NCBI RefSeq assembly: GCF_025685415.1
Contig: NZ_JAGSYB010000001.1
Coordinates: forward strand, 186,001 to 250,000
Length of the DNA: 64,000 nucleotides
Direction: 5' to 3'
Source: Terriglobus aquaticus
Lineage (GTDB): Bacteria > Acidobacteriota > Terriglobia > Terriglobales > Acidobacteriaceae
Part shown: piece after piece, positions 1 to 64,000 of the stretch
How positions within the stretch are numbered: position 1 is the stretch's first letter
Layout of the letters: the number at the start of each line of letters is the position of its first letter
Translations under genes and position numbers: made by a program
Notes under the pieces: model-generated
Seen by the model: the letters and a program-made list of their open reading frames with translations, nothing else
The model's database searches: none
What the model was told of the DNA's origin: nothing

Positions 1-1185
1 GGGAACGACCTGCCGAAGTACTTTCCGCAACTGCTTACGAAAGATCACTGCACCCCGTGGGGCGATGCTCTGAACTTCGATGAAGACAACGCCGGAGATT
101 GCGCCAGGCAGGTGCGGGAACTCATCATCCAGAACGCGCTGTACTGGGTTGAAGAGTTCCACGTGGACGGCCTGAGACTCGACGCCACCCACGCCATCGT
201 CGACACGAGCAAGGTGCATGTGCTGGACGAGTTGGCCTCGCGGGTCCACGAGTTCGGCGCAGCGCACCAGCCGCCACGCCAAATCCACCTGATCCGCGAA
301 GACGAACAGAACGTCGCTCCGAAGCTGTTGCGCAATGAGAAGGGCCATTGCGAGAAGTTCACGGCGCAGTGGAACCATGATATGTCGCATCTGCTGGGAG
401 CAGCCATGCGACAGGATTTCTCAGGTGCGCAAGAGGACGAGGAAACCACCAAGCAGGCGGAGAGCGTTGCCGAAGGTTTCATCATCGCAGTGGAAGAACG
501 CGGTGAGTCTGGCGATGTCCGTTGTCATGTGCCTCCGACTGCGTTTGTCTCGTTCGTGCAAACTCACGACCTGATCGGGAACCGCATCGGAGCGGAGCGG
601 ATTCACGCGCTGGCGCCGCCGGCAGCCGTGCGAGCCGTGATGTCCCTGCTGCTACTCACGCCACAAATTCCCATGATCTTCATGGGCGACGAGTTCGGCG
701 CGACCACGCCCTTCCCCTACTTCTGCGACTTCGGTGGCGATCTGGGCAAGGCTGTAAGCCGGGGTCGGCGCGAGTTTCTCGCGCAATTGCATAACGCGGA
801 CGAGGCGGCACTGAAGAACGCGCCCGACCCGCAACAGGAGAGCACTTTTCTTTCCGCAAAGCTCGATTGGGCACAGCGGGAAGAGTCGACCTGGCCGGAC
901 TGGTACCGCCGCATCCTAGCAGTCCGGCAGGAGCATGTGAGCCCATCTCTCGAGAGTCTGCATCAGCGATGCGGAGAGTTCCGGGTTCTGCGCGCCGGAG
1001 CATTTCAGATCGGGTGGGATCTGGACGGGAAGCGTTTGGAGGTGTCTGCGAACCTGCGTCCTGACGCAACCGATGGGTTCGACGCGGGCGGCGAAACGAT
1101 CTGGCTGGAAGGGCAGTCGAGCGTTCCCGGTAGCCTCGACGCATTCTCCGTGCGATGGAGTGTGACGAGCTCGACAAGGTCCTGA
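1..1185 (+). CDS. treZ: Malto-oligosyltrehalose trehalohydrolase, C-terminal part
   Basis: Partial: the reading frame is open from base 1 and the N-terminus lies outside the window. A GH13 alpha-amylase-fold enzyme that releases trehalose from maltooligosyl-trehalose made by TreY. Visible are the nucleophile region FHVDGLRLDATHAI, the acid/base region HLIREDEQN, and FVQTHDLIGNRIGAERI, which matches the TreZ form of the last catalytic aspartate motif. FMGDEFGATTPFPYFCDF then leads into a beta-sandwich C-terminal domain. The family assignment over GlgB comes from the GNR and DEFGA motifs. It converges on glycogen phosphorylase, so it belongs to a storage-polysaccharide neighbourhood; treY is expected upstream. 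Confidence 0.9.
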   Translation, partial: GNDLPKYFPQLLTKDHCTPWGDALNFDEDNAGDCARQVRELIIQNALYWVEEFHVDGLRLDATHAIVDTSKVHVLDELASRVHEFGAAHQPPRQIHLIREDEQNVAPKLLRNEKGHCEKFTAQWNHDMSHLLGAAMRQDFSGAQEDEETTKQAESVAEGFIIAVEERGESGDVRCHVPPTAFVSFVQTHDLIGNRIGAERIHALAPPAAVRAVMSLLLLTPQIPMIFMGDEFGATTPFPYFCDFGGDLGKAVSRGRREFLAQLHNADEAALKNAPDPQQESTFLSAKLDWAQREESTWPDWYRRILAVRQEHVSPSLESLHQRCGEFRVLRAGAFQIGWDLDGKRLEVSANLRPDATDGFDAGGETIWLEGQSSVPGSLDAFSVRWSVTSSTRS

Positions 1186-1246
1186 TCTGGGCACAACGCT
1201 GGAGTGGCGACGCGAGGCAGCACCTCACGCCACTGCTCCCGGCGCG

Positions 1247-3751
<2,505 letters not shown>

Positions 3752-3880
3752 TTGAACCCCCTGTGATGACCGCGAATCTTCATTGTCGCAGAGGGTAGTT
3801 CAAACCCGTGTAAACGGCTCCGCCATTGCTACGGAAACCCGGGGCTGGTAGCCTTAGAGATTGAGAAAACCGCCCAAAAC

Positions 3881-5035
3881 ATGAGCACAGAGAACCAGAC
3901 GTACACCCGAAACAATCCTTTCGTCTCCACCATGCTGGTCAACTATGTGATGACCGACAGCGACTCGGAAAAAGAAACGCGTCACATTGAACTGGCGCTG
4001 GACAAGGGCATGGAATACACGCCCGGCGACGCCGTGGGCATCCTGCCGACGAACCGCGACTCTGAAGTCGAGGACGTCCTTAAGGCGCTCGGCTACAAGG
4101 GCGATGAGAAGGTGCTCGACTTCTTCAAGAAAGAAACCACGCTCGATGACGCACTGCGCACCAAGCTGCACATCGGCAAACTGACCCGCGGTTCGGTGAA
4201 CAGCTACGCGAAAATCGCTCCCGAGTCGACACCCGGTCTCGACTTCCTGAAGTCGCTCGCCGGCCAGGACAACAAGTCCCGCGCGGAAGAGTACGTCTGG
4301 GGTCGCGAGTTCCTCGACCTGATCACCGAGCACCCTGGCGGCATCACCGACCCGCAGCAGCTCTTCACGGTCCTCGGCCGCCTCACGCCGCGCATGTACT
4401 CCATCGCGAGCTCGCAGGCAAAAACGCCCGACGCCGTGCACACCACGGTTCGCGTGGTGCGCTACCACACGCACGGCCGCGATCGGCAGGGACTGTGCTC
4501 CGGACACCTGGGCGAGCGTGCCGATGCGGGCGCCACCCTGCCCATCTTCCTCCATGCCAACCAGAACTTTCGTCTGCCGGAGGATACGTCCGCGCCCGTC
4601 ATCATGGTCGGCCCGGGCACCGGCATCGCCCCGTTCCGCGCCTTCCTGCAGCATCGCCAGGCGCACGGTCACAAGGGCCAGAACTGGCTCTTCTTCGGCG
4701 AGCAGCGGCAGGCATCCGACTTCCTCTATCGCGAAGAATGGGAAGCTATGCTGGCGGACGGAACGCTCACCCGGCTCGACACTGCCTTCTCGCGAGACCA
4801 GAGCAAGAAGATCTATGTGCAGGACCGCATGCGCGAGAATCAGAAGGAGCTTTTCCAGTGGCTCGAGCGCGGTGCTTACTTCTACGTCTGCGGTGATGCC
4901 AGCCGTATGGCCAAAGACGTAGAGCAGACGCTGCTCGATACGATTGCCGACGGAAAGGGCTGCACGCCCGACGACGCGCAGTCCTACCTGACGGACATGA
5001 AGAAGGCGAAGCGCTACCAGTTGGACGTGTACTAG
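3881..5035 (+). CDS. CysJ-like NADPH-dependent FAD oxidoreductase without flavodoxin domain
   Basis: A 384-residue protein matching only the FAD/NADPH half of sulfite reductase flavoprotein (CysJ, about 600 residues) and related diflavin reductases. Visible motifs in order: RMYSIASSQ (FAD), GLCSGHLGERA, VGPGTGIAPFRAFLQHR (NADPH ribose/pyrophosphate), FFGEQR, YFYVCGDASRMAKDVE and the C-terminal aromatic end YQLDVY that stacks on FAD. The FMN-binding flavodoxin domain is absent, and no sulfite reductase hemoprotein gene is nearby. It probably passes electrons from NADPH to a separate flavodoxin or ferredoxin; the partner is unknown. It starts about 130 bp from the divergent glgP and ends at a strong terminator. 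Confidence 0.85.
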   Translation: MSTENQTYTRNNPFVSTMLVNYVMTDSDSEKETRHIELALDKGMEYTPGDAVGILPTNRDSEVEDVLKALGYKGDEKVLDFFKKETTLDDALRTKLHIGKLTRGSVNSYAKIAPESTPGLDFLKSLAGQDNKSRAEEYVWGREFLDLITEHPGGITDPQQLFTVLGRLTPRMYSIASSQAKTPDAVHTTVRVVRYHTHGRDRQGLCSGHLGERADAGATLPIFLHANQNFRLPEDTSAPVIMVGPGTGIAPFRAFLQHRQAHGHKGQNWLFFGEQRQASDFLYREEWEAMLADGTLTRLDTAFSRDQSKKIYVQDRMRENQKELFQWLERGAYFYVCGDASRMAKDVEQTLLDTIADGKGCTPDDAQSYLTDMKKAKRYQLDVY

Positions 5036-5053
5036 CCTTTCGCAACGACCCCG

Positions 5054-5084
5054 GAAAGAGGCTCCCGATTCGGGAGCCTCTTTC
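5054..5084 (+). terminator. Rho-independent terminator after the CysJ-like gene
   Basis: A perfect 15-bp inverted repeat (5054-5068 with 5070-5084, centred on AAAGAGGCTCCCGA) starts 18 bp after the stop codon; the effective loop is a few bases around ATT. The arms carry A- and T-runs, so it could work in both directions. Confidence 0.85.
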
Positions 5085-5157
5085 GTCTGCGCCGAAATCT
5101 GCCACTGCGGTGAGGAGGCGTGAGTCGCGCCGCATCCCATTGCAGAAGGAGCTTCCG

Positions 5158-5973
5158 ATGGATGGTGTTGCGGTTTCTGAAAACGACGTTCTTCCCATGG
5201 ACCACATCGCGACCGGCATCTTTGGGCTGCGCATCGCGTTTGTGAATGTCTTCGGAGTTGTCAATCCGGACGGGACCTGGACGCTGCTCGACGCCGGACT
5301 TCCTGGATCGGCGGCATACATCCGATCGTGGGCCGAGAAGCAGTTCGGAACGGCGCCAAAAGCCATTGTCCTCACTCACGGTCACTTCGACCACGTGGGT
5401 GCCTCGCGCACGCTGGCCGAACACTGGCAAGTGCCGGTCGTCGCGCACCCGCTGGAGGAGCCCTATCTCTCCGGGAAGCTGGCGTATCCTCCGCCGGATC
5501 CGGGCGTCGGCGGCGGCATGATGGCTCTGCTGTCGCCGCTGTATCCGAAAGACCCCATCGATCTGCGACCGCACCTCCGCTTGCTGCAAGCGGCAGAGGG
5601 GAGCGGCATCCCTGAACTGGAAGGCTGGCAGGTCCTGCACACGCCAGGCCACACACCGGGGCACATCTCGTTCTATCGCCAGTCGGACGACACGCTGCTC
5701 GTGGGCGATGCGTTCTGCACCACCAAGCCGGAGGCGTTCTTCCAGGCCGCTCTGGTGCAACATCCTGAGTTGCACGGACCGCCAGCCTACTTCACCTCAG
5801 ACTGGAACGCGGCCCGCGCCTCGGTTCAGAAACTTGCCGGGCTATCCCCGCGGATCGTTGTACCCGGCCACGGCAAGCCGCTCTCGGGAGCCGACGTTCC
5901 CGTGCAGCTACGAAAGCTCGCGGAGCGCTTCGACGAAGTTGCACTTCCTGAGGATCACAAGGCGGACGCTTAG
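5158..5973 (+). CDS. MBL-fold metallo-hydrolase
   Basis: A 271-residue metallo-beta-lactamase-fold protein. Zinc-ligand motifs are clear: LTHGHFDHVGASRTLA (HxHxDH), the third-ligand region HTPGHTPGHISFYR, the bridging aspartate LLVGDAF, and the last histidine in VVPGHGKPL. The closest style is the general glyoxalase-II-like/hydrolase group; there is no signal peptide, so it is cytoplasmic. The ATG at 5158 is preferred because AAGGAG lies at 5145-5150; an in-frame start at 5110 has no comparable site. It lies 30 bp before nfo. The substrate cannot be read from the sequence. Confidence 0.88.
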   Translation: MDGVAVSENDVLPMDHIATGIFGLRIAFVNVFGVVNPDGTWTLLDAGLPGSAAYIRSWAEKQFGTAPKAIVLTHGHFDHVGASRTLAEHWQVPVVAHPLEEPYLSGKLAYPPPDPGVGGGMMALLSPLYPKDPIDLRPHLRLLQAAEGSGIPELEGWQVLHTPGHTPGHISFYRQSDDTLLVGDAFCTTKPEAFFQAALVQHPELHGPPAYFTSDWNAARASVQKLAGLSPRIVVPGHGKPLSGADVPVQLRKLAERFDEVALPEDHKADA

Positions 5974-6003
5974 AGAGACGAGCGGCGAGGCTACTATCGA
6001 AAG

Positions 6004-6870
6004 GTGGCATCGCAGCGGCAGCGTATTGGTATCCACTTGTCCACCAGCGGCGGCACCTGGACCGCTGTGCAGCGTGCCGTTGAGTGCGGCGCCAACTGCT
6101 TTCAGATCTTCTCGTCGTCGCCGCGTACCTGGCGCGCAACACCCGTGTCCGAGGAAGACGCGGAGCGCATGCGCAGCGGGCGGGCGTTGCACAACATCGG
6201 TCCGCTGGCGATCCATGCGTCGTACCTGATCAATCTCTGCTCGCAAACGGCGGAGGTCCGCAGCAAGTCCACTGCAACCTTCCGTGGCGAGGTGGACCGC
6301 GCGCTCGCGCTCGGTGCGGACTTCCTCGTGTTGCATCCGGGGTCGTGGCGAGGTCTCACGCGCGATGAGGCCCTGCGTCACGCGGCCGAAAACATCGAGC
6401 GTGCGCTGGACGGCCTGCCATGCCAGGACTCCCGTTTGCGCATCCTCATTGAGAACTCAGCCGGGTCTGAGTTCAGCATGGGCGGAAGCCTGGATCAGAT
6501 TGCGGACTTGGTTCACCTGCTGGACCGCTGTGCTCCCGTAGATGTTTGTCTCGATACGTGTCACCTGCATGTCGCCGGTTACGACATAGTGACTCCTGAG
6601 GGCTACCTGGAGACAGTGCAAAACATAGAGGACAGTTTCGGCGCGCGACGTGTGAAGGTCTGGCACTGCAACGATGCGAAGGCGCCGCAGGGCAGTAAGC
6701 TCGATCGGCATCAGCACATTGGCGACGGCACCATCGGACCCAACGCGTTCCGGCGCATTCTTATGGATTCGCGTTTCGCGCAGTGTGCGTTCATTGCGGA
6801 AACGCCGGTCGATGAGCCAGGCGATGTCTTGCGCAATGTCGCTACGTTGCGGGCGCTGGCCGCAGAGTGA
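6004..6870 (+). CDS. nfo: Deoxyribonuclease IV (AP endonuclease)
   Basis: A 288-residue TIM-barrel endonuclease IV, which cuts 5' of abasic sites and removes 3'-blocking groups in base-excision repair. Zinc-ligand and barrel motifs are in family order: GIHLSTSGG, HASYLINL, LHPGSW, ILIENSAG, CLDTCHLHVAGYD, WHCNDAKAPQGSKLDRHQHI, GDGTIG and IAETPVDEPGD. Length matches E. coli Nfo (285 residues). The start is a GTG at 6004; the upstream ribosome-binding site is weak. It probably shares a transcript with the MBL hydrolase. Confidence 0.96.
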   Translation: MASQRQRIGIHLSTSGGTWTAVQRAVECGANCFQIFSSSPRTWRATPVSEEDAERMRSGRALHNIGPLAIHASYLINLCSQTAEVRSKSTATFRGEVDRALALGADFLVLHPGSWRGLTRDEALRHAAENIERALDGLPCQDSRLRILIENSAGSEFSMGGSLDQIADLVHLLDRCAPVDVCLDTCHLHVAGYDIVTPEGYLETVQNIEDSFGARRVKVWHCNDAKAPQGSKLDRHQHIGDGTIGPNAFRRILMDSRFAQCAFIAETPVDEPGDVLRNVATLRALAAE

Positions 6871-6927
6871 AGCCTTTTCAACATCGCCTCGTCTGTACGT
6901 GCAGATTCACCCCAGAGGCACATTCGT

Positions 6928-7842
6928 ATGAGACTCGCGAGCTCCTTAGCTCTTCTATCTGTTGCGCTTTCTGCTCCGCTCGTCGCGCAGTCTGCGCCCG
7001 CTGACCAGCCCTCGTCCCCGCAACCAGGCGCTCACCACGGAGGCCCACATGGGCATCGGCCGTTTGGCCCAGGCATGGCCGCGCATCGCGTGGAGCCCAT
7101 AGCCGGAGCGCCGTTCACTGCCCAGTTTACAGAGACGTCGAACTTCACCGATCGGCAGGGCGCTCAGCAACAGCGCACCAGCACGGTCTATCGCGATTCG
7201 CAGGGCCGGGTGCGCGAGGAGATCACGCTGCCTCCGCCTCCTCCGCGCGCACCTTCGCCCAACAGCACGGGTGCGGCGCCAGAGGCTCCGTCTGCTCCCC
7301 GCGGACCGCGCACAATGATCACCATTTTGGATCCGGTCGCGAACACGGTTACGCACTTGAATGTCGATCGCCAGACTGCCTTTGTGCAGACACTGCCGCC
7401 AGACTTCTTCACGCGCCTGCAGCAGCGGGAGAGCCGCAAGGAATCCGGACAGCCTTCGCAGGCAGCCCGCAATAACGTGACGACCACCACCCTTGGTTCC
7501 AAGGTCGTCGCCGGCGTCTCCGCCACGGGCACGCAGTCCACAATCACGTTCCCAGCCCGCGACAACGGCACCGCACACACCATGACGCGGCAGACGTGGT
7601 TTTCGCCCGACCTGAAGCTGGATGTTGGCTCGTCTGAAAGCGGCGAGCGCGGAACGCGATCCGAAACGTTGACCTCCGTAAACCGCGCGGAGCCAAACCC
7701 GAGCCTGTTCCAGGTACCCGCTGGCTATACGGTGGTGAACGCGCCGGAGCACCCCTTCGGTGGCGGACATCGTGGCGGCCCGGGTGGCTTCCGCGGCAAC
7801 GGCCAGGATGCTCCACCGCCGCCACCACCGCCAGCCATGTAA
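6928..7842 (+). CDS. Secreted proline-rich hypothetical protein (acidobacterial type)
   Basis: A 304-residue protein of no recognised function. A signal peptide (about residues 1-21, leucine-rich, ending at AQSA) is followed by a His/Pro/Gly-rich stretch, a central part with STVYRDSQGRVREEITL and ITILDPVANTVTHLNVD, and a C-terminal tail GGGHRGGPGGFRG ending in a run of prolines. The 'YRDSQGR.R.E' plus 'I.DP....Y.LD' arrangement is familiar from secreted acidobacterial proteins of unknown role. It probably resides in the periplasm. It ends 19 bp before a bidirectional terminator. Confidence 0.8.
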   Translation: MRLASSLALLSVALSAPLVAQSAPADQPSSPQPGAHHGGPHGHRPFGPGMAAHRVEPIAGAPFTAQFTETSNFTDRQGAQQQRTSTVYRDSQGRVREEITLPPPPPRAPSPNSTGAAPEAPSAPRGPRTMITILDPVANTVTHLNVDRQTAFVQTLPPDFFTRLQQRESRKESGQPSQAARNNVTTTTLGSKVVAGVSATGTQSTITFPARDNGTAHTMTRQTWFSPDLKLDVGSSESGERGTRSETLTSVNRAEPNPSLFQVPAGYTVVNAPEHPFGGGHRGGPGGFRGNGQDAPPPPPPPAM

Positions 7843-7861
7843 GAGTCGCGTGCAGAAGAGC

Positions 7862-7890
7862 AGAAGGCCACCCGGATCGGGTGGCCTTCT
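7862..7890. terminator. Bidirectional terminator between convergent genes
   Basis: A perfect 13-bp stem (7862-7874 with 7878-7890, AAGGCCACCCG core) and a GAT loop. It lies between the plus-strand secreted protein and the minus-strand transpeptidase, which ends at 7898. Confidence 0.85.
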
Positions 7891-7897
7891 TGGCATT

Positions 7898-9283
7898 TCA
7901 CTTGGATTGTGTCGGCGAACTCGTGGCAGAATCTGCGCCGTCCGCGTCATCGTCGTCGGTCTTCGCCGGAACGATCGGCACCACGGGATGCTGGCCGAAA
8001 TAAGCGCGGTTGGAGAGCGCCCGGTAGAAGATGCCGGTCAGCTCCGCAGCCTTGGGACCAAACGTCGGCCGGCCACCCGTCAGGAAGAACACCGTCACGA
8101 TGCGGCCCGTCGGGCCCTCGCCGTACGCTGCAAACCAGCCGTACCGCGTGCCGTTGTTGGAGCACGTGCCTGTCTTGCCCAGCACCGGGAAGTCTGTGAA
8201 GTTGGCGCGCAGGCTGCGTGCCGTTCCGAAACGAGCATTCACCGCGCCAGCCATGCCGGGCAGCATCTCCGGGATCGCCGACTGGATGTTGAGAGTGCGC
8301 TTCAACCTGGGCTGAAAGCTCGCGATCTCCTGCGGTGTGGTCGGGTGCTGCAGGTAAAAAAGCGATCCGCCGTTCGCGATGGCGCTGACAATCGCGCCCA
8401 ACTGCATCGGCGTCATCTGCACCGATTCGCCGAACGAGCACATGCGGCCGACACCGCCCTGCGCCAGCGGCAACTCGTGATCCGGATACACGCCAAGCGT
8501 TTCACCGGGAATGTTGTAGCCCGCCAGTTCGCCCAGGCCGAACTCGTTCTCGTAGTGCTTCAGCTTTTCGAAGCCGATCTCGCGGCCCAGTACCTCGAAG
8601 TACGGGTTAACGCTCTTGGCCAACGCATAGGTCATGTTCACGCGGTAGTTGCCGCCCAGCGATACCGGCGTGTCGGCGTGGACAAGGCCCTCGCTCAGCG
8701 CGGCCAAAGCCACAGTCACCTTGATGGTGCTGCACGGCTCCGCACCCGGGCCCAGCGCCATCTTCTGGTTGACCATCGCCAGGATGCGGCCGTTGCTTGG
8801 ATCGATCGCGAGCGCTGTCCCGTTGTAATTGCCCAGGGCTTCAATCAGCGAAGACCGAACCAGCGGATCTTCGCCAGCAGTCACATCGCCAAGGATCAGG
8901 TTGTCCACATTGTCGGTGAACGACGAGGCGGTGAAGCGCTCGCCATAGCGATGCGGAATACCCGTAATCCGGATGAGCCGACCGTGACGCCCCCGACGCG
9001 TGATGGTGACCACGTTGTTGCTGGACGCAACACGCCCGCGCGCACCGCGCCCAGCGTGAACCGGAGCCACATGGCCGCGGCTGTGCTGCAGGGCAGCCAT
9101 GCGCCGGCTGGCGGACGCCTTCTCATGCACCGTCGCGGCGCCGTGGTGGGCAGGGCGCGCCACAACTCGGCTGTGCGCCGCGTGTGCCAATGACGGCGAA
9201 GCGGCGAGCAGCAACGACGCTGCGACTGGAAGACATTTCTCGAGGCGGGGCAGGGAAGGGAAACCAAACAGCTTCTTCAACAA
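7898..9283 (-). CDS. Penicillin-binding transpeptidase-domain protein
   Basis: A 461-residue membrane-anchored or exported DD-transpeptidase. A basic start and hydrophobic segment (LPVAASLLLAASPSLAHA) form a signal, a basic low-complexity stretch follows to about residue 105, then the transpeptidase domain with SxxK (S185-T-I-K188), SxN (S224-V-N226) and KTG (K370-T-G-T). There is no glycosyltransferase or PBP dimerisation domain. The start chosen is TTG at 9283 with AGGAG 6 nt upstream; a longer frame reaches back into ftsZ and has no such support. It lies directly after ftsZ in the division cluster, so a role in septal peptidoglycan is likely but not shown. The C-terminal tail is acidic (DDDDADGAD). 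Confidence 0.88.
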   Translation of the reverse strand: MLKKLFGFPSLPRLEKCLPVAASLLLAASPSLAHAAHSRVVARPAHHGAATVHEKASASRRMAALQHSRGHVAPVHAGRGARGRVASSNNVVTITRRGRHGRLIRITGIPHRYGERFTASSFTDNVDNLILGDVTAGEDPLVRSSLIEALGNYNGTALAIDPSNGRILAMVNQKMALGPGAEPCSTIKVTVALAALSEGLVHADTPVSLGGNYRVNMTYALAKSVNPYFEVLGREIGFEKLKHYENEFGLGELAGYNIPGETLGVYPDHELPLAQGGVGRMCSFGESVQMTPMQLGAIVSAIANGGSLFYLQHPTTPQEIASFQPRLKRTLNIQSAIPEMLPGMAGAVNARFGTARSLRANFTDFPVLGKTGTCSNNGTRYGWFAAYGEGPTGRIVTVFFLTGGRPTFGPKAAELTGIFYRALSNRAYFGQHPVVPIVPAKTDDDDADGADSATSSPTQSK

Positions 9284-9341
9284 AAACAGCTCCTGACCAG
9301 TTTGGACGGGCGGATGGGACCGCGGTTTCGCGCCAGCCAGG

Positions 9342-10925
9342 CTAGTGCGAACCGCGGCGCAGAAATGCGGGGATGTCCAGCTCGTCGTGCTCTGGCTGCT
9401 CCGGTTCGGATGCCGGGGCCAGGCCGCCAAAGGTGGGTACGCGAACGTCGGTGCGCAACTGCGGTTCGGCGTCAAACGCGGGCTCCGCGGGCGTCTGGTC
9501 TTCGCTCCTGCGGCGTCCACGATGGAAGAAGTCATCGTCGAAGACGGACGCCGGCACCGGCACCAGCTCCGGACCCTGCTGCGGCTGCGGCGCTTTCATC
9601 GCGCTCTGCATCGCGTCCGCGAAGCTGGCTGGCTGCTGCGGCGCTGTAGCCGGAGCGACCTCGTCCTGTTCGTCTTCATCGGCGCGGAAGGTTGGCGCAG
9701 GCACATACGTGGGCGCCGGTGCGGCATTGGCCGAATGAACCGCTGGCGGAGCCGGCATGATCGAGGGTGCGGGCGCGGCGGGAACGGCTGCGGGTGCAAC
9801 CGGATCGGGCCGGTACACGGGCTCGGCAAAGGCCGGACGCTGCGGCTGCGTCACTATGGGCGGAGGCGTGAAGAAGCTTTCGCTGGATCCACGTCCGGTC
9901 GCCGGATAGCTCTGCTCCAGCATGCGCTCGCGGCGTTCGTTGTCGGCGCCACGGTCGCGGAAACCTGTGGCGATCACGGTGATCTTCACCTGGTCGCCCA
10001 TGGTCTCGTCCTGCACCGCGCCAAAGATAATGTTGGCATCCTCGTGAGCCGCGTCCTGAATCAGGGTCGAGGCGGCGTTCACCTCACTCAGCTTCAGCGA
10101 CGACGATCCCGTGATGTTGATGAGGATGCCGCGCGCACCGTCGATCGCACCGGCTTCCAGCAGCGGCGAAGCCATCGCAGCATGCGCTGCATCGATCGCG
10201 CGATGCGCTCCCGATCCGATGCCGGTGGCCATCACGGCATAGCCCATGCCTGCCATCGTGGTCTTGACGTCGGCAAAGTCGCGGTTGATCACGCCCGGAA
10301 TGGTGATGATGTCTGAAATGCCCTGCACGGCTTGCCGCAGCACATCGTCGGCAACGCGGAAGGATTCGAAGAAGCCAGTGTCCTGCGCCACTTCCAGCAG
10401 CTTCTCGTTCGGGATGACGATGACCGTATCGACGGCGTCCAGCAGTTCCTGTAGACCGCGTTCCGCCTGCGACCGGCGGCGCTTGCCTTCAAAGCCAAAC
10501 GGCCGCGTGACAACCGCCACGGTCAGCGCGCCCATCTCGCTTGCCAGCGAAGCGATCACCGGTGCCGCGCCCGTACCTGTGCCGCCACCCAGGCCGGTGG
10601 TCACGAACACCATGTCCGCGCCTTCCAGCGCCTCGATGATCTTGTCGGAATCTTCCAGCGCCGCGCGTCGGCCCACATCGGGATTGGCGCCCGCGCCCAG
10701 ACCGTTCGTCAGCTTCACGCCAAGCTGCAGCTTGACCGCGGCCTGCGAAGTCTTCAGCGCCTGCACATCCGTGTTGGCCGCAATGAATTCGACGCCTTCC
10801 ACTTTCGCCGCGATCATGCGGTTCACGGCGTTGTTACCACCACCGCCCACACCGATCACCTTGATGCGTGCGCCGCGTGGCATGTCGTCCTGGTATTGAA
10901 TGCGAAGGTCGTCGTCGGGCAGCAT
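9342..10925 (-). CDS. ftsZ: Cell division protein FtsZ
   Basis: A 527-residue tubulin-like GTPase that forms the Z ring. The GTP-binding signature [11 protein letters not shown] is at about residues 113-123, preceded by [16 protein letters not shown]. The T7 loop is in [12 protein letters not shown] Pro/Ala-rich linker of roughly 150 residues, longer than in E. coli FtsZ (383 residues total), leads to the conserved C-terminal peptide [11 protein letters not shown] that binds FtsA/ZipA-type partners. A ribosome-binding AGGAG lies about 11 nt before the ATG. About 230 bp separates it from ftsA upstream, room for its own promoter. Confidence 0.98.
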
Positions 10926-11155
10926 CGGTCAAAAAACTCCTGGAGGGCGTGTGGGATGGCGCTGCAATCGGGCCAATGTGTGTCAGAAACGCAAATGCGT
11001 TGCGGCGCTCGGCATTCCACTCAGCCGTATCCACACGATTCTTTCATGCGGCACCAAGCCACGCGAAATGGAAATCGGTCCCACGGAAGTGGCGAGTGCC
11101 CGCTTTGGTACAAACCCGCTGCGCTCGCCTCAGTTGCTGTGCTGTCGCGGCCCGG

Positions 11156-12385
11156 TTAGAACGTTCCGGCGAAGATCGCCTTCAACTTCTGCTTCAGGCC
11201 CAACTCTTCGTTGGCGCGACGCACGCGAGTCCGATGCGTGTACAGCAGCATGCCGATCGCGGTGGCGAACTCGGGCTCGGCCAACTCCTCGGGCATGCGG
11301 CTCAGCGGAACCGGCGAACCGATGCGTGCCGGCGTACGCAGCAGCGACTCGGCCACGTCCAGCAGCCCGGCCAGACGAGCTCCGCCGCCAGTCATGACAC
11401 AGCCGGTGCCCAGTGCCTCCAGCACGCCGCCCTCGCGCAGGTTGTTCCTCAGCATCGTGAACAGCTCACGCGCACGCGGCTCCAGAATCTCTGCGAGAAA
11501 GCGCTGGCGCACCAGCCGTGGAGCCGTCGTGCCGCCCGTGTGCAGGTTTCCGCCAACTTCCACCTCGTTCAACGACGGAACGCTGGTGACCACGCAATTG
11601 CCAAACTCAATCTTCAGCCGCTCCGCCTCTTCCTGCGAAACGTGCAGACCGACGGCGAGATCATTGGTGAAGTGATCGCCACCAATGGGCAGCACCGCCG
11701 TGTGCGCCACAGACCCTTCGAAGAACACGGCCAACTCGGTCGAACTCGCGCCGATGTCGGCGATGCAAACACCCAGCTCGCGCTCGTCCGCACTCAACAC
11801 GGCTTCCGCCGACGCGATGCCCTCGTAGACCGTATCGACCACTTCCAGGCCGGCGCGATTCGCGCAGGTAACGACTGACTGCGTCACGCCGCCGCTGCAG
11901 GTAGACAGGTGCAGATTCACTTCCAACTTTGTGCCAACCATGCCGATTGGATCGTGAATGCCCGGCTGGTCGTCGAGGATGAACTCCTGCGGCAACAAAT
12001 GCAGGATCTCGCGATCAGCGGGCAGCGCCACGGAACGCGCACGGTCCACGGCGGCGCGTACCTCTTCGCGCGTAATCTCTCGCATGCGCGAGCCCATGCT
12101 GATGCCGCCGCGCGAGTTGATGCCGCGCACGTGGGTTCCGCCCACGCCGACCACAGCCGTCTCAATGCCGACCTTGGTCAGACGCTCCGCTGTCAGCGCG
12201 GCCCGGTTGATCGCATCGGCCGCCGGCGCAAGTTCCGCGATCAGGCCTTTGCGCATGCCCTTTGACTTCTCAATGCCATGCCCGCGATAGCGCAGAACGC
12301 CGTCCTGCACTTCTGCGACCAGAACGCAGCACTTCGCGCTTCCGGCGTCCAGCACGGTGATCAGATTGTCCGGACTCTCTTTCAC
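11156..12385 (-). CDS. ftsA: Cell division protein FtsA
   Basis: A 409-residue actin-like protein that anchors FtsZ to the membrane. It begins ITVLDAGSAKCCVLVAEV (phosphate-1 region); the 1C subdomain region contains GGTHVRGINSRG, then CIADIGASSTELAVFFEG (phosphate-2) and LGTGCVMTGGGARLAGLL (adenosine motif). The C-terminal end is basic (LKQKLKAIFAGTF), as expected for the membrane-targeting helix. The start is GTG at 12385. It stands in the usual order ftsQ-ftsA-ftsZ. Confidence 0.96.
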   Translation of the reverse strand: MKESPDNLITVLDAGSAKCCVLVAEVQDGVLRYRGHGIEKSKGMRKGLIAELAPAADAINRAALTAERLTKVGIETAVVGVGGTHVRGINSRGGISMGSRMREITREEVRAAVDRARSVALPADREILHLLPQEFILDDQPGIHDPIGMVGTKLEVNLHLSTCSGGVTQSVVTCANRAGLEVVDTVYEGIASAEAVLSADERELGVCIADIGASSTELAVFFEGSVAHTAVLPIGGDHFTNDLAVGLHVSQEEAERLKIEFGNCVVTSVPSLNEVEVGGNLHTGGTTAPRLVRQRFLAEILEPRARELFTMLRNNLREGGVLEALGTGCVMTGGGARLAGLLDVAESLLRTPARIGSPVPLSRMPEELAEPEFATAIGMLLYTHRTRVRRANEELGLKQKLKAIFAGTF

Positions 12386-12503
12386 CGGGAAACGGTCCGC
12401 CTTTGGTTAGTTGTGCTTATGCTACTGCGGATGCAGCATTCCGGGTGCAGGACGTGCCTTTGGATGTTCCCCAATGGCAGAGAGCACTGCGCCACTGGCG
12501 GGA

Positions 12504-13856
12504 TCACTGAGCAGCGTGTGCCCTGGCTGCATCGCGGGCGGCCTGCCGCTGGGCCATCCAGGCCTTGATCGCCTCAACGCGTTTGGCGACATCGGCCCGC
12601 TTGGTGTCTGGATGTTTTGCCTGGGCAACAGGCCGTGCGTGTGGCTCCACGTGCGCGACCGCTGGCCTGGTCTCATGAACAGCGGCGGCCCGGGGTTCTG
12701 CATGCGGGGGCTTTGGCAGACTGACGGTGGCCACCTGGGACGGCTTCTCGCGCACCGGCGCTGCTGCCCTGGCGACTACGGTCGGGATCGCACCTGATTT
12801 CGCCGCAGGAGCCGTGTCGGCCGGCGTCTTCCCATCGGGTGTGGGCACCGTGGAGTCGCGCGGTGGCATCTGCAGCACGACCTGGCGCTCATAGCGCATG
12901 TCCACGCTGCTCAGCCGCGGGTACTGCTGGCGCCATTCCGTAATGTGCTCCTGGAACCGGTTGTAGCGGGCCAGAAACTGCTCCGTGCCGAAGTGCACCA
13001 TGGTCTCGGAGTTGTTGCTTGGTAGCAGCGCCTTCACGTCTTCCGGGTCAGACAGGTCCACCTCGCTCAGTTCCGCAGAGATCTTCTTCCCGCCCGAGTC
13101 CAGGTCCTTCAGAAATGCCGCGTACAAGTGCATGCGCTGACTACGCGACTCCGGCGTGTCGTCGGGCTTCAGGCCGGTGACGACAGGGAAGGAGTAGTTC
13201 GGATTACCCGGCGCATCGGGTGGAATATCCAGCAATACACCGGACGCATCCGCCATGCCGATGGTGCCGCCCTGCCGCACAAATGCGATCGGTGTGCGCT
13301 CCACTACGGAGATGCGCAGGTGGTTGGGCAGCAGGCGCATGACCGTCGCGTGCTCGACCCAGGGAATCTGCTCCAGCTCTTCTTTCCGCTCCGCGAGCGG
13401 GACGTCGAAGATGTTGCGATCCACGTCTTCGCCGAAGACACTCAGCAACTGCGAACGCGAGAGGTGCTGGTTTCCCTGCAACTCGATTGCTGAGGATGAC
13501 GCGATGGTGAACTGCGGGTCACGATGAACGAAACGCGAGACGAAGTAAGCTGCGCCGGCAACGCTTGCCAGGAAGGCAGCCAGACCTACCCCGGCGGCAA
13601 TGCGGCCGTACTTTGACTGCGGGATCAGGCCGCGGCGGATGCGCTTGCCTCGGGTGCGTGAACGGAGGTACTCGCGGGTATCGTCGTCGGCATACGGGTC
13701 GCCGGGCACGCCAGGACGCTCGCGCCGGGCGGGCAGCGTGTCAGCGGCGGCGCGGCGCACGTCTGCCGAGCGCCGCGCGCGAGGCTTTTCGCGAGAGGTG
13801 TCCTCAGGCATGTCCAGCAAGGCCGCCGTATTCTTTGAAGCCGGTTGTGTCCGCAT
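12504..13856 (-). CDS. ftsQ: Cell division protein FtsQ/DivIB
   Basis: A 450-residue bitopic divisome protein. A long basic cytoplasmic N-terminus (about 85 residues) precedes one transmembrane helix (AAGVGLAAFLASVAGAAYFV). Next come a POTRA domain (IELQGNQHLSRSQLLSVFGEDVDRNIF) and the FtsQ beta domain (IPWVEHATVMRLLPNHLRISVVERTP). The C-terminal 110 residues are Pro/Ala/His-rich with many basic residues, an extension beyond typical FtsQ (about 275 residues). It follows murC by 92 bp; neither murB nor ddl lies between them. Confidence 0.93.
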   Translation of the reverse strand: MRTQPASKNTAALLDMPEDTSREKPRARRSADVRRAAADTLPARRERPGVPGDPYADDDTREYLRSRTRGKRIRRGLIPQSKYGRIAAGVGLAAFLASVAGAAYFVSRFVHRDPQFTIASSSAIELQGNQHLSRSQLLSVFGEDVDRNIFDVPLAERKEELEQIPWVEHATVMRLLPNHLRISVVERTPIAFVRQGGTIGMADASGVLLDIPPDAPGNPNYSFPVVTGLKPDDTPESRSQRMHLYAAFLKDLDSGGKKISAELSEVDLSDPEDVKALLPSNNSETMVHFGTEQFLARYNRFQEHITEWRQQYPRLSSVDMRYERQVVLQMPPRDSTVPTPDGKTPADTAPAAKSGAIPTVVARAAAPVREKPSQVATVSLPKPPHAEPRAAAVHETRPAVAHVEPHARPVAQAKHPDTKRADVAKRVEAIKAWMAQRQAARDAARAHAAQ

Positions 13857-13948
13857 GCCTGAGCAAGGCCGCGGGAATCGCCAGCCTCGATTGTAGCGTT
13901 CGCACCCGCCAGGACCACCACAGGGAACCAGAGCCGGTACGGTTCGGG

Positions 13949-15322
13949 TCAGGCGCCGCGCAGGGCTTCCAGCAGCATCGGGCCGGCCTGCGAGACCGAT
14001 CCGGCGCCCAGCGTCAGCAGCAGGTCACCGGGCTCGGCGCGTTGTGCAACGGCCAGCGCCGCTGCCTGCAGGTTGGGCGAGGTCCCGGTGTACGTGCCTT
14101 CGGCGTAGATCGCCTCGGCCAGCGATTCGCTATTGACACCTTCGATCGGCTGCTCGCTCGCTGCGTAGATCGGGACCAGCTCCACCGAATCGGCATCGCG
14201 AAAGGCACTGCTGAACTCGTGGAACAGGTCGTGCGTGCGGGAGTACCGGTGCGGTTGGAACAGGACGTGAACGTGCCGGTAGCCGCAGTCGCGTGCCGCC
14301 GCAAGGGTGGCCCGGATCTCGGTGGGGTGGTGACCGTAGTCGTCCACCACGGCGATGTCACGGACGGAGCCCTTGTGCTGGAAGCGCCGGTCGACGCCGC
14401 GAAAGCTGGCCAGACCTGCCGCGATTGCATCCGGCGCAACGCCGAGCTCGACCGCGATCGCCACGGCGGCCGTAGCATTCCGCAGATTGTGTACGCCGGG
14501 TACGAACAACTGGAACGGGCCAATTACGATCCCACGGGCGCTGACCTCGAAGTTGGTGTAGCAATCCGGGGTGCGAGGTAGGGTGATGGCCTGAAAGTCG
14601 GCGTCGTCGCTCAGGCCATAGGTAATCAGCCGGCGCTTCACACGCGGCAGAATCGCACGCAACATCGGATCATCCAGGCACGCGGTCGAGGCTCCGTAGA
14701 ACGGCACCTTGTTCATGAACTCGACGAAGCAGTTCTCCACGTCGTCCATGCCGCTGTAGTTCTCCATGTGCTCGCGATCCAGGTTGGTCACCACGGTCAG
14801 GATCGGGGAGAGCTTCAGGAAGGAGCGGTCGCTCTCATCTGCCTCGGCCACCAGAAAATGCGAATTTCCGGCGCGGGCGTTGGAGCCGAACAGGTCGACG
14901 CGGCCGCCCACCACCACCGTTGGGTCCAGCCGAGCGGCGTGCATCACGGCGGCGATGATGCTCGTAGTTGTCGTCTTCCCGTGCATGCCGGCAACGGCGA
15001 TGCCATACTTCAGCCGCATCAGTTCGGCCAGCATCTCGGCGCGCGCGACTACCGGGATCTTGCGGAGCCGGGCTTCCGCGACCTCTGGATTGTCCGCACG
15101 CACTGCAGAGGAGATCACCACCACGTCGGCCGGCCGGGCGTGCTCTGCGTTATGTCCTTCGAAGATGGTCGCGCCAAGAAGCGCCAGGCGCTCAGTAACG
15201 GGCGAGGTGCGCAGGTCTGACCCGGAGACTGGGTAGCCCAGCGAGAGAAGGATCTCTGCGATGCCGCTCATTCCGATGCCGCCGATGCCTACAAAGTGAA
15301 TCCGTTGTGTTGCGGCGAACAT
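13949..15322 (-). CDS. murC: UDP-N-acetylmuramate--L-alanine ligase
   Basis: A 457-residue Mur ligase adding L-Ala to UDP-MurNAc in the cytoplasm. The N-terminal UDP-binding motif IHFVGIGGIGMSGIAEIL, the ATP P-loop AGMHGKTTTT (residues 111-120), EADESDRSF, and VVDDYGHHPTEIRATL in the C-terminal domain are all in family order. The start is taken at ATG 15322, where the Mur fold begins 7 residues later and GAGGAG lies 12 nt upstream; an in-frame start 141 bp further upstream would add an unrelated N-terminus. It is separated from murG by an opposite-strand gene. Confidence 0.97.
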   Translation of the reverse strand: MFAATQRIHFVGIGGIGMSGIAEILLSLGYPVSGSDLRTSPVTERLALLGATIFEGHNAEHARPADVVVISSAVRADNPEVAEARLRKIPVVARAEMLAELMRLKYGIAVAGMHGKTTTTSIIAAVMHAARLDPTVVVGGRVDLFGSNARAGNSHFLVAEADESDRSFLKLSPILTVVTNLDREHMENYSGMDDVENCFVEFMNKVPFYGASTACLDDPMLRAILPRVKRRLITYGLSDDADFQAITLPRTPDCYTNFEVSARGIVIGPFQLFVPGVHNLRNATAAVAIAVELGVAPDAIAAGLASFRGVDRRFQHKGSVRDIAVVDDYGHHPTEIRATLAAARDCGYRHVHVLFQPHRYSRTHDLFHEFSSAFRDADSVELVPIYAASEQPIEGVNSESLAEAIYAEGTYTGTSPNLQAAALAVAQRAEPGDLLLTLGAGSVSQAGPMLLEALRGA

Positions 15323-15516
15323 AGGTGCTGCAGACTCCTCATCCTGCGCCGAAGCGCCCGTGGAACTTAGAGTCAGGGTAGCAGGGTGCAGCAGGCGCGC
15401 CGTCTGGGACCGCCACGCAACTTGTGCACGCCATCTGTGTCCAATCAGGTGAGGCGTTTCCACCGCGCAAAGCCGCGAACGAACCGGAAGCGACGCGAAC
15501 GCCCAGGCGGTTTCAG

Positions 15517-16716
15517 ATGGAACACGGAAGCAAATTCAAATACGGGGCAGGTGTGGTCCTGGGGCTGGTGTTGGCCGCGATCAGTGTTTCCGCGCCCGCG
15601 CAGGATGCGAATGTAGACCCCAACTTCAATGGCAACGTGGCTCCCCAGGGTTACGGACAGCAGGATTACTCGCAGCAGCAGGGGTACCCTCAACAGGGCT
15701 ACGCGCAGCCGGGCTATGACCCGAACGCGCAGTATGGTGCTGCGCCGCAGCAGCAGCAGGGCTATGACTATCCGCTGCCGGAGCAGGGTGGCGTTACCGC
15801 TACCGTGGCTCCTCCCGCGATACCGGAATACGATCAGCCGACGGCTCCTGGTGACGGCTACATCTGGACGCCTGGCTACTGGGCTTGGGACCCGAATGCA
15901 GGCGACTACTACTGGGTCGCGGGGCAATGGGTTCTGCCACCCTACACCGGTGCGCTTTGGACACCGGGCTGGTGGGGGCCGTATGACGGCGGCGGTTATT
16001 TCTGGCATGCCGGTTATTGGGGACCTTATGTCGGCTACTACGGCGGCATCAACTACGGCTTCGGCTACTTCGGCACCGGCTACTGGGGCGGGTTCTGGCG
16101 CGGCGGGGCGTTCTATTACAACCGCGGCCTGAACCACTTCGGCGGCGGCTTCCATGGCGGCCACTTCTTCAATAGCGGCTACTACGGAGGCTTCCACGGC
16201 GGCATTCGCGGCGGTGGCATCGGCTGGACGCAGCACCCGGTAGGGGGCTTTGGCGGTCGTGGCTTCGCCGGGAACGGTTTCGGCAACCGGGGCGGTTATG
16301 GCGGTGGCTACGTGAACCGGGGAGGCTACAACGGAGGCGCTTTCAACCGCGGTGGTTACACCGGTGGCGGCTACAACCGTGGCGGCTATAACGGCGGGAC
16401 TATCAATCGCGGCCAGGTTGGGGGCAATCGCTTTGCCGGCGGACAGGGTTTCAATGGCGGTCAGAACTTTGGCGGCCAGCGAGGCTTTACCGGCAATCCG
16501 GGTGGCCAGAACTTCAGCGGTCAGCGTGGCTTTAGCGGTGGTAACCCCGGCGGCTTCTCGGGCGGCGGGCGTCCGTCGGGTGGCTTCTCCGGTGGCGGAC
16601 GTCCGTCCGGGAACTTCTCCGGCGGTGGCGGCGGAGGCCTCCATGGTGGTGGCGGTGGTGGCGGCTTCCACGGTGGTGGAGGCGGCGGCTCACACGGTGG
16701 TGGTGGACACCGCTAA
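15517..16716 (+). CDS. Secreted glycine-rich YXWG/W-repeat protein
   Basis: A 399-residue low-complexity exported protein. The signal segment (KYGAGVVLGLVLAAISVSAPAQ) is followed by a Gln/Tyr-rich part (QQGYPQQGYAQPGYDP), then aromatic repeats of the form W/Y-xPG-Y/W-W (YIWTPGYWAWDP, YYWVAGQWVLPP, LWTPGWWGPYD, YFWHAGYWGPY). Long runs of Gly with Asn/Arg/Tyr, Phe, Ser or His fill the C-terminal half (NRGGYNGG-type units). Such YXWGXW repeat proteins are common in acidobacteria and have no established function. ATG 15517 starts right before the signal. The gene runs against the flanking murG and murC genes and ends at a bidirectional terminator. Confidence 0.85.
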   Translation: MEHGSKFKYGAGVVLGLVLAAISVSAPAQDANVDPNFNGNVAPQGYGQQDYSQQQGYPQQGYAQPGYDPNAQYGAAPQQQQGYDYPLPEQGGVTATVAPPAIPEYDQPTAPGDGYIWTPGYWAWDPNAGDYYWVAGQWVLPPYTGALWTPGWWGPYDGGGYFWHAGYWGPYVGYYGGINYGFGYFGTGYWGGFWRGGAFYYNRGLNHFGGGFHGGHFFNSGYYGGFHGGIRGGGIGWTQHPVGGFGGRGFAGNGFGNRGGYGGGYVNRGGYNGGAFNRGGYTGGGYNRGGYNGGTINRGQVGGNRFAGGQGFNGGQNFGGQRGFTGNPGGQNFSGQRGFSGGNPGGFSGGGRPSGGFSGGGRPSGNFSGGGGGGLHGGGGGGGFHGGGGGGSHGGGGHR

Positions 16717-16740
16717 TCAGGTTCCCTCCCCCAGGGAAAA

Positions 16741-16767
16741 CGAGGCCCGGCTTGACGCCGGGCCTCG
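16741..16767. terminator. Bidirectional terminator, glycine-rich gene / murG
   Basis: A perfect 11-bp stem (16741-16751 with 16757-16767, CGAGGCCCGGC), a TTGAC loop, A4 on the left and TCCTTTTC on the right. It insulates the convergent ends of the glycine-rich gene and murG. Confidence 0.88.
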
Positions 16768-16788
16768 TCCTTTTCCCGTCCGAAAGCG

Positions 16789-17874
16789 CTAACGTGAACC
16801 TGCGACCGTGACGATCCGTTGCACGATCGCCTGCAACGCTCCTGGGTGGGAGGCGGCGCGGGCGCGCTGGCCCATGGTGCGCAGACCATCCGGATCGAGC
16901 AGCATGCTGCGAAGCTCATTCGCCAGCGATTCGGGCGTGAGGTCCCGCTGCGCGAGCATCTTTGCCGCACCCGCCTGCACCATGGCCTGCGCGTTGCGGG
17001 TCTGGTGGTCGTCGGCAGCTTGCGGGAAGGGAACCAGTAGTGATGGCCGGCCGGCTGCCGCGAGTTCCGCAACTGTGCTGCCGGAACGCGCCAGAACCAG
17101 GTCCGCGCGTTCGAGTTGCGCGGGCATGTCGGTCAGAAACGGCCGGACTGTGACCGGCTCATCCTTCTCATCAGCGAGAAGGCCATACTTTGCGTAAGCG
17201 CTAACGGTGCTGTCCAGCGCGCGCTCGCCGGTCTGGTGCACGATGGTCAGCCCAGGAATGCTAGCGATCAGGTCGCGCGCGATGAGCGGTAACGTGTCGT
17301 TGAACACTTTTGCACCGTTCGAACCGGCCGTCACGAGCAGGCGCAGCGATTCGCCGGACGGTCGGTCCGGGATGGCGGCGATCGCCTCGCGCACTGGAAC
17401 GCCCGTCACTTTGGCGTTGCGGAAGAAGTTTGCCGCTTCCGGAAAGTTCACACAAGCCGCAGAAACGTACTTGCCCACGAGGCGATTCGCGAGTCCGGGC
17501 GCCGCGTTCGGCTCATACGCGACGGTCGGGATGCGCAGGAGGACTGCGGCGAGCATGGCCGGTCCGCTCGCGTAGCCGCCGACTCCAACGACCACTGCCG
17601 GACGGAAGCTGCGCAGCAGACCGAGGCAGTGAAGGATCCCGCGCGGCAGGTCGGTCAGCGTCTTCGCACGCTCCAGCAGGCCGACGTTCTTCAGTTTGCC
17701 GACTTGGATCAGGTCAAGCGCGAAGCCCGCTTCGGGGATGAGCTTTGTCTCGATGCCGCGCGCCGTGCCAATGTAGCGCACCTCGGCTCCGTGACGGTCG
17801 CGCAGCTCGCGCCCAATAGCAAGCGCGGGAATGACATGGCCGCCCGTGCCACCACCGGCGATCAAAACGCGCAT
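16789..17874 (-). CDS. murG: UDP-GlcNAc:lipid I N-acetylglucosaminyltransferase
   Basis: A 361-residue GT28 enzyme that makes lipid II at the inner face of the membrane. The N-terminal glycine loop GGGTGGHVIPALAIGREL is canonical. The middle has VVVGVGGYASGPAMLAA and IPTVAYEPNAAPG; the donor site shows VTAGSNGAK, LVLARSGSTVAELAAAGRPSLLVPFP and ADDHQTRNAQAM. It starts 3 bp after the ftsW stop, so the two are almost certainly co-transcribed. Confidence 0.97.
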   Translation of the reverse strand: MRVLIAGGGTGGHVIPALAIGRELRDRHGAEVRYIGTARGIETKLIPEAGFALDLIQVGKLKNVGLLERAKTLTDLPRGILHCLGLLRSFRPAVVVGVGGYASGPAMLAAVLLRIPTVAYEPNAAPGLANRLVGKYVSAACVNFPEAANFFRNAKVTGVPVREAIAAIPDRPSGESLRLLVTAGSNGAKVFNDTLPLIARDLIASIPGLTIVHQTGERALDSTVSAYAKYGLLADEKDEPVTVRPFLTDMPAQLERADLVLARSGSTVAELAAAGRPSLLVPFPQAADDHQTRNAQAMVQAGAAKMLAQRDLTPESLANELRSMLLDPDGLRTMGQRARAASHPGALQAIVQRIVTVAGSR

Positions 17875-17877
17875 GGG

Positions 17878-18969
17878 CTAATCGATCTCGCGCGTGATGT
17901 TGAGCAGGACACCCATGCTGGCGAGCGTGATGAAGACGGCTGTACCGCCGGACGAGATAAACGGAAGCGGGATTCCCTTGGTGGGGACCAGCGCCAGGAC
18001 GACCGAGATGTTGAAGAACGCCTGGATCAGGATCATGGTCGTGAGACCGAAGGCAAGGAAGCGTGCGAACGGGTCGGTCGAGAGGATCGCCGCGCGCAGG
18101 CCGCGGTAGCCAAAGAAGCAGAACAGGCCGACGAGAGCCAGGGCGCCGAGAATCCCGAGCTCTTCGCAGATGGTGGCGTAGATGAAGTCGGTGTGCGGCT
18201 CGGGGATATAGAAGAGCTTCTGCCGGCCTTCCATCAGGCCGAGGCCGTGGAAGCCGCCGGTGCCCACCGCGATGAGGGATTGCAGGATGTGGAAGCCGGT
18301 GCCGCGCGGGTCGGCCTCCGGGTTCCAGAAGGCGAGCATGCGGGCGCGGCGCCACGCCACGTGAAACAGCATCCAGTAGAGAATGAAGCCGCCCGGGATC
18401 GCGGCGTAGAAGAAGTATTTGAAGTCCGCTCCGGCCAGGTAGAGCATGAGCGCGGTCACGCCGACGCAGACCATGCTGGTGCCGAGGTCGGGCTCCTTCA
18501 GAATGAGCGCGACGAGTAGCAGCGGCGGTGCGGCCGCACGCAGAATGGTGTGCTTCCAGTCGTCCATCTGGTGGATGCGCGTCTGCAGAAAGTAGCTGAG
18601 GAAGAGGACGATGATGGGCTTCGACAGCTCGGACGGTTGCATGGTCAGGCCGGCGACGCGGACCCAGCGATGCGCTCCGTTGACCGCGCCCATGAAGAAG
18701 ACCATGAGCAGCAGGAGCATGTTGATCGCGACCGCGGGGAAGATGATGCGCGGGTTGTTGTACTTGCGGTAGTCCACCTTCATGAGCACAAACAGGGCAA
18801 CGATGCCCAGCACGGCCCAGACCGCCTGGTTCATGGCAAAGGTGTAGGGCGTACCGTACTGCGCCTTGGCCAGCATGGCCGACGCGGAGAAGACCATGAC
18901 CAGCCCGAACAGCACCAGCGTGAGCACGGTGCCAAAGAGCCATTTATCGACGCCAACGCGCTTTGCCAT
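17878..18969 (-). CDS. ftsW: Peptidoglycan glycosyltransferase FtsW (SEDS family)
   Basis: A 363-residue polytopic SEDS protein, normal length, with about ten hydrophobic helices. It polymerises lipid II during septation together with a class B PBP. Family motifs: GAVNGAHRWVRVAGLTMQPSELSKP, LLKEPDLGTSMVC, GTGFHILQSLIAVGTGGFHGLGLMEG, LPEPHTDFIYATICEELG-type sequence (here IPEPHTDFIYATICEELG) and LPFISSGGTA near the end. It heads the minus-strand division cluster. FtsW rather than RodA is favoured by its neighbours. Confidence 0.95.
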   Translation of the reverse strand: MAKRVGVDKWLFGTVLTLVLFGLVMVFSASAMLAKAQYGTPYTFAMNQAVWAVLGIVALFVLMKVDYRKYNNPRIIFPAVAINMLLLLMVFFMGAVNGAHRWVRVAGLTMQPSELSKPIIVLFLSYFLQTRIHQMDDWKHTILRAAAPPLLLVALILKEPDLGTSMVCVGVTALMLYLAGADFKYFFYAAIPGGFILYWMLFHVAWRRARMLAFWNPEADPRGTGFHILQSLIAVGTGGFHGLGLMEGRQKLFYIPEPHTDFIYATICEELGILGALALVGLFCFFGYRGLRAAILSTDPFARFLAFGLTTMILIQAFFNISVVLALVPTKGIPLPFISSGGTAVFITLASMGVLLNITREID

Positions 18970-19019
18970 CGGGAAGGGAACCTGTGGCTAGGGTAAGGCG
19001 GATGTGTGGGGAAAAGAAC

Positions 19020-19047
19020 AAAGGCGTACCTGTCTCGGTACGCCTTT
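19020..19047 (-). terminator. Terminator between the AAA+ gene and ftsW
   Basis: An 11-bp stem (19020-19030 with 19037-19047, AAAGGCGTACC) and a 6-base loop; on the minus strand it is followed by TTGTTCTTTTCC. It ends transcription from the AAA+ gene before ftsW. Confidence 0.8.
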
Positions 19048-19070
19048 GCGTTTGAAGAATGCAGATTGAG

Positions 19071-20612
19071 CTAATTGAAGTTGCGCTTGCGATTGCGGCT
19101 TTGCCACTCCGCGTTTTCTCGCTCGCGGTCGCGGACCTCTTCCCCGAAGTTCTGCGCCTTATCTTTGCGGGATTGGCGCTCGGCAGCGGAGAAGTTACGC
19201 TCTTCGCTCCGGCTCAGGCGTTTGTGGGCGGTCATGCCTTCCAGCAGAAACTCGGCGGCGGAGACGAGCGATTCGGCGTTGGCCCGCTTTTCCAGGCCAA
19301 GCGGCTTCAACTTTTCGAAGAGACCCTGAATGCCCTGTAGCTCTTTCAGCGAGTCCTCGGCCGCGGTTGCGTCGGAGAGTTGGACCGTGCCGCCCAGGTT
19401 GAACCACTGCTCAATCTGCTGAGTGTTGGTGTCGGCGAAGTAGCCGTCGAAGGTGCGGGCGACCGCGGTACGGATGATGTCGCGGACGACGGTGTCGGCT
19501 CCGCGCATCTCGCCTTCGTACTCCAGCTCGATCTTGCCGGTGATGCCTGGCAGGGCGGTGTAGATGTCGCCGATGCGAGGAACAGCAACGGTCTCGTTGT
19601 GCACCAACGCGCGGCGCTCGGCGTTGGAGATGACCAGTTCCATCACCGAGATGGGCAGGCGCTGCGAGACGCCGGAGCGTTTGTCGACGCGCTTGTCTTC
19701 GCGCGCGACGAAGGCGATCTGCTCGACCACCTCGCGGACGTAGCGGGGGATGTGGATGTCGAGAGCCGCGCGCGTGGACCAGGCCTCCTGCTCGGTGACC
19801 GCGATGGCCTGCTCGAGCGAGTCGAGGTAGTGCGTGCGGATTTCAGAGCCGATGCGGTCCTTCAGCGGGGTGACGATCTTGCCGCGTGCGGTGTAGTCCT
19901 CGGGATTGGCCGAGAAGGTGAGCGCAACGTCGAGCTGCAGGCGGACGGGGTAGCCTTTGATCTGCACGTCGCCCTCCTGCATGATGTTGAACAGCGCCAC
20001 CTGGATCTTGCCTGCGAGGTCGGGCACTTCGTTCACCGCGAAGATGCCGCGATTAGCGCGCGGCAGCAGGCCGTAGTGCATGGTGAGTTCGCTGGAGAGC
20101 TGCTCGCCCGAACGCGCGGCCTTGATGGGATCGACATCACCGATAAGGTCGGCAACTGTGACGTCGGGTGTTGCGAGCTTTTCGACGAAGCGTTCGTCGG
20201 GCGTGAGCCAGGCGATCGGTGTCGCGTCGCCATGCTCGGCGATGAGCAGCTTGGACGATTGCGCCAGCGGCCTGTACGGGTTGTCGCGGATCTCCGAACC
20301 GGCGATGTACGGGACGATGGGATCGAGCAGCGTGGTCAGGCCGCGCAGGATGCGGCTCTTTGCCTGACCGCGCAGGCCGAGCAGAATGAAGTTCTGGCGA
20401 GAAAGGACGGCATTGACGATCTGCGGAACGACCGTGTCTTCGTATCCGACGATGCCGGGAAAGATGGTCTCGCCGGCGCGTACCTTGCTGATCAGGTTGT
20501 CTCGCAGTTCGTCTTTGACCGAGCGGGAGACGCGGGCCTCGGTCCACTCGCTCTGGCGAAGTTCCCCTAGTGTTTGCGGCAGGTGTTCCGGGAGCGATGG
20601 ATTCGGCTTCAT
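19071..20612 (-). CDS. ChlI/MoxR-like AAA+ ATPase with altered Walker motifs
   Basis: A 513-residue cytoplasmic protein related to magnesium-chelatase subunit I/MoxR ATPases (COG1239 style). The P-loop is GLRGQAKSR (residues 79-87), with Ala where the usual motif has Gly before the Lys. The Walker B region reads RGIFAVNEVPDL, with Asn-Glu (194-195) instead of Asp-Glu. The pore/insert region is FNIMQEGDVQIKGYPVRLQLDVALTFSANPEDYT, split around a typical sensor. The C-terminal 70 residues are highly charged. It may act as a chaperone-type ATPase with a VWA partner, but none is seen here. No chlorophyll genes are present, so a pigment role is unlikely. Confidence 0.75.
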   Translation of the reverse strand: MKPNPSLPEHLPQTLGELRQSEWTEARVSRSVKDELRDNLISKVRAGETIFPGIVGYEDTVVPQIVNAVLSRQNFILLGLRGQAKSRILRGLTTLLDPIVPYIAGSEIRDNPYRPLAQSSKLLIAEHGDATPIAWLTPDERFVEKLATPDVTVADLIGDVDPIKAARSGEQLSSELTMHYGLLPRANRGIFAVNEVPDLAGKIQVALFNIMQEGDVQIKGYPVRLQLDVALTFSANPEDYTARGKIVTPLKDRIGSEIRTHYLDSLEQAIAVTEQEAWSTRAALDIHIPRYVREVVEQIAFVAREDKRVDKRSGVSQRLPISVMELVISNAERRALVHNETVAVPRIGDIYTALPGITGKIELEYEGEMRGADTVVRDIIRTAVARTFDGYFADTNTQQIEQWFNLGGTVQLSDATAAEDSLKELQGIQGLFEKLKPLGLEKRANAESLVSAAEFLLEGMTAHKRLSRSEERNFSAAERQSRKDKAQNFGEEVRDRERENAEWQSRNRKRNFN

Positions 20613-20790
20613 GTGGTGTTGAGTATACGAGCGCGCCGCGGGATTGTGAGCCGTCGCAACGTGCCATGCGGACTTGGAGGGTTCCGCGCTTTACGCGACG
20701 CGCGTCTGCCCGAAGATTTCTTCAGCACAGTTACAAGGTGCGCCCAGAGCGCATAGCGTGACGCAGTTGAACGCAATGGATGGTGAAGGC

Positions 20791-21108
20791 CTAGTAGCCG
20801 AGATCGAGTTCATCCAGCAGGGCCTGCATTTCGGATGCGGCGTGCTGGTTGCCGGTGCGGCGCGCTGCGGCCAGCCCATCGGAGAGGCGCTGCTTCGCTT
20901 CGTCGGTGCGGTGCAGCTTAGCCAGGGTCTGGCCTGACATTTGATACGCGGGCACGTAATCGGGATTGTGCTGGATGGTGGTGTTGAACTCGGCCAGAGC
21001 CGCGTCCTGATTGCCGTCGGACAGGTGGGCCATGGCGAGGCCATACCGGGCGAAGCTATCGGTTGGGTTTTGCTGCAGGATCTCGGTGAGCATGGCGATC
21101 TTGTCCAT
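20791..21108 (-). CDS. Small TPR-repeat protein
   Basis: About 105 residues, no signal peptide. It contains tetratricopeptide repeats: the units LTEILQQNPTDSFARYGLAMAHL, split over the first repeat, then DAALAEFNTTIQHNPDYVPAYQMSG and a third partial unit around KLHRTDEAKQRLSDGL. It ends in an acidic ALLDELDLGY. ATG 21108 is used; an ATG 12 bp upstream is also possible and no ribosome-binding site separates them. It is divergent from the thioesterase with 46 bp between starts. The partner protein is unknown. Confidence 0.7.
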   Translation of the reverse strand: MDKIAMLTEILQQNPTDSFARYGLAMAHLSDGNQDAALAEFNTTIQHNPDYVPAYQMSGQTLAKLHRTDEAKQRLSDGLAAARRTGNQHAASEMQALLDELDLGY

Positions 21109-21154
21109 GCAGCACATGGTACTTGGGCACGGCTCGGGACGTAGACTGGAAGGG

Positions 21155-21691
21155 ATGAGCGAGCAGCAGAAGGCGCAAGAGCTTCGCGCCACGGTGGCAG
21201 AGTCGCAGGCGGAGCGGAGCGAGATCATTTTCCCGGGCGACACGAACTCGCTGGGCAATCTGTTTGGCGGCAAGCTGATGCAGTTTGTGGACTTGGTGGG
21301 CGCGGTGGCTGCGTACCGCCACGCCCGCGCCATCCTGGTGGTAACGGCCAGCATGGACCACCTGGACTTTGTCGCCCCGGTACACGTGGGCGACCTGCTG
21401 ATCCTGAAGGCGAGCGTGAACCGTGCCTTTCGCACCAGCATGGAAGTTGGCGTGAAGGCGATGGTCGAAGATCCGAAGACCCGCGCGCTGCGGCACGTCT
21501 GTTCGGCGTACGTTACTTACGTTGCGGTGGATCAGAGTGGGCAGCCCGTGCCGGTGCCGCCGATTGTGCCGGAAACGGAGCATCAGAAGCGGCGCTACCA
21601 GGATGCCCAGCGCCGGCGCGACGGACGGTCCGACGAGGTCGCGCGCAAGCGAGAGATTCGCAAGACGCTGACGATGGACTGGCACATCTAA
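21155..21691 (+). CDS. Acyl-CoA thioesterase (hotdog fold)
   Basis: A 178-residue cytoplasmic acyl-CoA hydrolase of the YciA/BACH type. The signature is FPGDTNSLGNLFGGKLMQFVD (catalytic Asn/Asp helix region), followed by VVTASMDHLDFVAPVHVGDLL and SMEVGVKAMVEDP, the second half of the hotdog sheet. The C-terminus is a charged helical tail (RRYQDAQRRRDGR). ATG 21155 follows GGAAGGG closely; a longer in-frame start at 21011 runs through the divergent TPR gene and is not supported. Confidence 0.9.
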   Translation: MSEQQKAQELRATVAESQAERSEIIFPGDTNSLGNLFGGKLMQFVDLVGAVAAYRHARAILVVTASMDHLDFVAPVHVGDLLILKASVNRAFRTSMEVGVKAMVEDPKTRALRHVCSAYVTYVAVDQSGQPVPVPPIVPETEHQKRRYQDAQRRRDGRSDEVARKREIRKTLTMDWHI

Positions 21692-21758
21692 CAGCAGCGA
21701 GTCAGCAGAGAAAGAGAAGTAGAGCAGCGTGAGGCAGCCGCTGAACGGAGGAGTTTCG

Positions 21759-22607
21759 ATGGGACACATGGGACACGGTGCGCCGCAGGGTGGCCAGCAG
21801 CAGGGTCCACAGGCGCTGCCCGGCATTGAACATGTTGTTGCGATTGGCAGCGGCAAAGGCGGCGTGGGCAAAACCACGATGAGCGTGAACCTGGCGATTG
21901 CGCTGGCCAAGCTTGGCAAGCGCGTGGGCCTGGTGGATGCTGACATCTATGGCCCGAACGTGCCGACCATGATGGGCCAAACGCGGCAGCCGTCCATTGT
22001 GGGCGACAACCGGATCGTGCCGCTGGAGAGCTTCGGCGTGAAGTTCATGTCGGTCGGGCTGATCTCTCCCGGCGACAAGCCGCTGGTGATGCGTGGGCCG
22101 ATGCTGCACCAGATCATCCGCCAGTTCTTGCAGCAGGTAGAGTGGGGCGAGCTGGACTACCTCTTGATCGACCTGCCGCCGGGAACAGGCGACGTGGTGA
22201 TCTCGCTGGTGCAGACGGTCCCGCTGACCGGGGCCGTGGTGGTGAGTACCGGCTCTGCGGTGGCGCTGCAAGATGCGCGCAAAGCGCTCGAAATGTTCCA
22301 TCAGGTGAACGTCGAGGTGCTGGGGCTGGTCGAGAACATGTCGCAGATGCGCCTGCCTGATGGCACCGTGCTGGACGTGTTTGGAGCCGGCGGCACGGTG
22401 GCGACTGCGCGGCAGTACAACCTGGAGTTTCTGGGATCCGTCGATCTCGACCCGTCGATCCGCGAGGGCGGGGACCGAGGCATGCCTGCGGCCCTGGGCG
22501 GAGAAGACGATGCCCGGGGAGCAGCATACTTTCAGGTTGCGCGGGCTGTGATGGACCGCGTGGACGAGGTTTCGGAAGAGCAGGGCGGCGTTTTCGAAGT
22601 CCTCTAG
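21759..22607 (+). CDS. mrp: Mrp/ApbC-family P-loop ATPase lacking cysteine
   Basis: A 282-residue Mrp/NBP35-family ATPase. The family carries Fe-S clusters to apo-proteins. Motifs: deviant Walker A GSGKGGVGKTTMSVNLA, LVDADIYGPNVPTMMG, DYLLIDLPPGTGD and LGLVENMS. In ApbC the ENMS motif is followed by a CxxC pair that binds the bridging cluster; here it reads ENMSQMRLPDGTVLDVFG, and the whole protein has no cysteine at all. The N-terminus is His/Met/Gln-rich (MGHMGHGAPQGGQQQGPQ). ATG 21759 has GGAGGAG 5 nt upstream. The ATPase call is firm; the Fe-S carrier role is doubtful. Confidence 0.88.
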   Translation: MGHMGHGAPQGGQQQGPQALPGIEHVVAIGSGKGGVGKTTMSVNLAIALAKLGKRVGLVDADIYGPNVPTMMGQTRQPSIVGDNRIVPLESFGVKFMSVGLISPGDKPLVMRGPMLHQIIRQFLQQVEWGELDYLLIDLPPGTGDVVISLVQTVPLTGAVVVSTGSAVALQDARKALEMFHQVNVEVLGLVENMSQMRLPDGTVLDVFGAGGTVATARQYNLEFLGSVDLDPSIREGGDRGMPAALGGEDDARGAAYFQVARAVMDRVDEVSEEQGGVFEVL

Positions 22608-22702
22608 GCACGGAATGCGTTCGGAGCGAGGCGGGGTGGGACGAGCTTCGTTCCGGGGCTTGCGACCGATGTGTCGGATTGGCATCTGAAACCTGAGTGC
22701 TG

Positions 22703-22729
22703 TTGCCTCACATTTCTGGCGTGAGCGAG
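22703..22729 (+). promoter_or_regulatory. CIRCE-like palindrome upstream of hrcA
   Basis: CTCAC (22707-22711), 9 nt, then GTGAG (22721-22725), starting 41 bp upstream of the hrcA ATG. The 9-nt spacing equals that of CIRCE (TTAGCACTC-N9-GAGTGCTAA), but each 9-base arm matches the consensus at only about 5 positions. It is a candidate HrcA operator by position and symmetry only. Confidence 0.3.
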
Positions 22730-22743
22730 ATAAACTAGACGGG

Positions 22744-23820
22744 ATGGCAGCTTCCTTTCAGGACGATGCGGCGCTTTCGCAGCGGCAGCGGGCGATTCTG
22801 ACCGCGATCGTGGAGCAGTACGTTCAGAGCGGCGAGCCAGTGGCATCGCAGGGGCTGGCGGCGGCGAACGGCCTCAGCTCGGCGACGATCCGCAACGTCA
22901 TGGCGGAGTTGGTGGACGCCGGGTACCTGGAGCAGCCACACACCTCGGCTGGCCGGGTGCCGACCGCGCGGGCGTTTCGGCTGCACGTGGAGCAGTTGCG
23001 AGGTGGCAACCGGATTGCGCCGGCAATGCTTGCTGCACAGTCGCGGAGCACGATCGAGGCTCGATTGCAGGGCATGAGCGGCGAGGCCTTTCTGGAGCGG
23101 ACGTCGCAGGTGCTGGCGGGCCTGTCTCGGGGTGTGGGCGTGGCCATGGCGACCCTGCAGCGCAACGATCCCATGGAGCATGTGCACTTCCAACGGCTGG
23201 CGACGCGGAGAGTGCTGGCCGTGGTGGTTACGCGGTCAGGAATGGTGCGGGATCGCGTGCTTACGCTGGAGCAGGATCTGCAGGGCAAGGATCTTGAAGC
23301 TGCGGCGCGCTATCTGAATGAACAGTTCCGCGGCTGGACCGTGGAAGCGATTCGTGCGGAGATTGCGCGGCGTGCTGCAACGGAGCGCGACGCGTACCAG
23401 CGGATGCGTGCCGCGGCCGAAGAGCTGTGGACCGCGACGGTGAAGGATGCTGCGCCGGCGCACACGGTGTTTGTGGAAGGCGTGAGCAATCTGCTGGCGG
23501 AATCGGTGGACCGCGGCCGTCTGCGCGAGATGCTGGCTGCGCTGGAGGCCAAGGAGCGCGTGATGACGTTGTTGCACGCGTACCTGGGCGTAGAGCATGC
23601 GCGCGCGATTGCCAGCGATTCGGTTCGCGTGGTGTTTGACATGGAGGCACATGCGCCGGAGATGCAGGGGCTGGTGCTGGTAGCGGCGCCCGCGCTGAGT
23701 GCCGGTGCCCAGATGGGCGCGGTGGGAGTGATCGGCCCGCAGCGCATGGACTACGAAGCAACGATCAATGCAGTGCAGTACGTGGCGCAGTTGTTTGCGG
23801 AAACGCAACAGCCGATGTAG
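22744..23820 (+). CDS. hrcA: Heat-inducible transcription repressor HrcA
   Basis: A 358-residue repressor that binds CIRCE operators of chaperone genes and is kept active by GroEL. The N-terminal winged helix shows LSQRQRAILTAIVEQYVQSGEPVASQGL broken into ILTAIVEQYVQSGEPV and the recognition helix SSATIRNVMAELVDAGYLEQPHTSAGR, a diagnostic HrcA motif (read as SSATIRNVMAEL plus EQPHTSAGRVPT). The GAF-like domain ends in VGVIGPQRMDYEATINAV, the usual HrcA C-terminus. It is first in hrcA-grpE-dnaJ. Confidence 0.97.
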   Translation: MAASFQDDAALSQRQRAILTAIVEQYVQSGEPVASQGLAAANGLSSATIRNVMAELVDAGYLEQPHTSAGRVPTARAFRLHVEQLRGGNRIAPAMLAAQSRSTIEARLQGMSGEAFLERTSQVLAGLSRGVGVAMATLQRNDPMEHVHFQRLATRRVLAVVVTRSGMVRDRVLTLEQDLQGKDLEAAARYLNEQFRGWTVEAIRAEIARRAATERDAYQRMRAAAEELWTATVKDAAPAHTVFVEGVSNLLAESVDRGRLREMLAALEAKERVMTLLHAYLGVEHARAIASDSVRVVFDMEAHAPEMQGLVLVAAPALSAGAQMGAVGVIGPQRMDYEATINAVQYVAQLFAETQQPM

Positions 23821-23958
23821 GTGCGGACCCGGCAGCAAGACCGCGTGATTGCGGCGGGCGCCCGCGATGGTCTCGAGGTTCGAGTACTCCCGAGTCGGTT
23901 GGTCACAAAGGCGGGTAGTGGTTTGAAGATTCAGGATCGTTACAGAAGGTGGATGGGC

Positions 23959-24528
23959 ATGAACGAAGTGAATGAGCCGGTGATTGCGGCAGACGAAGAA
24001 CTGCAGGGTGCGGTGGAGGGCGAGGCGATGGACGCGGGTTCCGCGGCCGAGGCGCCTACCGTCACAGAGGCTGAGTATGAACAGGTAAAGCGCGAACGCG
24101 ACCAGTTGCTGGACCGCATCGCCCGGTTGCAGGCCGAGTTCGAGAACGCGCGCCGGCGCGAGGCGAAGGAGCGCATGGAGTTCCGCGACTACGCCCTGGG
24201 GCAGGCCGCCGAAGGCTTGCTGCCGGTGCTGGACAATTTTGATTTGGCGCTGAAGTCGAACGGATCGCCCGAGCAGTTCCGCGCGGGCGTGGACCTGATC
24301 GCGAAGCAGTTGGATGAAGCGGTGCGCGGGCTGGGTCTGACTCATGTTGAGACCGTGGGTACCCAGTTCGATCCGCACGTGCATGAAGCGCTGGGCCAGG
24401 TAGAGACGGCCGAGTTTCCGGATGGTGCGGTTGTTCAGGAAATTCGCCGTGGGTACAAGGTGAAGGATCGTCTCTTGCGTCCTGCGCTGGTGCAGGTAGC
24501 ACGTAATTCGCAGCAGCGAGAAGCGTAA
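23959..24528 (+). CDS. grpE: Nucleotide exchange factor GrpE
   Basis: About 189 residues. GrpE releases ADP from DnaK. A long acidic N-terminus leads to a coiled-coil region (LLDRIARLQAEFENARRR), followed by LLPVLDNFDLAL and the beta-wing domain FDPHVHEALGQVE, VVQEIRRGYKVKDRLLRPALVQVA. ATG 23959 is preferred: AAGGTGG lies 6 nt upstream. A GTG right after the hrcA stop (23821) is also in frame but would add 46 residues unlike GrpE. dnaJ follows. Confidence 0.95.
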   Translation: MNEVNEPVIAADEELQGAVEGEAMDAGSAAEAPTVTEAEYEQVKRERDQLLDRIARLQAEFENARRREAKERMEFRDYALGQAAEGLLPVLDNFDLALKSNGSPEQFRAGVDLIAKQLDEAVRGLGLTHVETVGTQFDPHVHEALGQVETAEFPDGAVVQEIRRGYKVKDRLLRPALVQVARNSQQREA

Positions 24529-24553
24529 GGAGCAGACTTTGGCGGGAGCAACG

Positions 24554-25699
24554 ATGAAGGCGGATTACTACGAGGTGCTTTCGGTCACCCGGACCGCGTC
24601 AGACAGCGAGATCAAGACGGCATATCGCAAGCTGGCGATGCAGTACCATCCGGATCGCAACCCTGGCGATCACACGGCGGAAGAGAAGTTCAAGGAGTGC
24701 TCCGAGGCCTACGCCGTGTTGAGCGATCCGCAGAAACGTGCGGCGTATGACCGCTACGGTCACGCGGGTGTTGGCGGGCCGGCCAGCGGCGGAGCGGGCG
24801 GAGGATTTCCCGGCGGCTTCGGTGGTTTCAGTGGCAATCCGCAGGACCTGGGCGACATCTTTGGCGACATCTTTGGCGAGATGTTCAACATGGGTGGCGC
24901 TGGTGGCCGGCGTCAGTCGCGCCAACAGCGCGGCCGCGATCTTCGCTACGACATGACGCTCGAGTTTGAGGAGTCTGTGTTTGGCATGGAGCGCGAGATC
25001 AAGGTGAAGCGCGCGGAAGCCTGCACCGACTGCCGCGGAACGGGCTCGGCGAATGGCAAACAGCCGCAGACGTGTTCGCAGTGCCGCGGCGCCGGCCAGG
25101 TGCGTTTTCAGCAGGGCTTCTTCAGTGTTGCGAAGACCTGCCCCAAGTGCGAGGGCAGCGGTGTGCAGATCACTGATCCTTGCCCGGTGTGCCGCGGCGA
25201 GTCGCGAGTGCAGCGCGAGCACACACTGAACGTGAAGGTGCCCGCAGGCGTCGAGGACGGAACACGCATTCGCTACCAGGGCGAGGGCGAGGCCGGCAAG
25301 TTTGAAGGCCCGGCTGGCGACCTCTACGTGGTGCTTGCGGTGAAGCCGCACAAGGTGTTCACGCGGGATGGCGATGATCTGCACTGCGTTGTGCCGATCA
25401 GCTACACGCAGGCGGCGCTGGGTGACGAGCTGGAGATTGCCACGCTGGAAGGCCCAGCGGTGCTGAAGGTGCCGGACGGAACGCAGAGCGGGAAGACGTT
25501 TAAGCTGCGCGGAAAAGGTGTGCCACACCTGAATTCGAATGGTAAGGGCGACCTGGTGGTGGAGGTTCGCGTGCAGACGCCGACCAAGCTGAACAAGCAG
25601 CAGAGAGATCTGCTACGGCAGTTGGGCGAGCTCAGTTCGGTCGAGAACACTCCGCAGTCGCACGGCATTATGGACCGTGTGAAGGAGATGTTCAGCTAG
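24554..25699 (+). CDS. dnaJ: Chaperone protein DnaJ
   Basis: About 381 residues, class I Hsp40, which stimulates DnaK ATPase and binds unfolded clients. J domain DYYEVLSVTRTASDSEIK with HPD in QYHPDRNPG; a Gly/Phe-rich linker (GGGFPGGFGGFSG); four zinc modules ACTDCRGTG, TCSQCRGAG, TCPKCEGSG and PCPVCRGES, the last lacking the final Gly of CxxCxGxG. A C-terminal substrate and dimer domain follows. ATG 24554 has GGGAG 5 nt upstream; a TTG at 24539 with AAGGAG is an alternative. dnaK is not between grpE and dnaJ. Confidence 0.96.
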   Translation: MKADYYEVLSVTRTASDSEIKTAYRKLAMQYHPDRNPGDHTAEEKFKECSEAYAVLSDPQKRAAYDRYGHAGVGGPASGGAGGGFPGGFGGFSGNPQDLGDIFGDIFGEMFNMGGAGGRRQSRQQRGRDLRYDMTLEFEESVFGMEREIKVKRAEACTDCRGTGSANGKQPQTCSQCRGAGQVRFQQGFFSVAKTCPKCEGSGVQITDPCPVCRGESRVQREHTLNVKVPAGVEDGTRIRYQGEGEAGKFEGPAGDLYVVLAVKPHKVFTRDGDDLHCVVPISYTQAALGDELEIATLEGPAVLKVPDGTQSGKTFKLRGKGVPHLNSNGKGDLVVEVRVQTPTKLNKQQRDLLRQLGELSSVENTPQSHGIMDRVKEMFS

Positions 25700-25705
25700 G
25701 TCGGC

Positions 25706-25752
25706 GAGTCAGCGAGTCGGCGAGTGCGGGATGCTCGTTTGCTCGCTGATTT
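25706..25752 (+). terminator. Probable terminator after dnaJ
   Basis: The repeat GTCGGCGAGT occurs twice just after the stop codon; TCAGCGAG (25709-25716) pairs with CTCGCTGA (25742-25749) and is followed by TTTTGCTT. The loop is long, so strength is uncertain. Confidence 0.45.
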
Positions 25753-25777
25753 TGCTTGCGCTGTTTTGTGGCTGGGC

Positions 25778-26194
25778 CTAGCGGCCTCTGCCGTATTGCG
25801 ACGGCCGGATAATGTGGAATCGCGGGTCGCGCAGGATGAGCGCAACCCAGACGACCACTGCAAACAGCACGGGAACGGGCCAGTTGGACTGGCCCGCACG
25901 TGCGTGGGTCGCCACGGCGCCTCCGAAGAAACTTGTGAACAGAATTGCCCCGAGCGCGGCGGTGCGCGGGATCAGGAAGAAGACGACGCAGAGAATCTCC
26001 GCGATGCCCATGGCGGTGACGGCGCTCGCCGGAAAACCCATCTTCGCCGCGCCATCGACGACGAACTTTGCTCCGCGCAGAGCGTTGATGCCTCCGCTGC
26101 CGATGAAGACCGCGATGAGTGCGCTAAGAATCCAGCCAGTCAGGCGGGCTGCCTTGCTGGGCCGATTGGGGTGAACTGCTTCGCTAACGGACAT
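25778..26194 (-). CDS. DoxX-like membrane protein
   Basis: A 138-residue integral membrane protein with four hydrophobic helices (WILSALIAVFIGSGGINAL, AVTAMGIAEILCVVFFLIP, AALGAILFTSFFGGAVATHA, WPVPVLFAVVVWVALIL). The pattern KMGFPASAVTAMGIAEI and TAALGAILFTSFFGGAVATHAR fits DoxX-like (DUF-type) families. Function is unknown; some DoxX relatives take part in redox or thiol chemistry at the membrane. It stands 15 bp upstream of rsmE on the same strand... the rsmE stop lies beyond its start, so the two genes are convergent-order neighbours with rsmE transcribed toward it. Confidence 0.75.
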   Translation of the reverse strand: MSVSEAVHPNRPSKAARLTGWILSALIAVFIGSGGINALRGAKFVVDGAAKMGFPASAVTAMGIAEILCVVFFLIPRTAALGAILFTSFFGGAVATHARAGQSNWPVPVLFAVVVWVALILRDPRFHIIRPSQYGRGR

Positions 26195-26209
26195 GCTCGC
26201 TCCTGCCGC

Positions 26210-26932
26210 TCAGGTGAGGTGCGCACCCGTGATCGCCAGAGCCGCTATCGCCGCGGTCTCGGCTCGAAGGATGCGCGGCCCCAACGTTACATGCTGCCAG
26301 CCTTCGTCGGAGAACTTTTTCATCTCGTCCGCGGTCCATCCGCCCTCCGGGCCAATGGCGAGAGCGATCGCCTGTTCTGCGTCGGAGGTCGCCAGCGCAT
26401 TTCGTAGCGTGTTCTGTTCTTCGGTTTCTGCCAGGAGAATGCGACGCGCAGCGTCAACCGTGGCTAAGGCTGCGGCGAGTGGCTGGGCATCGTCGATGCG
26501 AGGCACGTCGGAGCGGCGAGACTGCTGCGCTGCCTCGTGTGCGATGCGGCGCCAGCGTTCCACGCGTTTTGCCGACGCCTGCGCCAGGTGCTTCTCGGTC
26601 CGGCGCGCGAGGACGGGCGTGATGCGCGAGACGCCGAGCTCCGTCGCCTTTTCGATCGCCCATTCGAGGTGATCGAACTTGAAGACAGCGATCAGCAAGT
26701 GAATGGGAAGAGCGTTGTCGACTTCGCGCTCTTCGTGCAGAGCGAACGTGACCTGATCGTCGCGAACCGCGGTCACCTCGGCGCGATGCAGAAATCCGCC
26801 GGCGACCACGTCGAAGATCTGCCCGGGCTGAGCACGCAACACGCGCGCGAGGTGCGCTGCCTGGTCGCCCGTGAGAGCGGCGGAGGTGCGTTCGTCATTC
26901 CAGGTGTCAGCGATCCAACGGCGGCGAGTCAT
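26210..26932 (-). CDS. rsmE: 16S rRNA m3U1498 methyltransferase
   Basis: About 240 residues, SPOUT-class enzyme that methylates N3 of U1498 in 16S rRNA using AdoMet. The N-terminal PUA-like part starts TRRRWIADTW and contains DQAAHLARVLRAQPGQIFDVV. The SPOUT knot shows KATELGVSRITPVLARRTEK, AIALAIGPEGGWTADEMKKF and LGPRILRAETAAIAAL, the last two being the AdoMet-binding knot motifs. ATG 26932 matches the usual N-terminus; a TTG further upstream (27130) would add 66 unrelated residues. The transcript probably carries a 200-nt leader (see 27000-27132). The DoxX-like gene begins 15 bp after its stop. Confidence 0.94.
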   Translation of the reverse strand: MTRRRWIADTWNDERTSAALTGDQAAHLARVLRAQPGQIFDVVAGGFLHRAEVTAVRDDQVTFALHEEREVDNALPIHLLIAVFKFDHLEWAIEKATELGVSRITPVLARRTEKHLAQASAKRVERWRRIAHEAAQQSRRSDVPRIDDAQPLAAALATVDAARRILLAETEEQNTLRNALATSDAEQAIALAIGPEGGWTADEMKKFSDEGWQHVTLGPRILRAETAAIAALAITGAHLT

Positions 26933-26999
26933 GCAGTTGAGTTTGGCAGTGCCGTGGTGGGACGAGCAAGTGTTCACCGGCTGAGCGGGTGATGGAGGA

Positions 27000-27132
27000 A
27001 AGCAAGAAGGGGAAGCGCTGAGCGCTTCCCCTTGTGAGACTTGCTTTGCCTTGCGTCGCGGTCTTTGCCACCGCTTCGCATTGTGTCCGTCTACTCTCCC
27101 TGACTGAGTACGGCGCGTTGCTAAGAGCAACT
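27000..27132 (-). ncRNA. Candidate small RNA or structured leader upstream of rsmE
   Basis: A transcript beginning about 7 nt after the strong promoter at 27139-27167 would start near 27132. Its 5' end forms a hairpin GTTGC-TCTTA-GCAAC (about 27117-27131). Its 3' end is a perfect 13-bp inverted repeat (27007-27019 with 27021-27033) followed on this strand by CTTGCTTTCC, a weak T-rich tail. The stretch between is purine-rich with GGTGGCAAAGACCGCGACG. No open frame here has a ribosome-binding site. It could be a free RNA of about 130 nt or an attenuator/leader of rsmE. I match it to no known family. Confidence 0.35.
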
Positions 27133-27138
27133 ATCGAA

Positions 27139-27167
27139 TGTATAGAGATGTGCGCGGCGAGTGTCAA
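27139..27167 (-). promoter_or_regulatory. Strong sigma70-type promoter
   Basis: On the minus strand: -35 TTGACA (27167-27162), exactly 17 nt spacer, -10 TATACA (27144-27139). This is one base from the full consensus, exceptional for a genome of about 62% G+C. It points toward the candidate RNA and rsmE. Confidence 0.65.
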
Positions 27168-27187
27168 CAAAAAAGTTGACTACTCGC
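27157..27187. repeat. Operator-like palindrome over the -35 element
   Basis: GTCAAC-A6-GTTGAC (27163-27180) extends outward to GCGAGT (27157-27162) and ACTCGC (27182-27187) with one extra T on the right. The arms total 12 bp each. Because it covers the -35 hexamer, a bound dimeric regulator would block the promoter. The regulator is unknown. Confidence 0.5.
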
Positions 27188-27243
27188 GTGCAAAACGTGT
27201 CCGCAACGTGAGTCGCGAAGAGTGATCAAGTCGATTGCCGCGC

Positions 27244-28677
27244 TCAGCATTCGATGACGTTCAGCGCGAGACCGGCGAGCGAGGTTTCCTTGTATCGCGA
27301 TTGCATGTCGAGACCGGTCTGATACATGGTGCGAATCACTTGATCGAGCGAGACCTTGTGGTCGTCCGCCTCGTGCATCGCCATGCGCGTTGCGTTCACC
27401 GCCTTTACCGCACCCATTGCGTTGCGCTCGATGCACGGGATCTGCACGAGGCCACCGATGGGATCGCACGTCATGCCCAGGTTGTGCTCCATTGCGATTT
27501 CTGCGGCATGCTCCACCTGTGCGTTCGATCCGCCTAGTGCTGCGACCAAACCGCCCGCCGCCATAGAGCACGCGACGCCCACTTCGCCCTGGCAACCCAC
27601 CTCTGCGCCGCTGATGCTGGCGTTCTCTTTGTAGAGGATTCCGATTGCCGCAGCGGTGAGGAAGTAGCGGATCAGGCCTGCTTCATCGGCACCGCTGACG
27701 TAATCGCGGTAGTAGCGCGCGATGGCGGGAATCACGCCGGCTGCGCCGTTCGTCGGCGCGGTCACCACGCGTCCGCCGGCAGCGTTCTCTTCGTTGACCG
27801 CCATCGCAAACACGGTGACCCAGTCCAGCGGAGCGAGCGGGTCCGAGGATCCGATGGAGCGCAAGCGTTCCGAAAGGCGAGGCGCTCGCCGGCGCACGTT
27901 CAATCCGCCGGGCAGGACACCTGCGGTGGCGATGCCGCGCTCGATGCAATCGAACATCACGTCGGCGATGGCGAGGATGCCGGCCGTGACCTCCACGCGC
28001 GGATTTGTGGCGGCAGTTTGGAGCGGTGGTCGGGGGATGATCGGATCGCCCAGTAGAGCGACCTCATTCTGCAGCATCAACTCGGCGATGCTGATCGAGC
28101 GTTCGCCGGCGATGCTGAGAAGTTCGGCTGCGCTACGAAACGGATGTGGCACCGCGCGCGTGGTGGGCGGTAAAGCCGATTCGTTTTGCGAGAAGTGTTC
28201 GGCCGTGACGATGAAGCCGCCGCCAATGGAGTAGAAGGTCTCTGCGGCGATCAGATCTGCACGATCGTCAAAGGCGGAGAGGCGCAGGCCGTTGGGATGG
28301 GTTGCGTGGTCCGCGTCCGGATACATCTGGTCGCGATGGAAGAGGAGATCGCTGTTCCGCGAGAACGCGATGGCGTGGTCGCCTGCGAACAGAAGAGAGC
28401 CGGAAGCCACACGCTGCAGCGCGTCCTGTTGCTGCTGCGGAGTGATGGTGTCGGGCGCATAGCCGTGCAGGCCCTGCAGGATTGCCGTGTCGGTGCCGTG
28501 GCCGATGCCCGTGAGTGCAAGCGAACCGTACAGGTCCACCTGGACGCGTGCCACGCTTGCCAGCATGCGGGAACGTCCGAGTCCGTGGACAAAAGAAAGC
28601 GCCGCGCGCATGGGACCAACCGTGTGAGAACTGGAAGGGCCGATACCGATTTTGAACAGCTCAAAGAGGCTCGTCAC
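27244..28677 (-). CDS. sdaA: L-serine ammonia-lyase (single-chain, Fe-S)
   Basis: A 477-residue iron-sulfur L-serine dehydratase that converts serine to pyruvate and ammonia. N-terminal FELFKIGIGPSSSHTVGPMRAA is diagnostic; the alpha domain has APTNGAAGVIPAIARYY, ENASISGAEVGCQGEVGVACSMAA and MEHNLGMTCDPIGGLVQIPCIERN, which hold the three cluster cysteines. It ends TGLDMQSRYKETSLAGLALN, typical of the family. The single chain is slightly longer than E. coli SdaA (454). It is divergent from the ComM-like gene across about 105 bp. Confidence 0.96.
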   Translation of the reverse strand: MTSLFELFKIGIGPSSSHTVGPMRAALSFVHGLGRSRMLASVARVQVDLYGSLALTGIGHGTDTAILQGLHGYAPDTITPQQQQDALQRVASGSLLFAGDHAIAFSRNSDLLFHRDQMYPDADHATHPNGLRLSAFDDRADLIAAETFYSIGGGFIVTAEHFSQNESALPPTTRAVPHPFRSAAELLSIAGERSISIAELMLQNEVALLGDPIIPRPPLQTAATNPRVEVTAGILAIADVMFDCIERGIATAGVLPGGLNVRRRAPRLSERLRSIGSSDPLAPLDWVTVFAMAVNEENAAGGRVVTAPTNGAAGVIPAIARYYRDYVSGADEAGLIRYFLTAAAIGILYKENASISGAEVGCQGEVGVACSMAAGGLVAALGGSNAQVEHAAEIAMEHNLGMTCDPIGGLVQIPCIERNAMGAVKAVNATRMAMHEADDHKVSLDQVIRTMYQTGLDMQSRYKETSLAGLALNVIEC

Positions 28678-28782
28678 AACAGCAGTGATTGTAGGCGCGA
28701 AGGTGCTATGCGGGTTTCTGCCCGAATCCTGTAGGGTGTTTGTGGCACGTCATTCAAGGCAAAGCAGGTCTCTCACCCAGTC

Positions 28783-30366
28783 ATGCTCTTCAAAGCATTC
28801 AGCGCAGCTGTGTATGGCATCGACGCTCACCTGATTGAAGTGGAAGTGGACTTCAGTGGCGCCAAGCTGGAGAAGTCCATCTTCAACATGGTCGGCCTGC
28901 CGGACACGGCCGTGCGCGAGAGCCGCGACCGGGTGCAATCGGCCATTCGCAATTCGGGCTTTGACCTGCCTACCACGCGCATTACGGTGAACCTGGCGCC
29001 CGCGGATCTGAAGAAGGAGGGCTCCGGCTTCGATCTGCCGATTGCGGTCGGCATCCTTGGCGCGTATGGAGCATTGCACGCACGCGACCTGAGCGGCTTT
29101 CTGATGATTGGGGAGTTGGGGCTGGACGGCGCGGTGCGTGCCGTGCCTGGCGTGCTGCCCATGGCGGTGCTGGCGCGCGACAACGGCATCCGGCGGTTCA
29201 TCGTGCCCGCTGCCAATGCGCGCGAAGCGGCCGTGGTTGAGGGTGTCGAGGTCTTCGCGGTGCGTAGCCTGACGGAGGTCCGTGAGCTGCTCAACGCGGA
29301 CAGCCTTGGCACGCTTGCAGCTCAGCCGGTTCGGGTGCAGGCGCAGGATCTGTTGCAGGAGACGGAGGTGTTCCCGTTCGACTTCAAGGACGTGCGCGGA
29401 CAGCATACGGCGAAACGAGCCTTGGAGGTTGCGGCCGCTGGCAGTCACAACATCCTGATGATCGGGCCGCCGGGCAGCGGAAAGACGATGCTTGCCAAAC
29501 GCCTGCCGGGCATCCTGGCGCCGCTGCGGTTTGAGGAGGCGCTGGAGACGACCAAGATCCACTCGGTGGCGGGCGTCCTCAACGGCGAACAGGGGTTGGT
29601 CACGCAGCGGCCGTTTCGCTCACCGCACCACACGGTCAGCGATGCGGGACTGATTGGTGGAGGCATGGTGCCGCGGCCAGGTGAGGTATCGCTTGCGCAC
29701 AACGGTCTGCTCTTTCTGGATGAGGTACCGGAGTTCCCCCGAAACGTGCTCGAGGTGCTGCGCCAGCCGCTGGAAGACGGGACGGTGACGATCTCGCGCG
29801 CGGCGATGAGCCTTAGCTTTCCTGCGAGATTCATGCTGGCCGCAGCGATGAACCCATGCCCGTGTGGATACTTCAACGATTCGCAGCGCGAGTGTACCTG
29901 CACGCCACCGATGATCCAGAGGTATGTGTCAAAGGTGAGCGGACCGTTGCTGGATCGCATCGACATCCACATCGAAGTGCCGGCGGTGCAGTACAAGGAA
30001 CTGCGGCAGGGCAGCGCTGCCGAAGGCTCCGAGCAGATACGGCAGCGAGTGCTGGCCGCGCGTGAGGTGCAGCATGATCGATTCAGCCGCACGGGTGCGC
30101 AGGCAAGCCCCAAACGCGGGAAGGCGGTCTACAGCAACGCGCAGATGTCGACCCAGCAGATTCGCCTCCACTGTGAGCTGAATACGGATGCCGAACGGCT
30201 GCTGGAACGCGCCATGCAGCAGCAGGGCCTGAGCGCCCGCGCGCACGATCGCATTCTGAAAGTTGCACGCACCGTGGCGGACCTGGACGGAGCGCAGGAC
30301 ATCGCCGTGAAGCACATTGCGGAAGCAATCCAGTACCGTACCCTTGACCGGAGTTACTGGTCGTAG
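28783..30366 (+). CDS. comM: YifB/ComM-family Mg-chelatase-like AAA+ ATPase
   Basis: A 527-residue member of the YifB/ComM family; ComM is a branch-migration helicase helping integrate foreign DNA in natural transformation. The N-terminal ChlI-like fold contains [20 protein letters not shown] and [16 protein letters not shown]. Then come Walker [39 protein letters not shown], Walker [12 protein letters not shown], and the zinc-like [17 protein letters not shown]. The C-terminal part ([19 protein letters not shown]) is the family lid. Length matches E. coli YifB (506). Other competence genes are not in the window. Confidence 0.93.
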
Positions 30367-30824
30367 ATCACATGACCGCATGAGCTCGTCTCCGCGCCGA
30401 TGCGGACGATCTCTCAACCTTTCGGATGACCTTATTCGCCATTGTGCGATAAGCGCCCCTGAAGGTGTTCACAAGGCAGAAACGGAGCCGATTCGGGGAA
30501 AAACATGTTGCGTTCCCAGGCAAGAGCCATTAGCTTCTCAAAGGAACCGGAAAGCCCGAGAAGTTTTCGGAGCCCGGTGAGTGTGCGTCGAGGGCTTTAG
30601 GCCAGGTTCTCCGCGCCGCACAGGCGCCCAGATTGTCGAGGCGTCTTCCGCACGGTCAGTCGTCGCAATGAGCGCCATAAGAGTGCTATGCAGGCGGAAG
30701 ACAACTGTCGTTGCGACCGGAGGCTAGGTCGCATCGTCCAATCTATGAGCCTTCGTCCTTCTCCAGCATCATCGGCGAGTACCGTCGGAGTTTGCCGGCG
30801 CGGAGACCCCAAAGGAGTCCAGTT
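30367..30824 (+). other. 458-bp gap upstream of rpoZ with an extended hairpin
   Basis: No frame here looks coding. A structured element stands out: GTCTTCCGC (30643-30651) pairs with GCGGAAGAC (30694-30702), and inside it AGCGC (30671-30675) pairs with GTGCT (30683-30687, one G-U). A ribosome-binding AAAGGAG (30811-30817) for rpoZ lies at the end. It could hold the rpoZ promoter plus a long leader or an RNA gene. I cannot match it to tmRNA, RNase P, SRP or 6S RNA by motif. Confidence 0.3.
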
Positions 30825-31052
30825 ATGCGATCTGATTTGATTTTTGGTGCGTTGACGCACGTAACGAACCGCTACCAGCTCTGCCAGTTGGCCAGCAAAG
30901 CAACCCGTAAACTGCATAAGCCCAACACCCGCCTGCAGGACACGACGAACGAGGTGCTTGGCCGCTTCCGTGAGCAGGTTCCCACCACTTTTGAAGTAGG
31001 CCCCGAGCCGGAAGAGATTCTGGACCACATCGAAGAGCGCCGGGCCGCCTAA
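30825..31052 (+). CDS. rpoZ: RNA polymerase omega subunit (Rpb6-like)
   Basis: A 75-residue protein. The core THVTNRYQLCQLASKATRKL with the following RLQDTTNEVL corresponds to the omega/Rpb6 fold helices (compare 'NRYELV..A.KRARQL'). Omega binds beta-prime and helps assemble RNA polymerase. The C-terminal tail is acidic (EPEEILDHIEERRAA). ATG 30825 has AAAGGAG 7 nt upstream, which decides against an in-frame start at 30711. It precedes rho by 167 bp, so two transcription genes are adjacent. The identification rests on motif similarity in a short protein. Confidence 0.75.
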   Translation: MRSDLIFGALTHVTNRYQLCQLASKATRKLHKPNTRLQDTTNEVLGRFREQVPTTFEVGPEPEEILDHIEERRAA

Positions 31053-31219
31053 CCTGGTTTACGGGCCGTGCGCAAGCGCGGCCCTCTACCGCCGAGCGAT
31101 CGTACGAAGCACTCTGCACCACCAGTCTTCCCGCAGAACCTCTTTTCCGCACCACCCTCCGCTCTACCCCCTCCCGTAACACCCCAATTCCAACAATCTG
31201 AATGCAGTACCAGGTGAAC

Positions 31220-32470
31220 ATGACCATTTCTGAACTGAAAGAAAAGAGCATCGCGGAGTTGGGTAAGCTCGCCCGCGGTCTCGACATCCAGGGCACCAGC
31301 GCCCTTCGCAAGCAGGACCTGATCTTCAAGATCCTCCAGGCTCAGAGCGAAAAAGAAGGACATATCTTTGCGGAGGGCGTGCTTGAGATCCTGCCCGACG
31401 GCTATGGATTTCTGCGCTCGCCGGATTACAACTACCTGCCCGGTCCCGACGATATTTACGTTTCTCCTTCGCAGATCCGCAAGTTCGATCTGAAGACTGG
31501 CGACACGATCAGCGGAAACGTGCGCCCGCCGCACGAAGGCGAGAAGTACTTTGCACTGGTCAAGATCGAAGCCATCAACTTCGAATCGCCTGAAGAGACC
31601 CGCAACAAGATTCTGTTCGACAATCTGACCCCGCTGTACGCCGATGAGCGCGTGAAGATGGAGACGGTCCGCGACAACATCAGCGGCCGCGTGATGGACC
31701 TGCTGACGCCAGTGGGCAAGGGACAGCGTGGTTTGATCGTCGCGCCTCCGCGCACGGGCAAGACGGTTCTGCTGCAGTCCATCGCGAACTCCATTACCGC
31801 CAACCACCCCGAGGTCGTTCTCATCGTTCTCTTGATCGACGAGCGCCCGGAAGAAGTGACCGACATGCAGCGCTCGGTCAAAGGTGAGGTCATCAGCTCG
31901 ACCTTCGATGAGCCGGCGGCGCGCCACGTGCAGGTTGCCGAAATGGTCATCGAGAAGGCAAAGCGTCTGGTGGAGCACAAGCGCGATGTGGTGATTCTGC
32001 TGGATTCCATCACGCGTCTGGCGCGTGCGTACAACACCATCGTTCCGCCCAGCGGCAAAGTGCTTTCGGGTGGTGTGGATTCGAATGCCCTGCAGCGGCC
32101 GAAGCGTTTCTTCGGTGCGGCCCGCAATATCGAAGAGGGCGGCTCACTGACCATCATGGCCACGGCGCTGGTCGATACGGGATCGCGCATGGACGAAGTG
32201 ATCTTTGAAGAGTTCAAGGGCACCGGCAACATGGAAGTGATCCTGGATCGCAAGCTGGTCGACAAGCGTGTCTTCCCGGCCATCGATATCCAGCGCTCGG
32301 GCACCCGTAAGGAAGAGCTGCTGATTCCGAAGGAAGATCTGCAGCGTACCTGGATTCTGCGCAAGGTGCTGAATCCGCTGTCGCCCACGGAAGCGATGGA
32401 ACTGTTGACGGACAAGCTGGCGAAGACTCGGAATAACAGTGAGTTCCTGCACAACATGAACTCGCTATAA
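31220..32470 (+). CDS. rho: Transcription termination factor Rho
   Basis: About 416 residues, a homohexameric RNA helicase that ends transcription. The N-terminal Rho_N helix bundle ([19 protein letters not shown]) precedes the cold-shock-like RNA-binding domain ([24 protein letters not shown]). The ATPase core has Walker [14 protein letters not shown], Walker B-type [18 protein letters not shown], the Q-loop [20 protein letters not shown], and the R-loop [26 protein letters not shown] 31220 begins the usual Rho N-terminus; an ATG at 31202 is also possible. A clear hairpin terminator follows. Confidence 0.97.
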
Positions 32471-32487
32471 ATCGGCTGCATGCCAGC

Positions 32488-32514
32488 AAGGGACTGCGAA
32501 CATCGCAGTCCCTT
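32488..32514. terminator. Terminator after rho
   Basis: A perfect 12-bp stem (32488-32499 with 32503-32514, AAGGGACTGCGA), ACA loop, then TTCGTTT. It lies between convergent rho and the GGDEF/EAL gene and has an A/T run on each side. Confidence 0.85.
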
Positions 32515-32535
32515 TTCGTTTGCAGCAAAGGTGGT

Positions 32536-34227
32536 TCAAGCGAACCCGGGAACAAGGTAGCCGGGCCCGTCATCGGCCTTGCACATGCTTTTCTGCTGTT
32601 CCGGCGCCAGCAAGAGACGCTGGATGAGTTCGGGGCCTTGGGGACGTGCCAGGAGGAAACCTTGCATCTCGTTGCAGCGGAGACTCTGCAGCATCTCCAT
32701 CTGTTCCGGGGTCTCAACGCCCTCTGCTACCACGCTTAGGTTCAGGGTATGAGCCATGTCAATCAGCGCCTGCAGGACGGCAAACCCATTGTTTGTGTCG
32801 TGTACGCCCTGCACAAAGACCCGATCAATCTTGAGAGCGTCCGCATTGAGTTCGCGCAGCCGGCCAAACGAGGAGTAACCCGTACCGAAGTCGTCGATAG
32901 AGATGCGCACGCCCAGGTCGCGCAGCTTCTGCAGGTGAGCCTTGACCGTCGCGAAGTCGCGCGCCAGGGCGCCCTCGGTCACCTCGAGCTCCAGGCAGTC
33001 CGGGGGCAAAGAGCTTTCCTGAAGAATGGCTTCAATGGTCCGGACGAAATCTTCCCGCGCCACCTGCACCACGCAGATATTGACCGCAATCCGCTGGATG
33101 CTCGCTCCGGAGCGCCGCCACGCACACATTTGTTTGCAGGCCCGGCGCAGAACCCAGGTGGACAGCGGGACGATCAGGCCGGTCTCTTCGGCGATCGGAA
33201 TGAATTCGTTGGGTGAGATGGTGCCATCCGTCGCATCGTGCCATCGGGCCAGAGCTTCCGCCGCAACGATGCGTCCGTGACAGTCATAGATCGGTTGGTA
33301 CACGAGCTGTAGTTCTTCATTCAGCAAGGCACGCTGCAGCTTGTCCGCCAGGGTGCGACCGCGCGCTTCAACCGGTTCGGAGCTTTGTTCCGCGTGCCCG
33401 TAGCTGTCGCGGCCGGATCGCTTGACGGCGTACATGGCTCGCTCAGCGGAGGCCACCAGTGACTCGGCGCTGGTGCCGTCGCCCGGGTAGGATGAGATGC
33501 CGATGCTGACGCCGGTGGTGAACTCGCGATTCTTGATCATGTGTGGCCGCGATATGGTGTGCACCATGCACTCGGCCAGCGCGTTCAATTCAGAACGCGA
33601 GACGTTGCGGTGCAGCAGAACGACAAACTTGTCTCCGCCGAAGCGGCTGAAGTGGTCTATGGGGTGCAGGCAGTTCGCCACGCGGGCGACGATCTGCTGC
33701 AGCAACTCATCGCCCGCGCGATAGCCCAGCAGCGTGTTGGCGTGACGCAGGCCGTCCAGATCCACATACATGCAATGCAGCGAGGTGTCCGCGGAGCCCG
33801 CTCTGCGGATCAACTCCGCCATGCGACGCTGCATGGCTGCTCGATTTGGTAGGCCCGTTAGATCGTCATGCTGTACGCAATGCAGCAGGTGCTCGCGCTG
33901 GAAGCGTTGGCTGCGCAACCGGTGCAGGGCACGCACCACACCGAAGCAGGTGAACGGACCGCACAGACTTGCCGTGGCAACCAGTGCAAAGCGGGACAGT
34001 GAGTGGGCGACCACACCGGAGCTAAGCAGAGTTTGTGCCAGGTACGCCGCCGCAATCCACTGCACGGCGACCACAGCGGTCGTCACCCGGTCCAACTCGC
34101 GCAAGGCAAGCGCAGCAGCACGCAAATCGCGGGCGGCCAAGCTCAGCCTTCGAGCGCGGAGTGCCCGGACAGGTCCGGGCGAAATAGGGTGAGCGCCCCT
34201 GGAGGCGCTTTGGCTGTCGTTCCGCAT
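32536..34227 (-). CDS. GGDEF/EAL c-di-GMP protein, probably a phosphodiesterase
   Basis: A 563-residue protein: basic N-terminus, two transmembrane helices (VAVQWIAAAYLAQTLL, ALVATASLCGPFTCFGVV), then GGDEF (about 115-285) and EAL (about 295-545). The diguanylate cyclase signature is degenerate, GGDKF at 197-201, with Lys replacing the catalytic Glu. The EAL motif is intact (EALARW, 324-329), as are LELEVTEG, DDFGTGYSSFGRL and LKIDRVFVQ. It therefore most likely hydrolyses c-di-GMP, with the GGDEF part regulatory. There is no obvious periplasmic sensor domain. It is a single gene, convergent with rho. Confidence 0.93.
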   Translation of the reverse strand: MRNDSQSASRGAHPISPGPVRALRARRLSLAARDLRAAALALRELDRVTTAVVAVQWIAAAYLAQTLLSSGVVAHSLSRFALVATASLCGPFTCFGVVRALHRLRSQRFQREHLLHCVQHDDLTGLPNRAAMQRRMAELIRRAGSADTSLHCMYVDLDGLRHANTLLGYRAGDELLQQIVARVANCLHPIDHFSRFGGDKFVVLLHRNVSRSELNALAECMVHTISRPHMIKNREFTTGVSIGISSYPGDGTSAESLVASAERAMYAVKRSGRDSYGHAEQSSEPVEARGRTLADKLQRALLNEELQLVYQPIYDCHGRIVAAEALARWHDATDGTISPNEFIPIAEETGLIVPLSTWVLRRACKQMCAWRRSGASIQRIAVNICVVQVAREDFVRTIEAILQESSLPPDCLELEVTEGALARDFATVKAHLQKLRDLGVRISIDDFGTGYSSFGRLRELNADALKIDRVFVQGVHDTNNGFAVLQALIDMAHTLNLSVVAEGVETPEQMEMLQSLRCNEMQGFLLARPQGPELIQRLLLAPEQQKSMCKADDGPGYLVPGFA

Positions 34228-34320
34228 ACTCCCGGCTTATCGGCCTCCTGTCCCTAAGCGACAGCGTTGCGGATCTTTTGTCGCATCATGGGACGCCCAT
34301 TCCGGCACGCTGCTGCGGTG

Positions 34321-34890
34321 TCAGCGCTTTCTCGGAGCGTCTGAGCCGGGTGGCAGGCCGGTGTGCGGAGCTATGCTGGCATGGCTTACCGGAGAGTTCA
34401 GCACGATGGACGTGTTGGTCGACACGTAAGGCATCATGGCGTCCAGAACCTGCTCCAGATGATCCATGTCGCGCACCGCCACCTGCGCAAGGAAACTTTC
34501 GTTTCCGGTGACGCGATGGCACTCCAGGATCTCAGGGATAGATTTCGCCAGGGTGGCGAAGGCGGCGATGCGGTCGCCCGCTACGGTCACCTTGACGAAG
34601 GCGCGGATGCCCAGCCCGAGCGCGGCCGCGTTCACCTGTGCCCGGTAGCCGAGAAGGACACCGGCATCTTCCAGACGACGGACCCGGTCAATCACGGAAG
34701 GGGTGGAGAGGCCGACGCGTCGGGCGAGTTCGGAAAACGAAACTCGAGCATTCTGTTGCAGCTCTTCCAACAGCAGCAGGTCGGTTTGATCGACAGAAGC
34801 GGCGGCGGAAACGGGCTTGTTGGAATTCAGGCGAGAAGGGACTGCCGGTTTACGCGGGGACTGGATGATGGAAGAAGGGGTGCGCTTCAT
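34321..34890 (-). CDS. Lrp/AsnC-family transcriptional regulator
   Basis: A 189-residue regulator. A low-complexity N-terminal extension of about 33 residues (Ser/Pro/basic) precedes the winged HTH: DQTDLLLLEELQQNARVSFSEL and VGLSTPSVIDRVRRLEDAGVL. The C-terminal RAM (ligand/oligomer) domain starts at GIRAFVKVTV and contains ILECHRVTGNESFLAQVAV. Family proteins are about 150-165 residues, so this one is longer at both ends. It is divergent from the cysteine-synthase-like gene across about 70 bp, a typical arrangement for a regulator and its target. Confidence 0.92.
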   Translation of the reverse strand: MKRTPSSIIQSPRKPAVPSRLNSNKPVSAAASVDQTDLLLLEELQQNARVSFSELARRVGLSTPSVIDRVRRLEDAGVLLGYRAQVNAAALGLGIRAFVKVTVAGDRIAAFATLAKSIPEILECHRVTGNESFLAQVAVRDMDHLEQVLDAMMPYVSTNTSIVLNSPVSHASIAPHTGLPPGSDAPRKR

Positions 34891-34959
34891 AAGGTAAAAG
34901 ATAGTGATCGGCTTACGATGTGAGGATACATTGCCTGCCTATTTGAATACAGTGTGACC

Positions 34960-36033
34960 ATGTACTCCGCTGCACCAATTGCACCCGCTATGGCACCGCC
35001 GCCTTTCGACGTTCAGCAGCGACTGGCTCCGCTGCGCGCGATGGTTGGGAATACGCAGTTGCTGGTCATCACGTACCGGTTTCGCGGACGCATGGGAAAG
35101 GTCTGCGCGAAGGCGGAGCACCTGAACCTGAGCGGCTCGATCAAGGATCGGATGGCGCTGCACATCCTGGAGACCGCGTATGCGGATGGAACGCTGCGGC
35201 CCGGCGACTGCATCGTGGAGGCCACCAGTGGCAACACTGGCATCGCCTTTGCTGCCCTGGGCTCGGCGCTGGGGCACCCGGTGACCATCTACATGCCGGA
35301 CTGGATGAGCAAGGAGCGGCACGACCTGATCCGCAGCTACGGCGCGACGGTGCAGAGTGTGAGCAAGGAGCAGGGTGGCTTTCTTGGCAGCATCGATCGC
35401 TGCCGGCAGTTAAGTGCGGAACGCCGCGAGGTGTTTCTGCCTCGACAGTTCGAGAACTCCGCAAATGTGGAGGCGCACGCAAGGGGCACGGGTCCCGAAC
35501 TGCTGGCGCAGCTTCACATGGCTGGTCTGCCGCTGGACGCGTTTGTGGCCGGGGTAGGTACAGGCGGAACCGTGATGGGCGTGGCGCAGGCCATGCGAGC
35601 AGCTCGCATGCGCGTGCGGTGCCACCCGGTGGAGCCTGCCGAGTCGCCCACACTATCGACCGGACACAAGGTTGGCTCGCATCGCATTCAGGGCATCTCT
35701 GACGAGTTCATCCCCGACATCGTCAAGCTCGAGGAACTGGACCCCGTAATTGCGGTTCACGATGGCGACGCGATCCTTATGGCACAGGCGCTGGCGCGGC
35801 AGTTTGGCCTGGCACTGGGAATTTCATCAGGGTGCAACTTCCTGGCGGCGGTTAAAGCCGGGGAGGAGTCGCCGCACGAGGTGCCGGTGACCGCCACCGT
35901 TTTTTGTGACGACAGCAAGAAGTACCTGAGCACGGGTCTGCTGCGCGAGGAGCCGCTCAAGGACGGCTATTTGACACCGGAAATCCAGCTCCTGGACCTC
36001 CGCGTAATTTCACGCTGCGGTCCGCTGCCCTAG
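34960..36033 (+). CDS. Cysteine-synthase-like PLP enzyme
   Basis: About 357 residues, fold-type II PLP enzyme of the CysK/CysM/CBS group. The Schiff-base lysine is K62 in LSGSIKDRM. The substrate loop is [15 protein letters not shown]; the phosphate loop [36 protein letters not shown] matches the cysteine-synthase helix (compare GIGAGFIPDxL). [12 protein letters not shown] ends the core. It may make cysteine from O-acetylserine or act in cystathionine or D-amino-acid chemistry. ATG 34960 is chosen; a GTG 6 bp upstream is possible. The divergent Lrp regulator probably controls it. Confidence 0.88.
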
Positions 36034-36078
36034 GCGACTTGCGCCCGGCTCGACGGGTGGAGCATCGTAGTAGTAGCA

Positions 36079-36531
36079 GTGAGACACGGATTTCATTGGC
36101 GGGAAGGCCTCCGGGTAGGCAGGGAGTGGCGGGACCGCCTTATCGGCCTCGTCGTTCTGCTTTGCACGGCCGTGGGGCTGGTGACTTCACCGCTTTGCCT
36201 TGCGGCGCAGCCCAGGCGGCATGCTGAGTTCGCCGCAGCAGCGGCGAACTCGATGGGTGACATGCATTCGTCTCAGCCCTGTGTTGATCCGTGTTGCGAA
36301 CACTCGGCGCCGGCCAAAGCGCCGCAACCGCGTCGAGACTGCGTGGATCATTGCGTGGCGGCAGCGCCTGAGTTGTGGTCAGCCGATGGTTTACTGCTGC
36401 TTTCGTTGGTGGTGTTGCCGACGATTCACAGCGCTGCGGCTTCGCCTGTAGTGCAACAACGTCGAGCTTTACCGCCGCTAGCGCGGGCTGTTCCGCCCAT
36501 GCTCTCCTTCGCGCTTCCGCTGCGAATCTGA
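36079..36531 (+). CDS. Small Cys-rich membrane/secreted protein ahead of multicopper oxidase
   Basis: A 150-residue protein without a known family. A hydrophobic segment (LIGLVVLLCTAVGLVTSPLCLA) acts as a signal or anchor; then CVDPCCEHSAPAK and RRDCVDHCVAAAP give CxxxCC and CxxxC pairs with His nearby, a possible metal site. A second hydrophobic stretch (LLLLSLVVLPTIHSAAA) follows. GTG start at 36079. It stands 77 bp before the multicopper oxidase on the same strand, so a role with copper is inferred from position and composition only. Confidence 0.6.
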   Translation: MRHGFHWREGLRVGREWRDRLIGLVVLLCTAVGLVTSPLCLAAQPRRHAEFAAAAANSMGDMHSSQPCVDPCCEHSAPAKAPQPRRDCVDHCVAAAPELWSADGLLLLSLVVLPTIHSAAASPVVQQRRALPPLARAVPPMLSFALPLRI

Positions 36532-36608
36532 TTCCTCTGCTCCAGACCTGACTCCCGCGCCGGTGACCCCGGCCTGCGCACACCTGCTCTGTTGACCTGA
36601 GGAACACA

Positions 36609-38189
36609 ATGACAAACCGACGTGGATTCTTACGCCGCGCGCTCAGCATGGGTGCGGGGCTAGCGACAGTGCCCGCCCTGGCGGAAGGTGCTTCCCGAGC
36701 GGGGCAGCAATCTCTGCGAGAGCCGACCGGCGGCAATGCTGGACCGTTGTCGCAAAGTGCTGCTGCCATCAAGATGGGCGCGCATACCTCGACCGCGGGG
36801 CATGCGCCGGTGCGCGTGGTGACGACGGACGTGCCCGATCTGGCGTTCACGCTGGAGGACGGTTGGAAGGTCTTCCGATTGCGGGCTGAAGTAATTCGGC
36901 GCGAGATCCTGCCGGGGAAGACGCTGGACCTGTGGGGGTTTAACGGCTCGGCGCCCGGGCCAACGATCCAGGTGACTGAGGGCGATCGGGTGCGGGTGAT
37001 CCTGGAGAACCGGCTGCCCGAGCCGACCTCCATGCACTGGCACGGCTTTGAGGACAGCATCCGCTTCGATGGCATGCCTGGCGTTTCGCAGCGGGCGGTT
37101 CCGCCCGGCGGAACGTACACCTACGAGTTCCACATCACCCAGACCGGCACGTTTTTCTACCACTCGCACCTGGCGATGCAGGAGATGGTCGGCATGCTGG
37201 GCGGGTTCATCATGCACCCGCGGCAGGCGCATGCGCCCGCGGTGGACTACGACTTCCTGGTGCACTTGCAGGAGTATGCGGTGCTGCCCAACAACACCGT
37301 CCCGAACAGCGCGGAGATGGAGTTCAACTGGCTGGTGCTGAACGGTAAGAGCGGTCCCGCGCCAACGCCGCTGGTGGTGCGATTGGGCAGCCGCGTGCGC
37401 ATTCGGTTCGTGAACCTGGGTATGGATCACCACCCTATGCACCTGCACGGCCACACCTTTTACGTGACGGGTACCGAAGCGGGACGCATCCCAGAGACGG
37501 CATGGTGGCCCGGCAACACGGTGTTGGTGGGAGTTGCGCAGGCTCGCGATGTCGAGTTCCTGGCCAACAATCCCGGCGACTGGATGCTGCACTGCCACCT
37601 GCCACACCACATGATGAACCAGATGAACTCCAGCACAAGCCGGGCCTTCAGCGGGGACACGCTGACCAGCAACGGAATGATCTCCGCCGGTGCGAACGGT
37701 GCGGGCATGAAGCATGGGAACGCGACGGAGCAGGGAGCGATGGCCGGCATGATGATGTCGGGGATGAACCGCCTGGAGATCGCTCCAAATGCGAACGAGG
37801 TGCATGGCTTTCCGCAGGACGCTTTCATGGAAGGTCCGCTGATGAACATGGATGCGATGGTGGACAAGCCAGAGAACTTCGGGCTGCCGCCGGGCTGGAG
37901 CGAAAACATGCAGGGCATGATGACGTTTGTGCGGGTGTTGCCGGCGGAGCAATATGACGAGGTGATGCGCCGGGTTGCGGCTCATGCGGACGGGGCCAAG
38001 GGGCACGACGACACGCCTGGGATGGACCACTCCATGCCGGCTATGGATCACGCGATGCCGGGAATGGATCACTCCATGCCGGGTATGGATCACGCGATGC
38101 CGGGGATGGATCACTCCACAATGCCTGGGATGGATCACTCGAAAAAGCCCGGCATGCAGATGCCGGCGCAGGACGGAGGCAAGCGATGA
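36609..38189 (+). CDS. Tat-exported multicopper oxidase (CopA/laccase-like)
   Basis: A 526-residue periplasmic oxidase. A twin-arginine signal RRGFLRRALSMGAGLATVPALA precedes cupredoxin domains. All copper motifs are present: SMHWHGFED, GTFFYHSHLAMQEM, HHPMHLHGHTFYV and WMLHCHLPHHMMNQM (HCHxxxHxxxxM, with a Met axial ligand). After the catalytic core there is a Met/His-rich region and a C-terminal tail of six MDH units. It probably oxidises Cu(I) and gives copper tolerance. It overlaps the TolC-type gene by 4 bp (ATGA), so the two are translationally coupled. Confidence 0.93.
   Translation: MTNRRGFLRRALSMGAGLATVPALAEGASRAGQQSLREPTGGNAGPLSQSAAAIKMGAHTSTAGHAPVRVVTTDVPDLAFTLEDGWKVFRLRAEVIRREILPGKTLDLWGFNGSAPGPTIQVTEGDRVRVILENRLPEPTSMHWHGFEDSIRFDGMPGVSQRAVPPGGTYTYEFHITQTGTFFYHSHLAMQEMVGMLGGFIMHPRQAHAPAVDYDFLVHLQEYAVLPNNTVPNSAEMEFNWLVLNGKSGPAPTPLVVRLGSRVRIRFVNLGMDHHPMHLHGHTFYVTGTEAGRIPETAWWPGNTVLVGVAQARDVEFLANNPGDWMLHCHLPHHMMNQMNSSTSRAFSGDTLTSNGMISAGANGAGMKHGNATEQGAMAGMMMSGMNRLEIAPNANEVHGFPQDAFMEGPLMNMDAMVDKPENFGLPPGWSENMQGMMTFVRVLPAEQYDEVMRRVAAHADGAKGHDDTPGMDHSMPAMDHAMPGMDHSMPGMDHAMPGMDHSTMPGMDHSKKPGMQMPAQDGGKR
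38019..38140 (+). repeat. In-frame tandem repeat, Met/His tail of the multicopper oxidase
   Basis: Six units of about 21 bp encode G-M-D-H-S/A-M-P variants (HSMP and HAMP alternate; the fifth is HSTMP, the last HSKKP). The near-identical DNA of adjacent units points to recent duplication. The MxH pattern suits copper or silver binding. Confidence 0.85.
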
Positions 38190-39775
38190 GGACGAAAGCG
38201 ATCGCTTACCAATTCGCTCTTGCAGCCGTGGTGTTGTTGCCCCTCTCTGCCGTGGCGCAGATGCATATGCCCATGCCGGATTCACCCGAGCATGCCAAGC
38301 CCTCACCGGCGGTCGCATCACCTGTTCCCGGTGCATCGAGCGCTCGCAAACGTTCGCAGGCACCGAGGCGCGAAGCTGTACCGGAGATGCCGTTCGGGCG
38401 GCTTGCCGATGGGGACACGTCGACTGCAACGCGACCAGTACCGGCCGTTCCCATGCCCTCCGGCTCACAAGGCGAGGGCGGAGGCGCGAAAGGAGACAGC
38501 GGGTTCAGCGAACGTCCCATGCCGGACCTGCTTGCCGACGCCAAGGCTCGCGACCGGCGACCGCTGCAGTGGTTCACGGACCAGGCCGCGCGGAACAACC
38601 CAACACTGCGCGAGGCGGAGGCGCAGGTGCGCCGTCTGCGCGCGGAGGCGAAGCAGGCCGCGCTGTGGCAGAACCCGGAGATCGGGTACGAGGCGGATCA
38701 CGTTCGCGGAGGCAGTTACGCGGGCGGTGAGCAGGGCGGATACGTACAGCAGACGATTCCGCTGGCAGGGCAGCGAAGCTCCGCACGAGCGGCGATCGAT
38801 GCGCAGGCGCGGGCGGCGGAGATCGTGTCTGCAGGGCAGGCCAGGCGTGTTGAGTCTGCGGTGCAGCAGGCGTTTTATGCTGCTTTGGCGGCGGAGCGGG
38901 AGGTGGAGTTACGCGAGCAGGTGGCGGAGCTTGCTGCTGACAATGCTGTCGCGCTGCATCAGTATGCCAACGTCGGACAGGCTGACGCGCCGGATGTGCT
39001 GGGTAGCGAGATTGAGCGGGAGCAGGCCCAGTTGGAACTGGCCGCCGCTCAGCGGTCCTACCGCAAGGCGTTCGCACTGCTCGCGGCGGTAAGCGGCGAT
39101 GCCAACCTGCCGGTGAGCCTGCTGGAGGGCGATCTGGAGGGCGTCCCAGTGCTACCGGATGATTCCGCGCAGTCGGCGGCGGCGGGCAGTCCGATGCTGC
39201 AGGCTGCACAGCAGCAGGCCGTTGCCAGGGCGGCCGCGATTCGGAGCGAGCGTGCGCAGGCCTGGCCGCAGCTTACGCTCAAAGCGGGACTGCAGCAGGA
39301 CAACGAACCCCTGGATCCGTCGCTGCGACGCGTGGGTGTGGTGGGTATTGCTCAGGCGGGAATTACGCTGCCGCTTTGGAACCGGAACCAGGGGGCGGTC
39401 GCGGCTGCGGCAGCCAGGCAATCGGTCGCGCAGGCCGAGGTCGCCCGTGCGCAGCTGATGTTGCGTATGCAGGCAGAGCAGGCTGTGCAGGATTATGCGA
39501 ATGCGATGACTCAGGCCCAGCGGTACCGCGAGGATCTGTTGCCACGTGCGCAGCGATCGGTGGAGTTGTACGACGCAAAATACGCGGCCATGGCGGCAGC
39601 GTATCCGCAGCGGGTTGCGGCCCACCGCATGGTGCTGCAGCTGCAGTTGGAGTACACACAGCAACTGGCCGCGGCCTGGCGGAGTGCGGTGGTGCTGCAG
39701 CACGGGTTGTTGCAGGACGGCCTGTCGGCGCCTGGAACCATGCCATCCGAGGCAAACTCTGCTCCCGATCGCTGA
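38186..39775 (+). CDS. TolC-family outer-membrane efflux protein (CusC-like)
   Basis: A 529-residue outer-membrane factor. Signal peptide to about residue 22 (ALAAVVLLPLSAVAQ), followed at once by MHMPMPDSPEHAKP, a Met/His patch not usual in TolC. About 110 residues of linker precede the OEP repeats: ARNNPTLREAEAQVRRLRAEAKQ and the second repeat with PLWNRNQGAVAAAAARQ. Long Ala/Gln/Glu-rich helices follow. It overlaps the multicopper oxidase. The inner-membrane pump and adaptor (CusA/CusB-like) are not in the window. Confidence 0.88.
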   Translation: MRTKAIAYQFALAAVVLLPLSAVAQMHMPMPDSPEHAKPSPAVASPVPGASSARKRSQAPRREAVPEMPFGRLADGDTSTATRPVPAVPMPSGSQGEGGGAKGDSGFSERPMPDLLADAKARDRRPLQWFTDQAARNNPTLREAEAQVRRLRAEAKQAALWQNPEIGYEADHVRGGSYAGGEQGGYVQQTIPLAGQRSSARAAIDAQARAAEIVSAGQARRVESAVQQAFYAALAAEREVELREQVAELAADNAVALHQYANVGQADAPDVLGSEIEREQAQLELAAAQRSYRKAFALLAAVSGDANLPVSLLEGDLEGVPVLPDDSAQSAAAGSPMLQAAQQQAVARAAAIRSERAQAWPQLTLKAGLQQDNEPLDPSLRRVGVVGIAQAGITLPLWNRNQGAVAAAAARQSVAQAEVARAQLMLRMQAEQAVQDYANAMTQAQRYREDLLPRAQRSVELYDAKYAAMAAAYPQRVAAHRMVLQLQLEYTQQLAAAWRSAVVLQHGLLQDGLSAPGTMPSEANSAPDR

Positions 39776-39881
39776 GGCTGCGCCACCTGGGCGCAAGTGC
39801 GCTAGGCTCATGGCTGTGCATGGCGCGCCGGAACAGAGACTGTGGAGCAGGCGGCGAGAACGGGTGCGGAGATCTGCGCGA

Positions 39882-42731
39882 ATGTTCGCGGCGTGGTGCA
39901 TCGCAGCCTTGCTGTCGGCCTGCGCTGCCGCGTCGTGCTGCGCGCAGACTCAGCAGGTGCAGAACTGGACGACGGAGGAAGGGCTTCCGCAGAACAGTGT
40001 GCATGCGCTGGAGCAGTCGCAGGACGGCTACTTGTGGCTGGCCACCGAGGCTGGCGTCGCGCGCTTCAATGGCTTGCGATTTCAGCGGTACACCTCCGCC
40101 AACGAACCCGCGTTTCGCAGTGACGATGTTTGCTGCATCGCGGCAGCGGAGCCGGGCACGCTGCTCTTCGGAACCGCGAACGGTGTGGTCGCTCTGCGCG
40201 ATGGGGTGTTTCGTCCGGTGCGCGGTGTGTCAGGACAGGTACTGAGCCTGAAGCGAGAGAGCGACGGTGGGGTGCTGGTGCTGACCGACTCGGGTCTGCA
40301 GCGTGTGTCCGGCGAAACAGTTGTGCCGGTCGCGCTGCCAGGGGGACTGGTTCCGAGTGCCTTGGGCGAGGCGACGGATGGCTCGGCGCGGGCGCTTTCA
40401 GGGACACAGTTGCTGAAGGTTCGCGGAACGACGGTGGCCACGCTCGGAGTGCTTCCCGCCGGAGTTCAGCACCTGCTGGCAGACGGGAATGGTGACGTCT
40501 GGGCGGCCACGGGCAGCTCGCTGGAGTTGCGCGATGGAAAGCTGACTCTGCTGCGACGATGGCAGGTTGGCCGCGACCTGCCTGGCAGCCGTCTGGAGTC
40601 GCTGCAGCCATGGCCCGGTGGTGTGCTGGTGGGGACTAATCGCGGAGCGGCGGTGTTGTGCGCTCGGGAGAAGGAAGCTGCGGCGATTCTGCCGCTTGCC
40701 AACGATGCCGTGCTGAGCGCGGTGGTGGATCGGGAAGGGGACGCCTGGTTCGGCACAGACAGCAGCGGTTTGTTCAGTGTGCGCGATCGATCCATCGGCA
40801 GCGTTGCGGGCCTGGCAGGGGAATCGGTTACGGCGCTGGCTCAAGGTACTGACGGCCGCCTGTGGGTCGGAACGCGGGACGCAGGATTGCGTTCGGTGCA
40901 GGTGGAGGGAACAGTGGCGCGGACCGTCCCGGCGCGCCTGGCAAGCGATGTTGTGCTCTCGGTGGCGACTGCCGGGGACGAGGTCTGGGTGGGATCGCCG
41001 GAGGGGCTGGATCAGGTTCGCGGGACGCGGGTGGATCATGTGACTGCGGCGGACGGATTGCCGGACGACTTTGTGAAGTCGCTGCTGGTGGCCAACGATG
41101 GGGTGCTGTGGGCAGGCACGCGGCGTGGCGTAGCCCTGCTGCGCGACGGCCGGGTGGATCGGGTGATGACGGCTGCCGATGGTCTGCCCAGCGACGTGAT
41201 CGGCGCCATGCTGCAGGATCGGCAAGGTACGGTCTGGATCGGAACGCTGGCTGGTCTGGTCCGCTGGGATGGCAAGGCGCTTCGGGCTGTGCCGATGTCC
41301 TACGGCTCGAGCGTTGCGATCGCAGCATTGCACACGTCAGGGGATGGCACGCTCTGGGTTGGCACGGGGCGAGGTCTGTCCGTGCTTTCTGAAGGACGCT
41401 TACTGCCTGTGAACCTCTCCGCGGTGCGGGGCAGCGTGGCAGCCGTGCTGGACGACTCCTTCGGAAATCTGTGGATTCGGTCCGCTGCGGGCTTGTTGCG
41501 GGCGTCGGCGGCTGCACTTCGCGGCTGCGCAGGCAAGCCGGTGTGCGCTGCTCCGGTACGCCAGTTCGGAGTTGCGGACGGTATGCCCGGGGTAGAGTTG
41601 CCGTCGCTCGGCACGCAGATTGCGATGGCCCGGCGCGACGGCACACTCTGGTTCGCGACCCGCCGCGGTGTCGCCGTGGTGAACCCGCGGGAGAGTATCA
41701 CCGCGGCGGTCGCACCGGGCATCGCGATCGAGAGCGTGCAAGTGGATGGACGCGCGGTTTCCCTGGCACCGACTGTGAAGGTGGGAGCGGGTGGACGACG
41801 GGTCACGATTACGTTCGCCGGGCTCAGCCTGAGTGCGCCGGGGCAGGTGCGCTATCGCTACCTGCTGACGCGTTTCGACCGTGACTGGTCGGCATGGCAG
41901 CCGGGAGGGAGCGCCGAATACACCAACCTGCCTCCTGGCAACTTCCTGTTTCGCGTGCAGGCCATGAGCGTTGAGGGTGTGATCAGTGAGCGCGACGCGA
42001 CCGTGACCCTTCACGTGCAGGCGCCGTTGTACCGCCAGTGGTGGTTTTATGCCTTGCTGCTGCTGTTGGCGGCTGGTGGAGCATACGGCCTGTACTGGCT
42101 GCGGCTTCGGCGCGTTCGCCGTGACTTTGCGACCGTGTTGCAGGAGCGCAATCGCATCGCTCGCGAGATCCACGACACGCTGGCGCAGGATTTTGTGGCG
42201 GTGTCGTTGCAACTGGAAGTGACGTCGGAACTGTTGCGCGCGGGCGCCGTGAGTGCGGCGAAAGAACAGGTGGATACGACGCGAACCCTTGTGCGGGAAG
42301 GCATTCAGGATGCGCGCGAAAGTATATGGGCCATCCGCGCGGAGGCGTCGGAGAAGACTCTGCCGGCGCGGCTGGCGGCAGTGGTAAAGCGCGCGGAATC
42401 CGCAGATCTGACGGTCACGGGAGCATACCGCCAATTGCCTGATTCGCGAGAGCGGGAGATTTTCCGCATCGCGAAGGAGGCCTTAGGCAACGCGCAGCAG
42501 CATGCCCATGCGTCGCACATTCAGGTCGACCTCGTCTATTCGGAGGATGCGATCCTGCTTCGTGTGAGCGATGATGGCGCTGGCTTCGATGTTGCAGCAG
42601 GTGCCGCGAAGGCCGGGCACTACGGTGTCCGCGGGATGCGGGAGCGTGCTGCCGCCATAGGGGCCACGCTGACCGTGCGGAGCGCGCCCGGTGAGGGCAC
42701 GTGTGTAGAACTGCGCTTGAACGACCGATAG
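39882..42731 (+). CDS. Propeller-type sensor histidine kinase
   Basis: About 949 residues, membrane kinase. The signal-like N-terminus (WCIAALLSACAAASCCAQ) begins a periplasmic sensor of two-component-regulator propeller repeats (DGYLWLATEAGVARFNG; GTVWIGTLAGLVRWDG; TLWVGTGRGLSVL), then a Y_Y_Y domain (VRYRYLLTRFDRDWSAW), one transmembrane helix (about 718-740) and HisKA_3 with phospho-His near residue 764 (REIHDTLAQDF). HATPase_c follows (N-box GNAQQHAHA, DDGAGFD, GVRGMRERA). Start is uncertain: ATG 39882 or GTG 39864. It is followed by its regulator, 37 bp on. Confidence 0.93.
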   Translation: MFAAWCIAALLSACAAASCCAQTQQVQNWTTEEGLPQNSVHALEQSQDGYLWLATEAGVARFNGLRFQRYTSANEPAFRSDDVCCIAAAEPGTLLFGTANGVVALRDGVFRPVRGVSGQVLSLKRESDGGVLVLTDSGLQRVSGETVVPVALPGGLVPSALGEATDGSARALSGTQLLKVRGTTVATLGVLPAGVQHLLADGNGDVWAATGSSLELRDGKLTLLRRWQVGRDLPGSRLESLQPWPGGVLVGTNRGAAVLCAREKEAAAILPLANDAVLSAVVDREGDAWFGTDSSGLFSVRDRSIGSVAGLAGESVTALAQGTDGRLWVGTRDAGLRSVQVEGTVARTVPARLASDVVLSVATAGDEVWVGSPEGLDQVRGTRVDHVTAADGLPDDFVKSLLVANDGVLWAGTRRGVALLRDGRVDRVMTAADGLPSDVIGAMLQDRQGTVWIGTLAGLVRWDGKALRAVPMSYGSSVAIAALHTSGDGTLWVGTGRGLSVLSEGRLLPVNLSAVRGSVAAVLDDSFGNLWIRSAAGLLRASAAALRGCAGKPVCAAPVRQFGVADGMPGVELPSLGTQIAMARRDGTLWFATRRGVAVVNPRESITAAVAPGIAIESVQVDGRAVSLAPTVKVGAGGRRVTITFAGLSLSAPGQVRYRYLLTRFDRDWSAWQPGGSAEYTNLPPGNFLFRVQAMSVEGVISERDATVTLHVQAPLYRQWWFYALLLLLAAGGAYGLYWLRLRRVRRDFATVLQERNRIAREIHDTLAQDFVAVSLQLEVTSELLRAGAVSAAKEQVDTTRTLVREGIQDARESIWAIRAEASEKTLPARLAAVVKRAESADLTVTGAYRQLPDSREREIFRIAKEALGNAQQHAHASHIQVDLVYSEDAILLRVSDDGAGFDVAAGAAKAGHYGVRGMRERAAAIGATLTVRSAPGEGTCVELRLNDR

Positions 42732-42768
42732 CCGCGAAAAGGCGACCAGAACGCAAGAGGAGCACAAG

Positions 42769-43395
42769 GTGGCAGACAAGATCCGGGTGATGATCGTGGA
42801 CGATCACCATGTGGTGCGGCAGGGCCTGGCAGCGCTGTTGCGGGCGTCCGATGCGGTGGAGGTAGTGGCGGAAGCCGCTGACGGCCGTGAGGCAATTCAG
42901 CGCTGGGGCGCCCACGCGCCGGACGTAACGCTGATGGACCTGCAGATGCAGCCGGTCGGTGGCGTAGAGGCCATCCAGCGAATTCGAGCCGAGCACCCCA
43001 ACGCGCGTTTCGTAGTGCTGACCACCTACGACGGCGATGAGGACATATTTCGCGCGTTGCAGGCGGGTGCGAAAGGCTACCTGCTGAAAGGCATGACACT
43101 GGACGAACTGCTGGAAACCGTGCGAGTGGTGCACAGCGGTAAGTCACGCATCCCCGGTGCGATCGCCGAGAAGCTGGCCGATCGCGTGAGTGGGCAGGAA
43201 CTGACCCCGCGCGAGTTGGAGGTGCTGGAGCGCATCGTGGCAGGACGATCGAACCGCGACGCCGCCAACGACCTCGGCATTAGCGAGACCACGGTGAAAA
43301 CGCATGTGAACAGCCTGTTGAGCAAGCTGGGTGTAGCGGATCGCACCCATGCGGCGACCTTGGCGATCCAACGCGGGATCGTGCACCTGCGATGA
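42769..43395 (+). CDS. NarL/FixJ-type response regulator
   Basis: A 208-residue two-component regulator. Receiver domain IRVMIVDDHHVVRQGLAALL with the phospho-acceptor D57 in PDVTLMDLQM, and the conserved Thr/Lys in VLTTYDG and KGYLLKG. The LuxR HTH is LTPRELEVLERIVAGRSNRDA and GISETTVKTHVNSLLSKLGV. GTG start with AAGAGGAG upstream. It pairs with the HisKA_3 kinase before it and overlaps the next gene by 4 bp, so kinase, regulator and the small secreted protein form one unit. Targets are unknown; the copper genes upstream are candidates. Confidence 0.95.
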   Translation: MADKIRVMIVDDHHVVRQGLAALLRASDAVEVVAEAADGREAIQRWGAHAPDVTLMDLQMQPVGGVEAIQRIRAEHPNARFVVLTTYDGDEDIFRALQAGAKGYLLKGMTLDELLETVRVVHSGKSRIPGAIAEKLADRVSGQELTPRELEVLERIVAGRSNRDAANDLGISETTVKTHVNSLLSKLGVADRTHAATLAIQRGIVHLR

Positions 43396-43910
43396 AGATC
43401 TTGGACAGGCTCAGCGTGTGCATGCTGGCGGCTGCTTTGGTGGCGCCCGCGGTGCGTGGCGAGCAACACACGTGGCGCAGCGCCACCGAGTCGGAACTGG
43501 CGCAGGCCCTGCCGGCCCGAGCTCCCGTGGAGCACGAGCGCATTGAGACAGAGATGAGGACAGCGTCGGGCATCGTCGACGAGCAGGGGCACGTCACGGC
43601 CGGTGTTGTCCTGATCACGGCGGGCTACTCGGCGGACGGCAAGTACTCGCACTACCTGATCGTTGCGGCGCCGCTGCGTGTCGGTGGTTTGTTGCTACCG
43701 CCGGGCAAGTATGTTCTTGGTTGGAAGCGATCGGCTGAAGGTTTGGACGTTCACCTGTATGACGCGGCCAGTGGGCAGCAGAAGGGGAGCGCCTTGGCCA
43801 GGCTGTTGCCAGCAGGAACGCGGGTGGAGCCGTTCCGCATTTCGCCGCCAGGGGAGCATGGAATTGTGCAGATCGGACGTTTTGGCATTCCTTACACACT
43901 GGTGCCGTAG
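43392..43910 (+). CDS. Small secreted hypothetical protein coupled to the response regulator
   Basis: A 172-residue protein with a signal peptide (LSVCMLAAALVAPAVRG). The mature part has a central segment that looks like beta-sheet (VTAGVVLITAGYSADGKYSHYL, LLPPGKYVLGWKRSAEGLDVHLYDA) and ends RFGIPYTLVP. No family is recognised. Its ATG overlaps the regulator stop codon (ATGA), so it is made with the two-component system and may be its periplasmic effector or sensor accessory. Confidence 0.7.
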   Translation: MKILDRLSVCMLAAALVAPAVRGEQHTWRSATESELAQALPARAPVEHERIETEMRTASGIVDEQGHVTAGVVLITAGYSADGKYSHYLIVAAPLRVGGLLLPPGKYVLGWKRSAEGLDVHLYDAASGQQKGSALARLLPAGTRVEPFRISPPGEHGIVQIGRFGIPYTLVP

Positions 43911-43982
43911 GCTCGCTTCCAGCGTGGGTGCGCAAGTGTATCCGAGATTTGCGCGCACCCTGCCGCGCCAATATGGCGTCCA

Positions 43983-45818
43983 ATGCTGCTGATGCCCATG
44001 AAGCCTCCGTCCCGCGAAGATGAACGCGCGTCGATCCTAAGTTTGCTGGCGCCGCACAAGCGCTCCCTGGTGCTTGCCTTCTTGTGCATTGTGGGCGAGA
44101 GCGCGGCGGACGTGGCCCAGCCGTGGCCTTTGAAGATTGTGATCGACAACGTGATCGGTCACAAGCAGTCGCACGGCTGGTTGTTCAAGCTGATTCGGCA
44201 CACTGTCGGTCTGGATGCTCACCACATTCTCTTGTTCGCTTGCGCCGCGGTGGGGGTGATCGCAATCCTGGACGCGCTCTGCTCGTATGGCGACAAATAC
44301 CTGACCACCAGCGTGGGGCAGTGGGTCACGCATGACCTGCGCCGCAGCCTGTACGCGCATGTACAGCGGCTGAGCATGAGCTACCACGATCACAGCAAGA
44401 CAGGAGACTTGATCAGCCGGGTCACGAGCGATATCGACTCGGTGCAGACCTTCATCGTGCAGGGCTTGCTCGGCATTCTGGTCAACATCCTTACTCTGAT
44501 CTTCATGATCGCCGTGATGTTTCACATGAACTGGCGATTCACCCTGGTTGCACTATCGGTGGTTCCGGTGCTGTTTGGGATCGTCTTCACCTACACTCGC
44601 CGCGCAAAGAAGCTGTCTCGCGAGGTGCGTCAGCACGAAGGCAAGATGCTTTCCGTAGTGCAGGAGGTGCTGGGGTCGATGCGTGTGGTGAAGGCGTTCG
44701 CCCGAGAGGACTACGAGGTGCATCGGCTGGAAGGCGAATCACTGGAGACGGTGGAGGCTTCGTTGCGGGCTCGGGCGATGAAAGCCAGACTCGTTCCCAT
44801 GGTCGACATTGTGGTGGCCGCGGGCACGTGCGCGGTCCTGTATTTCGGCGCCAGCTTTGCGCTGGAGGGTGGCCTCTCGGCTGGGTCCATGGTGGTCTTT
44901 CTGACCTACATCGGCAAAATGTACAAGCCGATGCAGGAGCTCTCAAAGACGATGGACACCTACACCAAGGCGGACATCGGGTATGAGCGCATCCAGGAGG
45001 TGATCGGCTCTGTTGAGGATATGCGTGACGCTCCGAACGCGAAGAACGCGCCCCCGCTGAAGGGTTTCATCGACGTGGAACATGTTTCGTTCTCCTACAA
45101 CGAGGACAGGCCCGTGCTTCACGACGTGACGATGCACGTGGAGCCCGGCCACACGGTTGCCCTGGTCGGGCCCACGGGTTCGGGTAAAACGACACTGGTC
45201 AACCTGATCGCTCGGTTCTACGACCCGACTTCGGGTGTAGTGAAGATCGATGGGCGCGATGTGCGCGAGTGGAAGCAAAGATCGCTCCGGAGCCAGATCA
45301 GCTTTGTCCTGCAGGACACGGTGCTGTTTAGCGGGACCATATGGGAAAACATCGCGTACGGCCGACCAGAGGCGACGAAGGAAGAGATCATCGCGGCGGC
45401 GGAAGCTGCCAATGCGGCCGAGTTCATCGACAAGCTGCCGCAGAAATACGCCACTACCGTGGGTGAGCGCGGCGTGATGCTCTCTGGCGGACAGCGCCAG
45501 CGCATTGCCATCGCCCGAGCCATCGTACGCAACAGCCCGATCCTGATCCTGGACGAGCCCACGGCAGCCCTCGATTCGCAGTCGGAACACCTGGTGTTTG
45601 AGGCGCTTGACCGGCTGATGCAGAAGAAGACGGCCATTGTGATCGCTCACCGGCTTTCGACGGTACGTAATGCGAACTGCATTTACGTGCTCAAGGATGG
45701 GCACATCCTCGAGAGCGGGTCGCACGACGACCTGATGGAGCGGGAGCACGGAGTGTACCGGCAGCTGTACGACATACAGTTCCATTCAAGCGAGGCAGAA
45801 CCGGCTCTATTGGCGTAG
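43983..45818 (+). CDS. MsbA-type ABC exporter (permease-ATPase fusion)
   Basis: A 611-residue half-transporter. Six transmembrane helices span about residues 25-310 (LAFLCIVGESAADV; ILLFACAAVGVIAILDAL; ILVNILTLIFMIAVMFHM), then an ATPase with Walker A VGPTGSGKTTLVN, Q-loop ISFVLQDTVLFSGTIWENIAYG, signature MLSGGQRQRIAIARAIV, Walker B PILILDEPTAALDSQ and the H-loop VIAHRLSTVRNA. The family flips lipids or exports peptides and drugs; the substrate here cannot be told. It follows the two-component genes on the same strand, 72 bp apart, with a weak hairpin between. Confidence 0.94.
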   Translation: MLLMPMKPPSREDERASILSLLAPHKRSLVLAFLCIVGESAADVAQPWPLKIVIDNVIGHKQSHGWLFKLIRHTVGLDAHHILLFACAAVGVIAILDALCSYGDKYLTTSVGQWVTHDLRRSLYAHVQRLSMSYHDHSKTGDLISRVTSDIDSVQTFIVQGLLGILVNILTLIFMIAVMFHMNWRFTLVALSVVPVLFGIVFTYTRRAKKLSREVRQHEGKMLSVVQEVLGSMRVVKAFAREDYEVHRLEGESLETVEASLRARAMKARLVPMVDIVVAAGTCAVLYFGASFALEGGLSAGSMVVFLTYIGKMYKPMQELSKTMDTYTKADIGYERIQEVIGSVEDMRDAPNAKNAPPLKGFIDVEHVSFSYNEDRPVLHDVTMHVEPGHTVALVGPTGSGKTTLVNLIARFYDPTSGVVKIDGRDVREWKQRSLRSQISFVLQDTVLFSGTIWENIAYGRPEATKEEIIAAAEAANAAEFIDKLPQKYATTVGERGVMLSGGQRQRIAIARAIVRNSPILILDEPTAALDSQSEHLVFEALDRLMQKKTAIVIAHRLSTVRNANCIYVLKDGHILESGSHDDLMEREHGVYRQLYDIQFHSSEAEPALLA

Positions 45819-45859
45819 GTGGGAGCGAGCCTTCGAGGTCGCACAGCAAGATGCTGTGG

Positions 45860-45889
45860 AAGCGGCAGCACCTAGTGGCGCTGCCGCTT
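45860..45889. terminator. Terminator between ABC exporter and the kinase-like gene
   Basis: AAGCGGCAGC (45860-45869) pairs with GCTGCCGCTT (45880-45889) around a 10-base loop, followed by a T. A second small hairpin (CACAGCA/TGCTGTG) lies just before it. It separates convergent genes. Confidence 0.65.
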
Positions 45890-45895
45890 TCATCT

Positions 45896-46984
45896 CTAAA
45901 GGCCTTTGAGTTCCTGGATGCGGCTCTCTACCACTTGAACGTACTCGTCGATCGCCTCGATAGGGAAGTTGCCGGCGCGGAACGCATCGACTAGCTGCTG
46001 GTGCGAAATCTGGCTGAGTTGGCTGCCCATCCAGCGAGCGTCAGCCACGGGAATGTCCCGCCCAATCCACTCCAGCGCCTTGCGCTTGCCGTAGTAGATC
46101 GCATTGGTTCCAGCGCTCAACAGCAGCACCGAGGTGGGCGCCTTGGGCGTGCCGAAATCGACCGTATCGCCGTTAACCCGCGTGATGAACTTGGAGTCCT
46201 TGAAGTTGCCAACGTTGCCCTTCGCATGAGCCTTGGAGAAGACGAGGCCATTGGAGCCAAACGTCGCCCCGACGTCGTTCACCAGAAAGATCTGCTGCCC
46301 CGTCTTCTTGTCCTGGTAAACGGAGTTGTTCTCATCCTTCAGGTCCCAATTGTTCATCACGGCCATCATCACGCGTAGACCGTTGAACTCGCGGGAGCCA
46401 TAGAACGGGTTCTTCTTCCACTCCCATGTGCCGATCTTTTTCTGACCGCCAGGCTTGCGGGCGAAGCGAACATCCTCGACGCGTCCGTCTTTGACCAGGT
46501 TGCCGCCGCGCTTTAGATGGATGTTGCCGATGCTGGCTTCCGGCAGCAGGTAGTCGTCATTCACGTAGTAGCCGACTGCCCAGAGTAGGCGTGAGGCCAC
46601 CACCTCTGGCCGCGCCTCATCACCGAGCTTGCAGCGCCAGTGAGTGCCATTCGTGTCGGTGACGTCGAACTTGGGATTGGTGCCGTTCTTGCCTTCGGAC
46701 TCAAAGGTGAAGGGCGGCGCCGGGGCGTGCTTCTGGCCGCCCTGTCCCCAGAGGAGATCGAGGCTCGAGATGTTGTTTCGCTGCTGCCAAAGAACAGGAT
46801 GCTTCAGGGCGCTGCTGGTAACGGGAGAGTCGTTGTCTTTATCTTTCTTGCTGCCGTCCGCATCTGCCTTCGCGTCTTGCTGTTTGGCGTGGGACCCCGG
46901 GGCTGCGAAAGCCGTGGCGCCGCTGGCGGCCAGTGGCGCCAGAACACATGCAAGGACAAGACGGGGCAGGAAAATACGATTCAT
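45896..46984 (-). CDS. Secreted protein with kinase-like motifs
   Basis: A 362-residue exported protein: signal peptide (LVLACVLAPLAASGATAFA), then a charged Lys/Asp-rich linker to about residue 55. The core shows features in the order of protein-kinase-like folds: HWRCKLGDE with K119, RPEVVASRLLWAVGY with E127 (like a helix-C Glu), MAVMNNWDLKDENNSVY (N/H-x-D-x-K-x-x-N, D214, K216, N219/220) and FLVNDVGATFG (D237 in a DxG-like motif). This matches the layout of HipA/FAM20-type kinases but not their exact motifs. It may be a periplasmic or outer-surface kinase, or a catalytically dead relative. It is divergent from the PLD gene. Confidence 0.6.
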   Translation of the reverse strand: MNRIFLPRLVLACVLAPLAASGATAFAAPGSHAKQQDAKADADGSKKDKDNDSPVTSSALKHPVLWQQRNNISSLDLLWGQGGQKHAPAPPFTFESEGKNGTNPKFDVTDTNGTHWRCKLGDEARPEVVASRLLWAVGYYVNDDYLLPEASIGNIHLKRGGNLVKDGRVEDVRFARKPGGQKKIGTWEWKKNPFYGSREFNGLRVMMAVMNNWDLKDENNSVYQDKKTGQQIFLVNDVGATFGSNGLVFSKAHAKGNVGNFKDSKFITRVNGDTVDFGTPKAPTSVLLLSAGTNAIYYGKRKALEWIGRDIPVADARWMGSQLSQISHQQLVDAFRAGNFPIEAIDEYVQVVESRIQELKGL

Positions 46985-47146
46985 GGTTTCTCCCAAAGCT
47001 CTTCTGTTGTCGTTCAGATGTGTGTTCCCGGCTTCCGGCTTCTCGCGGTGGAAACATCCTGCGAAGAAGCCGACGCATCTTTCCCTGTGATCCCATCGCA
47101 CGCTCTGTGCTGCGATGCGGCACCCTTGCGCTTAGGCGGACACCAC

Positions 47147-48355
47147 GTGAAATTGTTGATACAACCCGAGAGCGGCATCGAGCCGTTGCTCGAAGGCCTG
47201 CGAAGCGCGAAGACGAGCATCCATATCCTGATTTTCCGATTTGACCGCAGCGAGGTGGAACGAGCGCTGGTCGAGGCCGTGCAGCGCGGCGTGCACGTTC
47301 AGGCGCTGATTGCCTTCACGAATCGGGGCGAGGAGAAGAATCTGCGCAAGCTGGAGGGCCGGCTGCTGGAGCGTGGTATTACGGTGACCCGGACGGCGGA
47401 TGACCTGGTGCGGTATCACGGCAAGATGTTCATCATCGACCGCAAGGAGCTGTGGCTGCTCGCGTTCAATTACACGCACATGGACATCACGCTGAGCCGC
47501 TCGTTTGCCCTGGTTGTGCGCACGCCGGAAGTGGTTGCGGAAGCCGTGAAGTTGTTTGAAGCCGATGCCAACCGGCAGCCGTACCGCCCCGGGTGCGACG
47601 ATCTTGTCGTGAGCCCGGCGAATGCCAGGACGCAACTGATGGAGTTCATCCGCGGCGCGAAGAAACAGCTGCTGCTGTACGAGATGAAGATCAGCGATCA
47701 CGATTTCGTTCAGTTGCTGTCGGAAAAGAGCTCGCAGGGCGTCGACGTTCGCGTCATCGGTCGCTCCAGCGTGAAGGGAAGCGTGTTGAACGTGCGTACG
47801 CTGCCGTTTCGCTTGCATGCACGGGCGATCCTGCGTGACGGCAAAGAGGCGTTCCTGGGTAGCCAGAGCCTGCGCAAGCTGGAGTTGGAGGCGCGGCGTG
47901 AGATCGGCGTGATCGTGCACGACAGCCGGACCGTACACGAAATGGTGCAGGTGTTTGAGCGGGACTGGCAACAATCTGCACCCGCGATGCACGGAGGGAT
48001 TGACACCGTTCTGGATGTTCCCGCGCGCCGCGTCGCGAAGGAACTCGCCAAGCACATCCATGTCGCGCCCGTCGTCGAACAGGTGCTGGAACGCGTGATG
48101 GACCGCAGCTCCGACGTTCCATTCGAGCCAGCGGAAGTCGCGATGACGGTGCGCGATGCCTTTCGGGAAGAGGTGCACGACGCTGTGATGAACGCCTTGC
48201 GCGAGATGGCGAGCGAGGTGGTAGGCGCGCCTCATCCCGCAGGGAACGTGGAGGAGAAGGGGCCGGAGAAGGCGCGGGAGGACGAGGGCGCATCGCGTCA
48301 CCGGGGCGAGAAGCGGGGCCACAAGTCCGCCAAGAAACACGCCGGGAAACATTAG
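47147..48355 (+). CDS. Phospholipase D-fold protein, one HxK and one HxR motif
   Basis: A 402-residue protein with two PLD-like domains. First motif HGKMFIIDRK (H91, K93, D98) is complete; the second, HARAILRDGKEAFLGSQ (H224, R226, D231), has Arg in place of Lys. The C-terminal 120 residues are outside the PLD fold, charged, and end with a Lys/His-rich tail (KKHAGKH). No signal peptide with the chosen GTG at 47147 (AGGCGG 7 nt upstream). PLD-fold proteins include lipases, nucleases and transferases; the activity cannot be decided. It is divergent from the kinase-like gene across 162 bp. Confidence 0.8.
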   Translation: MKLLIQPESGIEPLLEGLRSAKTSIHILIFRFDRSEVERALVEAVQRGVHVQALIAFTNRGEEKNLRKLEGRLLERGITVTRTADDLVRYHGKMFIIDRKELWLLAFNYTHMDITLSRSFALVVRTPEVVAEAVKLFEADANRQPYRPGCDDLVVSPANARTQLMEFIRGAKKQLLLYEMKISDHDFVQLLSEKSSQGVDVRVIGRSSVKGSVLNVRTLPFRLHARAILRDGKEAFLGSQSLRKLELEARREIGVIVHDSRTVHEMVQVFERDWQQSAPAMHGGIDTVLDVPARRVAKELAKHIHVAPVVEQVLERVMDRSSDVPFEPAEVAMTVRDAFREEVHDAVMNALREMASEVVGAPHPAGNVEEKGPEKAREDEGASRHRGEKRGHKSAKKHAGKH

Positions 48356-48358
48356 GCG

Positions 48359-48394
48359 CTTACCCTTGCTCAGCGCGTGGTGAGCAAGGGTAAG
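48359..48394. terminator. Bidirectional terminator, PLD gene / glgX
   Basis: A perfect 14-bp stem (48359-48372 with 48381-48394, CTTACCCTTGCTCA) with an 8-base loop, lying between the convergent stop codons. Confidence 0.85.
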
Positions 48395-48412
48395 GCGTGC
48401 CGGACGGCCGTA

Positions 48413-50566
48413 TCAGGCCTCGCTCTGCTGCAACACAAACACCTGGATCGAACGTGCGCCGATTGTGCGCAGTGACTCGCTCTGCTGTGTTTCTGCTGCT
48501 TCGTTCTCTCCTGGCGGCATTTCGCGAGCCGTGTCCAGTACGAGAGTCCAGGTGTCGCCGCCCGAACTGGTCGGGATGCGAAAGTTGCACGCCTCGTAGT
48601 GGTCGTTGAAGAGGATAAGAATCGTCGCTTCGTGGCCGCGCTGGCGAATCCCGGTAAACTGTGCGCGGCCGTCCAGCAACATGCCAAAGCAGCGTGTGCG
48701 CGAGTCCTTCCAGGCATCCGCATCCATTTCGGAGCCATTCGCGTTCACCCAGGTGAGATCACGGACATCCAGTTCCTCGTCGGTGCGCGAGGTGAGGAAG
48801 AGATTCCGGCGCAGAATGGGATACCGCTTGCGCAGCGCGATCAGGTGACGGGTGAAGTCGTGCAGCGGAGCGTTCGCCTCCAGCAGCGACCAGTCCACCC
48901 AGCTCAGGGTGTTGTCCTGACAGTACGCATTATTGTTGCCAAGCTGGGTGCGGCCAAACTCGTCGCCGGCCAGTAACATTGGCGTTCCCTGCGCCAGCAG
49001 CAGCGTCGCCAGCAGGTTGCGACGCTGCCGGCAGCGCAGAGCGTTGATGGTTTCGTCCGTGGTTGGACCTTCGACGCCGCAGTTCCAACTGTGATTGTGC
49101 GCGGAGCCGTCGCGATTGCCTTCCCCGTTTTCCAGGTTGTGCTTCTCGTCATAACTGACTAAATCGTTCAGAGTGAAACCGTCGTGGGCAGTGACGAAGT
49201 TGATGGAGGCCCATGGGCGCCGGCCCTGATGATCGAACAGATCGGGCGATGCCATGAGTCGCGTAGAAAGTTCACGCGCGGTGCCTCCGCCTTTCCAGAA
49301 CTCACGCACCGTATCCCGGAACTTGTCGTTCCATTCGGTCCAGCCCGGCGGGAATCCACCCACCTGGTAGCCGCCCGGACCGATGTCCCATGGCTCCGCA
49401 ATCAGCTTGGTCATGCTGAGTACGGGGTCCTGGCAGACCGCCTTTAGGAAGCCACTCTTGTTGTCGAAGCCGTTGGGCTCGCGAGCAAGGATAGTCCCAA
49501 GGTCGAAGCGGAAGCCGTCGACGTGGGTCTGCTCTACCCAGTAGCGCAGGCTATCGCAAACCATCTGCAGCACACGCGGATGGCTCACGTTGACGGTGTT
49601 ACCCGTGCCCGTGTCGTTGATGTAATAGCGTGGATTGCTGGGCAGCAGGCGGTAGTAGCTGGGATTGTCGATGCCCTTGAACGAGAGCGTAGGACCGAGC
49701 TCATTGCCCTCGGCGGTGTGGTTGTAGACCACGTCCAGGATCACTTCGATGCCCGCGTCGTGGTAGCGCGCGACCATCTCTTTGAATTCCTGCAGAGCGC
49801 GTCGCGGTGTGGCGGCGTAACGAGGATCCGGCGCAAAGAAGCCGATGCTGTTGTAACCCCAATAGTTCGTCAGCTTCAGGGCGTGCAGGTGACTATCGGT
49901 CACAAAGGTATGGATTGGCAGCAGCTCGATGGAGGTGACGCCAAGCGAACGGACGTAGTCCACGATCTCCGGCCGGCCCAGCCCCTCGTAGGTTCCGCGC
50001 AGGTTGTCCGGCAGCGCCGGGTGAGTGCGGGTGAAGCCCTTCACGTGCAGCTCGTAGAGCACCGTCTCATCCCAGCCCACACGCAGACGGTTCAAGTGGC
50101 CGGGCTGGCCGCTCCAGTCGAACGCAGGGTCGACCACGAGGCACTTGGGAACAAACTGCGCGCTGTCTCTGGTATCGAAGGTGGTGTCGTCGCCGGTTTC
50201 GAGGGTGTAGCCGAAGATTGGTGGCTCCCACTTCAGCCTTCCCAGGTGTGCGGTCGCATAGGGGTCCAGCAACAGCTTGTTGGCATTGAAGCGCAGGCCA
50301 TTGCGCGGATCGTAAGGTCCGTGCACACGAAAGCCGTACGGCGTTCCGGGCATCACGCCTTCGATATAACCGTGCCAGATTTGATTAGTGTATTCGGGCA
50401 ATGCGATGCGCTCGATCTCCCGCTTGCCGGTGCTGTCAAACAGGCAGAGTTCAACGCGGGTCGCGTGTTCGGAAAAGAGGGCGAAGTTGGTTCCGCGCCC
50501 GTCCCACGCCGCGCCACGGGGCACGGGTATGCCTTCGCAAACCTTGTAGCTGCTTTTGGACGTCAC
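48413..50566 (-). CDS. glgX: Glycogen debranching enzyme GlgX, copy 1
   Basis: A 717-residue GH13_11 isoamylase-type debranching enzyme that cuts alpha-1,6 branches of glycogen. An N-terminal CBM48 (GAAWDGRGTNFALFSEHATRVEL) precedes the catalytic barrel: VILDVVYNHTAEG, nucleophile VDGFRFDLGTILA, acid/base LIAEPWDIGPGGYQVG, and FVTAHDGFTLNDLVSYDEKHN. GDEFGRTQLGNNNAYCQD follows, typical of the family. It faces a second GlgX gene (from 50696) across 129 bp; the two differ clearly in sequence, so this is not a recent duplication. Confidence 0.94.
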   Translation of the reverse strand: MTSKSSYKVCEGIPVPRGAAWDGRGTNFALFSEHATRVELCLFDSTGKREIERIALPEYTNQIWHGYIEGVMPGTPYGFRVHGPYDPRNGLRFNANKLLLDPYATAHLGRLKWEPPIFGYTLETGDDTTFDTRDSAQFVPKCLVVDPAFDWSGQPGHLNRLRVGWDETVLYELHVKGFTRTHPALPDNLRGTYEGLGRPEIVDYVRSLGVTSIELLPIHTFVTDSHLHALKLTNYWGYNSIGFFAPDPRYAATPRRALQEFKEMVARYHDAGIEVILDVVYNHTAEGNELGPTLSFKGIDNPSYYRLLPSNPRYYINDTGTGNTVNVSHPRVLQMVCDSLRYWVEQTHVDGFRFDLGTILAREPNGFDNKSGFLKAVCQDPVLSMTKLIAEPWDIGPGGYQVGGFPPGWTEWNDKFRDTVREFWKGGGTARELSTRLMASPDLFDHQGRRPWASINFVTAHDGFTLNDLVSYDEKHNLENGEGNRDGSAHNHSWNCGVEGPTTDETINALRCRQRRNLLATLLLAQGTPMLLAGDEFGRTQLGNNNAYCQDNTLSWVDWSLLEANAPLHDFTRHLIALRKRYPILRRNLFLTSRTDEELDVRDLTWVNANGSEMDADAWKDSRTRCFGMLLDGRAQFTGIRQRGHEATILILFNDHYEACNFRIPTSSGGDTWTLVLDTAREMPPGENEAAETQQSESLRTIGARSIQVFVLQQSEA

Positions 50567-50695
50567 ACCGTTTTCGATGCGAAAAGTTGACCGAGTCGCC
50601 GCTTGGCGCGAAAGCGCGCCGCGTTTCAGGTGCAGGTGACAGTCCTACCGCGCGGAGCATCTCTCTATCCGAACCCAGATTGAAACGGAGATCCA

Positions 50696-52816
50696 ATGAA
50701 CCGCACGACCCTCCCCGGAAGACCTTACCCGCTTGGCGCCACGCCACAGCGGCTTGGCACAAACTTTGCTCTCTTTTCCGAAACTGCAACGGCCGTGCGC
50801 GTGTGCTTTTTTGACGAAAACGGGGTAGAAACCGATTGCGTTCCCCTGAAGGAGCGTACCGCTTTTGTGTGGCACGGCCTGGTGCGCGACATCAAACCCG
50901 GACAGCGGTACGGCTACCGCGTGGAAGGTCCGTGGGATCCGGCAAACGGAATGCGTTTCAACAGCAACAAGCTATTGGTAGACCCGTACGCCAAGGCCAT
51001 CGAGGGCCAGGTGGACTGGAAGAAGCCAATCTTTGCCTACGACGTGGCAAGTGGCGACGAGATGAAGTTTGACCCGCAGAACTCGGCGGACGGTGTGCCG
51101 AAGAGCGTGGTTGTCGATCCCAAGTTTGACTGGAGCGGCGATTGTCCTCCCGATACGCCTCTGGCTGACTCGATCATTTATGAAGTTCACGTTGGCGGGT
51201 TCACCAAGCAGAACGAACTTGTTCCCGAGAAGCTGCGCGGAACCTACGCCGGCCTGGCGTCGGACGCGAGCATCGCTTACCTGAAAAAACTTGGCGTGAC
51301 GGCGGTGGAACTTCTGCCGGTGCACCACTTCATCGACGAAGGCCAGTTGGTCGATAAGGGTCTCCGCGATTACTGGGGTTACAACACGCTCGGCTACTTC
51401 GCACCGATGTCTCGCTATAGCTCGTGTGGCGACGACGGCTGCCAGGTGAACGAGTTCAAGCAGATGGTGAAGAAGCTCCACTCCGAGGGCATTGAGGTGA
51501 TCCTCGACGTGGTCTACAACCACACCTGTGAAGGCAACGGCCTGGGACCGCTGCTGAGCATGAAGGGCATCGACAATGTGAACTACTACCGCCGTGTGCC
51601 CGGCAAGCCGCAGTACTACATGGATTTCACCGGGACGGGCAACACGCTGAACCTGGTGCATCCGCAGGTGCTGAAGCTGGTGATGGATTCACTGCGCTAC
51701 TGGGTCACCGAGATGCATGTGGACGGCTTCCGCTTCGATCTCGCATCGACGCTGGCGCGCGAAGAGTCGGCCGTTTCCAAGCTGTCGGGCTTCTTCGACG
51801 TCATCCACCAGGACCCGATTCTGCAGAACGTGAAACTGATTGCAGAGCCGTGGGACGTGGGCGACGGTGGGTACCAGGTGGGCAATTTCCCGGTGTTGTG
51901 GGCAGAGTGGAACGGCAAGTACCGCGATACGGTTCGTCGATTCTGGAAGGGCGACGAAGGTCTGCTTTCAGACTTTGCATACCGCTTCACAGGATCGTCT
52001 GATCTGTACCAGGGCGATGGCAGAAAGCCGAGTGCGTCGATCAATTTCATCACGGCCCACGATGGATTCACGCTTACCGATCTGGTCAGCTACAACGAGA
52101 AGCACAACGAGGCCAATGGCGACGACAACAAGGACGGCGCCGACAACAACGACTCTTGGAACATGGGTGCCGAGGGCCCAACAGACGACCAGGCCATCAA
52201 CGAACTGCGCGAGCGCCAGGTGCGCAACTTCCTGACCACGCTTGTGCTTTCGCAGGGTGTTCCCATGATCTGCGGCGGCGACGAACTGGGCCGGTCGCAG
52301 CGGGGCAACAACAACGGCTATTGCCAGGACAACGAGCTGACCTGGTATGACTGGAAGCTGGATGTTCCGCGGCAGCGGCTGATGGAGTTTGCCTCCAAGC
52401 TGATCCACCTGCGGCGCGATCACCCGAACCTACGTCGCCGCAAGTTCTTCCAGGACCGCAAGATTCGCGGGTCAGTGGTGCGCGATATTGCATGGTACGG
52501 CGCGGACGGCAATGAGTTCTCGGATGCGAACTGGAATGAAACCTGGGCGAAGTCCATTGCGATTCTGCTGAACGGACAGACGCTGGGCGTGACCGATGAG
52601 GACGGCAAGGAAGTGAAGGATGATAGCTTCCTGTTCCTGATCAACGCCGCTCCCGAGGGAGTCGAGTTCAAGCTGCCGGAGTCGCCTTCCAAGTCGCAAT
52701 GGAGGCAGGTGCTGGATACGCAGAACCTTGACGACCCCTTTGAGTCATGCGAGTTTACCGAGAAGGTGATTTTGGGTGGCCGGTCCATTCGCGTGTTCCG
52801 CGACGGAGCTAAATAG
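50696..52816 (+). CDS. glgX: Glycogen debranching enzyme GlgX, copy 2
   Basis: A 706-residue GH13_11 enzyme with the same layout as the divergent copy: CBM48 (GATPQRLGTNFALFSETATAVRV), barrel with VILDVVYNHTCEG, nucleophile VDGFRFDLASTLARE, acid/base LIAEPWDVGDGGYQVGNFP, FITAHDGFTLTDLVSYNEKHN and GDELGRSQRGNNNGYCQD. The C-terminal beta domain differs most from copy 1. The transpeptidase gene starts 5 bp after its stop, so it is probably co-transcribed with the envelope genes that follow. Different branch-length preference or regulation of the two copies is likely but unproven. Confidence 0.94.
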   Translation: MNRTTLPGRPYPLGATPQRLGTNFALFSETATAVRVCFFDENGVETDCVPLKERTAFVWHGLVRDIKPGQRYGYRVEGPWDPANGMRFNSNKLLVDPYAKAIEGQVDWKKPIFAYDVASGDEMKFDPQNSADGVPKSVVVDPKFDWSGDCPPDTPLADSIIYEVHVGGFTKQNELVPEKLRGTYAGLASDASIAYLKKLGVTAVELLPVHHFIDEGQLVDKGLRDYWGYNTLGYFAPMSRYSSCGDDGCQVNEFKQMVKKLHSEGIEVILDVVYNHTCEGNGLGPLLSMKGIDNVNYYRRVPGKPQYYMDFTGTGNTLNLVHPQVLKLVMDSLRYWVTEMHVDGFRFDLASTLAREESAVSKLSGFFDVIHQDPILQNVKLIAEPWDVGDGGYQVGNFPVLWAEWNGKYRDTVRRFWKGDEGLLSDFAYRFTGSSDLYQGDGRKPSASINFITAHDGFTLTDLVSYNEKHNEANGDDNKDGADNNDSWNMGAEGPTDDQAINELRERQVRNFLTTLVLSQGVPMICGGDELGRSQRGNNNGYCQDNELTWYDWKLDVPRQRLMEFASKLIHLRRDHPNLRRRKFFQDRKIRGSVVRDIAWYGADGNEFSDANWNETWAKSIAILLNGQTLGVTDEDGKEVKDDSFLFLINAAPEGVEFKLPESPSKSQWRQVLDTQNLDDPFESCEFTEKVILGGRSIRVFRDGAK

Positions 52817-52820
52817 GGCG

Positions 52821-53669
52821 GTGGCAGAACCAGGGCCGGTGCGGCAACTGTCGCGCCGGCCCTTTCTGCTGTTCATGGGTGCAGCCGCGATTGGGCTTGC
52901 ATCGCCGTCACGCTTTGCGCTGGCCAGTACTCTTCGTCAGCCTACGATGGTCGACATCGATCTTGAAAGTGGAGCGGACCATGTCGTCGGAACAGACGGA
53001 AATGTCGCATCGGTCCCGGGATCGGCGCTGAAGCCCATGGTTCTGCTGATTGCGTTGCGGCTCGGTGTAATCACACCGCAGACACGAATCGCATGCACCG
53101 GAAGCCTGCGCATAGCGGGCCGCAACCTCGCCTGTTCGCATCCCGTCGGCCTTGGTGTGCTCGATGCGGAAGAGGCGCTGGCGTACTCGTGCAACACTTA
53201 CTTCGCGCGGGTGGCGCAGCAATTGCCGTCAGCGGCGCTGCATGCGGGCCTGCAGAGGTATGGAGTCTTCGTCGCGGCATCGCTTGGCAGGCCAGAAGAC
53301 CGTGCCTTGGTTGCGCTCGGCCTGGAAGGCGTGTCGGTCACGCCGCTTCAGCTTGCACGTGCTTACACGCAACTGGCTCGTGACCTGGAGATCGCTTCCA
53401 CAGAGGACGACACCGTACGGCGTGGGTTGCTCGGTTCTGTCGAATATGGGATGGCCCACGCCGCCAAGACGCCCGGCATGGTGCTGGGCGGAAAGACCGG
53501 CACTGCTCACGACCCCGCGCCGTTGCTGCAGCACGGATGGTTTGCCGGCATGACCTTCGCTCCGGGAACGCCGATACGTCCGATGCGTGTGGTTGCCGTC
53601 TATGTTCCAGGCGGTACGGGGAATGATGCAGCGGGAGCGGCGCACCGATACCTGGAACGGAAGCGCTAG
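52821..53669 (+). CDS. Minimal penicillin-binding transpeptidase-domain protein
   Basis: A 282-residue protein. A twin-arginine-like signal SRRPFLLFMGAAAIGLASPSR (about residues 11-31, within a hydrophobic stretch) leads directly into the transpeptidase fold: SxxK at S68-A-L-K71, SxN at S123-C-N125, KTG at K225-T-G-T228. There is no glycosyltransferase, dimerisation or PASTA domain, so it is shorter than normal PBPs. GTG 52821 lies 5 bp after glgX. It stands with SpoIID, and the A2M/DUF1175 genes lie opposite; PbpC with A2M is a known pair in proteobacteria, so it may be the wall-repair partner here. Confidence 0.85.
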   Translation: MAEPGPVRQLSRRPFLLFMGAAAIGLASPSRFALASTLRQPTMVDIDLESGADHVVGTDGNVASVPGSALKPMVLLIALRLGVITPQTRIACTGSLRIAGRNLACSHPVGLGVLDAEEALAYSCNTYFARVAQQLPSAALHAGLQRYGVFVAASLGRPEDRALVALGLEGVSVTPLQLARAYTQLARDLEIASTEDDTVRRGLLGSVEYGMAHAAKTPGMVLGGKTGTAHDPAPLLQHGWFAGMTFAPGTPIRPMRVVAVYVPGGTGNDAAGAAHRYLERKR

Positions 53670-53675
53670 AGCTCG

Positions 53676-55367
53676 ATGCGAATACTGCGCGGGAGATTGC
53701 GTTGTGTGCTTCTGCTGCTGCATGGGATGCTGCTGCGGGTGGCGATTGCCGCTCCACGTGCGGAGAATGTAACGGTCCTGCTGTTCCAAACAGAGCAGGT
53801 GGAGCAACTGCACTTGCGATTCTCCGGCGCGACCCTGCGAACCTGCCCCACCTGTACGCAGCAAAGCGGAGCCGTTTCGTTGGATCTGAGACGGCAAGGA
53901 AACCTGATGCTGGATGCATCGAACCGTCCTCTCCGCTTCGTGGAGCTACATGGGAAGGTGGCGGTTGACACGAGCGGTCATCATCATGCCGAGGCTGCAG
54001 GACGTTGGCGAATCGATGTCGTCCATGATCGGTTGCGCGTGCGGTTAGACGTCTCGAGCGAGCGGTATGTCGAGGCGGTGCTGACCGCCGAGGCGGATCC
54101 GCAGGAGCCTGTCGAGTCGCTGAAAGCGCTGGCCGTTGTGACGCGATCGTTCGCCGCGACCGCCTCGGGCAGGCACGAGGGTGATGCGTTATGTGACACG
54201 ACACATTGCCAGACACTTCGTTTCGAACCCGTGCGGCAGAGCATACGCGATGCTGTGTGGGCGACCAGCGGAGAGACGCTCTGGTACGGCGCGCGGCAGG
54301 TGCCGGCGTACTTCTCGCAACACTGCGGTGGCTTCACGGAAGATGCGGCCGCTGCGTGGGGCGGGCAAGTGAGACCGTGGCTCTCCGCCCATGCGGACCC
54401 ATGGTGCATGCGCGTCCCTGCACAATGGCACGCTTCCTTGCCGGAGGCGGATATCCGACGAGCGGTCCAGTCAGAAGGCATCACCATCCCAGGCGCAATT
54501 CAGCAGATTGCACCTCTGTCTCAGGATGCGAGTGGAAGGATCCAGCAGCTTCGTCTTCGATTTGCGGGAGGCACACAAACGGTGCGGGCAGCCACCTTCC
54601 GCTTTGCGGTTGACCGCAACCTGGGTTGGAACCAGATTCGAAGCGATCGATACCAGGTGCAGCGCGCGGGCGAGAAGTTCGTTTTCGACGGGTCGGGGTT
54701 CGGGCACGGCGTAGGGCTGTGCCAAACCGGCGCAGCAGCGATGGCTCGGGCAGGGAAGAGCTACCGCGACATCCTGCGGACGTATTTTCCCGGGACAGTC
54801 GTTCGAATCAGCAGGAGTGATGCCGGATGGGTTGACGTACCGGCGAACGGCTTCACGCTGCGCGTAACTCAGCGTGACGGCGCGTTGGCTGAGGACGCGA
54901 CCGGCGCGTTTGCCGAGGCCCGAATGCGCTGGGAGCAGCCGGTGACGGTACACCCCACGCTGACCGTGTTCCCAACCACGAAGGCCTTTCGCGAAGCGAC
55001 AGGCGAGCCGGGCTGGGCGCTGGCCGCAACAACGGGGGACCGCATTGCGACGCAACCGGCGGACGTTCTACGGACGCATGGCGGCGCGCGATCGCTGTTC
55101 CGGCACGAGTTCCTCCACAGCTTTGTCGAGACGGAGGCGTCGCACACAGCGCCGCTATGGTTGCGTGAGGGCTTGGTGGCCGCTCTCAATGGCGAGTCTT
55201 GCCGGGATGCACCCGCGTGGACAGGCGAGCAGGTGAGCACAGCACTCCGCTCCCCGGGCCCCCAGGAGACATCGCAGCGAGCCCATCGTGCGGCATGCGC
55301 GCTGGCATTGCGATACTTGCGGGAGCATGGCTTAGCGGCGACACACAGCTTGCTGCAGCAGCGCTAG
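53676..55367 (+). CDS. SpoIID/LytB-domain protein with C-terminal peptidase-like part
   Basis: A 563-residue exported protein: signal peptide (LLLLHGMLLRVAIAAPRA), then a SpoIID/LytB domain with ERYVEAVLTAEADPQEPVESLKALAVVTRSFAAT and FGHGVGLCQTGAAAMARAGKSYRDILRTYF, both split here around variable loops. SpoIID enzymes are lytic transglycosylases acting on denuded peptidoglycan. The last 130 residues contain HEFLHSFVETEASHTAPLWLREGL, an HExxH-like zinc-protease motif (H-E-F-L-H, then E about 19 on), a likely second catalytic domain. Stop overlaps the convergent membrane-protein gene by 4 bp. Confidence 0.82.
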   Translation: MRILRGRLRCVLLLLHGMLLRVAIAAPRAENVTVLLFQTEQVEQLHLRFSGATLRTCPTCTQQSGAVSLDLRRQGNLMLDASNRPLRFVELHGKVAVDTSGHHHAEAAGRWRIDVVHDRLRVRLDVSSERYVEAVLTAEADPQEPVESLKALAVVTRSFAATASGRHEGDALCDTTHCQTLRFEPVRQSIRDAVWATSGETLWYGARQVPAYFSQHCGGFTEDAAAAWGGQVRPWLSAHADPWCMRVPAQWHASLPEADIRRAVQSEGITIPGAIQQIAPLSQDASGRIQQLRLRFAGGTQTVRAATFRFAVDRNLGWNQIRSDRYQVQRAGEKFVFDGSGFGHGVGLCQTGAAAMARAGKSYRDILRTYFPGTVVRISRSDAGWVDVPANGFTLRVTQRDGALAEDATGAFAEARMRWEQPVTVHPTLTVFPTTKAFREATGEPGWALAATTGDRIATQPADVLRTHGGARSLFRHEFLHSFVETEASHTAPLWLREGLVAALNGESCRDAPAWTGEQVSTALRSPGPQETSQRAHRAACALALRYLREHGLAATHSLLQQR

Positions 55368-56149
55368 AGCGCGCTGCCGGTGCCCTCGCGAGTTGGTTGT
55401 GCGCTCGCATGGATTCGGTGGAGCAACTCTGCGTCGACACACAGCAGCGCAATGGCGCTCACCACTATGAGCAGGGCAGCCAGGACCAGCCGGAGCAACG
55501 CGCTAATCGTTTCGCCCGTTACGGAGTGAGCGGGGTGCCAGGCAAGGACTCGCGGAACGAGTGGGGCAATGACGCCCAGCGTTACAACTGCGACAGCCCA
55601 ATGTTGCCATTGGGCAAGGCCGCGGAGACCACGCCGCATTGCACCGCTTCGCAGGCCGAAGGTGCTTGACTCCATGGCGATCGGAAGCAGCACAGCCGGC
55701 ACGAGCACGCCTTGAATGGTGGAGAGCGTGAACTGCTGTAACTGTATAAGCCGCGCGTAGGTGAAGGCGTGCCTAAGCGCGCTGGACATTTGGGAATTCC
55801 AATACCCTGCCCGGGTCTCAACACTCGCATAGGCGAGGTCCACTCCGTACCAAAGCGAGGCTGCAATCAGGAGGAACGCACCGAGCAGCAACGCTCCGTG
55901 CCAAAGCGGGATGGTCGGCGCACTTGTCCGCAAGCGTCGCACGGCCAGGGCGTTCCAGAGAAGCAGGGCGGACACCACCCCCAGCGCCAGCGCGAGCGAC
56001 AGCAGCACCTGCCACGTGTGGGAGTCGGGGATCAGCAATCCCAGCATGGCGCAAAGCAGAAGTAGCGCATTGCCGCCCAGCAAGGGCAGCAGCACCGGCC
56101 CGCGAACGCGCTGCATGGCTGCGGTCAGAAGATTCCTGCCTGACGTCAT
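55364..56149 (-). CDS. Polytopic membrane protein coupled to A2M
   Basis: A 261-residue protein with about six transmembrane helices (LLPLLGGNALLLLCAMLGLL; VLLSLALALGVVSALLLW; LLLGAFLLIAASLWYG; VLVPAVLLPIAM; VAVVTLGVIAPLVP; LVLAALLIVVSAIALLC). No family recognised. Its start codon overlaps the A2M stop (56146-56149, ATGA), so it is translated with A2M and may anchor or sense it. Its 3' end overlaps the convergent SpoIID gene by 4 bp. Confidence 0.72.
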   Translation of the reverse strand: MTSGRNLLTAAMQRVRGPVLLPLLGGNALLLLCAMLGLLIPDSHTWQVLLSLALALGVVSALLLWNALAVRRLRTSAPTIPLWHGALLLGAFLLIAASLWYGVDLAYASVETRAGYWNSQMSSALRHAFTYARLIQLQQFTLSTIQGVLVPAVLLPIAMESSTFGLRSGAMRRGLRGLAQWQHWAVAVVTLGVIAPLVPRVLAWHPAHSVTGETISALLRLVLAALLIVVSAIALLCVDAELLHRIHASAQPTREGTGSAL

Positions 56150-59100
56150 CGCACCACCTCCGGCACATCCAGGTGCAGCGTGTCTGTGGTGGCCTGCACT
56201 CCGGGCTGGTACATGGGCATCACGCGCGCGGGGCTGATCTGGAAGCTGCCTGCGTTCACGACTTGGACGAGGTAGAACAAGTCTTGCCGGTGCGCAAAGT
56301 TGGTGCTGAAGAAGGCAGCACGATCGTCATGGAACTCCTGTCGCGTGTACCAGTCGGTCCACGAGTCAGGAGCGCCCTCGATGTTGTAGCTGCTGCGGTT
56401 GCGAACAAATTCGGTTCCCGCGGCGATCGGGTCTTCAATCAGCAAATACTTCTGTGGCGATCCGCTCACGCCCAGGTGGACCGCAAGGATTTCGCCTTTC
56501 TGGGCGGTTCCGCTCAGAGGTTGCAACGTGTACACCATGTGGTCGCCGGTTTGTTTAGGAACCAGCCTGTAGTAATCACGTGCGATGTTCAGTTGCATGG
56601 TGCCGGCCTGGTATGCGGCTTTTGCGGTGGAGTAGAACTCACCTTGGGCTGACCAGTACGCACGTCCGTTTCCGCGGGTCGCGATCTCCACCTGGTTTGT
56701 CTCGGGGTTCAGCCGCGTGGCGTCCAGGGTCACTTCCAGCGTGGCGCCATGCAGAGCATCGGCACGGTTGAAGTGGCGATGCGCGATGTTGGTGTTGTTC
56801 ACGCGAATGTCTACATCGAGGTCTGCATTCAGCTCCTGTGTCGCGGCGACATACTCCGTGAGGCCGTAGAGGACGAAGGCGCTGTCGTAAGTCGATCCCC
56901 ACCATGCGCCTTCATCGCGATGCAGAATGAGCCATTGCGCAGCCTTTGGCAGCAGCGGAGATGCCGGTCGTTCCCCGATCAGAAACTTGAGTGCAAACGC
57001 CGTGGCGGCGGCGCTCTCATCGCTGTCTACGTCCAGCAGGTTGTTGCGGTCAGCGGCCCAGCTTGCCAGTTCGCCCTGTACCTTCGCCTTTGACTCCAGC
57101 AGGGTCGCGATTTCGCTGCTGCGACCGTCTCCGCTTTGCCGCATCGCCAGGCCGGTGTAGGCGAGAGCTTGTGCTGACAGGTCTGCGCGGCGACGGTACA
57201 GCAGGTCCAGATCGACCGCCACGTTCCGTTTGTGCAGCGCGAGGGCATACACCACAAAGGCGCGAAGCTCCGGCAGCATGCGCGGATGTTGCGCAAGCTG
57301 CTTCACGAGGTAGTCCGCTCCCGAATCGATGTTAGAGTTCGCCTCGGGATATCCTGCGTCGACCGCCTGCTGCAGACCGCTGACGACGTATGCCGTCATA
57401 AACACCTGGCTGTCGTCCTCCTGCCACCAGCCCCATCCGCCATTGCTGTGGTGCGTGTCGTTCAACTTCTGAATGCCCGCGGTCACCTGCGCGTGTAGCC
57501 TGGCCGAACTTTCCCTGAGCGGCACTCCCAACCTGCTCAGAGCCTTGGACACGAGCAGGTCCGGCAGAAAGCTCGACATGGTTTGCTCCGTGCAGCCGTA
57601 CGGAAAGCTGGTCAGGTAATCCAGTGCGCCAAACAGGGTGCCAGCGATCGACGGCGAAGCGTTGAGGCGTAGCCGGTGTGCTGCAGGATCGGTTCCGGCC
57701 GGGAATTTGAGAACGGCATTCTGAGAGGTGGTATTCACCGCAATGCCGGCATTCGCAACGTTCTGCTTTACGCCGTCGGGCTCAACCGGGAAGCTGAGTT
57801 GCAGGGCGTCGCCCTCGGTGGCGCCGGTTGCCTTTGCGGTGAGGGTGGCTGTGCCGATTGCAGAAGCGCGCAGGCGGAAGTTTGTCGTGTTGTCTGCGCG
57901 AGGGAGCAGCGCAACCGCTGTTGGCGGGCTCTGCGGCAGTTCAAGGCCGGTTGCGCCCAACGAAAGCTGAACCTGTTGCGCGGAAGGCAAGTAGTTGTGT
58001 GCGATCACGGGCACAGTTACGCTGTCGCCCTTGCGCAGGAATCGGGGTTGTCCCATCCGCACGATGATGTTCTTGCGCACGATCACGCGGTTGACGGCAC
58101 TGCCCGCCTGGGAGCTTGCAGTGATTGCTCGAACGGAGGTCCGCCAGGTGGTCAACGAATCGGGATAGCTGAAGCTAACGCGCGCGTGCCCGTTCGCGTC
58201 CGTTCGCACGGCGGGCTGCCAGAACGCTGTATCGGGGAAGTCCTTGCGAATCCGCGGACCCTTTGCGTCCAGGCCGGGCTTTACCTGGGCCAAATGCGGG
58301 CCATACCGCGTGTGCCGCATCGCCAACTGCGGGGAACGCGTGCCCGCCTCGCCGGTGAAGTAGTAGGTAAGCGAACTATCGTATTCCGGATAGATCGCAC
58401 GATCTGGGTACAACTGCTTCACCATGTCGCCGCTGCTGTCCGGGTAAAGCGAATAGATTGCCTCGTCGACCACATCGAAGCTGAGTTCCGCAGCGGTCGG
58501 CCGGCCGGCAGCATCGGTCGTCGTAACGTCGTATGCTGCGGTTTGGCCGGGTTGAAAGACCTGCGACACCGGCGCGATGGCGATCTGCAGCCGTTGCTGA
58601 ACGGGTGGAACAGAAACGCTGCGACGACCCTGGTATAGCTTGTCGTTCTTGACGAGCACGGCATCCAGGGTCAGGTTGGGTTGCGCCTCTTTGCCCAGCG
58701 GCAGATCGACGTTCAGAGTGTTGCCGCGTCCTGCGAGCACCTTGCGCAGGATGGGCGCGTTTGCGGTTGCGGTAAACAGCACATGAACGTCTGCGACAGG
58801 ACTGACCAGCGTCACGTGTGCGGTGTCGCCGGGTGCGTAGGTCTTCTTGTCGGTGAGGATGCGGATCTTCTGCCCATCTGTATCTTCGTCCTCTTCTGAT
58901 GCCGTGCCGCTGACCCACACGTAATCGGAGTCTTCCACGGTGCGATGCTCCGGAGTTTCCGCGGTGGCGACCACACGCAGCGATCCGTTCGCGGAGGAGC
59001 GCACCGCGAGGCTGGCCGTCGCACTGCCGTTGGCTGCGGTATTCACGTCGGTCTCGGCGAGCGTCTTCGCCGAATCCGAGCTGTCGGCGCCGTTGGCAGG

Positions 59101-60858
59101 CGGTTGCACAAGCCGAACATGGATGCGCGTTTGCACAGGTCGGTCCTTGTAATCCACCGCGCTCACCTGGACGCTGGCGGTGCCGCCGGAAGCAACGGTG
59201 TAGCTTTGCGTTTGCGCATGAATGCGGAAGCTGCCATGCGTGGCGGTGAATCGGTACCGCGCAGTGATCTCTCGCCCTGCCTCGTCCGTCACGCCTGCTT
59301 CGACCACGTAGTCCGTGTCGTAGCGCTGGTCGTCGCTGAAGTGGGTTGGGATAGGAACCGTCAGCTTGCCGTCAGCGTCCAGTTGACTTGTATGCTCGCT
59401 CTGCTGGTCGCCCTCTTCCACGTCCTGTGAAGAGTCGGAAGCATCGTCTGCACTGCTCTGTTCGCCCGCGGCATCATCATCGGCGTCGGTCGGGTCGCCC
59501 CACCAATAATGGCGGCTTCGATACACGCGGTACTTGACCCTGCCGTTGCTGACCGGCTCACCGAAGAAGTACCTTGCCTGGACGGTCGCGCTGTTGCTTT
59601 CTCCCTGCAGCAGCATGGGCTTGGCTACCGTGACCTGAACCTGGTACTCCGGCTTGCGATACTCCTCCACACGGAATGCCGTGCCTCCGAGCGAAGTGTC
59701 GTTGTCACCGCGCGTCAGCGTGAGGCGGGCAAAGCCAAGCCCGACGTCCGCCGGCAGAGGGATGTCGCCCTGAATGGTGCCCATCGCGGACAGCGGCAGA
59801 TCTTCCTCAAGCAGCGTCTTGTCCGCATCATCGACGGCCTTTACATGAATCGCCCCTGCCTTTGGAACGGCAAGAGTGTTGCCCGAACGGTCGCGCAGGA
59901 TGGCCTTGAAGTGCACCGTGTTCCCAGGCCGGTAGACCGGTCGATCGGTGTACACATAGGCGACGGATGTGTCCTGGACCGTTTGCGTGAAGCTGTAGGA
60001 GAAAGGTGAGCTCAGCGCGACATCGCTTCCGCTGCGCGCCATAAACCAGAGCTTCTGCGCGGCCTCGCTGTCTGCGGTATCGGCGTCGCCAGCACTTGCG
60101 GCGTGTTCAAAGACCGCGGTGCCGTCGGCGGCTGAAGCTTTGCGCACGATGGGCCCGCTGCCCAGTTGCATGCTGACCGAAGCATGCGGTACGGAGGCGC
60201 CCGTCGTCCGGTCTGCAACGAAGGTGACCACCTCTCCGCTCACAAGCCGCGTCACCAACGCCGTTTGGCTTACCAGCAGAACGGTGTACGCCTTCAGATG
60301 GCCGTCGGTCGCCTCCACCAGGTACATGCCGCGATCCAGGCCGCTGATGGGCAGGATCTGGTTGTCGGACACAAAAGTTGCGGGTACACGCAGGCGCCAT
60401 CGAGCTACGAGCTGCCTGTCGTTCAGCAAAGGTATCTGGGCAAACTGAGCGGCGTTGACGATGACGCTGCGGCGCGCCAGGCTGGACTGCTTCGTTTTGA
60501 AAGCGTCGCGAGTCGCTCGGGAAAACTGGGTTCGAAAGAACTCCTTGATCGCGTGCCAGAGGCTGCTCTTCCAGTCATGGAACCGTTCAATCCACGTTTT
60601 CTCGTCGATCTGCTCGGGCACGCTCCACGCATGCGACGGATCGCCGAAGCTATGCATCTCCTGCAGCTTCGCGGCGAACGCTTCGGGATCTTCGACGCGG
60701 TACACGCGGAACTCCAGCGCGTCCACATCGTGCGTGTACAGGTGCAGTTTCGGTTGAGTTCCGGGTGCAAAGCTCCTGTTTGTACTGAGGGTGAAGTACG
60801 GGTTCGCAGCATAGGAGCGAAGGGGCAGCAGGCACACGCAAACCAGCAGCAGCCACAA
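56146..60858 (-). CDS. Bacterial alpha-2-macroglobulin with intact thioester motif
   Basis: About 1570 residues, periplasmic. The signal (WLLLVCVCLLPLRSYA) begins at a TTG (60858), the first start codon after the DUF1175 stop at 60879; no strong ribosome-binding site is seen, so the start is not certain. Order: MG repeats with CHFKAILRDRSGNTL-type segments (here HFKAILRDRSGNTLAVP), an acidic linker (residues about 450-500), A2M bait/middle region, and the TED domain with the thioester PYGCTEQTMSSFL at about residue 1089 (CxEQ). It then ends in receptor-binding-like beta domains. Bacterial A2M traps foreign proteases at the envelope. It stands in DUF1175-A2M-membrane protein. Confidence 0.9.
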   Translation of the reverse strand: MWLLLVCVCLLPLRSYAANPYFTLSTNRSFAPGTQPKLHLYTHDVDALEFRVYRVEDPEAFAAKLQEMHSFGDPSHAWSVPEQIDEKTWIERFHDWKSSLWHAIKEFFRTQFSRATRDAFKTKQSSLARRSVIVNAAQFAQIPLLNDRQLVARWRLRVPATFVSDNQILPISGLDRGMYLVEATDGHLKAYTVLLVSQTALVTRLVSGEVVTFVADRTTGASVPHASVSMQLGSGPIVRKASAADGTAVFEHAASAGDADTADSEAAQKLWFMARSGSDVALSSPFSYSFTQTVQDTSVAYVYTDRPVYRPGNTVHFKAILRDRSGNTLAVPKAGAIHVKAVDDADKTLLEEDLPLSAMGTIQGDIPLPADVGLGFARLTLTRGDNDTSLGGTAFRVEEYRKPEYQVQVTVAKPMLLQGESNSATVQARYFFGEPVSNGRVKYRVYRSRHYWWGDPTDADDDAAGEQSSADDASDSSQDVEEGDQQSEHTSQLDADGKLTVPIPTHFSDDQRYDTDYVVEAGVTDEAGREITARYRFTATHGSFRIHAQTQSYTVASGGTASVQVSAVDYKDRPVQTRIHVRLVQPPANGADSSDSAKTLAETDVNTAANGSATASLAVRSSANGSLRVVATAETPEHRTVEDSDYVWVSGTASEEDEDTDGQKIRILTDKKTYAPGDTAHVTLVSPVADVHVLFTATANAPILRKVLAGRGNTLNVDLPLGKEAQPNLTLDAVLVKNDKLYQGRRSVSVPPVQQRLQIAIAPVSQVFQPGQTAAYDVTTTDAAGRPTAAELSFDVVDEAIYSLYPDSSGDMVKQLYPDRAIYPEYDSSLTYYFTGEAGTRSPQLAMRHTRYGPHLAQVKPGLDAKGPRIRKDFPDTAFWQPAVRTDANGHARVSFSYPDSLTTWRTSVRAITASSQAGSAVNRVIVRKNIIVRMGQPRFLRKGDSVTVPVIAHNYLPSAQQVQLSLGATGLELPQSPPTAVALLPRADNTTNFRLRASAIGTATLTAKATGATEGDALQLSFPVEPDGVKQNVANAGIAVNTTSQNAVLKFPAGTDPAAHRLRLNASPSIAGTLFGALDYLTSFPYGCTEQTMSSFLPDLLVSKALSRLGVPLRESSARLHAQVTAGIQKLNDTHHSNGGWGWWQEDDSQVFMTAYVVSGLQQAVDAGYPEANSNIDSGADYLVKQLAQHPRMLPELRAFVVYALALHKRNVAVDLDLLYRRRADLSAQALAYTGLAMRQSGDGRSSEIATLLESKAKVQGELASWAADRNNLLDVDSDESAAATAFALKFLIGERPASPLLPKAAQWLILHRDEGAWWGSTYDSAFVLYGLTEYVAATQELNADLDVDIRVNNTNIAHRHFNRADALHGATLEVTLDATRLNPETNQVEIATRGNGRAYWSAQGEFYSTAKAAYQAGTMQLNIARDYYRLVPKQTGDHMVYTLQPLSGTAQKGEILAVHLGVSGSPQKYLLIEDPIAAGTEFVRNRSSYNIEGAPDSWTDWYTRQEFHDDRAAFFSTNFAHRQDLFYLVQVVNAGSFQISPARVMPMYQPGVQATTDTLHLDVPEVVR

Positions 60859-60878
60859 ACGAACGCTTGTTGGAAAGG

Positions 60879-61904
60879 CTAATCTTCCCTGAGCAGGTTC
60901 CAGCGAAAGACGCCCAGAAAGTTCGGATTGCCGGGAGTGGGCCGCCAACGAAAATCCGGATGTTGCAACAGATCCGTGATGCGCGCGCGTCGCATCTCGC
61001 CGTGGCTGTGTACCGCTCCTGATCCATCCGGACCCGTGTGATACACGACCCATTCCGCGCCGTCTCCCGTAACAATCATCGAATGATACTGCTGCTCCGG
61101 GCCAAGCTGATGAAAGAACAGCAGGTCGCCCGGTTTTGCGGCGCGAATGTCGCGACTGACGCGGAAGCTGTTCCGACTGTATAGCGTCTTGGCATCGGCG
61201 TACTCGGCAAAATCGCTCGCCTGAGGGATGGCTGCGTGAACAGGTACGACGCGGAAGAGACCGGCGCCCAACGGCGTGTTCGGATAGTTCCATTGCGTCA
61301 CGCTCGGCAGCACAGGCATGGACCCAGGCTGAAACTGCTTGTACCAGCGGTCGCCGTGGTTCATCAGGGCAATGCGATAGCTATAGCGGAGCAGGGCACT
61401 GCAATCGGTGATCTCGCGGGGCAGGTCGGCGTCCGGCATCGCAGCAGCGCGATCCGCCACGGTGGTGAACCAATGCCGGAAGCGCAGACGATCGTCGGCA
61501 TCATGCAGTCGCAGAGCATCGGGCAAACCGTCGCCCACGTGATCGCTCCAGGTTCGTGTGCTGTGCAGCGGCAAAAGCCAGGATTGGCTCGAGGACTTGA
61601 TCTGCAGCAACGTGGCGCCTCCGCCTACGGGTGCTCGATACAAGATCGCAGTCGCGCCATCCGGTTCCGCCAGAAAGGAAACGCGACCAGCGTTGGTGCC
61701 AGTCGCAGTCAGTCCTTCTGGCGAGGGCGCTGCGCCGATGATTCGCCTGAGAAGTCCCACGCGATGCGCCCGGCCGTCAGCGATCACGATGCGTGTCGTC
61801 GGTTCGCAGGAGACGGCGCGCATCCTTCTGAACTGGACCGCGCCTAGCCCCAGCACACAAAGGAACGCTGCAACCGCAAACACACGACGCGTACGAAACC
61901 GCAT
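60879..61904 (-). CDS. DUF1175 (YfaT-like) protein, NlpC/P60-type cysteine motif
   Basis: A 341-residue protein. An N-terminal hydrophobic anchor (VFAVAAFLCVLGLGAVQF) precedes an N-terminal beta domain; the C-terminal domain has DLPREITDCSALLRYSYRIAL (C168) and GPEQQYHSMIVTG (H274), the Cys-His pair of NlpC/P60-like enzymes, and LLFFHQLG between. DUF1175 genes (E. coli YfaT) lie beside A2M genes. It may cut peptidoglycan or act on A2M. The A2M start comes 20 bp after its stop; a further start of A2M inside this gene cannot be excluded. Confidence 0.85.
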   Translation of the reverse strand: MRFRTRRVFAVAAFLCVLGLGAVQFRRMRAVSCEPTTRIVIADGRAHRVGLLRRIIGAAPSPEGLTATGTNAGRVSFLAEPDGATAILYRAPVGGGATLLQIKSSSQSWLLPLHSTRTWSDHVGDGLPDALRLHDADDRLRFRHWFTTVADRAAAMPDADLPREITDCSALLRYSYRIALMNHGDRWYKQFQPGSMPVLPSVTQWNYPNTPLGAGLFRVVPVHAAIPQASDFAEYADAKTLYSRNSFRVSRDIRAAKPGDLLFFHQLGPEQQYHSMIVTGDGAEWVVYHTGPDGSGAVHSHGEMRRARITDLLQHPDFRWRPTPGNPNFLGVFRWNLLRED

Positions 61905-61945
61905 GCACTCAGGGTAATGCTGCTACATCTCGCAGGCCGCTGTGA

Positions 61946-62602
61946 TTACAGCGCCTGCGGCCTGCGAATGAGCGATAGGAACTCGTTACGAGTCTGCGGG
62001 CTGTTCCGGAACGCTCCCAGCATGGCGGATGTGGTGGTGATCGACTGTTGCTTTTCCACGCCGCGCATCATCATGCACAGGTGCTGTGCCTCCAGGATGA
62101 CCGCAACGCCCTGAGGATCGATCGCGTCGACGATGGAGTCCGCGATCTGCCGCGTCATCCGCTCCTGCACCTGCAAGCGACGGGCGAACACGTCGACCAG
62201 CCGAGCGACCTTGCTCAACCCGATCACCTTTCCCTTGGGGATATACGCCACGTGCGCTTTGCCAAAGAAGGGAAGCATGTGGTGCTCGCAGAGGGAGTAG
62301 AACTCGATGTCGCGCACGATGACCATCTCGTCATACTCGACATCAAACAGCGCGCCGCGCAGGATCTCCGTGGCGCTCTGCTTGTATCCGCGGGTCAGAA
62401 AAGCCAGTGACTTCTGCATCCGCTCGGGAGTCTTCAACAGGCCGTCGCGGGTGGGGTCTTCGCCGATCCGACGCAGGAGTTCGCCGTAAATCTGTTCGAT
62501 CGTCGCGTTGCTTAGGCTCGTAGTATCCGGGAGCGATCCATTGTTCTGCGAGGATCCAGCTTGGACAGTCTGCATTGTGCTCTCGTCAGGGGTGGGGCTC
62601 AA
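61946..62602 (-). CDS. folE: GTP cyclohydrolase I
   Basis: A 218-residue enzyme that makes 7,8-dihydroneopterin triphosphate from GTP, first step of folate, biopterin and queuosine paths. Family motifs: [36 protein letters not shown] (zinc Cys/His), [34 protein letters not shown] and [17 protein letters not shown]. The TTG at 62602 overlaps the stop of the upstream PTPS gene (TTGA) and has GAGAGG 7 nt upstream; ATG 62575 is an alternative. It is translated together with the two PTPS genes. Confidence 0.95.
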
Positions 62603-63069
62603 CGTGATGCCTCTCTGTGCATTGACTCAAGATCCGCGCCGGAAAGGTCGAAGGAGTTGTTCCGGGTTTCCTCAATGCGCAGGTTCACCAGGCGAAGATC
62701 TTCGTGCGAAGTAAGCCCGGGAATGTCGCGTCGCAGAATCCGCTCCACCTCAAGGGCTAGATTCTCAGTCGAGGGAACGAAGTCGCCCGAGAACGTTGGG
62801 TCCTGATTCAGGTGGGTATGGTCGAACCGGTTCAGGACGTCCGCCTGTACCAGAGCGTCCAGCTTTGGCAGGTCCACGACAAAGCCGGTTTGAGGATCGA
62901 TCGGTCCAGCAACGGTGACCTCAAGCCAGTAGTTGTGCCCGTGCCCGTGTGGGTTGTTGCACTTTCCGTAGGTCTCGCGGTTCTGCTCATCGGACAGAGC
63001 AGGAGCATGCAGGCGATGCGAAGCGGAGAAACGGTAGCGGCGTGAGAAGTGCGCGATGGGCTTGCTCAC
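62599..63069 (-). CDS. 6-pyruvoyl-tetrahydropterin synthase/QueD homologue, copy 1
   Basis: A 156-residue T-fold protein. Zinc ligands [11 protein letters not shown] and [12 protein letters not shown]; active Cys in [12 protein letters not shown]; catalytic His/Asp [10 protein letters not shown]; substrate-anchoring Glu in EETRNNSF. The CxxxHGH motif fits QueD (CPH4 synthase for queuosine) or PTPS (biopterin). It overlaps folE at its 3' end and copy 2 at its 5' end by 4 bp each, so the three genes form one translational unit starting at copy 2. Confidence 0.92.
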
Positions 63070-63524
63070 GCGGACAGCCCCATGCTGCTCGCCGACTGGT
63101 TGGAGTTCCCTGGCGCTTCTTCGCCGTAGAAGTCCGCAAACAGGTCGTCCATCTCATACACGCGCACGCGGTGCAGCCTGGCGTTAGGAACCTTGCCATC
63201 GAGTCGTCGCCAGATCGCCACGGCGATGTTTTCAGTGGTCGGGTTTACGTCCTTAAACTCGGGCACTTCGTGGTTCAGGTGGCGATGGTCATAGACGCTG
63301 ACCACCTCCGCTTCCAGGATGTCCTTCAGCAGTTTCAGGTCGACAACGAACCCGGTTACCGGATCGACTTCGCCGGCTACAGTGACTTCAAGCGTGTAGT
63401 TGTGCCCATGACCGTGCGGGTTGGCGCACTTGCCGAAGGCGGCAGCGTTCTGCTCGTCCGTCCAGTTCGGGTTGCGATAGAAGTGGGACGACGAAAAATC
63501 GGCTTTGCGGGTCAGGAAGATCAT
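63066..63524 (-). CDS. 6-pyruvoyl-tetrahydropterin synthase/QueD homologue, copy 2
   Basis: A 152-residue T-fold protein with the same motifs as copy 1: SSSHFYRNP (zinc His), [33 protein letters not shown] and RVYEMDDLFADFYG. The Glu region (VYEMDDLF) differs from copy 1 (EETRNNSF), so the two may use different substrates, e.g. one for queuosine and one for a biopterin. First gene of the PTPS-PTPS-folE unit. The 3' end overlaps copy 1 by 4 bp. A C-terminal Ser/Asn-rich tail ([13 protein letters not shown]) is unstructured. Confidence 0.92.
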   Translation of the reverse strand: MIFLTRKADFSSSHFYRNPNWTDEQNAAAFGKCANPHGHGHNYTLEVTVAGEVDPVTGFVVDLKLLKDILEAEVVSVYDHRHLNHEVPEFKDVNPTTENIAVAIWRRLDGKVPNARLHRVRVYEMDDLFADFYGEEAPGNSNQSASSMGLSA

Positions 63525-63589
63525 CGCGATTCAGCTTATTGGATGAGCAAGATGCCGCAACGTTGCGCCGGAGTCGCCGCACAAAGCGA

Positions 63590-63663
63590 TGGTTGCCTCC
63601 CAGGGATTCGAACCCCGATTGATCGGTTCAGAGCCGACTGTCCTACCATTGAACGAGGAGGCA
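63590..63663 (-). tRNA. tRNA-Gln(CUG)
   Basis: A 74-nt gene that folds as a full cloverleaf: acceptor TGCCTCC/GGAGGCA, U8, D-stem GTTC/GGAC with loop AATGGTA, anticodon stem GTCGG/CCGAT with loop CTCTGAA (anticodon CTG, reading CAG), variable CAAT, T-stem CGGGG/CCCTG with loop TTCGAAT. A is the discriminator base and CCA is encoded in the DNA. Confidence 0.95.
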
Positions 63664-63813
63664 ACATACTGCGGGCTGCCGCACTGACGTGGCGCCCGGC
63701 GAGTAGGATTCCCGCGCTGCAGCAACTCTCGCTACGCCGGAACCAACTCCATGAGTGTACGAAAACGCCTGCCTTCAGTCAACGCGCAGCGCTTCCGTTC
63801 GGACCGTGCCGCG

Positions 63814-64000
63814 CTAGCGCGGGTCTGCCGTCGCGGTGCGCAGCCATTCAAAAGTGCCTGAACCCGTAGCGTTCACGCCGTGCAGCCTGCTGGAGTGCAC
63901 CACAACATTGTCCAGAGACCACAGCACCACCGTAGGCGCTGCGGTGTGCAGGCGTTGCTGCAACTCCACATAGGTCGGGCGACGCTCCGCCTCTGACGTT
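63814..64000 (-). CDS. Family 5 extracellular solute-binding protein, C-terminal fragment
   Basis: Partial: 61 C-terminal residues, the rest lies beyond base 64000. The frame reads RRPTYVELQQRLHTAAPTVVL, followed by SLDNVVVHSSRLHGV and GTFEWLRTA before TAG at 63816-63814. This 'R...Y.E.Q..L...AP......D.V....RL.GV...G.F.W' arrangement is the end of peptide/nickel-binding transport proteins (SBP_bac_5, OppA/DppA type). It would act outside the membrane for an ABC importer. The rest of that system cannot be seen here. Confidence 0.65.
   Translation of the reverse strand, partial: TSEAERRPTYVELQQRLHTAAPTVVLWSLDNVVVHSSRLHGVNATGSGTFEWLRTATADPR

Follow-up and report, generated by a model that had tools for sequence, protein, structure and literature searches.

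A candidate small RNA unit beside rsmE in Terriglobus aquaticus and its counterpart, a Lys/Ala mini-gene, in other Acidobacteriaceae

Promoter and hairpins at the locus

The element described here lies on the minus strand of the window, by which we mean the whole 64,000-nucleotide stretch of Terriglobus aquaticus DNA that was analysed. Its neighbours, recognised as open reading frames (ORFs) and from the loci of relatives, are on the same strand: upstream a gene at 27244..28677, presumably encoding an sdaA-like L-serine dehydratase, and downstream an ORF at 26210..26932, which, like the preliminary description of this DNA, we take to be rsmE. Between them stands a promoter with a -35 box TTGACA (27162..27167) and a -10 box TATACA (27139..27144) separated by a 17-nt spacer. 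The arrangement TTGACA-N17-TATACA that had been described on this strand is thus present (27167-27139), and it is conserved. Among 116 distinct homologous elements, the -35 box reads TTGACA in 96 and TTGACT in 20 (the search pattern behind this tally demanded TTGAC), and the 17-nt spacer is kept in 115. Directly upstream of the -35 box is a T-tract, ACTTTTTTG (27168..27176, minus strand), which resembles an UP element and may act as one; a T-tract stands at the same place in the homologues listed. Judging from the spacing, transcription is expected to start at the A at 27132 on the minus strand, 7 nt after the -10 box, and this region is alike across homologues. With one mismatch permitted, the promoter pattern matched once in the 64-kb window (0.06 matches expected). 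A simpler sigma-70 scan missed the promoter, because TATACA lacks the final T demanded there.

When the promoter was combined with the hairpin that follows it, the pattern was found in 135 of 300 genomes of the family Acidobacteriaceae, as a single copy in each except one genome with two, and a reversed control pattern was found in none; known divergent forms, such as those of genomes G016, G017, and G063, are missed by this pattern. A stand-alone small unit with a strong, conserved promoter of its own, as had been proposed, is therefore well supported by the sequence. The regulation attributed to this promoter fared differently. The supposed operator, a 12+12-bp palindrome covering the -35 box, is in fact composed of two 6-bp arm pairs, GTCAAC/GTTGAC and GCGAGT/ACTCGC, that are 1 nt out of register (27157..27187), and its upstream GTCAA arm occurs in just 1 of the 116 distinct elements, namely that of the window itself. 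Since the palindrome is not conserved, the qualification of the promoter as regulated is unsupported.

The predicted RNA begins with a 6-bp hairpin, P1 (27117..27131, minus strand; GUUGCU-CUU-AGCAAC, in DNA GTTGCT/AGCAAC), which agrees with the 5' hairpin reported just past the expected start (27131-27117). The full 6/6 stem is found in 46 of the 116 elements, against a mean of 6.2 and a maximum of 14 in shuffled sequences; at 5/6 pairs the signal is weak (109/116 versus a shuffled mean of 52.5, largest 65), and only the 6/6 tally was counted. Further along the minus strand, hairpin P2 (27087..27113) presents CAGGGAGAGU, and its GGGAGAG (27094-27100) is the counterpart of the Shine-Dalgarno sequence of ORF-bearing relatives. 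Hairpin P3 (27058..27074; GCGGU-GGCAAAG-ACCGC, minus strand) occupies the place where the reading frame once stood, and the linker AAGGCAAAGCAA (27041..27052, minus strand) keeps a GGCAA motif ahead of the 3' stem. The 3' hairpin, AAGGGGAAGCGCU-C-AGCGCUUCCCCUU (27007..27033, minus strand), is a perfect 13+13-bp stem with 1 nt between its arms, lengthened by pairing of 26999-27006 with 27040-27047. The 13-bp stem of the preliminary description (27033-27007) is therefore real. It may serve as a terminator, although the U run downstream is interrupted (CTTGCTTTCC) and terminator-like sites are hardly commoner in 19 kb than in shuffled sequence (15 found versus 12.7 expected, sd 3.4). The 138-nt RNA has a predicted folding energy of -62.6 kcal/mol (z = -5.76).

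Two features of the surroundings may be mentioned. The rsmE frame is open upstream through the RNA to a TTG at 27130, giving a 306-aa ORF (26210-27130, minus strand), and gene callers could mis-start rsmE at this TTG. Near the element, on the plus strand, is what we take to be an hrcA-grpE-dnaJ-like cluster (22744-26194), together with a presumably DoxX-like frame on the minus strand (25778-26194).

Conservation of the element in Terriglobus

BLASTN recovered the region in 14 of 19 Terriglobus genomes, that of the window included. A covariance model built on 13 of these 14 sequences (L010, in which the 3' stem is not intact, was omitted) placed the element in 19/19 Terriglobus genomes, with a weakest best match of E 2.6e-8; T. 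roseus DSM 18391 (NC_018014.1) is among the carriers. Over 13 Terriglobus loci of the main type, mean pairwise identity is 27% in the upstream flank, 89% in the -35 region, 49% in the spacer, and 89% in the -10 region; within the RNA it is 55% for P1, 76% for P2, 87% for P3, 50% for the linker, and 84% for the 3' stem, and it returns to 27% in the downstream flank. Judged by these comparisons, the element is not a product of chance.

The hairpins also left a trace in the pattern of substitutions. Standard pairs fill 93.7% of the cells of the alignment, against 34-60% for slid structures, and the covariation score (0.177) was reached in none of 500 shuffles (mean 0.121, sd 0.010). The number of cells with changes on both sides likewise lay above all 500 shuffles, whereas the four pairs with changes on both sides were matched by 40 of the 500. 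Such changes occur only in P1 (at 2 of 4 pairs) and at the base of the 3' stem; for P2 and P3 the support comes from one-sided changes and invariance. The alignment thus indicates a conserved secondary structure, weakly so for P2 and P3. Hairpins and palindrome had both been put forward as features that relatives should share, and it is the hairpins that are shared, while the palindrome is not.

Beyond the genus, the model run at E up to 1 gave matches in 95 of 150 family genomes, a count that we left unused because many weak matches cover the 3' stem only. Among the loci behind these weak matches, the promoter-leader pattern was not seen in L126, L130, L131, L133, L134, L135, and L136, and L127 is an ORF-bearing form with a different -10 box.

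A Lys/Ala mini-gene in related genera and the loss of its frame

In 22 other genera, the shared promoter, the 5' hairpin, a Shine-Dalgarno sequence AGGGAGAATAG or a near variant, and the 3' hairpin enclose a small frame, with an ATG 5-9 nt after AGGGAGAATAG; one example of the peptide is MATKKAAKKPAKKAAKKAAKKK. The frame is present in 87 of the 116 distinct elements (tallied by sequence and not by species) and specifies 13-37 residues, of which 48.2% are Lys and 34.6% are Ala. Comparing frames of the same length, we counted 2613, 2250, and 7829 pairwise differences at codon positions 1, 2, and 3, and one of the peptides is encoded by 11 distinct nucleotide sequences. By this codon-position pattern, which is a mark of coding, the ORF of the relatives reads as a coding sequence. 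The earlier statement that no protein gene explains the locus accordingly holds for this genome and fails for the family, in which related genera carry a frame for a candidate Lys/Ala mini-protein. An exact Shine-Dalgarno-ATG pattern, which would miss divergent forms, was found in 27 of 396 genomes across the phylum, all of them among the 44 Acidobacteriaceae and none among the 352 others. Between the stop codon and the 3' stem, 70 of the 87 ORF-bearing elements carry GGCAA (shuffled mean 3.4), and, as read by eye, part of this stretch can pair with the GUGUUU tail. Short peptides of 13-17 residues, mostly Lys, such as MATKKKKAKKKKH, are encoded at L086-L088, L090, L092, L119, L124, and L132. 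From its composition, which resembles a histone-H1 tail, the peptide is probably a nucleic-acid binder. Comparison of the peptides tried with Pfam, NCBIfam, and PDB sequences gave no match, a result that means little for such low-complexity sequence.

The remaining 29 of the 116 elements have no ORF. These comprise 13 elements of the main Terriglobus type; four (L022, L024, L057, and L069) that make up a second type in this genus and lack P3; eleven Bryocella/Granulicella-like ones, drawn from genus g64 and from named records; and L060, which comes from genome G188 of another genus. In elements without the start codon, promoter and RNA ends are kept while the frame is eroded. An ATGGC start downstream of the GGGAGA motif is absent from all 19 Terriglobus genomes, including those of the last two loci, L008 and L068. 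Comparison by eye with ORF-bearing neighbours, in which the start is ATGGCAACCAAG, showed ACG at this position in 10 of the 13 main-type elements, GAG-GCG in L022, L024, and L069, and AGG in G188; in the g64 type (7 of 11 elements compared), ACGCAACCAAG or something close to it stands in its place. No ATG, GTG, or TTG lies between GGGAG and the 3' stem in any of the 11 Bryocella/Granulicella-like elements. These ORF-less elements have three GGCAA repeats within 47-49 nt (L026, L030, L031, L059, L108, L137-L140, and L149) or four (L145).

To place these states on a phylogeny, they were assigned by hand from the loci to the 85 rows of an rsmE tree. The deepest branches of the tree are ORF-bearing rows, at least three changes of state are required, and a 48-row clade (SH-aLRT 98) holds every ORF-less row together with 17 ORF-bearing rows of genus g34. 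Judging from this distribution, the sampled family probably started out with the mini-gene and then lost it at least twice, or lost it and regained it; because the tree leaves 38 of its 82 inner branches open, the count of losses is uncertain.

We also considered that the peptide gene might have moved elsewhere in Terriglobus. The pattern ATGGCNNNNAARAARNNNNNNAARAAR, which would miss a copy lacking it, occurs at 18 places in 10 of the 19 Terriglobus genomes and at none in the genome of the window. Seventeen of these places are tails of larger proteins and the last, L205 with 27 aa, is a different sequence, and a relocated copy carrying this pattern was therefore rejected. At position 1501 of L205 (G009), this separate basic frame of 27 aa, MAKKKSAKKKTFNRKHPRKADGTFKKK, follows GGAAGGAGG.

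Interpretation and rival explanations

Conservation of the element, its gene neighbourhood, and the presence and loss of the frame are direct observations. In several lineages the unit has survived the loss of its frame with promoter, 5' hairpin, and 3' stem unimpaired, and this is most simply explained by some activity of the RNA itself. We favour the reading, with a probability of roughly 60%, that a mini-mRNA turned into a small RNA or had been one as well all along. The locus would be a small transcription unit of the Acidobacteriaceae in its own right, with a sigma-70 promoter, a start near 27132, a 5' hairpin, a length of ~130 nt, and a 3' hairpin, and in 22 genera it would serve as a tiny mRNA for the Lys/Ala peptide. 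In Terriglobus the unit would have lost its start codon and its frame would have decayed; in most species the old coding stretch would have turned into the conserved hairpin P3, and the unit would persist as a small RNA. Assuming that the unit is transcribed, the retained RNA may act as RNA, perhaps on other RNAs and possibly with Hfq, which is encoded in the genome (PF17209); the ancestral mRNA may already have had a role at the RNA level. The exposed GGGAGA and GGCAAAG loops are candidate handles for such action. Counted against this reading are the small number of pairs altered on both sides, the low identity of P1 and linker (55% and 50%), the absence of a clean U run, and the named records, in which 25 of 63 rsmE loci have no element nearby. 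A bolder version, which we hold as somewhat against the odds, is that of a bifunctional RNA of the Acidobacteriaceae that can do without its peptide half: loss of the start codon would have occurred perhaps 2-3 times independently, strong selection would have preserved promoter, 5' hairpin, and 3' element, and most Terriglobus would have gained a new conserved hairpin out of the old codons.

The unit could still be an mRNA in Terriglobus, with translation beginning at an unusual or displaced codon (ACG, the ATG at +12 to +19, or the GTG in GCGGUGGCA) and a different small basic peptide as its product, for instance MRSGGKGRNATRQS. Such a new peptide retains some probability in the main type because an ATG lies 12-19 nt after GGGAGA in 7 of its 13 distinct elements and a GTG in all 13; moreover, the Shine-Dalgarno-like GGGAGA is retained and the predicted products are basic. 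We nevertheless consider this unlikely, as the ATG is missing in 6 of the 13, T. roseus DSM 18391 included, the spacing of 12-19 nt compares with 5-9 in ORF-bearing relatives, and the listed frames extend into or beyond the 3' stem. It is more doubtful still that the promoter and hairpins linger without function in a decaying pseudogene. Frame remnants, GCGACAAGAACGGCGAAAAAG, are indeed visible in L022, L024, L068, and L069, but the element is kept in 19/19 Terriglobus genomes, its main parts are 76-89% identical between flanks at 27%, and P3, which lies outside the ORF-bearing form, is 87% identical.

The gene neighbourhood bears on two further explanations. An attenuator or leader of rsmE, the alternative named in the preliminary description, would fit the 30 of 42 loci (L019-L060, one per genome) at which rsmE lies downstream on the same strand, a link that also holds in Terriglobus. 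This idea is contradicted by three loci with convergent rsmE (L032, L033, and L039) and by nine, all of genus g34, with no rsmE within 1.5 kb. In all 18 g34 genomes queried rsmE is present and apart from the unit, in 12 on the same contig at 60.6 kb to 2.8 Mb and in 6 on a different contig, which makes a leader function highly improbable. In the named records, an element was found within up to 2.5 kb on each side of 38 of 63 rsmE loci; some of the 25 loci without one are on short contigs. If the element were instead a signal by which the 3' end of sdaA is processed or terminated, and no unit of its own, this would suit the sdaA-like gene found upstream in 14/14 Terriglobus loci (L003-L016), but it has its own conserved promoter and no sdaA match lies within 1.5 kb at other loci, such as L026, L027, and L029; we give this explanation hardly any weight.

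Comparison with known families did not assign the RNA. At the Rfam gathering score it had no match, the sole match over the window being a tRNA elsewhere, and at E up to 10 there were ten weak matches, all below the gathering score (c-di-GMP-I reached 13.5 bits versus 35); membership of an Rfam family was therefore rejected. CsrA-sponge RNAs, namely CsrB/RsmZ, likewise have GGA in a hairpin loop, but CsrA (PF02599) was not found in this genome, in a search whose control matched in 3 of 14 known genomes, and a CsrA sponge was rejected. The listings returned by literature searches showed nothing on this RNA or on the peptide of its relatives; the string MATKKA matched, by title, only work on circRNA peptides.

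SgrS and SR1 are dual-function small RNAs. According to an excerpt of PMC8672173, VcdRP is another. The likeness to these three is a short transcript with a small frame; in the present case, by contrast, entire lineages have retained the unit without its frame, and the transcript, its action as RNA, and any targets are putative. Acido-1 (RF01686) and Acido-Lenti-1 (RF01687) are, like the present RNA, candidate noncoding RNA motifs of Acidobacteria (excerpt of PMC2864571), but neither was among its Rfam matches at the gathering score or at E up to 10. The kind of unit is itself already known, since small frames are common in bacterial sRNAs (excerpt of PMC5521070), and it is the coding-to-noncoding series that is new. 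With a strong promoter and no match in our Rfam, Pfam, and NCBIfam searches, this soil-bacterial unit provides candidate families of both a mini-protein and an RNA. On the bifunctional reading there would be a natural series from mini-mRNA to noncoding RNA inside one bacterial family. The question of how bacterial small RNAs arise from mRNAs becomes directly testable, because coding and noncoding states share promoter and ends in related genera.

The composition of the peptide, MATKKAAKK and so forth, is also that of histone-H1-tail-like Lys/Ala repeats seen in other Terriglobus genes, which encode larger proteins with the repeat as their tail, whereas here it makes up the whole product of 13-37 residues. 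At loci L200-L217, in other Terriglobus, Lys/Ala-rich MATKK tails are carried at the N-terminus by proteins that we take to be LigD-like and DUF6496-like.
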